Of a stretch of 32,452 bases of DNA, positions 1 through 32,452 are shown one piece after another. How positions within the stretch are numbered: position 1 is the stretch's first letter; every line of letters begins with the position of its first letter. The notes under the pieces are model-generated. The model did no database searches and was not told the DNA's origin. It worked only from the letters and a program-made list of their open reading frames with translations. Where the stretch lies: assembly GCA_009777815.1 (NCBI GenBank), contig WRLB01000015.1, forward strand, positions 1-32,452. The letters are read 5' to 3'. The DNA is from Bacteroidota bacterium. GTDB taxonomy: Bacteria > Bacteroidota > Ignavibacteria > Kapaibacteriales > UBA2268. Both the position numbers and the translations under genes were made by a program.

Positions 1-616
1 TTTTTCCTGCTATGCCCGCTACATACTGACCGCCGGTAATTGTGCCATTATTATTGTTTTCTATCATTCCGCCGCCGTTATATCCTACTGCACCTGCTAT
101 GCCACCAACACTGGAGTTATAAGCAAGTCCAGTAACATCAGCAAGGTTTGTGCAGCTACTAATATCACCTGATAGAAATTCACCCACAAAGCCACCGACA
201 TTCTCGCGCTGTTGCCCGCCGACTACAGAACCATCAACAATCAAGTTGTAAATGCTACCACCATCAACTTGGCTAAACAAACCAACATTAGTGGCATTTT
301 CATTGATATTAACGGTAATCTTGTTATTCTGCCCATCAAAATAACCCGCAAAATAATTAACGTCATCGCCTATCATCTGCGTGAAAGTAGGAATGTCACT
401 CATCAATTTGAAAAAAACATTTAAATACGAGTTGCCTGCATTTACATTAGAAGCAAGCGTATTTAAATCTGCAACAAAATGAATTTCATAAGGGTCGGTA
501 TGTGTGCCCAATCCAATCCATTGCCCTTCTGCACTCGGAGTGCTAATTGCCAGCAGCACCGCTATAAAGCCCGCCAGCGATAAAACTTTTCTGAATACTT
601 TAATATAGTTATTCAT
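1..616 (-). CDS. GLUG-repeat-like secreted protein, C-terminus truncated by window edge
   Basis: Open on the minus strand from ATG at 616 to position 1. Reads MNNYIKVFRKVLSLAGFIAVLLAISTPSAEGQWIGLGTHTDPYEI...NVGLFSQVDGGSIYNLIVDGSVVGGQQRENVGGFVGEF...; signal peptide and repeats like the two downstream paralogs. Absent from the ORF track because it runs off the edge. Confidence 0.8.
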   Translation of the reverse strand, partial: MNNYIKVFRKVLSLAGFIAVLLAISTPSAEGQWIGLGTHTDPYEIHFVADLNTLASNVNAGNSYLNVFFKLMSDIPTFTQMIGDDVNYFAGYFDGQNNKITVNINENATNVGLFSQVDGGSIYNLIVDGSVVGGQQRENVGGFVGEFLSGDISSCTNLADVTGLAYNSSVGGIAGAVGYNGGGMIENNNNGTITGGQYVAGIAGK

Positions 617-701
617 TTTAAAAGTCCTCTAATATTATAAAAAAAATTATATCAAATTATAAAAATGCAAATTACAAAAATACAAAAATAATGTTTTTTC
701 T

Positions 702-1670
702 TTATTCCTTTCCTACGATACTTCCTGTATCTTCTTCGCCTTCTACTACGCCGACATTGACGCAGTTGGAAACATTTACATTTTGGTTAAACATATAACC
801 AAGAACACCGCCAACAATATTTATTCCTCGCACATAGCCGTAGTTTATACAGTTGGTGATTGGCGTTGGATTATTTGGACTATTATTGTTTGCCAAGCCA
901 ACTATTCCGCCAACAAAACCCTGCCCTACAACGCTACCTAAATTAACACAATTTGAAATATTTTGACAACGATTAGCAACTGTGCCAACAATACCACCGA
1001 CTCCACTGAATATATTATTATCACCCGAAGCCGTGGCTGTTATTTTTCCTGTATTGATGCAATTTATTATAGTTCCTTCGTTTTCTCCTGCAATTCCGCC
1101 GATTCTATCCACGCCCGTTATATCGCCGTTGTTGATGCAATTGGAAATGGCACCCATATTTTGGTATACTATACTACCTGCTCCAATGCCTGTAATTATA
1201 GCATTGTTTATACAATTTGTAATACTACCACTACTATAATTGATGAAAATAGATATAGCAGACAATGTAGAATTTCCGTTTACATAGCCATCTACAATCA
1301 AACTATCAATACTTCCACTTGGTAATCCATTAAAAAGAGCATAACTTTGATTAGTATAATAATCAAAATTTATTGCTAAAGTTATTTTTTTACCATTTCC
1401 GTGAAAATGTCCTATAAAGCCAAGTTTACCTACGGATTCAGTAAGTGGTTCTGTAATATCATTCATTAACTTGAAATGTTTATTATAAAGCCAAGTTGGA
1501 TTAAGAGAAGAATAACGGTAATCTATAGAATCAGCAAGTTCTATTAAATCTTTTTTCTCCCATATTTGAAATGGATCATATTCTGAACCATCACCATTGC
1601 CATTAAAAGATGGATTTTGAGCAAATAATAAGATGTTTGAAAAAACAAATAATATAAAACATTTTTTCAT
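702..1670 (-). CDS. GLUG-repeat-like secreted protein
   Basis: ORF 702..1685. The ATG (MKKCFILFVFSNILLFAQ) is at 1670 with GGAGGA upstream; the tracked 1685 start is TTG. Repeats of the form GGIAGENEGTIINCINTGKI. Confidence 0.8.
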   Translation of the reverse strand: MKKCFILFVFSNILLFAQNPSFNGNGDGSEYDPFQIWEKKDLIELADSIDYRYSSLNPTWLYNKHFKLMNDITEPLTESVGKLGFIGHFHGNGKKITLAINFDYYTNQSYALFNGLPSGSIDSLIVDGYVNGNSTLSAISIFINYSSGSITNCINNAIITGIGAGSIVYQNMGAISNCINNGDITGVDRIGGIAGENEGTIINCINTGKITATASGDNNIFSGVGGIVGTVANRCQNISNCVNLGSVVGQGFVGGIVGLANNNSPNNPTPITNCINYGYVRGINIVGGVLGYMFNQNVNVSNCVNVGVVEGEEDTGSIVGKE

Positions 1671-1683
1671 ATTTCCTCCGACC

Positions 1684-1707
1684 AACAGCGGGCTTTTGCC
1701 CGCTGTT
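1684..1707 (-). terminator. Intergenic hairpin
   Basis: Perfect inverted repeat aacagcgggc-tttt-gcccgctgtt between two minus-strand GLUG genes; no strong T-run. Confidence 0.45.
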
Positions 1708-1723
1708 AATTTCTAATTAAAAA

Positions 1724-3289
1724 TTACCTTCCTACATTAATAGGAATCTTTTTTTCAAAAAATATGCTATAATTTCCTGAATAAAAACCATTATAATTGT
1801 TGCTTATAAGCCAATTATAGTCAAGTTGCACTGATAATGTATCCTGCCTTGGTATAAAAACATTAGCGATATTGGAAGGTGGCGGTGGCACACTAATAAA
1901 ATTCATTATCGAATTAGGATAATGTATCCAAGGTAAAGTATTGCTAAAACTTCCCCATAAATATGGGAATGGAATAGGTGGCGGCGGCAAAAAAGGCGGA
2001 ACAGTGAAATAATTCGACACATAAAACGGTGCCGTTACATTGTCTAACCTTTCTGGATCGCCTGTAATTGGATTATCTTGCAGATATATCGGCGCTGCTG
2101 ATAGCAAGATTATCGGATGATCAGGGGGACCAGTATTATAGCCAGTTCGGGGATAAAGGTTATTCTGAAAATGCCAACACTCCATACCATTACATAAGTA
2201 AGCACTCAAATTATTACCTGTCATAGAGTTTGTAACTAAACCGTTTTGTGGCGTATTTGTTCCTTGCAAACCTGCACCTATTGCCAAAGGAACACTCATC
2301 TGATTATCATAAAAACAATTTTCTACGTAACCATTATTTATACCCGCAATAGAGCCAGAACTCTGCGATGTGCCAGTCACCCAATTGGTATTAAGACATT
2401 CATAAATAGACGCTTCAGGTTCTATGCAACCTACTATGCCACCAACACAATAAATAGCACCATCTACTATGCCCGAGTTTGCACTTATTCCAATGCTACC
2501 CTTGAAAATACGAGCAACTATGCCACCTGCATAATTAGAATTGCTACTCAATATCTTGCCGATATTTACTGAATTATGCATATACGTATTATTACAGTAT
2601 GCGGTAATGCCAGCAATATAAATACCGCCATCTACTACAACATTGTTGCATTGTATTGTACCTGCATTCTTGCAGAATCTTATACCGGCTTCTATAGTTA
2701 CCCCTATAATCCCTGCAATGTGCTGTCCGCCAGTGATTGTGCCGTTATTGACGCATTCGTAAACATCGCCGCCAGCAACTATTCCAACTATGCCACCAAC
2801 ACTGGAATTATTAGCAAGACCTGTAACATCAGCAAGATTTGTGCAGTTACTAATGTTACTTGATAGAAATTCACCTACCAAACCGCCAACATACTGGCTT
2901 GCATATCCACCGACTACAGAACCATCTACGATAAGATTCTGTATAACACCAGCAACTTGGCTAAACAAGCCAACATTAGTAGCATTAGTATCAATGTCGA
3001 CATAAATTAGATGATTGTTGCCATCAAATCTGCCTCGGAAAGTGCCACCTAACATCTGAGTAACAGGTGTTGTTAGTATAGATGAACTCGGCACGCCGAC
3101 ATCATCCATAAGATAGTAAATATTGCCTGCCGTCTGATTATTGTTAATGGCATTTGCAAAATCCTGCCAAGTTATATCATTGGGAGGATTTGGACTTCCT
3201 ACTATGTTATAAGTAGCAGAATACAAACTTGCTGATGCTAAAAATATCAAGCAAGTTATTAAAACGAAAATAACTGATTTTTTAATCAT
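1724..3289 (-). CDS. GLUG-repeat-like secreted protein with proline-rich C-terminal region
   Basis: 521 aa, signal peptide MIKKSVIFVLITCLIFLASASLYSA, repeats GGLVGEFLSSNISNCTNLADVTG / GGIVGIVAGGDVYECVNNGTITG. Confidence 0.85.
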   Translation of the reverse strand: MIKKSVIFVLITCLIFLASASLYSATYNIVGSPNPPNDITWQDFANAINNNQTAGNIYYLMDDVGVPSSSILTTPVTQMLGGTFRGRFDGNNHLIYVDIDTNATNVGLFSQVAGVIQNLIVDGSVVGGYASQYVGGLVGEFLSSNISNCTNLADVTGLANNSSVGGIVGIVAGGDVYECVNNGTITGGQHIAGIIGVTIEAGIRFCKNAGTIQCNNVVVDGGIYIAGITAYCNNTYMHNSVNIGKILSSNSNYAGGIVARIFKGSIGISANSGIVDGAIYCVGGIVGCIEPEASIYECLNTNWVTGTSQSSGSIAGINNGYVENCFYDNQMSVPLAIGAGLQGTNTPQNGLVTNSMTGNNLSAYLCNGMECWHFQNNLYPRTGYNTGPPDHPIILLSAAPIYLQDNPITGDPERLDNVTAPFYVSNYFTVPPFLPPPPIPFPYLWGSFSNTLPWIHYPNSIMNFISVPPPPSNIANVFIPRQDTLSVQLDYNWLISNNYNGFYSGNYSIFFEKKIPINVGR

Positions 3290-3444
3290 GATATTTACCT
3301 CTACAAATATTTAATAAAATTATATCAAATTACAAAAATACAAAAATAATGTTTTTTCTAAATACTAATATACGGTTTTTCTTGCAAAAATAATTGTCCT
3401 GCCGAACTTGTTTTTTTTCATTATATTTTTTCAAATATTTTTTT

Positions 3445-3452
3445 TATTTTTG
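3445..3452 (+). promoter_or_regulatory. TAnnTTTG-type -7 box upstream of metK
   Basis: TATTTTTG 38 bp upstream of ATG 3490; same motif recurs before other plus-strand genes. Confidence 0.5.
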
Positions 3453-3489
3453 CAAAACATTTTAAGTATAATATAAGTAAATATAAAAT

Positions 3490-4635
3490 ATGAATAAGAA
3501 TCATTTTTTTACATCAGAGTCGGTGTCAGAAGGACATCCAGATAAGATATGCGACCAAATATCAGATGCAATATTAGATGCTATGCTAACTGATGACCCT
3601 AAAAGTAGAGTCGCTTGTGAATGCTATACAACCACAGGATTAGTTGTTGTAGGCGGTGAAATATCTACTAATACATATGTAGAAATTCCTTCATTGGTAA
3701 GAAATGTTATTAGAGATATTGGTTATGACAGAACAGAATTACGTTTTGATGCGGATTCGGTTGGCATTGTCAATGTAATAGACCATCAATCTCCCGATAT
3801 AGCAATGGGAACTAATGATGAAGTAAATGGTGCAGGCGATCAAGGTATTATGTTCGGTTACGCCATAAATGAAACAAAAAGTTATATGCCTGCGGCATTA
3901 GAATATTCGCATAAATTAGTGAAAAGATTAGCAGATATTCGCAAAGATAAAACTAATCAACTAATGCCATATATTCGTCCTGATGCTAAATCACAAGTGA
4001 CTATTGAATATAGTCCTGATGGCGAAATTTTGCGTATTGATACTATTATAATTTCTACTCAACATTCACCTGACGTTAGCCAGCAAAAAATAAAAGACGA
4101 TTGTATTGATTTTGTTATAAGTCATTGCATACCTAAAGAATTGGTAGACGAAAATACTAAATATTATATCAATCCTACGGGAAGATTTATTATTGGTGGT
4201 CCTCACGGCGACACAGGACTTACAGGTAGAAAAATTATTGTTGATAGTTATGGTGGCAAATGCCCTCACGGAGGCGGAGCATTTTCAGGTAAAGACCCAA
4301 CTAAAGTAGATAGAAGTGCTACATATGCTGCTCGCCATTTAGCCAAAAATATCGTTGCAGCAGGCGTTACTAATGAATGCACTATTCAACTTTCTTACGC
4401 TATTGGTATGCCTGAACCTATTTCTATATTTGTTGATATTAACGACAAAGATAAATCTTTTGAGATTGGTAGATATATTCAAAAAGAAATAGATTTAACG
4501 CCAAGCGGCATTATTAAACGGCTTGATTTAAGAAAACCTATTTACCGTAATACTTCTAATTATGGACACTTCGGCAGAGATGGTTTTTCTTGGGAAGAGT
4601 TAAATTTAGTAAAACAATTCGAACAATTTAAGTAG
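3490..4635 (+). CDS. metK: S-adenosylmethionine synthetase
   Basis: 381 aa; FTSESVSEGHPDKICDQISDAILDA, GAGDQGIMFGYA, GGAFSGKDPTKVDRSA, FGRDGFSWE are MetK signatures. Confidence 0.98.
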   Translation: MNKNHFFTSESVSEGHPDKICDQISDAILDAMLTDDPKSRVACECYTTTGLVVVGGEISTNTYVEIPSLVRNVIRDIGYDRTELRFDADSVGIVNVIDHQSPDIAMGTNDEVNGAGDQGIMFGYAINETKSYMPAALEYSHKLVKRLADIRKDKTNQLMPYIRPDAKSQVTIEYSPDGEILRIDTIIISTQHSPDVSQQKIKDDCIDFVISHCIPKELVDENTKYYINPTGRFIIGGPHGDTGLTGRKIIVDSYGGKCPHGGGAFSGKDPTKVDRSATYAARHLAKNIVAAGVTNECTIQLSYAIGMPEPISIFVDINDKDKSFEIGRYIQKEIDLTPSGIIKRLDLRKPIYRNTSNYGHFGRDGFSWEELNLVKQFEQFK

Positions 4636-4662
4636 ATTATGAAATCAACTGATAAAAGTGAT

Positions 4663-4733
4663 TGTCATTCCGAACTTATTTCAGCATCTACTAATTTTAT
4701 GCGAGTAGATACCGAAACAAGTTCGGAATGACA
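4663..4733. repeat. Dispersed palindromic repeat, full copy
   Basis: 15-bp perfect arms tgtcattccgaactt/aagttcggaatgaca with inner arms atctact/agtagat. Confidence 0.85.
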
Positions 4734-4796
4734 GATAAAAAATATTTTTTTCAAAAAAAAATAATAAAAATTTGGAAATTTCATTAAAAAAAACCT

Positions 4797-4804
4797 TATT
4801 TTTG
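4797..4804 (+). promoter_or_regulatory. TAnnTTTG-type -7 box upstream of the 4851 start
   Basis: TATTTTTG with TTTG at 4771-4774, 22 nt upstream. Confidence 0.5.
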
Positions 4805-4850
4805 TATTCTATAATTTAGATTTTTTTATAATAATATAAAGGCAAGAAAA

Positions 4851-6496
4851 ATGTATAAAAAACATTTTAATTCATTTTCAGGCAAAATAAGTCCTGACAG
4901 AAAAAATTTTAACACCTCCTCCTATGCCGATGTTTGTAGTGATATTACTACAAGCAATGTAGTGGAAACTACTACACGGGGGGGGGGATTCCTACTACAA
5001 AGCGTGTAGTAGTTTTACTACTTTTTCTCGCAACCGCTAATTTAATCGCACAAACACCAATTACTTTTACTGCTGCCGCTCCGCCAACTCTTACGCAATC
5101 TGATGTGAATGCACAAGTATCAGGCATTACATATCCGTTTAGTGCTATTATTAATAGCCCAATAACTATATTAGGTAATAATGCTTTTAGTGGAGTTAAT
5201 ACCACTAATGGAAATTATTTAGTTAGTGTAAATGCACCTAATGTAATAACTATTAGAATGGCTGTTTTTACTAATTGCAGTAGTTTAGAAAGTGCAACTT
5301 TTCCGCTTGCTGAAACTATTGGTAATAGTGCTTTTTATGAATGCAGTAGTTTAGAAAGCGTTGAGTTTCCTTTTGTAAAAACTATTGATAATAGTGCTTT
5401 TCGGATTTGCAGCAGTTTAGTAAGCGTTGAGTTTCCTTTTGTAGAAACTATTGGTAATAGTGCTTTTGAGATTTGCATAAGTTTAGAAAATGTAGATTTC
5501 CCGAAGGCGGAAAGCATTGGTAATAGTGCTTTTGATAATTGCAGACAATTAAATAGTATAAAATTAGGAGCATTGCCGCCGACATTAGGAACGAATGTGT
5601 TCAATAACGTAACTTTATCAAAAGTTACACTGCGTATTCCTGAGGGCTCATTGTGTGCTTATCAGGATGATTCAGATTGGGGAGCAGCATTTTTAGCCCA
5701 ATTTGATGCTGTGGAAGAATATTCAGTTGCCACTCCCGTAACTTATTATACTTTGGCGGTGAATGTCAGTGGCAATGGCAGTGCAACGAGTGGTGCCACA
5801 GGTATAACTTGTGGTAATACTAAAACGCTCACAGCAACGCCGGATGCTTTTCATCAGTTTGTCAATTGGACGAGTGATAACGGCTTTTCATCAACTGCAA
5901 ATCCTCTTGATATAGTTGTAAAAAGTGATACAAATATAGTAGCACACTTTATTATGATTTCGTCTGTACATACATTGACGCTTGACGATGATGGCAATGG
6001 TAGTGCAAGTGTTTCAGGAGGTTCAACGACAGGAATAACTTTCGGTGATAGTAGAACAATAACCGCAACGCCGAATGCTTGCTATCAATTTGCTAAATGG
6101 ACTAATAGTAATGGTGATAGCATTTCTAATGTTAGTTCACTTAATATTTCTGTTATAAGAGATACTCTTTTAAAGGCGAATTTTATTCCTATTTCGCCTG
6201 CACCTACATATACATTAAGTGTAAATAGCAATAATACTACGATGGGGACGGCAAGTTCTTTGGTATCATCGGCAACTTGTGGGAGCATTGTATCCGTGAC
6301 GGCAACGCCAAATGCGGGTTACAAATTTGTAGGTTGGCAGGAGGGGCTATATTTAGTATCAACGGCGGATACATATACTTTTAACATTACTGCTAACACA
6401 TCACTAACAGCAGTATTTGATGATGTCAAAAAGAAAACCCGCATCAAGAAAATAAATGTAAAAAAAGGTAGAGTAAGAATTAAGCCACAGCCGTAA
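4851..6496 (+). CDS. BspA-type LRR / InlB-B-repeat surface protein, putatively phase-variable; reading frame interrupted at a G10 tract
   Basis: ATG at 4851 runs 42 codons into G10 (4978-4987) and stops at TAG 5007-5009. With G9 it is in frame with IPTTKRVVVLLLFLATANLIAQ (signal peptide) and the long ORF to 6496. The tracked ORF starts only at internal ATG 5105. Confidence 0.75.
4966..5015 (+). other. Inverted repeat with homopolymeric G10 tract in its loop
   Basis: Arms aaactactacacg (4966-4978) and cgtgtagtagttt (5003-5015), 13 bp perfect. Confidence 0.85.
5267..5530 (+). repeat. Four tandem 66-bp (22-aa) leucine-rich repeats
   Basis: Units F-TNCSSLESATFPLAETIGNSA / F-YECSSLESVEFPFVKTIDNSA / F-RICSSLVSVEFPFVETIGNSA / F-EICISLENVDFPKAESIGNSA. 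Confidence 0.9.
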
Positions 6497-6517
6497 AAGG
6501 TGGTTGCAAGACATTTT

Positions 6518-6541
6518 AACACGGGGAATAATCCCCGTGTT
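6518..6541 (+). terminator. Hairpin, putative terminator after LRR gene
   Basis: aacacgggga-ataa-tccccgtgtt followed by atatgttttttt. Confidence 0.65.
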
Positions 6542-6593
6542 ATATGTTTTTTTATCGTATATTTTCGTATTTTTGTGTAAAAACAAAATAAAA

Positions 6594-7907
6594 ATGAAAT
6601 CAACTGAAAACGAAAAGCAATATATTTACATAGTTCAGGCGTTGCTTGAGCCGTCAAAATGCAAAATAGGTGTAACTAAAAATCTTGAAAAAAGATTAAA
6701 AAGTTATAACAATATTACTGGTGTTTCCAAAGAAAATACTTACGAGTATTTATATACTTGCGAAGTTAAAGATATGCGGAAAGTGGAGAATGATATTAAA
6801 GAAGAGTATTATTTTGTTAGAGAGGATGTAAAAAAAGAAATATATTTATATACTGATGAATTGTTTAAAAAGATTGTTAATTTCATAAAATCACATAAAT
6901 TATTTGTAGAAGAAGTATTTATAAAAAAGGAAGTTAAACCCGAAGTAGAAAAAATAATAAAAATAGTAAAACGAACAACCCCGCCTCTTGATGAACGAGG
7001 AATAACACGCAAAGATGTAATGCAAAGCGCACAGAATATTGACAATGACGAGTTTTATACCCGCTATGAAGATGTTGAAAAAGAGTTGTCAATGTATGAT
7101 AAAAGTATTTGGAAAGACAAGGTTGTGTTTTGCAATTGTGATGATGCAGTTGATACTGATGAACGTAAAACATCGGCATTTGCTTTATATTTTTTATTAA
7201 ACTTTAAAGAACTTGATTTAAAGAAATTAATATGCACGCATTATGCAAATGCTGTGGATTTATTCAATCAGGGTCCAAAAGGTTATATTTATACTCGTGA
7301 ATTTACGAGGAATGGTTTCAAGGAATATACAGATTATCCGAGGGGTTACAATGGCAGTTTTGACCATCCATTGTCATTAAAAATACTCAACGAAGAAGCG
7401 GATATAGTATGCACTAATCCACCTTTTTCCAGAGCAATAGATTACTGGAAACTTCTTATAGAAAGTGGCAAGAAGTTTCTTATAATTTCAAATATAACAA
7501 ATGTTTTAAATACGGCATATATTCCATATTTTCAAGAAAATAAGGTATGGGCAGGTTATAATAGCGTAAATAATTATCTAAATCCTAAACGTCAACCAAC
7601 TGACGCAGCAGGTCATTGGTATACAAATTTTCCTGTAAAAGATAGACCAAAATACAAACTTCTAAAAATAATGCCATTAAAAAATATACCTGAAATTTAT
7701 AAAATATATGATGATTCTAAAACATTATTAGTAGATAATTGCTACATCCCAAGTAATTATAAGAAACCTTTTGCTGTATCTACTCGTTCAATATTAAATG
7801 GAATATTGGAAAAAGGATATAAAATCGTCAAAGAAAAACGATATGATCCCTATATAAAAGGTAAAAAGAAATTTGCAAGAGTGCTAATACAGAAAATAGA
7901 AAAATAA
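6594..7907 (+). CDS. GIY-YIG/T5orf172-like domain fused to EcoRI-type adenine-specific DNA methyltransferase
   Basis: N-term YIYIVQALLEPSKCKIGVTKNLEKRLKSYNN...VENDIKEEY; C-term NIDNDEFYTRYEDVEKEL, KVVFCNCDD, LKKLICTHY, ADIVCTNPPFSRAIDYWKLLIESGKKFLIISNITNVLN. Likely start ATG 6594 rather than tracked 6504. Confidence 0.8.
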   Translation: MKSTENEKQYIYIVQALLEPSKCKIGVTKNLEKRLKSYNNITGVSKENTYEYLYTCEVKDMRKVENDIKEEYYFVREDVKKEIYLYTDELFKKIVNFIKSHKLFVEEVFIKKEVKPEVEKIIKIVKRTTPPLDERGITRKDVMQSAQNIDNDEFYTRYEDVEKELSMYDKSIWKDKVVFCNCDDAVDTDERKTSAFALYFLLNFKELDLKKLICTHYANAVDLFNQGPKGYIYTREFTRNGFKEYTDYPRGYNGSFDHPLSLKILNEEADIVCTNPPFSRAIDYWKLLIESGKKFLIISNITNVLNTAYIPYFQENKVWAGYNSVNNYLNPKRQPTDAAGHWYTNFPVKDRPKYKLLKIMPLKNIPEIYKIYDDSKTLLVDNCYIPSNYKKPFAVSTRSILNGILEKGYKIVKEKRYDPYIKGKKKFARVLIQKIEK

Positions 7908-7914
7908 AAATATT

Positions 7915-8532
7915 ATGAAAAAAACATTTTTTTTGATTACAATTTTTATGACTACAACTAATTTTTGTTTTTCGCAAAATAAATCAGAAAATATATTGCC
8001 AAATTCAAAAATAGGTGTGCTGCTTGGAAAACATTGGTGTGAATCGGGAAGAGGAATACATACTGATTATCATTTTGGCGATGGCAGTTATTGGGAAATT
8101 CCAACAGGAATAGGCGCTAGTATATTTTATAATTATACATTGATTAGAAAGGCGTTTGTTTCTTTTAATTTAGGTTATAATAGTTATGCAAGACAAACAA
8201 TAAAGTATTCGTGGGGAATACCACCGCCAGAACCACCGTTGAATGGTGAGGTTAGTATTGCAAGTCATAAAGAACCCAGCAATATCGTTGCTACAATTGG
8301 AGTAAATGTGTGGTGTTATTCTGATAAAATATATTTTGGGCTGGCTGGTGGAGCATTATGTAACATAGCAAAAAATACTTGGGGACTTACAGAAACATAT
8401 CCTGCATTTTATTTAATTTTTGGAGGTTCTATTCCAATACCGAAATATAATATCAGTATAGAAGCAAATGCTAAATATGCTATTTTGCTTCAAAGCCAAA
8501 TAAATGTAGGAGTAGCATATTTATTGCCATAA
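7915..8532 (+). CDS. Hypothetical secreted or outer-membrane protein
   Basis: 205 aa with signal peptide MKKTFFLITIFMTTTNFCFSQ; Gly/aromatic-rich beta-barrel-like pattern. Confidence 0.6.
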   Translation: MKKTFFLITIFMTTTNFCFSQNKSENILPNSKIGVLLGKHWCESGRGIHTDYHFGDGSYWEIPTGIGASIFYNYTLIRKAFVSFNLGYNSYARQTIKYSWGIPPPEPPLNGEVSIASHKEPSNIVATIGVNVWCYSDKIYFGLAGGALCNIAKNTWGLTETYPAFYLIFGGSIPIPKYNISIEANAKYAILLQSQINVGVAYLLP

Positions 8533-8710
8533 GTAAATGGAGACATATTAAAAATGTTATTTATTGTCATAATGCCATATTTTTATAATGCTTCTAAAAT
8601 ATTAAATTAACCTGTTGTGCATTACTCATAATAAAATAAAGAAAGGTTGCTGAAGAGTCGTAAAATTTGTTATATTTTGTTTTAGTATTAATTTAACAAT
8701 TTTACTTCCA

Positions 8711-8954
8711 ATGAACAACCAATTACGAAAATATTTTGGAATTATTACATTCAACTTGCTCGGATATTTTAAGCATCAAACAATATCGTGTTCCAAAAAT
8801 GTCAGATATAGAATTGGCATCATTGAACTTTACAGCCGACAACTTTTTAGCATCTGTTGTGCATTACTATTTTTTTGCATCTATTGGATTTGGCATTTCT
8901 TCAAAAAAAAGCATTTTTTATATAAAAAAACCACATTTGCTTTTTAAGGCATAA
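8711..8954 (+). pseudogene. IS982-family-like transposase N-terminal relic
   Basis: Frameshifted pair: MNNQLRKYF (frame of 8711) then ELLHSTCSDILSIKQYRVPKMSDIELASLNFTAD (frame of 8736), resembling the conserved N-terminus of IS982-type transposases; no catalytic region. Confidence 0.5.
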
Positions 8955-9083
8955 TGTGGTAGAATATTGTGCTAACAATACTATATTCTCCACAAAATGC
9001 ATGCCATTTTTTAATTATCTGTAACATATTTATATTTCAAAAAGTTACAGAGTTCGTTTTTTAGTTTTCATTTCTTGTATTTT

Positions 9084-10199
9084 TTACACCAGTATTCTTT
9101 TCACTCTATCGGATATTGTTGCTGTTCGTTCATATGGTATTGAGTTTGCTAATTCTGCTAATTCATATACGCTTATCTCTTCGTTATCTTGCTTGCCTAT
9201 GATAACAACTTCGTCCTCTTGCTTGACATCTGAACCTGTAATATCTACCATAAATTCATCCATACATATAGAACCTACCGAATTAAATCGCTTACCATTT
9301 ATTAAACATTGCAATTTATTTGTTAAATTTCGCGGCAGACCATCTGCATAACCCGATGGAACTAACGCTATTTGCATATCGCTTTTAGCAAAATACGGAT
9401 ACGCTGGTGAATTGCTATAACCTATATAATCTCCCTTCGGCACATTAACACAATGTATAACTTTCGATTTCCAAGACAAAACGGGCTTTAATTCCATTTC
9501 ATCTGCCATCTGTTTATTACTCATCATGCCATAAATTGATATGCCCGGACGAACCATATTATAATGTGCTGAAGGATAATTTAGTATTCCTGCACTATTA
9601 GAACAATGTATATATTTGAACTTATGTCCAAGCGAATCAAGTTCTTTACGCACATTTTCGAAGCGTTCCAACTGCTTGTTACCGAATGCAATATCAGGCA
9701 TATCTGCTGTTGCAAGATGCGTCATTAAGCCAGTAATTTTTATATTCGGCTTATCTTTAACGTATTCCATAAAAGGAACAGCATCTTCTATTGCCATACC
9801 ATCACGATGCATCCCCGTATCTACATATAAATGTCCGTATATAATTATATCTCGCTCTTTTGCCCGTTTTTCAAAAGATTTTAGAATATCAAAAGAAGAA
9901 AAAGCCGACTCTATATTATAATCAATAAACAAATCAGCATCTTGATGTTCAGGTGAAATCATTACTAAAATCTTACCATTATCGCCTGCTTGACGTATTT
10001 TTACTGCTTCATGTATAAGTGCAACGCCGAGGTATTCTACATTTTGCGTTCTAAGAAATTTTGAAACTTCAATCATACCATGCCCATAAGCATTTGCTTT
10101 TACCATAGCGAGTATATATTTATCTTTTGTTTTAGTTCTTATTTTGTGTAGATTATGTGCTATATTTTCAGTATTTATTTCTGCAACAGTTATTGCCAT
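9084..10199 (-). CDS. alr: Alanine racemase
   Basis: 371 aa; AMVKANAYGHGMIEVSKFL (PLP lysine motif), DTGMHRDG, MVRPGISIYGMM, GSICMDEFMVDIT. Confidence 0.97.
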   Translation of the reverse strand: MAITVAEINTENIAHNLHKIRTKTKDKYILAMVKANAYGHGMIEVSKFLRTQNVEYLGVALIHEAVKIRQAGDNGKILVMISPEHQDADLFIDYNIESAFSSFDILKSFEKRAKERDIIIYGHLYVDTGMHRDGMAIEDAVPFMEYVKDKPNIKITGLMTHLATADMPDIAFGNKQLERFENVRKELDSLGHKFKYIHCSNSAGILNYPSAHYNMVRPGISIYGMMSNKQMADEMELKPVLSWKSKVIHCVNVPKGDYIGYSNSPAYPYFAKSDMQIALVPSGYADGLPRNLTNKLQCLINGKRFNSVGSICMDEFMVDITGSDVKQEDEVVIIGKQDNEEISVYELAELANSIPYERTATISDRVKRILV

Positions 10200-10207
10200 A
10201 GTATAGA

Positions 10208-10846
10208 TTAAATATTAGTTCTAACAAAAATTTTTGTCCATTTTATTGAATTGCCATATTCGTCACGAAAATTATAACCATATCCGTTGGTGCCGATATT
10301 AATAGTATCTGTTGTTCTTTTGATATCTACACCAGTGCGAGCATAACTACTAGCAAAACAGTCAACAGAATACACCATAACATCATTGTTGCTACTAATT
10401 TTTAAATTATAGCCCATCTCGGGAGAAGATTCAGCAATAGTTTTAGTAGAAAATCTGTCAACATAAACACTATAGCCGTAGCCGGGTTGTCTAAATTGAT
10501 AAAAATATTCACCGCTTTCTTGTATATCATTTGGAAGCCCAGTTGGTATACAATTATGAACTATCAATTTCCATATTGGAGTCCAATAAGTATCAACATA
10601 GTTATAATTTTCTTCAAATTGAAAATCATAAATAATACTATCTTTTGAGTAGTCAGTTGTTTCAGTTTTTGACCAACCAGAATCAATGTCTGAATTTGTA
10701 GTAACAACTCGCATTTTAATTAATTTAAATTTACCACCAACCCAAGGGGTTGGAGCCAAATTATCTTCATCTTTGCAACTTGTGATAGCAATTAATACTA
10801 CTCCCATAATCGACACAAATAGGTGGGAAAAGATTTTCTTTTGCAT
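10208..10846 (-). CDS. Hypothetical lipoprotein
   Basis: 212 aa; lipobox-like LIAITSCKDED after hydrophobic leader. Confidence 0.65.
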   Translation of the reverse strand: MQKKIFSHLFVSIMGVVLIAITSCKDEDNLAPTPWVGGKFKLIKMRVVTTNSDIDSGWSKTETTDYSKDSIIYDFQFEENYNYVDTYWTPIWKLIVHNCIPTGLPNDIQESGEYFYQFRQPGYGYSVYVDRFSTKTIAESSPEMGYNLKISSNNDVMVYSVDCFASSYARTGVDIKRTTDTINIGTNGYGYNFRDEYGNSIKWTKIFVRTNI

Positions 10847-10977
10847 AATATTAAAAATTTTAAATTATTATTTTACAAATATAAGATTTTTTTTAATTTC
10901 ATATTCCATTTTAGAGTAATTTATGGTTACTTCGCTACGTCATTCCGAACTTATTCCAACATATTCTAATATATTTG

Positions 10978-11062
10978 AACCAAGATTTAACCAAGATTAT
11001 TAAGATTGCCAGATAAATTTAAAAAATCTGCTAATCTTATAATCTTGATAAAATCCTGGTTT
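10978..11062. repeat. Imperfect palindromic intergenic repeat
   Basis: aaccaagatttaaccaagattattaagatt versus reverse complement of aatcttataatcttgataaaatcctggttt, about 30-bp arms. Confidence 0.75.
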
Positions 11063-11118
11063 AAACAATAAAATAAGAGGATTCATTATTTTAGTATTAT
11101 TTTTAAATTTATTATATA

Positions 11119-11126
11119 TATTTTTG
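11119..11126 (+). promoter_or_regulatory. TAnnTTTG-type -7 box
   Basis: TATTTTTG 31 bp upstream of ATG 11157. Confidence 0.4.
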
Positions 11127-11156
11127 CATTAGTTTTTTTTATAAAAGAAAAATTAT

Positions 11157-12143
11157 ATGACAGTTCTTGTTACGGGTGCTACTGGTTTTATTGGTAGTTA
11201 TGTCGCAGAAAAACTATTAGAAAAAGGTTATAATGTTCGTTGCCTTATACGCAAAACAAGTAATTTAAGATGGATTAAAGACAAAAATTATGACCTTGTA
11301 GAAGGAAGTTTATCTGATATAAATTCATTAGAATATGCAACGAAAGATGTTGATTATATTTATCATATTGCAGGTAATACGTCTGCTAAATGCTTGGATG
11401 AATATATAGAAGGAAATTGCAAAGGCACTACTAATCTTATAGAAGCCGCTCTAAAAAATGCTCCAAATATCAAACGATTTATATATGTTAGTTCGCAAAC
11501 TGCTTGCGGTCCTGCTTTATCTATGAATGAACCAACAGATGAAAACTTTCATCTTAATCCTATTACTGATTATGGTCGCAGTAAAAAACTTGCCGAGGAA
11601 TCTATTAAAACATATATAGAAAAAATTCCTTTTACTATAATTAGACCACCTGCTGTGTATGGTCCAAGAGATACAGAAATATATTCTATATTCAAAATGA
11701 TAAAATCAGGACTATGTTGCTATATGGGATTTAATAAAAAAATATTAAGTTTAGTGCATGTTTATGACCTTGTTGATGGTATAATTAATTCGGCTGAAAC
11801 TAATAATACACTCGGAAAAACATATTTTATTACTTCTGAAATCTTTTATAGTTGGCACCAAATTTATAACACAATTAAAAAAGAACTCAATAAAAAAATT
11901 ACTTTAAGTATTTATTTGCCACACTTTTTAGTATTGACGGCAGGTTCTATATCAGGTTTTTTAGGTTCTTTTGGTAAAAAACCGCCTGTATTTAATTATC
12001 AAAAAGGTATAGATTTTATTCAGCAATACTGGATTTGTTCTTCTAAAAGTGCTACAAAAGATTTTGGTTACAGGCAAAAAGTATCATTAGAAGAAGGTAT
12101 TAAAGAAACAATTAAATGGTATAAAGATATGAAATGGCTGTAA
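11157..12143 (+). CDS. NAD-dependent epimerase/dehydratase (extended SDR)
   Basis: 328 aa; VTGATGFIGSYVAEKLLEKG Rossmann motif, VSSQTACGP, YGRSKKLAE catalytic YxxxK, RPPAVYGPRD. Confidence 0.92.
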   Translation: MTVLVTGATGFIGSYVAEKLLEKGYNVRCLIRKTSNLRWIKDKNYDLVEGSLSDINSLEYATKDVDYIYHIAGNTSAKCLDEYIEGNCKGTTNLIEAALKNAPNIKRFIYVSSQTACGPALSMNEPTDENFHLNPITDYGRSKKLAEESIKTYIEKIPFTIIRPPAVYGPRDTEIYSIFKMIKSGLCCYMGFNKKILSLVHVYDLVDGIINSAETNNTLGKTYFITSEIFYSWHQIYNTIKKELNKKITLSIYLPHFLVLTAGSISGFLGSFGKKPPVFNYQKGIDFIQQYWICSSKSATKDFGYRQKVSLEEGIKETIKWYKDMKWL

Positions 12144-12247
12144 GAAAAATAATATAATCGTTGTGCATTTATAAAAAGCATAAAACCTGTAAGTTCTTTA
12201 ATTAGTGTATATATAAAGATTGTAGCGAATATATTACATAAAAACCG

Positions 12248-12255
12248 TATTTTTG
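12248..12255 (+). promoter_or_regulatory. TAnnTTTG-type -7 box
   Basis: TATTTTTG 43 bp upstream of ATG 12298. Confidence 0.45.
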
Positions 12256-12297
12256 TAATACAAACTTGTTTTTTATAAATTATATAAGGGTTTTTCA

Positions 12298-12777
12298 ATG
12301 TTTAAAAACATTTTCAAGTGTGCCGTAATAATAGCACTATTAACAGGAATATCATATTCCACTATTGCGCAAACAAAAGCAGTCAAAATTGATAATACAC
12401 CAGCAACAGAAGCAAAACAAATTAATACAAGAAATGCTTCCCCCGATGGTGAAAATGCTGCTGAAAGTTTGCAAAAACGTATAGAAATGCAAGTCCATCG
12501 CTATACGTCTGATTATAATCTAACAGAAAAACAGCAAACGGATCTTACTGCTATTTTAACTGATATAGAAGGTCAGTTATTAGAAATTAGAAATAGGCAA
12601 AACCTATTAAACAAAGAAAAAGCAGATAGGATTGATGCCCTCTTAACCAAAGAGCAAAAAGAAACGAAAGAACAATCTCTAAAAGAAAGAAGAGATAAAA
12701 TGCTCGAAAAACGTAAAGAAGGCAGAACAGAAGCTGAACAATTAAAACCAAGAACTGTTAAACCAGACACCGAGTAA
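12298..12777 (+). CDS. Hypothetical secreted coiled-coil protein
   Basis: 159 aa; leader MFKNIFKCAVIIALLTGISYSTIAQ followed by charged helical region. Confidence 0.65.
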   Translation: MFKNIFKCAVIIALLTGISYSTIAQTKAVKIDNTPATEAKQINTRNASPDGENAAESLQKRIEMQVHRYTSDYNLTEKQQTDLTAILTDIEGQLLEIRNRQNLLNKEKADRIDALLTKEQKETKEQSLKERRDKMLEKRKEGRTEAEQLKPRTVKPDTE

Positions 12778-12802
12778 TTTTATACATATCGGTTAAATTA
12801 TT

Positions 12803-12829
12803 ACGACTTCTTTTTAGAAGTCGTTTTTT
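12803..12829 (+). terminator. Rho-independent terminator
   Basis: cgacttc-tttttа-like hairpin: acgacttct..agaagtcgt followed by TTTTTT. Confidence 0.85.
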
Positions 12830-13814
12830 AATGCTGCAGTTCTATATTGCTTGAATTTCCTACATTATACCTATTAAATGTGCCTTTTACTTCGGCTTCG
12901 TTGCCGATTATTGAATCGTGCAATAGCATTTTAGAAACTTTTGCTTCATAACTAATTATTGAATTTTTTATTATACTATCTGTTATCTCACAGCCCGAAG
13001 CAATAGAAGTATAAGGACCAATTATTGAATTTTTTATATTTGCATCAGCGGCAATAAAACAAGGCGGTATAATAACTGAACCATCAATTTTAGAAGGTAT
13101 TGGATATTGTTCTAATAAGAATTTATTTGTGCTTAAAAGTGTTTCAGGTTTGCCGCAATCATACCAACCTTCCACTAAAAATGTATTAAATTTTTCTCCT
13201 TTTTCTAACATTATTTGCAATGCATCGGTAAGTTGATATTCGTTTTTAGTTTTTATATTTTCTGTTATTAAAGTATCTAAAGCATCAACTAATTTCTTTG
13301 CTCTTTTAATATAATACATACCAACTATTGCAAGATTAGAAATAGGTTCGGCAGGTTTTTCTACAAATTTAGAAATAAGATTGTTAGCATCCAATAAGAC
13401 CACTCCGAACCTTCGTGGATCCTCTACTTTCTTAACACCAATAGAACTGCAACCACCTGTAATTGCATTTTGCAAATCAACATCAAAAATTGTATCGCCC
13501 AATATAATTAGCAATTCATCGTTTTCTTTATAAGTTTCTTTGCCTGTCCATATAGCGTGTCCGAGCCCTAACATTTGGCTTTGTTCAACAAAATCTACTT
13601 TTAGATTAGTATATCTATGCGTGACGAAATTTTCTATTAAATCACCCATATATCCTGTAATTATTGTTGCTTCGGTTATGCCATATTCTACTAATTCGTC
13701 TAAAATATGTGCTAAAATTGGCTTGCCTGCAACATTTAATAAAACTTTTGGAAGGGCATAAGTATGTGGTCTTAATCTTGTTCCTACACCTGCAACGGGG
13801 ATAACTGCTTTCAT
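12828..13814 (-). CDS. Sugar nucleotidyltransferase (NDP-sugar pyrophosphorylase / RmlA-like)
   Basis: 328 aa; MKAVIPVAGVGTRLRPHTYALPKVLLNVAGKPILAHILDEL signature, left-handed beta-helix-like C-terminus. Confidence 0.9.
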   Translation of the reverse strand: MKAVIPVAGVGTRLRPHTYALPKVLLNVAGKPILAHILDELVEYGITEATIITGYMGDLIENFVTHRYTNLKVDFVEQSQMLGLGHAIWTGKETYKENDELLIILGDTIFDVDLQNAITGGCSSIGVKKVEDPRRFGVVLLDANNLISKFVEKPAEPISNLAIVGMYYIKRAKKLVDALDTLITENIKTKNEYQLTDALQIMLEKGEKFNTFLVEGWYDCGKPETLLSTNKFLLEQYPIPSKIDGSVIIPPCFIAADANIKNSIIGPYTSIASGCEITDSIIKNSIISYEAKVSKMLLHDSIIGNEAEVKGTFNRYNVGNSSNIELQH

Positions 13815-13894
13815 TTTTTTATTTATTTTTTTACAAAAATACGAAAATATTTATAAAAATCAGAGACATCATATCTTTTTTTACTAATATTATG

Positions 13895-13959
13895 TATACT
13901 GAACTTGTTTCAGCATCCTCTCGCATATAATAAGAGGATGCCGAAACAAGCACGGCATA
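13895..13959. repeat. Dispersed palindromic repeat, full copy
   Basis: tatactgaacttgtttcagcatcctct ... agaggatgccgaaacaagcacggcata. Confidence 0.8.
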
Positions 13960-14000
13960 ACACGTTTTTTACTATCGCAACTTCTATACAAAACCTGCTA

Positions 14001-14801
14001 TTACCAAGGGTCCGTTGGTTGCTCTCTTTTATACACTCCAATCAGGTGAATTACATTTGCGGGGTTCGGCATCGCCCCATCTCCCCTCAAAAATTTGAAA
14101 ACCAAGGTAGGGTCTTCAACCGGACTTATATAACCAAAACATCTGTCTCCGAAATAAATTGGGATAGGAACGTAATATTGCGTTTTTGAGTAGGGGTCAT
14201 AGATTAGTATGGTAGATTGCGAATTTGTCATTGCATCACTTCCAAACCACCAATTATTTGTTGCTCCGGAATGTCCTTGGGCTAAATAGACATTTAAGAA
14301 AGTGTAAGTATTACCGTTTCCTAAGGTCATTTCCAGATTGCCCTTGACCCAAAAGTTGAGTTCGCCTGCTGTATGGTTAAAGGTGTTATGCTCTGGCGGA
14401 CAGGCAGCATTAAAACTATTAGCCACGTCTTTGCTGGCTTTACGTCCTACTCTAAAAGAGAGTGCATTGTTTTCTGGACCCCATTGGTATAAAGCCAAGT
14501 GGTAAACGTTACCGACTTGCAGATTATTATCCGGATCTTGTCCTGATGTCACATCAAAAGCAGTTAATGTGAATTTGCCTGACGTAGATTCCCATTGTTG
14601 CCAATTTGCATCTGTAAGGTTTCCATCTTGATCACCTACAAGAGTTCCAAACTCCACATCATTGTCGTGATACGAAAAACCGATTACTGGTAGTTCATCA
14701 GGATTGTCATTTCCACAACCTGAAAACATTATACTTGTTACTGTGAGGCAGGCAACTATCATTGTTGCTCTCTTCAAAATTGCTTTTACTTTTTTTAACA
14801 T
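14001..14801 (-). CDS. Hypothetical lipoprotein
   Basis: 266 aa; MLKKVKAILKRATMIVACLTVTSIMFSGCGNDNPDE lipobox. Confidence 0.7.
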   Translation of the reverse strand: MLKKVKAILKRATMIVACLTVTSIMFSGCGNDNPDELPVIGFSYHDNDVEFGTLVGDQDGNLTDANWQQWESTSGKFTLTAFDVTSGQDPDNNLQVGNVYHLALYQWGPENNALSFRVGRKASKDVANSFNAACPPEHNTFNHTAGELNFWVKGNLEMTLGNGNTYTFLNVYLAQGHSGATNNWWFGSDAMTNSQSTILIYDPYSKTQYYVPIPIYFGDRCFGYISPVEDPTLVFKFLRGDGAMPNPANVIHLIGVYKREQPTDPW

Positions 14802-14892
14802 ATCTTTTATATATTTAATTTATACAATAATTTACAAAAATAACTTTTTTTAATGACAATTCCAAATTTTTATTTTTTTAGGTGTAATATTT

Positions 14893-16185
14893 TTAGAGGT
14901 TACTTAATCTTTTTATTTCTTTTTGGGCGATGTCAGTTCTGTAATAAATATTTTCGAATTGTATTTTGCTGACGTTGTTATATGCTTTTTCGGCTGCAAA
15001 TTTAATATTTTTACTTATACCCGTGACCCCTAAAACTCTACCGCCAGCAGTCAATATATCTACCATATTGTTTTTGGTGCCTGAATGATAAATAATTATA
15101 TCATTAGTGTTAATATCGCATAAGCCATTAATAGTATATCCTGTATCAAACGCTTCAGGATATCCTTTTGATGCAACAATAACACAGCAGGCAGTTTTTT
15201 TCATAGTTGCTTTTTCGTTATATGCACTAAAATTAATCTCGCCAACAGCCGCAGTATGTAATAGTTCAAACAAATCACCTTCAAATATACTTAAAATTGC
15301 TTGTGTTTCAGGATCGCCGAATCTACAATTATACTCTACAACTTTTGGCTCACCATCCTTTATCATTAATCCAACATACAAGCAACCTATATATGGATGC
15401 CCCGAAGCATTCATACCTTCTAATGTTGGAATAATAATTTTATTTTTAATTTTATCTAATACTTCGGAGGTCACAATAGATACGGGACAATACGCTCCCA
15501 TACCGCCTGTATTTGGTCCCGTGTCGTTATCACCGATGCGTTTATAATCTTGTGCGGGAGGCAAACATACAAAGTTTTTGCCATCACAAATTGCCAATAC
15601 TGATGCTTCCTCGCCTTCTAAAAACTCCTCTATAACAACATTATTACCCGCACTACCGAACTTGCCACCAAATATATCTTTCAAAGATTGAACAGCATAA
15701 TCCTTATCATCAGTAACAATAACACCTTTGCCCGCCGCTAAACCATCCACTTTAAGAACAATTTTTCCATTTATGTTATTAATATATTCCACTGCTTTAT
15801 TTAACTCTTTATTCTTAAAATTAATATAATTTGCAGTCGGAATGTTGTTCTCTTTCATAAATTGTTTAGCAAATATTTTAGATGATTCTAATTTGGCAGA
15901 AATTTGTGACGGAGCAAATACTACATAATGCCATAAACGTAGTTCATCGGCTAATCCATTTGCTATATACTGCTCGGGTCCTATTATAACAAAATGTATA
16001 TTATTGATTCTTAAAAACTCCACAACATCATATATTGAATTAAAATCAATATCTACACATTTTGCTACCTGTTCTATTCCAGCATTACCTGGTGAAACAA
16101 AAACTCTTGTAACTTTTTTTGACTTTCTAATTGCTTTAGCAATTGCGTGTTCTCTACCGCCTGACCCAATAATTAATACATTCAT
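14893..16185 (-). CDS. purD: Phosphoribosylamine-glycine ligase
   Basis: 430 aa; MNVLIIGSGGREHAIAKAI, KVDGLAAGKGVIV, PNTGGMGAYCPV, EYNCRFGDPETQ. Confidence 0.98.
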   Translation of the reverse strand: MNVLIIGSGGREHAIAKAIRKSKKVTRVFVSPGNAGIEQVAKCVDIDFNSIYDVVEFLRINNIHFVIIGPEQYIANGLADELRLWHYVVFAPSQISAKLESSKIFAKQFMKENNIPTANYINFKNKELNKAVEYINNINGKIVLKVDGLAAGKGVIVTDDKDYAVQSLKDIFGGKFGSAGNNVVIEEFLEGEEASVLAICDGKNFVCLPPAQDYKRIGDNDTGPNTGGMGAYCPVSIVTSEVLDKIKNKIIIPTLEGMNASGHPYIGCLYVGLMIKDGEPKVVEYNCRFGDPETQAILSIFEGDLFELLHTAAVGEINFSAYNEKATMKKTACCVIVASKGYPEAFDTGYTINGLCDINTNDIIIYHSGTKNNMVDILTAGGRVLGVTGISKNIKFAAEKAYNNVSKIQFENIYYRTDIAQKEIKRLSNL

Positions 16186-16292
16186 ATTACAAAAATACGT
16201 TTTTTTGTAAAAAAGTGTATTTTTATATATTATACTTTTGAAACTTTTAACGATGATTTACGTAACATTAATGTATTATAACATAACTATAA

Positions 16293-17774
16293 ATGAATAA
16301 AAGCAAATCTATAACTACTAATCAAATAGATAAACCCCAATCAAATTGCGGTATTGTAGGGATATATGGACATCCGCAGGCATCTGTTATGGCATATTAT
16401 ATGCTACATTCTCTCCAACATAGAGGACAAGAAGCAGCAGGAATAACTACTTTCTTCAAAGATAATAATAAATGGAAATATGCTTCACACAGAAAAGATG
16501 GGCTTGTATTGAATGTCTTCGAAGACCAAAAAATCTTCACAGAAAAGTTAATCGGTAATATGGCTATCGGTCATAATAGATACGCTATTATAGGCAATTC
16601 TACTGATGCAAACATTCAGCCATTTAATATGTGTTATGGCAATGGTAATATTTCTTTGTCGCATAATGGTTGCTTATATAATCCTAAATCATTACAAAAA
16701 GAATTGGAAAGTAAAGGTGCAATTTTTACTTCTACGTCAGATTCAGAACTGTTTTTGCATCTAATTGCACATAGCAAAAAGAAAACGCAAGTAGAACAAA
16801 TATTAGAAGCACTAACTATTGCTAAAGGTGCGTATTCATTAGCAATACTAACCGAAGAAGGATTAGTTGCAGCACGCGACCCCAATGGTATCCGACCACT
16901 TTCTCTCGGCAAATTGGTTTTTAAAGACGAAAATAATAAAGAACAAATTGCTTATGTTGTAGCATCAGAGACCTGTGCTTTTGATATGATTGGTGCAAAA
17001 GAAATTCGTTCAATTAAGCATAATGAACTTATAGTTATTGATGACGAAACGCTTAATACAGGTGAAGTTAAATCTTATAATATTTTGCCAAAAACTCCAA
17101 TAGCACATCATTGCATATTTGAATATATATATTTTGCACGTCCTGATAGTCGTGTATTTGGTCATAATGTAGATAAAGCTCGGAGAAAAATCGGTAAAAA
17201 TCTTGCTGCTGAACATCCTGCACATCCAACTAAAGATGGTAAGAAAGTAACAGTAATTTCTATTCCTGATAGCGGAAATACAAGTGCTATAGGTTATGCT
17301 CGCACTAATCATGAATTAAACGAAATAGATACCGTATTTGAAATTGGTCTAATTCGCAGCCATTATGTAGGACGAACATTTATTCAGCCAGGACAAGATA
17401 ATAGAGAATTTAAAGTTAAAAGTAAATTTAATACCGTAAAAGGTGTTATAGAAGACAGAAATATTGTTATTGTAGATGATTCTATAGTTAGAGGAACTAC
17501 TTCAAAGTCGCTAATTAAACTAATTAGGAATGCTAATCCTGCTAAATTGCAAATGAGAATAGCATCACCACCTGTTGTTTCGCCTTGCTATTATGGGATG
17601 GATTTTCCAACTAAAGAAGAACTTATTGCGAATCATTTTAATACAGAAGAAGAAATTGGCAAAGAATTAGGACTTGATGGATTGCATTATTTATCTCTTA
17701 ACAAACTTTTAGAATCAGTTCCTCGCGATGAAGGAATAGATTATTGCACTGCTTGTTTCACAGATAGTTATTAG
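16293..17774 (+). CDS. purF: Amidophosphoribosyltransferase
   Basis: 493 aa; CGIVGIYGH, LQHRGQEAAGI, ARDPNGIRPL, IVIVDDSIVRGTTSK. Confidence 0.97.
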   Translation: MNKSKSITTNQIDKPQSNCGIVGIYGHPQASVMAYYMLHSLQHRGQEAAGITTFFKDNNKWKYASHRKDGLVLNVFEDQKIFTEKLIGNMAIGHNRYAIIGNSTDANIQPFNMCYGNGNISLSHNGCLYNPKSLQKELESKGAIFTSTSDSELFLHLIAHSKKKTQVEQILEALTIAKGAYSLAILTEEGLVAARDPNGIRPLSLGKLVFKDENNKEQIAYVVASETCAFDMIGAKEIRSIKHNELIVIDDETLNTGEVKSYNILPKTPIAHHCIFEYIYFARPDSRVFGHNVDKARRKIGKNLAAEHPAHPTKDGKKVTVISIPDSGNTSAIGYARTNHELNEIDTVFEIGLIRSHYVGRTFIQPGQDNREFKVKSKFNTVKGVIEDRNIVIVDDSIVRGTTSKSLIKLIRNANPAKLQMRIASPPVVSPCYYGMDFPTKEELIANHFNTEEEIGKELGLDGLHYLSLNKLLESVPRDEGIDYCTACFTDSY

Positions 17775-17821
17775 ATGCAAATAGAAGATAAAGTATAGAT
17801 TTTATATGTAATATAAAAAGA

Positions 17822-17847
17822 AAAAAGGAGCATTACTGCTCCTTTTT
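17822..17847. terminator. Bidirectional terminator
   Basis: aaaaaggag-cattactg-ctccttttt between convergent genes. Confidence 0.85.
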
Positions 17848-17877
17848 GATATTGTGGGGTATTGATTATTGTATGGG

Positions 17878-18408
17878 TTAAAAAGCATACCCAAGATTTA
17901 CACCAAAGCCATAATTGGTGTAATAAGTGTATTTCTTGCCTTTTACAACAGGAAACATAAACTTGATAGTTGGTTCTACTGACCATTTGCCTCCATCACC
18001 AAAAGCCCATTTGTAATTTACTTCAGCACCGATAGCTAAAGTAACCCAAGGGTCATCATATTCAAAGTTTGATGACCAATAAAACATATCTACTCTAGGA
18101 CCTAATGATAAGCCGTTTAGAGCACTCTTTCCTTCTTCAAAAGGATCAATATACCACCTGTAGGATCCACCAATACCCATAGCAGATAGCCAATCCCAAT
18201 AACTCCAATAAGATGCATTGACAGTGAAAGAGTTTTTCGCACTCATTTTGTTTTCAAATGTTGCGTTAATACGACCGTTGATTAAATCAAGTGGGTCAAC
18301 GGATACAACTTTGCTTTTAGAAGTTGTATATTCAGCAGCGTTTGTAGTTGTTGTTAATGTTGCTGCTGCAAAAGTAAACACTATTAATAGTGTGATAAAT
18401 CTGTTCAT
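17878..18408 (-). CDS. Hypothetical outer-membrane beta-barrel-like protein
   Basis: 176 aa; signal peptide, terminal GFGVNLGYAF aromatic end. Confidence 0.65.
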   Translation of the reverse strand: MNRFITLLIVFTFAAATLTTTTNAAEYTTSKSKVVSVDPLDLINGRINATFENKMSAKNSFTVNASYWSYWDWLSAMGIGGSYRWYIDPFEEGKSALNGLSLGPRVDMFYWSSNFEYDDPWVTLAIGAEVNYKWAFGDGGKWSVEPTIKFMFPVVKGKKYTYYTNYGFGVNLGYAF

Positions 18409-18503
18409 ATAATATGACCTTATATAAAATGTAAAAAATTAGATTACAAAAATAATAAAAATATTTTAAAAAAACATTTTTTTTATATCAACTTATTTTT
18501 TCT

Positions 18504-18530
18504 GTCATGCTGAAACAAATTCAGCATAAC
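18504..18530. repeat. Short copy of dispersed palindromic repeat
   Basis: gtcatgctgaa-acaaa-ttcagcataac. Confidence 0.65.
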
Positions 18531-18552
18531 ATTTTTATGAGGTTACATCACC

Positions 18553-19158
18553 TTATTTTTTATCAAAATGTTGCCAATCTTTTATTTTTTTATAATTTCC
18601 GCCCCATTTCCATCCTAATTCTATAAATTTTTGTGTTATAGGAGAATCAATAGTTAATGTTCCAATAATTTTAGGATTATATTTATTCCCTCTTTTAGTA
18701 GTTCCTTTGGAGGTAATATATGGATTTTGCATAGGATTTATATCTATTGCTACGCCAAATGAATGATTAGATATTTTATTCGTTCCGCCTATTTTTCTAT
18801 AACAAAAAGCAGAAGTATTGTTATCGTCAATAGATAAATCATCATTCCAATCATATTTAACTATAGGAATACATTTTTCAACAGGAAATTTTTCTTTTTT
18901 TATTAGTTCAAAAATCTCTATAATATCATCTTTTACAGCAATATTTACGACTAATTGCCCTCTATGTAATTTATTATCAAACGAATAATATTCTACATCA
19001 ACAATTACCAATTGGTCTATGATATTTTTTGGAGCAGGAGTATTTTTTATTGCTTCTTCTAAAGTCATTTTAGAATCTATAATTATTCCAATATCATTTG
19101 AAACAGCAATTAAATTGCTTATGCAATGTATTATAAACACAAAAAAAAATACTTTCAT
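18553..19158 (-). CDS. M15-family (D-Ala-D-Ala carboxypeptidase-like) peptidase
   Basis: 201 aa; SNHSFGVAIDINPMQNPY and FIELGWKWGGNYKKIKDWQHFDKK, M15 zinc-ligand motifs. Confidence 0.85.
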   Translation of the reverse strand: MKVFFFVFIIHCISNLIAVSNDIGIIIDSKMTLEEAIKNTPAPKNIIDQLVIVDVEYYSFDNKLHRGQLVVNIAVKDDIIEIFELIKKEKFPVEKCIPIVKYDWNDDLSIDDNNTSAFCYRKIGGTNKISNHSFGVAIDINPMQNPYITSKGTTKRGNKYNPKIIGTLTIDSPITQKFIELGWKWGGNYKKIKDWQHFDKK

Positions 19159-19263
19159 AGTTTAGTTTTATATTTTAAAATATATGTCGAATTTATTTAG
19201 GCATCACGCAATTTTCTATATTTTAACACAGGAAACAAGCACCCCTATTGATATTTAATCTTA

Positions 19264-19417
19264 AATTATGTAAAAATTACATAAATCGGATGCGGAATAA
19301 TTAGTAACTTTTACTGCTTAAGCAGTAACTTTTACTGCTTAAGCAGTAACTTTTACTGCTTAAGCAGTAACTTTTACTGCTTTTTCAACATCCGTTTTAA
19401 GTAATTTTTACATAATT
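19264..19417. repeat. Inverted-repeat-bounded element enclosing 21-bp tandem palindromic repeats
   Basis: Perfect 17-bp termini aattatgtaaaaattac (19264-19280) / gtaatttttacataatt (19401-19417), extending imperfectly to about 35 bp; interior agtaacttttactgcttaagc x about 3.8 (19303-19382). Confidence 0.9.
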
Positions 19418-19454
19418 ACACATTTTTTAATACAAATAACACATTTATTTTATC

Positions 19455-19519
19455 GGGCTAAACTTATTTTGGCATCCTCTTTATTTTAATTATGAGATGC
19501 TGAAATAAGTTCAGCAGGA
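19455..19519. repeat. Dispersed palindromic repeat, diverged copy
   Basis: gggctaaacttattttggcatcctc ... gagatgctgaaataagttcagcagga. Confidence 0.7.
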
Positions 19520-19554
19520 CATATATTTATATCATATTTTTTTAATACTGGTGT

Positions 19555-20532
19555 TTATTTAATATCGTTCATAATAGTCGTAATTATTTCAGATGTAGAA
19601 ATATTTTCTGCTTCTGCATTAAAATTAGCAACTATTCTATGACGCATAACAGGGATAGCAACTGCTTTAATATCTTCAATTTCAGGCGTAAAACGTCCCT
19701 GTATAGCAGCAAGCGATTTAGCACCACGTATTAGATATTGCGATGCCCGAGGTCCTGCACCATACGATATGTATTTATTTACATAGCCAGAATTATTATT
19801 TGGACGCGTAGCACGGACTAAATTAACAGCATACTCCAATACATTATCAGCCACAGGAACTCGCTTAATTAAGGATTGGAAATCTAAAATTTCTTTCGCC
19901 GATATAATACTATTAACATTCGGATTATACTCTGTTGTAGTCATTCTAACAATATCAATTTCTTCGTTTTTTGACGGATAATCAAGCCAGATATTAAACA
20001 TAAATCTATCTAATTGTGCTTCAGGCAAGGGATACGTTCCTTCTTGCTCTATTGGATTTTGCGTAGCGAGGACAAAGAAAGGTTCTTCTAAAGTATATGT
20101 TTTTCCTGCAGCCGTTACTTCGTGTTCTTCCATTGCTTGCAATAGAGCGGATTGAGTTTTAGGTGGCGTTCTATTTATTTCATCGGCTAAAACAACATTA
20201 GCAAACACAGGTCCGGCAATAAATCTAAATGTTTTTTGTCCTGTAGAAATATTTTCTTCTATTACTTCTGTTCCACTAATATCACCTGGCATTAGGTCGG
20301 GTGTGAATTGGATTCTATTAAATTTTAGTTCCATTGTTTGTGAAAGTGTTCTAATTAGCAATGTTTTTGCTAATCCGGGAACACCAATTAAAAGGCAATG
20401 TCCTTTTGCAAAAAGCGAAACAAGAAGTTGTTCTATAATATCATCTTGTCCTATAATTACTTTTTTTAGTTCTGTTCTAATACTTTTTATTGCTTGCTGT
20501 AGTTCGGCAATTTTTTCTTTATCGTTTAGCAT
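19555..20532 (-). CDS. MoxR-type AAA ATPase
   Basis: 325 aa; GQDDIIEQLLVSLFAKGHCLLIGVPGLAKT (Walker A), VVLADEINRTPPKTQSALLQAMEE, VLATQNPIEQEGTYPLPEAQLDRF. Confidence 0.95.
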   Translation of the reverse strand: MLNDKEKIAELQQAIKSIRTELKKVIIGQDDIIEQLLVSLFAKGHCLLIGVPGLAKTLLIRTLSQTMELKFNRIQFTPDLMPGDISGTEVIEENISTGQKTFRFIAGPVFANVVLADEINRTPPKTQSALLQAMEEHEVTAAGKTYTLEEPFFVLATQNPIEQEGTYPLPEAQLDRFMFNIWLDYPSKNEEIDIVRMTTTEYNPNVNSIISAKEILDFQSLIKRVPVADNVLEYAVNLVRATRPNNNSGYVNKYISYGAGPRASQYLIRGAKSLAAIQGRFTPEIEDIKAVAIPVMRHRIVANFNAEAENISTSEIITTIMNDIK

Positions 20533-20605
20533 ATTTTATATATATTTCTTTTATCAATACAAAAAATAATTTACAAAAATAATGTTTTTTTATCAAAAAA
20601 AACCT

Positions 20606-20613
20606 TATTTTTG
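20606..20613 (+). promoter_or_regulatory. TAnnTTTG-type -7 box
   Basis: TATTTTTG upstream of the 20703 ORF. Confidence 0.35.
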
Positions 20614-20702
20614 TATTTTATAAAAACAAAAAATAACTAACTTTAAAAGATTATTGTAAATTAAATCATTATTTTTTATACAAATAAACATATTTTAATA
20701 TT

Positions 20703-20903
20703 ATGTCACAAGGCGAAACGCATAAGAAAATACAAAGATTGTTAAATGAAGGTGGAAAAGGCGACCAAACAGCAGTTTCGTACATACGAACTAAATTGAT
20801 GCTGAAAGGAATATATCCTGAAAGGTTCGGACCCGATACTGAGGATTTACCTCAAATTTTAAGCATTTTAGACAAATTTATTAATAACCTATTAGGAAGA
20901 TAA
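20703..20903 (+). CDS. Small hypothetical protein
   Basis: 66 aa soluble ORF MSQGETHKKIQRLLNEGGKGDQTAVSYIRTKL..., ATG start, followed closely by the next ORF. Confidence 0.5.
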   Translation: MSQGETHKKIQRLLNEGGKGDQTAVSYIRTKLMLKGIYPERFGPDTEDLPQILSILDKFINNLLGR

Positions 20904-20924
20904 ATAGGTGTAGGTAATTTTATT

Positions 20925-21756
20925 ATGAAAAAAAATATAGCAAAATATTTAAAAACAAGTTTGAAAACTTTAAAATCTGGTTGCGGAATTGTGGTAGCCA
21001 CTTTAATCGTTGCTATGGGTTTAGTTGCAACAGTTGATATTTATGCAACTACTGAAGGACCTTATTATATTTATAAATGCCCGAAATGTTCAAATCTTTT
21101 GCAAAAAGGCAGTATTTCAAGTGGAAATAATTTGGGTGCCACACATTATTCTGATGGGAAAACTATACTACCAATGCTTCCCCAATTTCCAAATCTCACA
21201 AAATGTAAAAAATGTAATACAATTTTGTGGTTGAATTTTATGGAAGAAATAGGAACTTGTGAATGGCCTCCTTGGTCGGATAAAAAATGTAAATCAAAAT
21301 GGAAAAAGGCTGATGAAGTAAAATTTTTAGATGTTAATGATTTGTTCCGTTTTTTGGAATTAGACACAGTAAAAAATGACAAAAAAAATGGAAATCTACG
21401 TGCGAAAACAAATTTTGTGGACTTTTAATGACCGAGTAAGGAATAGGAAAGATATCCTTGTTTATGGATTAGATGCAGTTTCATTTGACCAAGCAAGAGA
21501 TGATAAAGGAATTTTTGTTCAAGAAACAGATGAAGTTTTATGGAAACAAAATTGCCAACGATTAATAGAGTTGTTTGACACAATAGATGTTAATGAAAAA
21601 ATTATGATAGCAGAATTGCACAGAAATTTAGGAGAGTTTGATGTTTGTATGGAACTTATTAATTCACTTGACAAAGATATCCATTGGATAGGTAGTATAG
21701 TTGAGAGGTTTAAAATTGAATGTGAAAATAGAAACAAATCAGTAATTAAATTTTAA
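20925..21756 (+). pseudogene. Zinc-ribbon protein gene split by a frameshift at an A8 tract
   Basis: ORF 20925..21428 (YKCPKCSNLLQKG...CKKCNTILW...) and ORF 21376..21756 in another frame overlap around A8 (21381-21388). One fewer A joins ...DTVKNDKKMEIYVRKQILWTFNDRVRN.... Confidence 0.55.
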
Positions 21757-21934
21757 CTGCACGTAAATGTAAAAGTAGAGAAAGATGACAAAACATTTTA
21801 CATAAACAAGGCGAAATAGTAAAAGAAGAAAATTTTATTAAAGTTTCTTAAAAATGTTATTTTGCAATAGTTATTGGCATAAAAAATCATATAACCACCT
21901 TAAAATTCCATATAATTTATCTTAAAGAAATGAT

Positions 21935-22810
21935 ATGAAACAATTAAATAAAAATAATTTTGCAATGTTATTAGTTTGGATATTAGTATTTATGATATTT
22001 TGGCTATATCCATTAATTTATTCAGCAATTTTAAGTTTTTATGATTATCATACATTAACTAAAGAAAGCAATTTTGTGGGTTTTGATAATTATTTGAAAA
22101 TGTTTTCAGATAAATTATTTTGGAAAGCATTGTTAAATACTTGCATCTTTACATTAGGCACCGTGCCATTTACAACAACTATCGCATTAGTATTAGCAGT
22201 TTTATTAAACAACAATAAAATAAAATTCAAAAACTTCTTTAAAGCAGCATTTTTTATTCCATCAATAACTTCATTAGTTGTATTATCATTAATATTCACA
22301 AACTTATACGCAAAACATGGATATATAAATATAATTTTATCATCATTATCGTTGCCTTATCCTTCTATGGGCTGGCTTTTAGACACTAAAACATCGCTAT
22401 TATCAATAATGTTAATGGATATATGGTCTTCTTGCGGTTACTATATGATAATTATACTTGCAGCATTACAAACAATAAGTTCATCAATATATGATTCAGT
22501 TAGATTAACGGGTGCGAGTTCGTTTTATACATTAATACGAATAACTATACCTTTATTAAAACCCACACTCGTATTTGTTTTAATCATTAATTTAATAAAA
22601 TCGTTCCAAATATTTATAGAGATATTTATAATGACTAAAGGCGGTCCTTTACATTCTTCAACAACGTTAGTATATATGATATTTGTAAATGGCTTTGATA
22701 AAACAAATATGATGGGCTATGCTTCAGCAATTTCATATTTCTTATTTTTATTTCTATTAGTATTCTCTTTCTTCCAATTATCTTTGATTAAAGAGAAAAA
22801 GTATAGATAA
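21935..22810 (+). CDS. Carbohydrate ABC transporter permease (MalF/UgpA-like)
   Basis: 291 aa, multiple TM helices; LSFYDYHTLTKESNFVGFDNYLKMFSD, EAA-loop-like YDSVRLTGASSFYTLIRITIPLLKP, TKGGP. Confidence 0.9.
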   Translation: MKQLNKNNFAMLLVWILVFMIFWLYPLIYSAILSFYDYHTLTKESNFVGFDNYLKMFSDKLFWKALLNTCIFTLGTVPFTTTIALVLAVLLNNNKIKFKNFFKAAFFIPSITSLVVLSLIFTNLYAKHGYINIILSSLSLPYPSMGWLLDTKTSLLSIMLMDIWSSCGYYMIIILAALQTISSSIYDSVRLTGASSFYTLIRITIPLLKPTLVFVLIINLIKSFQIFIEIFIMTKGGPLHSSTTLVYMIFVNGFDKTNMMGYASAISYFLFLFLLVFSFFQLSLIKEKKYR

Positions 22811-22820
22811 AATAAATAAT

Positions 22821-23358
22821 AAAAAAAACAGCAAAGCCGAAGCCCTGCTGTTAAAATTATTTAACTAAGTCTAAATTAAAAATTATTAAAAAAAAACTTA
22901 ACGCAAAAATACACTTTTTTCAAAAAATAAATAAAAAAAACAGCAAAGCCGAAGCCATGCTGTTAGAATTAGTTTTTTTACAAATAATAACTATTACAAA
23001 AATACACTTTTTTCTGTAAATAAAAAAAAACAGCAAAACCGACGCCCTGCTGTTAGAATTATGCTAAAAATAAAAATATACAATAAGCATTTTTTTATTA
23101 TTTACAAAAATACACTTTTTTCAAAAAATAAATAAAAAAACAGCAAAACCGAAAGCCCTGCTGTTAGGACACTTTGTTATTTACATTTTTTTATTTTACA
23201 AAAATACACTTTTTTTCTATAATAAAAAAAAACAGCAAAACCGAAGCTATGCTGTTAAAAACCATATGAAAAAAAAATTAAAAAAATTTTTTATCACCAC
23301 AAAAATACACTTTTTTCTATAAAAAAAACAGCAAAACCGAAGCCATGCTGTTAGAATT
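22821..23358 (-). repeat. Six-unit array of intrinsic-terminator hairpins alternating with TATTTTTG promoter-like boxes
   Basis: Hairpins at 22827-22852, 22939-22964, 23029-23054, 23139-23165, 23231-23256, 23327-23352. Minus-strand consensus AACAGCA-nGGC-TTCG-Gnnn-TGCTGTT followed by 7 or more Ts. CAAAAATACACTTTTTT between them (about 22903, 22996, 23104, 23198, 23299). Confidence 0.85.
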
Positions 23359-23480
23359 TATTAATAAAATAATAATAAACATATATTTGTAAAAAACAAT
23401 TTTATAGTTAAGTAAATGCTATGATTAAATATTTTTAGCATCAGCAAATTTATATTCGCAAAATATGGCAATTACATTTT

Positions 23481-23606
23481 GATAGCGATACCCATAAAAT
23501 TACCTTAATGTTAATAGCAATGCCACTAATGTTTGTTTGACCACGTTTATGGTAACGGTCGTATTGATAGTTTAATCGTAGAAGGAGTAGTAAATACTAC
23601 TCCTTT
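23481..23606 (+). pseudogene. Decayed GLUG-repeat gene fragment
   Basis: Plus-strand frames read HKITL / NVNSNATNV / VYGNGRIDSLIVEGVVN, matching ITVNINENATNVGLFSQVDGGSIYNLIVDGSVV of the GLUG proteins but with frameshifts. Confidence 0.6.
23582..23605. terminator. Hairpin, putative terminator
   Basis: aaggagtagt-aaat-actactcctt; flanked by T-rich tract on plus. Confidence 0.6.
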
Positions 23607-23618
23607 TCTTTCTTTTTC

Positions 23619-24593
23619 TTACTGATTGTTTTCAATAATACGGATACCAATATTTTTTGCTCCCGTTATTGCATTTCCTAATGGTTGGATTAAATTAAAT
23701 TTAGAATTTTTATTTAATTTGTCCTTTAACATATTTCCTAGCAAAGTATCATTATCAATGATACCTCCCAGCAGTGCTACATCTACTTTTTTAGTTTTAA
23801 AATGCTTAATTAAAGACAATGGCAATTCGGTTAAGTGGTCTGAAGCCCGCTTAATGATATTCATACAAACTTCGTCTTCTTCCATAGCACACTGCATAAC
23901 TAATGGCGTAATGTTTTGATATTCAAATAATTTATCATTGTATGAACTAACAATAGTTCGTGGTTCATTAATATCAAAACGAGGAATTTGATGTTGTAGT
24001 TTTTCTATTAGAGAGGTTTTTTTGCCTCTGCCATCAAGAGAACGAACAACAGCAGTAATGCCTTCGCGTCCTACCCAGGCGCCGCTTCCTTCGTCATCTA
24101 GTTCAATTCCCCATCCGCCGCATCGTGCTAATGGTTTATTATCATCATATTTAGCAAGTCCGATGGACCCTGTTCCCACGATTGATATAATTCCGTGATT
24201 TCCATTTAATGCACCTTCTATAGCAATTTCAGCATCACTTGTAACTATAAGGTCGTTTATAGTATTTTTAGAAGTAGATGCGAGTGTTTTTATAAGGTGC
24301 ATTGCTCGTTTTTTTTCATTTTCAAGCCATACACCTGCTAATCCGACTACAACTATATCTATTTCTGTAATTTTGGACACATTAGCCATTTTGCATAACT
24401 CTACAATCATATTTAGAGTTCTTTCACATGCTTCGCCGAAGCCGATGGCACCGATACGTGTTGTTCCGAATTTTAGTTCAGCGGCAATATTGTCGCCTGA
24501 AAACAGCACTCCGTGTGTTTTTGTTCCACCGCCGTCTATACAAATTATTTTATAATCTTCTTTTGTCATAATATTTTTTAATAACTTTAACAT
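23619..24593 (-). CDS. BadF/BadG/BcrA/BcrD-family ATPase, N-acetylglucosamine kinase-like
   Basis: 324 aa; ICIDGGGTKTHGVLFSGD, GIISIVGTGSIGLA, RCGGWGIELDDEGSGAWVGREGI. Confidence 0.9.
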   Translation of the reverse strand: MLKLLKNIMTKEDYKIICIDGGGTKTHGVLFSGDNIAAELKFGTTRIGAIGFGEACERTLNMIVELCKMANVSKITEIDIVVVGLAGVWLENEKKRAMHLIKTLASTSKNTINDLIVTSDAEIAIEGALNGNHGIISIVGTGSIGLAKYDDNKPLARCGGWGIELDDEGSGAWVGREGITAVVRSLDGRGKKTSLIEKLQHQIPRFDINEPRTIVSSYNDKLFEYQNITPLVMQCAMEEDEVCMNIIKRASDHLTELPLSLIKHFKTKKVDVALLGGIIDNDTLLGNMLKDKLNKNSKFNLIQPLGNAITGAKNIGIRIIENNQ

Positions 24594-24828
24594 TTACATA
24601 TCAAAATGCGTGCCAAAAACGATATTTCACATAAATATGTTATAAATATAGGGTTTATTTATATAACCTTGGAACTTATAAATTGTAATATAGTAGCACT
24701 TGACAAGGTATCACAACAAAATAAGAAAATGCTGAAATAAATTCGGTATGACATTTTTAGAAGTTGCCATAATTATATTGTTTCTTTCATTAAATCTTTT
24801 TCAAAACCTATATTTTTTAATATTTTAG

Positions 24829-24836
24829 TATTTTTG
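24829..24836 (+). promoter_or_regulatory. TAnnTTTG-type -7 box immediately before ATG
   Basis: TATTTTTG ends 4 nt before ATG 24841. Confidence 0.3.
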
Positions 24837-24840
24837 CAAT

Positions 24841-25473
24841 ATGAAAAGTATATATGTAGCATTATTAATTACAATTTTTATTTTGTTTTCTAATTGTATT
24901 GTTGTTAAAGAAAAAGATGAAATAATAAAAAAAGAAATAGAATATGAAACCGAATATATTCCTGCTCAAAAATCTAAAATTAAAATGTCCGATAAAATTG
25001 TTAGAACTGAACACGGCGATATGGTTGCTTCTATACCTGACGGTTGGTTTTTCATAGAACCTGAAGGAACTATATCGTCTGAAGTATTTGCTATTGCTGT
25101 TAGTCCTAATTTTACTTTAAGTGCTGTGTTTTCGCGAATAAAAAAAACTAATGAAATTATTGATATTGTGGATAAAGAAGGTATTATCGGACTTGCAAGA
25201 GCATCTTATAGCAAGCATACAACAAAAAACTTTAATGCTACAATAATTGTTGATAATTATCATATTTACGATAGCAATTCACAAGATTTTGTAGTATATA
25301 GTTATACTAAATTGAAACGGAACACTTTTGGTAAATCTGCTGTTTTCATTTCAAGTATAAATGAATATTATGAATTCTCGCTTGTCACAATGGATTTCAC
25401 TTCTAATGATACTCCTACAACGTCACAATTTGATGATATATTTTATTCTATTTTAACTACACTAAAATATTGA
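24841..25473 (+). CDS. Hypothetical lipoprotein
   Basis: 210 aa; MKSIYVALLITIFILFSNCIVVKEKDE, Cys after hydrophobic leader. Confidence 0.65.
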   Translation: MKSIYVALLITIFILFSNCIVVKEKDEIIKKEIEYETEYIPAQKSKIKMSDKIVRTEHGDMVASIPDGWFFIEPEGTISSEVFAIAVSPNFTLSAVFSRIKKTNEIIDIVDKEGIIGLARASYSKHTTKNFNATIIVDNYHIYDSNSQDFVVYSYTKLKRNTFGKSAVFISSINEYYEFSLVTMDFTSNDTPTTSQFDDIFYSILTTLKY

Positions 25474-25557
25474 CATATTGTGTTTTTTTTGTATTATTTG
25501 GTTAATTAATTTAAAATAAGGAGATTTTGTTAATCACGGAATGATAAGGAAAATGGC

Positions 25558-25628
25558 TGTCGTGCTGAACTTATTTCAGCATCCCCTTATTATACGCATA
25601 GAGATTCCGAAACAAGTTTGGCATAACA
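25558..25628. repeat. Dispersed palindromic repeat, full copy
   Basis: tgtcgtgctgaacttatttcagcatc ... gagattccgaaacaagtttggcataaca. Confidence 0.8.
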
Positions 25629-25675
25629 TAATATGGAAGTTTTTCTTTTAATAGGTTACCTATTTGTGTTGGATT

Positions 25676-26086
25676 CTACTTATTTAGTCCGATAGATGAT
25701 TTGATAAAGTTTTTGAAAGATAGGTCGGCATTATTAATAATGGGGTCAGGTTTCAATTTTGAATTGATAACTTTATTAAGAATAACATCAGTGACGTTAG
25801 GGTCGTTTGGCTTATCTGTAATAGTTTTTTCAAAGTCGGGTTCTAATTCTGTTAATATATTTATAGAATTATCCGTAACGCCAAGAACTAATAATTTATT
25901 TGCTGCTCGCACAACAAATAAATGGTTTTTCGGCTGCAATGTAATTTTAGTAATTACATTAAGATTTACTGTTGCACGATTTTCCATTCTCTTCATAGTA
26001 ATTTTCTTAATCAGTAGCATAATTACTACAATGATTCCTACTGCAGCAAGCAAGACAACAAATGTCTGAATCATATTAGAATCCAT
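25676..26086 (-). CDS. fliO: FliO-like flagellar biosynthesis protein
   Basis: 136 aa; one N-terminal TM helix then VNLNVITKITLQPKNHLFVVRAANKLLVLGVTDNSINILTEL; start overlaps fliN stop (TAATG). Confidence 0.75.
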   Translation of the reverse strand: MDSNMIQTFVVLLAAVGIIVVIMLLIKKITMKRMENRATVNLNVITKITLQPKNHLFVVRAANKLLVLGVTDNSINILTELEPDFEKTITDKPNDPNVTDVILNKVINSKLKPDPIINNADLSFKNFIKSSIGLNK

Positions 26087-26496
26087 TATGTTCTCCTTGC
26101 TCGTCCTGTATTAGTAGCATCTACGAGGGTTGTTATACGGATGCCGAAGTGTTTGTCAATAACAACTACTTCGCCTTCAGCGATTTTTTTGCCGTTAATA
26201 ATAATATCTACGGGTTCGCTTACGAGTTTATCAAACTCTACTACTGAACCACGACCTAACTTTAATACATCGCGAATTAACATATTCGTTCTTCCTAATT
26301 CTATTGAAACAGGGAGCGACAGGTCGTATAATAAATCCATTTTAGGATCTACACCCGTATTATGTGCTGTTTGCACTAATTCTGAAAAATCAGGTGTATT
26401 TACATCAACACCTTCGTTATTTTCATCTGTGGTGGCTTCTAATTCTTCTTCACTAATGCCACCTGATAATAAAGCATCTATTTCTTCTTGTGTCAT
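26086..26496 (-). CDS. fliN: Flagellar motor switch protein FliN
   Basis: 136 aa; MTQEEIDALLSGG and LLYDLSLPVSIELGRTNMLIRDVLKLGRGSVVEFDKLVSEPVDIIINGKKIAEGEVVVIDKHFGIRIT. Confidence 0.95.
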   Translation of the reverse strand: MTQEEIDALLSGGISEEELEATTDENNEGVDVNTPDFSELVQTAHNTGVDPKMDLLYDLSLPVSIELGRTNMLIRDVLKLGRGSVVEFDKLVSEPVDIIINGKKIAEGEVVVIDKHFGIRITTLVDATNTGRARRT

Positions 26497-26590
26497 AATA
26501 TTTTTTTATAATTTTATTTTTTATAGCATAATTGCAATTAGGTGCCTAAAATAATGGATTAAAAAATTACAATGCAAATATAATAATTTT

Positions 26591-27016
26591 TTATTTAAAC
26601 ATTTCTTTTAGCATACCAAGTGTTCGTTTAATGCTATTTAAATTACGAGTAACTGAAATTTCATCTGTATAAGTAGCAGGTGAATTATTAGAATAAATAA
26701 TTTTTATTCTATATGTTGTAGCATTACTTGATTGTATATTATCGCTATTTATTTCTTTGGTAAAACTATCTGCATCTGTATACTTATATGTAGATGACAC
26801 TCCTTTAGTTGTCTGATAATGTATAGTTTTAAATGTGCCATTAGTAAGACGTTGCAACTCAAACATAGAAACATTTTTTTCCGAAATGGTTTTCCATTCA
26901 ATAGTTACTACATCGTTGCTATTAGTTGCCTTAAAACTTTCTATAATTTGTGGATTAGCAAACAGCAACACCGTTCCGAAAACAAAAACTATTATAACAT
27001 ATACTATATTTTTCAT
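26591..27016 (-). CDS. Hypothetical secreted fibronectin-III-like protein
   Basis: Start at MKNIVYVIIVFVFGTVLLFANPQ (ATG 27016); IIESFKATNSNDVVTIEWKTISEKNVSMFELQR pattern. Confidence 0.7.
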   Translation of the reverse strand: MKNIVYVIIVFVFGTVLLFANPQIIESFKATNSNDVVTIEWKTISEKNVSMFELQRLTNGTFKTIHYQTTKGVSSTYKYTDADSFTKEINSDNIQSSNATTYRIKIIYSNNSPATYTDEISVTRNLNSIKRTLGMLKEMFK

Positions 27017-27216
27017 AATACAAAAATAAGGTTTTATTTTGTAAATAAAATATTTATTATTTATGTTACCGTAACATAGTTGGTGTTGATACCCAAGTAT
27101 GATACTCATACCCATAATTTATATAAAATAAAAGTTTTCGTTTTAAAAACAAGGGGTAGGAACAAGTTCAGCATAACATAAAAATAATATAAATGTTTTT
27201 TTTAATATTTTTTTAC

Positions 27217-27224
27217 TATTTTTG
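27217..27224 (+). promoter_or_regulatory. TAnnTTTG-type -7 box upstream of nuoD
   Basis: TATTTTTG 30 bp upstream of ATG 27254. Confidence 0.45.
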
Positions 27225-27253
27225 TATATTATAAATTATTATTGCTCTATAAT

Positions 27254-28405
27254 ATGACACGGAAAAACATACTTGATTTAGAATATAGTGGTGTTGCAAT
27301 GGATAGAATGATTATTAACCTTGGACCACAACACCCATCTACACACGGCGTTTTACGTTTAGAAGCAGAATTAGAAGGTGAAATCGTTTCAGAAATATGG
27401 CCTAGAATAGGTTATTTACATCGTTGCTTCGAAAAATGTTGCGAAAATGTTACATATCCACAAGTAATCCCATATATTGATAGATTAGATTATATCGCTT
27501 CTATGAATAATGAACTGCCATACGTTTTAGGAATGGAAAAGTTATTAGGCATAGAGGTTTCTGAAAAAGTTACATACATTAGGACTATTTTTTGCGAACT
27601 AAACAGAATTGCTAACCACCAAGTTGCTATTGGCACTTTCGTTATGGATGCGGGTGCAATGACTCCATTTCTTTATTATTTTATAGATAGAGAGATGATA
27701 TTGCGTCTTTTTGAAGAATGCTCTGGTGGAAGATTGCTATATAATTATTTTTGGATTGGCGGTTTGCAAAAAGATATTCCTGCTAATTTCAAAGAACAAT
27801 GCTACGATATTATTAAAGCAGTCCGATACCGATTAAAAGAAGCAAATAAACTTTTCTTATATAATAAAATATATCTTGAAAGAACCGCAAACGTTGGTGT
27901 TCTTCCTGCTGATGTTGCTATTAATTTTGCTTGTTCTGGACCTGTTATTCGCGGCTCGGGAGTTCCTTTTGACATAAGAACTGCACAACCTTATTTGAAT
28001 TACGACAAGTTTGATTGGAATGTATGTGTCGGAAAAGGCGAAGTAGGAACTGTCGGCGATTCTTGGGATAGAGCAAAAGTTAGATTAGATGAAATGGAAG
28101 AGAGTTGCAAAATTATAGAGCAGGCATTAGAACAAATGCCAATGGATGGTGATGTCCGTGCAGCACTTCCGAAAAAGATTAAACCACCTGTTGGAGAGTT
28201 TTATTCCAGTTGTGAGAATCCGAAGGGTGAACTTGGCTTTTATATTGTAAGCGATGGTAGTCCTATACCGAGTCGTGTTCGTTGTCGGAGTTGTAGTTTT
28301 GTTAATTTGAGTGTTTTGCCTTATATTACTAAGGGGTATATGATTGCAGATTTGATTGTAATTCTTGGTAGTATTGACATCGTTCTCGGCGAAATAGATA
28401 GGTAA
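27254..28405 (+). CDS. nuoD: NADH-quinone oxidoreductase subunit D
   Basis: INLGPQHPSTHGVLRLEAELEGE, GYLHRCFEK, RSCSFVNLSVLPYITKGYMIADLIVILGSIDIVLGEIDR. Start ATG 27254 preferred over tracked TTG 27242. Confidence 0.97.
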   Translation: MTRKNILDLEYSGVAMDRMIINLGPQHPSTHGVLRLEAELEGEIVSEIWPRIGYLHRCFEKCCENVTYPQVIPYIDRLDYIASMNNELPYVLGMEKLLGIEVSEKVTYIRTIFCELNRIANHQVAIGTFVMDAGAMTPFLYYFIDREMILRLFEECSGGRLLYNYFWIGGLQKDIPANFKEQCYDIIKAVRYRLKEANKLFLYNKIYLERTANVGVLPADVAINFACSGPVIRGSGVPFDIRTAQPYLNYDKFDWNVCVGKGEVGTVGDSWDRAKVRLDEMEESCKIIEQALEQMPMDGDVRAALPKKIKPPVGEFYSSCENPKGELGFYIVSDGSPIPSRVRCRSCSFVNLSVLPYITKGYMIADLIVILGSIDIVLGEIDR

Positions 28406-28506
28406 GAAAAAATAGAAAACATTTATTTATAACAGAGGATAGTATAATATATAAATTATAAACAACTGGCTTACCCTGATTTTGCAAGTATGAAACATAA
28501 TAAAAT

Positions 28507-29361
28507 ATGCTAAATGTAATAAAACAAGATAAATATAAATTTGTAGTTAATGATGTAGTTCGGCAAATTTTAATCAACGAACAACAACCAACTATAAATC
28601 CTATTTATAAAATTAAAGAAACAACTTTGTATAATGCTGATTGTTTGGATAGGAATTTGTTTGATACGCCATTTATTGATTTGGTTGTGACATCGCCGCC
28701 GTATAATGTTGGAATAGATTATAATTCTAATGATGATGAATTGGATTATGAGCAATATCTTGATTTTTCTGAAAAATGGCTTTCTAATTGTTATAAATGG
28801 AGTAATACAAATGGGCGTTTATGTATGAATATACCTTTGGATAAAAATAAAGGCGGGCATAGAGCAGTTGGTGCGGACTTAACTAAAATAGCACAAAAAG
28901 TAGGTTGGAAATATAAAACAACTATTATTTGGAACGAAGGAAATATTTCTCGGCGAACTGCTTGGGGAAGTTGGAAATCTGCTTCTGCTCCCGTAGTTAT
29001 TGCTCCTGTGGAACTAATAGTTGTTATGTATAAAGACGAATGGAAGAAAGTAAATGGCTCTAAAATATCAGATATAACAGCAGATGAGTTTAAAGAATGG
29101 ACTAATGGAGTTTGGATATTTAATGGTGAAAGTAAAAAAAGGATTGGACATCCTGCACCATTTCCAAAAGAACTTCCATATAGATGTATAAAATTGTTTA
29201 GTTATCAAAATGACTTAATATTTGATCCTTTTACGGGCAGTGGAACTACATTATTAATGGCTCAAAACTTAAATAGAAGGGCGATAGGTGTTGAAATAGA
29301 CACTAATTATTGTGAGTTAGCAAAAAATAGAATATTTTTAGAAACAAATACTATTATTTAA
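28507..29361 (+). CDS. Site-specific DNA methyltransferase (N4/N6 amino-MTase)
   Basis: 284 aa; VVTSPPYNVGIDY (motif IV) and FDPFTGSGTTLLMAQNLNRRAIGVEID (motif I). Confidence 0.93.
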   Translation: MLNVIKQDKYKFVVNDVVRQILINEQQPTINPIYKIKETTLYNADCLDRNLFDTPFIDLVVTSPPYNVGIDYNSNDDELDYEQYLDFSEKWLSNCYKWSNTNGRLCMNIPLDKNKGGHRAVGADLTKIAQKVGWKYKTTIIWNEGNISRRTAWGSWKSASAPVVIAPVELIVVMYKDEWKKVNGSKISDITADEFKEWTNGVWIFNGESKKRIGHPAPFPKELPYRCIKLFSYQNDLIFDPFTGSGTTLLMAQNLNRRAIGVEIDTNYCELAKNRIFLETNTII

Positions 29362-29364
29362 TTT

Positions 29365-29934
29365 ATGGGAAAAACAAAGTTTTCACAACAAGATTTAATA
29401 AAGTATCCAAAATGCAGTGTTTGTGAACAAATAATAGATAGAAAAATATTGACAATCATTGATGGTGATTGTTGGCGATGCAATAGACCAATGAAAATAG
29501 CATCTATTTCGTCGAGCAATGGACAAATGGTTCGTGGTTCTTCGAATATATCTCCTGCTGATTTTACACAAGATGAAATCCGTATTTCAGAATCAAAAGG
29601 TGTTATTTTAAAAGAACATTACAGTAATACTATGCAGTGTTATTATATAGCAAACACTTGCCAAAGTTGTGGCACATTTATAGGAGAGCATTATTTATTT
29701 ACTGAATATATTGCACCTGCATCTTGGGGTAATATGCATTCAGAATGTTTTGATATCGGTAATAATTATAATTGTGACTGGTGCTACTTACATATTGAAG
29801 AAAACATTGATTGGAAAAATTTAAACCAAACAGAGACAGCAAAGAAAATGTTTATTCACTTATACGAATTAACAAAAATAAAAGGTGAAACAACATTAAA
29901 CAATTTTGCAACAGATATATTAAAAGTGTTCTAA
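29365..29934 (+). CDS. Hypothetical Cys-rich (zinc-binding) protein
   Basis: 189 aa; four CxxC pairs CSVC, CWRC, CQSC, CDWC; starts 4 bp after the MTase stop. Confidence 0.65.
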   Translation: MGKTKFSQQDLIKYPKCSVCEQIIDRKILTIIDGDCWRCNRPMKIASISSSNGQMVRGSSNISPADFTQDEIRISESKGVILKEHYSNTMQCYYIANTCQSCGTFIGEHYLFTEYIAPASWGNMHSECFDIGNNYNCDWCYLHIEENIDWKNLNQTETAKKMFIHLYELTKIKGETTLNNFATDILKVF

Positions 29935-29993
29935 AAATATAATATAAACGGGCATCTTGATTGGAATAAGTAAAATATTAAAGAAAAATAAGT

Positions 29994-31067
29994 ATGTATA
30001 TAAAAGATAATAACATAATAGAAAAAGATATTAAAAGCGTTGCAAAAAATAACAATTTGCTGCTAAACAATAAAATAATATGCGGTGACTGTAATGAAGT
30101 GTTAGCATCTTTGCCAAGTGATAGTATAGATTTAATTATTACAAGTCCTCCATATTTTCAGCAAAGAGAATATTGTGGCAAAATAGGTATTGGTAATGAA
30201 TCAACTATTGACGAGTATATTGAAAATTTAATTAGCATATTTTATCAATGTGTTAGAGTGATAAAAAATACAGGTTCTGTTGTGTTCAATATAGGTGATA
30301 AGTATGTCAATGGTAGTTTATTGTTAGTTCCTTACAGATTTGCAATAGAAGCACAAAAAGAATATAGTGTTAAACTTATAAATGAAGTTATATGGCATAA
30401 AATTAATCCTACTCCCAAACAAGTTACGAACAAACTAATTCCTTCTAATGAACCTTTTTTTATTTTTACTAAATCTAATGATTACTATTTTAATAAAAAT
30501 GCTTTTTTAGAATATAAAGATAAATATTCTAATAAAAAAAAGAAAATAGGCAACGACATAGGTAAAAAATATTTTGAACTTATTGATAAATCAGATTTAT
30601 CAAAAGAGCAAAAAGAATTAGCAAAAAAAGAATTAAATAATGTAATAAAAGAAGTGAAAGATGGAACTATAGATAGTTTTAGAATGAAAATCAAAGGACT
30701 ACATGCTCTTCCATATGGAGGACAAGCAGGTGGCAGGTTAACACAAATAGAAAATAATGGTTTTACTATTATTAAAATATATGGTAATTCTATGCGTATG
30801 GATTTCATTGAATCTACGGTAGAATCTATTAAAGGTAATATACATCCTGCTGTTTTCCCTGAATTTGTTATTCAAGAATTTATTAAAATGTTAAGCAATG
30901 AGAATGATATTGTTCTAGATCCATTTGTAGGTTCAGGCACAACAGCAATTGCATCTAAAAAACTTAACAGAAAATACTTAGGAATAGATATCCATAAAGA
31001 ATATGTAGAATATGCAAATAAAAGAATTAATGAATGTAATACAGAATTAACGGAGATATTTATATGA
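29994..31067 (+). CDS. Site-specific DNA methyltransferase (N4/N6 amino-MTase)
   Basis: 357 aa; LIITSPPYFQQREYCGK (motif IV) and LDPFVGSGTTAIASKKLNRKYLGIDI (motif I). Confidence 0.93.
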   Translation: MYIKDNNIIEKDIKSVAKNNNLLLNNKIICGDCNEVLASLPSDSIDLIITSPPYFQQREYCGKIGIGNESTIDEYIENLISIFYQCVRVIKNTGSVVFNIGDKYVNGSLLLVPYRFAIEAQKEYSVKLINEVIWHKINPTPKQVTNKLIPSNEPFFIFTKSNDYYFNKNAFLEYKDKYSNKKKKIGNDIGKKYFELIDKSDLSKEQKELAKKELNNVIKEVKDGTIDSFRMKIKGLHALPYGGQAGGRLTQIENNGFTIIKIYGNSMRMDFIESTVESIKGNIHPAVFPEFVIQEFIKMLSNENDIVLDPFVGSGTTAIASKKLNRKYLGIDIHKEYVEYANKRINECNTELTEIFI

Positions 31068-31570
31068 ATGATGCATTTGAAATATTAGAAAATATATTAT
31101 TACAATCTAAAACAGAAAATAATAACTATCCAAGTATAGTTACTGAAAACATTGATATGTTGATTGAAAATATTGATAAAAATAAATCTGTTGTATTAGC
31201 ACTTATTACTTCTTTGTTAAAGAAAATTATAGAACCTAATCAAGATATTAGATTGCATAGAACAGATTTTAAAGATGGTTATTCGGCGAGAAGTTTAGAT
31301 ACTAATATTACTGTGCCATTTTTCAAAAAACATTTCCCAAAGTATGCTAATAAAGAAAGTAGTTTTCTTACTTTGGCTACAAGAGAAAAAGTTAAATGGA
31401 CATTAAAAGAAGGTAATGAATTAAAAATTAGAAATAAAAATGTAAAAAATAGTTTTCTTACTATATTAGATTCTATAGAGAATAAGTATATAAACCCACA
31501 TATAACTTTAGAGAATAGTTTGTTTTTTATATTAGAAAAATCGTATTTTTGTATGATTTATCTAAAATAA
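31064..31570 (+). CDS. Hypothetical; possible truncated type II restriction endonuclease
   Basis: 168 aa, overlaps MTase stop (ATGA); DIRLHRTDFKDGYSARSLDTNITVPFFKKHFPKYANKESSFLTLATR resembles N-terminal regions remembered from type II REases (unverified). Confidence 0.45.
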   Translation: MNDAFEILENILLQSKTENNNYPSIVTENIDMLIENIDKNKSVVLALITSLLKKIIEPNQDIRLHRTDFKDGYSARSLDTNITVPFFKKHFPKYANKESSFLTLATREKVKWTLKEGNELKIRNKNVKNSFLTILDSIENKYINPHITLENSLFFILEKSYFCMIYLK

Positions 31571-31583
31571 ACGGAGAATATAA

Positions 31584-31871
31584 GTGAAATTAACACCACT
31601 CCACGATAGAATTATCGTAAAACCTGCTCTAGCAGAAGAAGTAACAAAAGGCGGAATTATCATTCCTGATACCGCAAAGGAAAAACCACTACAAGGCAAA
31701 ATTACCGCAGTTGGTAAAGGCAAAATTGATGATAGTGGAAAACTTATCCCAATACAATTAAAAGTTGGCGATAATGTTCTTTACGGTAAATATGCCGGTA
31801 CAGAAATCACCATTGAAGGTGAAGAATATTTGATAATGAAAGAAAACGATGTTTTCGCTATTGTTGAATAG
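31584..31871 (+). CDS. groES: Co-chaperonin GroES
   Basis: 95 aa, GTG start; [77 protein letters not shown]. Confidence 0.97.
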
Positions 31872-31884
31872 TTTTGATTCGAAG

Positions 31885-31910
31885 CAACCTACGGCTTACG
31901 CCGTAGGTTG
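31885..31910. terminator. Perfect hairpin after groES
   Basis: caacctacggc-ttac-gccgtaggttg; no strong T-run. Confidence 0.55.
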
Positions 31911-31939
31911 TAATTAAATCCATAACTTCTCATAAAAGT

Positions 31940-32452
31940 ATTAGGGCGTGTTAACACTATTTTTTAATTTTGTTGTATGAAATTAAATAACATTCAATGT
32001 CAGAAAATTGCTGACTGACTCTAACGTCAGCGTGGAAATGTAAGTATGGACAGTCTGTCCGTTTTGAATGCGTTCCTGTATATAACCGAAAACGGTTGCA
32101 AGTAGTGCAGACTTACTTCCTATTTTGGAACTTGGCATACTGTTTACTCGCGAGTATTCTGCTGGGCTAAGGTAGGTGACTTGATAGAGCTTTCACAAAG
32201 TTTAAACAGCTACAGATACTTGCGGTCAAGCTAGAAGTATTTTCATTGGATAGCACAAGCATTAAGGTTCATCCGGACGGAAAGGAAGCTTTAAAAAAAT
32301 GGCCAACAAGAAAACAAAATGAAATCCTTGCAAAAGCAGAACGAATGGCTGGAAAAAGGATTAAAAATGCTTGGCAAAGAGCCTGCTGCTCTTGGAACAT
32401 TGTATGAGTGTGCGGAATAGTTTCTACATCATATTTTTCTTTGATAATGTTT
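31940..32452 (+). pseudogene. IS5-family transposase relic
   Basis: Frames read RGNVSMDSLSVLNAFLYITENGCK*CRLTSYFGTWHTVYSRVFCWAKVG and then, shifted, EVFSLDSTSIKVHPDGKEALKK, the conserved N-terminal and DDE-core segments of IS5-type transposases, with stops and frameshifts. gggcgtgttaacac near 31945 may be its end. Confidence 0.75.

Follow-up and report, generated by a model that had tools for sequence, protein, structure and literature searches.

A dispersed intergenic repeat built around tandem 21-bp hairpin units, resembling BOX and BrickBuilt elements, in a bacterium of the Kapaibacteriales

Introduction

The question raised by the locus described here is what kind of sequence places a run of short palindromes, framed by inverted repeats, between two bacterial genes. 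The locus lies in a 32,452-nucleotide stretch of DNA from a member of the Kapaibacteriales (Bacteroidota), and the whole of that stretch is referred to below as the window. An initial annotation described terminal inverted repeats around an array of 21-bp palindromes and offered three readings: a MITE-like element, a multi-site protein-binding array, or a structured RNA. Follow-up within the genome of origin (1.94 Mb in 121 contigs, 73% complete) indicates that the feature is probably a MITE-like modular repeat, non-coding and present at scattered sites, of the BOX/BrickBuilt type, with a hairpin module that expands locally in steps of 21 bp. The analysis covered a single strain, and movement and array-length change are inferred from copies within this one genome.

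Results

Architecture of the Locus

The feature is non-coding and is flanked by two minus-strand open reading frames (ORFs): a M15 peptidase (PF13539) whose ORF ends at 19158, and a MoxR AAA ATPase whose ORF ends at 19555. Its 17-bp inverted repeats, AATTATGTAAAAATTAC and the perfect reverse complement of that sequence, enclose a shorter pair, CGGATG (19287–19292) and CATCCG (19389–19394). The array was reported by TRF with a 100% match and a score of 160, and three copies of the junction palindrome ACTGCTTAAGCAGT were located within it, at 19313, 19334, and 19355. Up to this point the initial annotation was accurate. Its placement of the element termini at the inverted repeats was not, as a larger conserved repeat (~19252–19447 in the window copy) encloses both of them, and other copies extend further left (Table 1).

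Table 1. Features of the repeat and its immediate flanks, in window coordinates.
Feature	Position	Strand	Remarks
Degenerate REP half-site (CGTC/TGTC type), TGTCGAATTTATTTAGGCATCAC, to the left of the element	19185..19207	+	REP arm at the same position in most other copies
CACCCC junction	19240..19245	+	From copy comparison; the 22-bp left block TTATTTTACTATGTTTAGACGC is absent after CACCCC in the window copy
Left module TATTTAATCTTAAATTATGTAAAAATTACATAAATCGGATGCGGAATAATTA	19252..19302	+	Conserved among copies retaining the left side
Left arm of 17-bp perfect inverted repeat	19264..19280	+	Subterminal, not the element end
21-bp palindromic units AGTAACTTTTACTGCTTAAGC, 3.8 copies	19303..19382	+	Complete hairpins GCAGTAACTTTTACTGC at 19322, 19343, and 19364
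Right module, to the ...AATACAAATAACACATTTA boundary	19383..19447	+	Right boundary common to copies
Right arm of 17-bp inverted repeat	19401..19417	+	Missing in 4 of 14 copies
REP doublet, tail to tail, beside the right boundary	19452..19521	.	REP superfamily in PMC3733652

Structure in the window feature is far above chance expectation. The z-score for folding was −14.1 for one strand and −15.3 for the other, and none of 200 shuffled sequences folded as well. Strong folding into a single hairpin was obtained with several copies.

Other features of the window can be recorded alongside. Tandem cassettes consisting of a terminator-like hairpin, AACAGCATGGCTTCGGTTATGCTGTTTTTTT, followed by a promoter-like sequence, GTGTATTTTTGTG, occur at 22904–23377 and at another locus (L138, 11240–11850), and on contig C5 five such cassettes in series precede a NuoA-like gene. 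A possible restriction-modification locus (28507–31570) comprises two genes for N6/N4 DNA methyltransferases and, alongside them, two small genes, while the segment at 6504–7907 encodes an N-terminal T5orf172 (GIY-YIG-like) domain fused to an EcoRI-type methylase domain.

Copies in the Genome and Their Distribution

A BLAST search of the region against its own genome, with each match read together with its flanks, yielded 14 core-bearing copies (contigs C15, C38, C53, C14, C27, C21, C32, C48, C5, C2, C12, C19, C6, and C49) and four remnants, for a total of 18 contigs. The sequence is therefore not a unique, non-conserved occurrence. One remnant has lost its core (C22) and three consist of the left end only (C91, C33, and C90). 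All copies are intergenic, with unrelated neighbor genes, mixed orientation relative to those genes, and gene pairs that may be divergent, convergent, or tandem. This scatter of copies with a common right boundary points to past spread of the element.

Beyond its own genome, the element was not found. A covariance model run over 149 genomes detected it in none of the 148 relatives, and the unit pattern was absent from the 53 other genomes among 54 of the family. Since the genus is represented by this single genome among those searched, the apparent restriction to a species may equally be a restriction to a genus. BLAST matches in the relatives were AT-rich fragments of 23–45 bp, plus one of 99 bp at 71% identity, and were taken as chance. 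Exact-pattern scans gave no match in viral contigs and a single, chance-like match in genome contigs, from a Lokiarchaeota MAG.

Modular Anatomy and Length Steps

Comparison of the copies resolves three parts. The left block has the order (REP arm or other short palindrome)–CACCCC–TTATTTTACTATGTTTAGACGC–TATTTAATCTTAAATTATGTAAAAATTACATTAATCGGATGCGGAATAATTAGT, with TTATTTTACTATGTTTAGACGC following CACCCC in most copies other than that of the window. The middle comprises 0–11 unit junctions at a spacing of 21 bp (22 bp throughout the C2 array and in part of C19), and the right block is CAGTATCCGATTCAAGTAATTTTTACATAATTACACATTTTTTAATACAAATAACANATTTA. In the ten copies that could be measured, core lengths between the TCTTAAATTATG and ATTTA marks were 147, 189, 189, 190, 210, 210, 210, 252, 252, and 252 bp; all but the 190-bp core are exact multiples of 21. 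Core GC content is 23–36%. Some of the 21-bp steps are duplications within the non-palindromic right block, such as GTATCCGTTACACATTTTTTA on C21, and the near-exclusive use of this step thus holds in palindromic and non-palindromic parts alike.

In the C22 remnant everything is missing between a pair of AATTACA words, one on either side of the hairpin. Loss of this kind is what would be expected of a hairpin at the replication fork, as in palindrome-stimulated deletion.

Alternative left ends were also observed. In some copies a GCTTACTT...AAGTAAGC palindrome replaces the REP before CACCCC (L138:11140–11205, L136, and L111:1990–2050), which suggests module swapping. A further dispersed palindrome, TAACACGGGGGCTTGCCCCCGTGTTA, with 14 matches in 285 kb, sometimes occupies the place of the left block (L132:4545, L135:9180, L129:3177, and other loci).

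Inverted Repeats, Target Sites, and Transposases

The alternative closest to the initial description is a classical MITE, with the 17-bp inverted repeats as its ends (19264–19417), a DDE transposase acting in trans, and TA or similar sequences as targets. Most copies do carry long, near-perfect inverted repeats, a TA on the left and another on the right can be read as a target site duplication (TSD), and in the C19 copy the right side carries a left end in inverted orientation, which makes that copy symmetric. Nevertheless, likeness among the copies continues outside the inverted repeats on both flanks, so that these are not the boundaries, and the right arm is absent in four of the 14 copies (C21, C12, C6, and C49). 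At the apparent outer boundaries, a search for TSDs within the genome detected no excess of shared flank words: the longest word common to both flanks averaged 5.45, versus 5.22 for mispaired flanks.

A source of transposase was not apparent either. Searches of the 73%-complete genome for Y1 (PF01797), IS4 (PF01609), and IS110 (PF01548) enzymes gave nothing above cut-off, and no insertion sequence (IS) with element-like ends was found in it. A classical MITE is therefore unlikely.

Two candidate partners were set aside. Broken IS630-type elements (DDE_3), several of them at contig ends (L127:1–760, L128:5640–6330, L149:1–370, and L150:1–230), had come to attention through contig-end matches, but their ends, read in L127 and L150, are TATACTTTCCTCTGTCAT and unrelated to the element. 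A putative IS-type transposase gene (zinc-ribbon plus HTH) beside the C21 copy was judged a mere neighbor.

Flanking REP Palindromes

A very common palindrome, GTCATGCTGAACTTGTTTCAGCATC, single or in doublet form, is frequently found directly beside the element. With up to three mismatches allowed, this palindrome has 360 matches in the genome, and its distribution is patchy, with occurrences in 13 of 60 genomes searched. CGTC-tagged REPs are defined by a (C/T)GTC tag, a stem of 8–9 bp starting with AT, and a loop of 4–5 nt; they occur in many copies, frequently as dimers, have no dedicated tyrosine transposase, and have been reported in Bacteroidetes and Chlorobi (Di Nocera et al. 2013, PMC3733652). 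The flanking repeat, GTC-ATGCTGAA-CTTGT-TTCAGCAT-C, has the tag, an 8-bp stem starting with AT, a 5-nt loop, many copies, and doublets, and no Y1 transposase was found in the genome; it fits this superfamily. The REPs adjoin the element, whereas the element itself is a separate and rarer repeat.

Unit Sequences and Hairpin Pairing

Units are more alike within loci (identity 0.93) than between them (0.75; permutation p = 0.0005). Despite this divergence the hairpin GCAGTnnnnnnnACTGC stays paired, with arms that read GCAGTAA/TTACTGC, GCAGGAA/TTCCTGC, GCAGTGG/CCACTGC, or GCAA/TTGC. Pairing was retained in 87.5% of cells versus 78.4% in shuffles, and double-sided changes numbered 11 cells versus 3.4; in counts that enter related units as separate sequences, neither observed value was reached in any of 500 shuffles. 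Because the units are related, such paired changes support selection on the hairpin without proving it, and templated correction of imperfect palindromes would yield an identical pattern.

A Genome-Wide Tandem Period of 20–21 bp

The period of the element recurs elsewhere in the genome. A 400-kb sample, taken without regard to the element, was examined for 8-mers that recur in DNA free of ORFs. Their density peaked at lags of 20 (99 per 10 kb) and 21 (47 per 10 kb), and stood at 0.9 and 0.2 for lags 19 and 22, respectively. Further peaks occur at 40–42 and 60–63, smaller ones, due to few segments, lie at 23 and 46, and TRF agrees with the 20–21-bp peaks. The signal derives from 17 intergenic segments at lag 20 and 13 at lag 21. 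When grouped by eye, the arrays with this period fall into about ten unrelated families (examples from sample loci L171–L190 are CCAATTATATAATTGCTTTT, GTAGGATTTTCTACTCATTAG, ACTTGAAATCAAGTGGAAATC, and TTGACGCGAAACGCCTTAAA), although independent events are fewer than arrays, since many of the arrays are members of shared dispersed families. Lag 20 gave 0.6 in G005 and 1.3 in G032, two relatives from the same taxonomic family, and lag 21 gave 3.7 and 7.7, respectively. A mixed sample of relatives gave 22 at lag 21, from four segments, and the habit may for this reason extend beyond the present genome.

Two general associations of these arrays were rejected. A general link to REPs did not hold (14 of 51 arrays near a REP, against an expected 24%), and palindromy is not a shared trait, as most of the other arrays are not strongly palindromic. 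A search of the literature on 21-bp or two-turn intergenic arrays returned nothing relevant.

The period common to about ten unrelated families, together with the nearly exclusive 21-bp steps in the length of the element, raises the idea of an active process or genome-wide constraint by which intergenic DNA is built, whatever its sequence, from modules two helical turns (20–21 bp) long. Behind it would stand either a duplicating enzyme whose footprint spans two turns or an architectural protein that accepts length changes only when they are in phase. This idea is put forward tentatively, as a possibility rather than an expectation.

Protein Binding and RNA Structure

A related alternative, and the second reading of the initial annotation, is a helically phased binding array, in which a 14-bp palindrome every 21 bp would align dimer sites along a single face of the helix, for a nucleoid-associated or regulatory protein. 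The lock at 21 bp, or two helical turns, is what such an array would show; the same period in other intergenic arrays of the genome agrees with it, and phasing of A-tracts (AA/TT) at the half-period in some units is a weak hint in the same direction. The spacing thus speaks for this reading and the sequences against it. The palindromes differ between loci while their pairing is kept, which argues against a single sequence-specific DNA-binding protein. Unit number is highly variable, orientation and neighbor genes are mixed, and strong dyads are lacking in most of the other 20–21-bp arrays. Overall, a binding array is improbable.

The third reading, a structured RNA or attenuator that acts in cis from untranslated regions, would account for hairpins predicted to be very stable on both strands, and could form wherever the element is transcribed. 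In contrast, no Rfam family scored above its gathering cut-off, the copies take both orientations and lie in divergent, convergent, and tandem gene pairs with no neighbor genes in common, and unit number is not conserved, all of which makes this reading very unlikely. Finally, repeats in draft genomes are prone to mis-assembly, and this genome is in 121 contigs, but an artefact is scarcely credible given an 80-bp array shorter than a usual short read and copies on separate contigs that differ in unit sequences and flanks.

Discussion

Among the three initial readings, a MITE-like element fits best. The element shares with MITEs its short length (cores of 147–252 bp), AT-richness, lack of coding sequence, hairpin, multiple copies, and intergenic location. 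What was looked for and not found were inverted repeats at its ends, a TSD signal at the apparent outer boundaries, and, among the families searched, a partner IS with matching ends. It resembles IS-derived MITEs such as Correia, RUP, and Nezha in being short, AT-rich, non-coding, and multicopy with inverted repeats. It differs from them in its internal tandem array of palindromes, in inverted repeats that are not terminal, and in having no partner IS that could be found.

Closer parallels are provided by repeats with a variable number of tandem middle units between two conserved end blocks, which is the architecture of the present element. The BOX elements of Streptococcus pneumoniae are dispersed and modular (boxA-boxBn-boxC), fold into stem-loops, and cluster with and insert into other small repeats (Croucher et al. 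2011, PMC3049150). The present element is similar in its end blocks, middle units, stem-loops, dispersal, and clustering with small repeats, whereas its middle unit is a 21-bp palindrome in place of boxB, its host is distant, and neither a TSD nor a partner IS was found for it; the likeness described here is one of architecture.

BrickBuilt, a MITE of Porphyromonas gingivalis, carries a 23-nt minisatellite and is known from about 19–20 intergenic copies within a single species (Klein et al. 2015, PMC4596501). Leader and tail blocks, predicted long stem-loops, IS5-like terminal inverted repeats (TIRs) at its ends, and a TSD deduced from an empty site at one locus have been described, and the original report gave no BLASTN match outside the species (PMC4596501). 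The two elements are alike in their intergenic copies within one species, in the end blocks that frame a tandem minisatellite with units about two helical turns long, and in their predicted stem-loops. Their sequences differ, and the units of the present element are themselves 21-bp palindromes. Moreover, the IS5-type TIR of BrickBuilt, GAGACCTTCGCA, was absent from the element ends when these were read directly against the TIR as printed (PMC4596501), no TSD was found, and the present element abuts CGTC REPs.

By analogy, then, the element works like BOX and, above all, like BrickBuilt, with no family membership by sequence being claimed. It is new in sequence and of a known type in architecture. 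Of the defining features of MITEs, two (inverted repeats at the ends and a partner IS) were not found.

For a modular repeat of the BOX/BrickBuilt type, the following course of events would account for the copies. Within one lineage, the element would have spread by copying to about 18 intergenic sites, in many cases together with CGTC-type REP palindromes as a composite. Once inserted, the run of hairpins would have been lengthened or shortened locally by whole steps of 21 bp, and in some cases the right block would have gained or lost 21-bp pieces. Slipped or hairpin-templated replication, or unequal recombination, is the probable mechanism. Such local growth and shrinkage would keep the arms of each unit complementary and the units alike within a locus. 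Effects on neighboring genes, if any, would be passive and exerted through a strong hairpin in transcripts or in DNA.

Next to BOX and BrickBuilt, the element is a further example of a small bacterial repeat, dispersed in its genome, that has a tandem minisatellite at its center, in this instance with hairpin units, and it offers a clean example of hairpin arms that change together. It is also tied to CGTC REPs, the spread of which is an open question in the literature. If the 20–21-bp lock proves general, it would become possible to test which of two factors, helical phasing or a duplicating enzyme, determines the unit length of bacterial minisatellites.

Follow-up and report, generated by a model that had tools for sequence, protein, structure and literature searches.

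Two described bacterial systems come closest to the locus reported here. In Nostoc sp. PCC 7120, the ∼60-nt small RNA (sRNA) NsiR1 is encoded in a single array of 12 tandem copies, each driven by a promoter of its own, in which the 7 central copies are identical and the outer ones mildly diverged, and these diverged copies target the translation initiation regions of different mRNAs (PMC9045159). In Bacteroides thetaiotaomicron, the 14 paralogous FopS sRNAs (65-70 nt) carry a TAnnTTTG-type (sigma-ABfr) promoter, share a conserved 5' seed and block translation near start codons with the RRM_1 protein RbpB as partner, a tandem arrangement not being described for them (PMC11697453). Taken together, NsiR1 and FopS show that the layout and the mode of action that we propose here both exist in known systems.

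Akin to NsiR1, the arrays described below are tandem and have a promoter in each unit, but they belong to a family spread over at least 34 loci, their transcribed variable segments (bodies) are unrelated, only promoter and terminator are constant, and no sequence relation to NsiR1 is known. While the NsiR1 copies are near-identical RNAs, the 81 box-bearing bodies found here fall into 50 singletons and 11 clusters. The family shares with FopS its multicopy nature and the TAnnTTTG-type promoter, and this genome encodes a single RRM_1 RNA-binding protein (contig C45, 2162-2368, L200), the domain type of RbpB. In contrast to FopS, it is the 5' body that varies and the 3' terminator that is constant, and instead of a shared 5' seed the bodies, judged among themselves, have nothing but short words in common. 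A literature search turned up no description of such a scale, of the constant-3'/variable-5' design or of a spread over at least 34 loci.

The window, by which we mean the whole stretch of 32,452 nucleotides analysed, is part of a metagenomic assembly (MAG) representing one genome of ∼2 Mb, 73% complete, in which open reading frames (ORFs) were called mechanically by a simple script. The MAG belongs to an Ignavibacteria family, its closest named relative by NuoD being Ignavibacteria bacterium AS23ysBPME_80 (81%). Positions 22821-23358 of the window carry six terminator hairpins and five promoter boxes, all on the minus strand, between two convergent genes. The features are as follows.

21935-22810, plus strand: flanking convergent gene, ABC transporter permease (BPD_transp_1; Pfam PF00528, E 1.7e-9)
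22820-22899, minus strand: predicted sRNA unit of ~80 nt, with +1 near 22899, body, hairpin 22827-22852 and U-run; fold z -4.86
22904-22920, minus strand: promoter box of this unit, AAAAAAGTGTATTTTTG; layout matches 287 gene promoters
22932-22992, minus strand: predicted sRNA unit of ~61 nt, hairpin 22939-22964; fold z -2.69
22997-23013, minus strand: promoter box of this unit, from the box search against shuffles and the promoter layout
23021-23100, minus strand: predicted sRNA unit of ~80 nt, hairpin 23029-23054; fold z -4.33
23105-23121, minus strand: promoter box of this unit, same basis (box search against shuffles, promoter layout)
23132-23194, minus strand: predicted sRNA unit of ~63 nt, hairpin 23139-23165; fold z -1.96; predicted minimum-energy fold differs from the terminator hairpin
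23199-23215, minus strand: promoter box of this unit, same basis (box search against shuffles, promoter layout)
23223-23295, minus strand: predicted sRNA unit of ~73 nt, hairpin 23231-23256, UCAUA in body; fold z -4.15
23300-23316, minus strand: promoter box of this unit, same basis (box search against shuffles, promoter layout)
23327-23352, minus strand: first hairpin of the array in the direction of transcription, without an array-type box upstream
23619-24593, minus strand: flanking upstream gene, BadF/BadG/BcrA/BcrD ATPase family (Pfam PF01869, E 6.9e-27)

The hairpins start 112, 90, 110, 92 and 96 bp apart, and the hairpin pattern, present six times, is expected 0.00 times in dinucleotide shuffles. 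A search for the box CAAAAATACACTTTTT with up to two mismatches returned nine sites (five exact) against 0.24 expected in dinucleotide shuffles. An earlier note, made from the sequence of this DNA, had described a six-unit array; the six hairpins and their 90-112 bp spacing are as it stated, whereas the number of units has to be corrected, since the five boxes sit between hairpins and none of array type lies upstream of hairpin 23327-23352, which leaves five promoter-driven units and one lone hairpin. This hairpin may be either a gene terminator or part of a unit driven by another promoter. The five promoter-driven units would give RNAs of 61-80 nt. Together with the first-hairpin region, these RNAs have fold z scores of -2.0 to -4.9, mainly due to the terminator. 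The C(UUCG)G tetraloop that had been noted in several units is found in four of the six hairpins, the other two having a GUCG loop (23029) and a 5-nt loop (23139). Past the array, a terminator-like hairpin lies on the plus strand (23580-23607), and plus-strand transcription from the permease gene could cross the whole array antisense and end there.

Read on the minus strand, the window hairpins lead into T-runs. The earlier note had deduced the transcribed strand from G-U pairs, and this holds for the family at large: of 91 26-mers, 91 have stem columns 9-18 paired when read on the transcribed strand and 12 when read on the other, with 87 versus 17 for columns 10-17. Columns 8-19 switch between GU (41) and UA (36), with 13 unpaired (Fisher p 5e-13, which is no independent-sample p value because the units are related). 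A covariation check, also proposed at the time, turned out positive at this single pair, where 8 of 23 distinct hairpins show changes on both sides; no other pair covaries. By these features the family hairpins are predicted to be intrinsic terminators, on the minus strand in the window. The same genome has another abundant repeated terminator-like palindrome, AACACGGGG..CCCCGTGTT with T-runs, of which 42 copies are dispersed (e.g. on contigs C1, C10 and C44), mostly without a box; we counted it among the other terminator-like hairpins.

The promoter assignment draws on the genes of the genome itself. In the 50 nt preceding start codons the core TATTTTTG is found 273 times, compared to ∼10 per bin inside genes, and it peaks on the coding strand only, while CAAAAATAC shows no peak before starts in the same ORF set. 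A logo of 287 gene promoters consists of a T-tract (-19 to -14 from the box), an A-tract (-10 to -4), nnT, TATTTTTG, T and A; the 78 array promoters follow this layout with GTG preceding TATTTTTG. Earlier work has identified TAnnTTTG as the -7 element used by primary sigma factors of Bacteroidota (PMC9723704, PMC7366714). The array box, which had been recognised from the start as a -7 box of this type, is to all appearances an ordinary promoter of this genome. When +1 is predicted by placing the box at -12 to -5, it falls mostly on a purine after T in the array logo. A hairpin follows 65 of the 83 AAAGTGTATTTTTG-type sites, and of the remaining 18 the majority stand a short way ahead of protein-coding starts. 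The units thus have what marks an autonomous sRNA gene, namely a promoter of the organism's own type and an intrinsic terminator on the same strand. On contig C9 (9282-9650; L031 ~4283-4650), a stretch with a GC-rich start (GCGTGCATCGTGGCGCGTGCAGCG...) lies between two array units and directly follows an array-type promoter box.

The window array is one of many. The hairpin pattern has 93 copies in the MAG and its reversed control none, and a regular-expression search over 1.64 Mb (85%) of the MAG returned 96 hairpins, including a few whose inner stem is unrelated, in 34 loci (16 solitary, 18 arrays of 2-9). Contig starts are no more than 250 bases away from at least four loci, so the true number is probably higher. 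Outside this MAG the block could not be traced, so that of the search suggested in the earlier note only the half concerning the genome itself was productive: the hairpin was not found in the other 53 genomes of the family or, save one stray match with three mismatches, elsewhere among the 123 genomes of the order. In collections that may omit this genome itself, the unit pattern was not found in GTDB contigs or IMG/VR, nor did the window array match phages or plasmids. No comparable array was seen in ∼300 kb of the nearest relative scanned for clustered terminators, and matches of a 69-nt unit in relatives were rejected as AT-rich or promoter-like chance matches rather than arrays. Rfam returned no relevant family at gathering and E-value thresholds, the unit scoring below the gathering threshold. 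The cassette family is thus known from one MAG alone.

Other repeats and genes were encountered on the way. A 34-nt palindrome, CAATTATATAATTGGTTTwCCGATTATATAATTG, occurs in nine places (contigs C2, C28, C29, C42, C43, C55, C59, C60 and C75) and looks like a small dispersed repeat. Within the window, a 21-bp unit, AGTAACTTTTACTGCTTAAGC, is present in 3.8 perfect copies at 19303-19382, with nested hairpins followed by T-rich stretches, and a 66-bp tandem repeat (4.1 copies, 5275-5544) lies inside ORF 5105-6496, whose predicted product looks like a leucine-rich-repeat surface protein. The protein encoded at 6504-7907 combines a T5orf172 domain with an EcoRI-type adenine methylase; its N-terminus resembles that of a protein encoded on contig C47 (12394-13683), next to a solitary hairpin. 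Two N6_N4 DNA methylase genes near each other at 28507-31067 possibly form a restriction-modification locus.

A second cassette family, with the hairpin AACACAyyTGCnnnnGyArrTGTGTT of unrelated sequence, has eight copies in the part read and nine genome-wide. A TATTTTTG box lies 37-62 nt upstream in 8/8 copies, most with a different extension (AAATATTTTCnnTATTTTTG), and the bodies are unrelated; two pairs of the stem show U-A to C-G changes. Copies were located at:

contig C43 (L163), 1157-2722, minus strand: second-family copies
contig C7, ~39732-39857, plus strand: second-family copies
contig C60 (L180), 288-412: second-family copies

Flagellar genes adjoin six of the eight copies (flgD, a putative flagellar gene and flgE-like on C43; fliM on C7), and the second family could be a flagellar sRNA set. 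That two families follow one logic with different sequences points to design rather than to one lucky repeat.

The predicted RNAs are 56-105 nt long (median 72), and the bodies listed span 28-77 nt. Compared to GC-matched intergenic sequence the bodies fold slightly better (mean z -0.77 versus -0.27, p 0.002). Apart from homopolymer runs, their strongest four-letter word is CATA, extended by one base to TCATA; enrichments of TTT and AAA were disregarded, since overlaps were counted in real but not in shuffled sequences, whereas CATA cannot overlap itself. TCATA occurs 17 times in 66 non-redundant bodies, where dinucleotide shuffles give 3.8 and intergenic controls matched for GC and T give 3.5 ± 1.8; the exact word is partly post hoc, because CAU had been picked by eye before the word test. 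For its reverse complement, TATGA, no clear enrichment is seen (4 in bodies, versus 3.4 in shuffles and 2.2 in intergenic controls). The excess persists under a stricter redundancy cut and against a second-order Markov expectation (13 versus 4.9), and at 5.96 per kb the word is denser in bodies than in a 3'-UTR control (1.6) or gene leaders (1.44). The second family independently has the word in three of eight copies versus 0.5 expected (p 0.005). In this genome T stands before 62% of start codons and A after 56%, so UCAUA complements the preferred start context, UAUGA. An excess on the sense strand only of a word complementary to this context suggests antisense blocking of translation starts. 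The complementarity of bodies to start regions, scored as free or anchored helix stacks, was not above shuffles, in scans to which the AT-rich sequence leaves little power, and pairing between bodies was hardly above shuffles either. The comparison of the variable segments with mRNA starts, which the earlier note had suggested, thus gave no signal above shuffles. The Hfq family was not found in this 73%-complete genome.

How far could the same observations arise without functional sRNAs? The chief rival is a dispersed promoter-terminator repeat, passive or selfish, spread by recombination or by an unseen mobile mechanism, with transcripts as by-products and bodies as drifting filler. REP/BIME-type repeats are short intergenic palindromes found in arrays, many copies per genome, and to our knowledge they have neither a promoter per unit nor a unit-specific transcribed body. 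The present family resembles them in all of the former respects, is restricted to one lineage and occupies at least 34 loci beside unrelated genes; some bodies appear copied between arrays (several clusters span arrays on different contigs, and the body of window unit 23021-23100 recurs in the last unit of the array on C17), and the target scans lacked signal above shuffles. Unlike a passive palindrome devoid of transcription signals, however, 81% of the family hairpins have a box 25-95 nt upstream, compared to 12% of the genome's other terminator-like hairpins. The earlier note had regarded genome-wide dispersal as evidence against sRNA genes, and dispersed the family is; yet the unit keeps its promoter and terminator, two separated functional elements, around unrelated bodies, which the other dispersed terminator family, AACACGGGG..CCCCGTGTT, does not, and it is thus not simply a passive repeat. 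This element-specific conservation, the strand-specific UCAUA excess and the identical design of the second family weaken the rival, which we consider unlikely.

Still less probable is that the units are terminator-promoter insulators at gene borders, whose hairpins stop upstream transcription and whose last promoter drives the next gene, extra units being redundant. Many arrays are indeed followed, after 45-125 nt, by a codirectional gene, some such genes are directly preceded by the same promoter, such as nuoA-like (C5) and rpsS-like (C9), and several solitary hairpins stand 24-80 nt behind a gene, as ordinary terminators do; but a convergent gene lies opposite the window array and several others, up to nine units would be superfluous for such a role, and the UCAUA excess is left unexplained. 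A CRISPR-like or guide-memory array of captured segments, which the earlier note had already discounted despite constant blocks alternating with variable segments, can practically be dismissed, as bodies vary in length and each unit has a promoter, where a CRISPR array has uniform spacers, identical repeats and no promoter per unit, no reverse transcriptase family was found in the 73%-complete genome, and the bodies matched the rest of their own genome no better than shuffles and, for the 25 more complex ones, no known phage better than E 0.4, leaving phage-derived and self-derived origins of the bodies without support.

We therefore return to the proposal of the earlier note, tandem sRNA genes whose units combine a promoter of their own with a variable 5' part and a constant 3' hairpin. 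Comparative evidence now supports it well, in the form of the promoter logo, the strand-specific G-U pairs, the covariation, the association of box with terminator and the second family. With a conserved promoter and terminator around a variable body, the unit most likely constitutes an autonomous gene that yields an RNA of ~60-80 nt. On the basis of promoter identity, transcribed strand, terminator covariation, the second family and the strand-specificity of UCAUA, independently transcribed sRNA cassettes are the probable reading. The window array would then comprise five tandem, independently transcribed minus-strand sRNA genes and one further hairpin, and would belong to a lineage-specific family of cassettes that occupies at least 34 loci and counts at least 93 hairpins. 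Every cassette would start with a primary (sigma-A-type) promoter in a conserved GTG variant and continue with a hypervariable body of ~28-77 nt, often folding into a 5' hairpin; the constant intrinsic terminator AACAGCA..UUCG..UGCUGUU-Un would close the RNA, its U-run passing over into the T-tract of the promoter that follows. The bodies might pair in trans with translation start regions via the UCAUA core, flanking bases setting the target preference. That they are antisense RNAs acting at start codons we propose tentatively; the explanation as a whole, tandem sRNA genes with UCAUA-mediated antisense action at start regions, is the one towards which we lean. It is conceivable, if rather doubtful, that the ~100 cassettes of the two families constitute genome-wide modular riboregulators in a 2-Mb genome, with fixed promoter and terminator and fast-changing anti-start-codon bodies, new sRNAs arising by duplication and body replacement.

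If expressed, the cassettes would form by far the largest multicopy sRNA family known to us in one small genome and would turn around what is usual among sibling sRNAs, the 3' end being constant and the 5' end variable. The anti-start-codon word provides a concrete functional hypothesis, and the birth and diversification of new sRNAs could be tested directly, since dozens of recent sister units that share promoter and terminator stand side by side.
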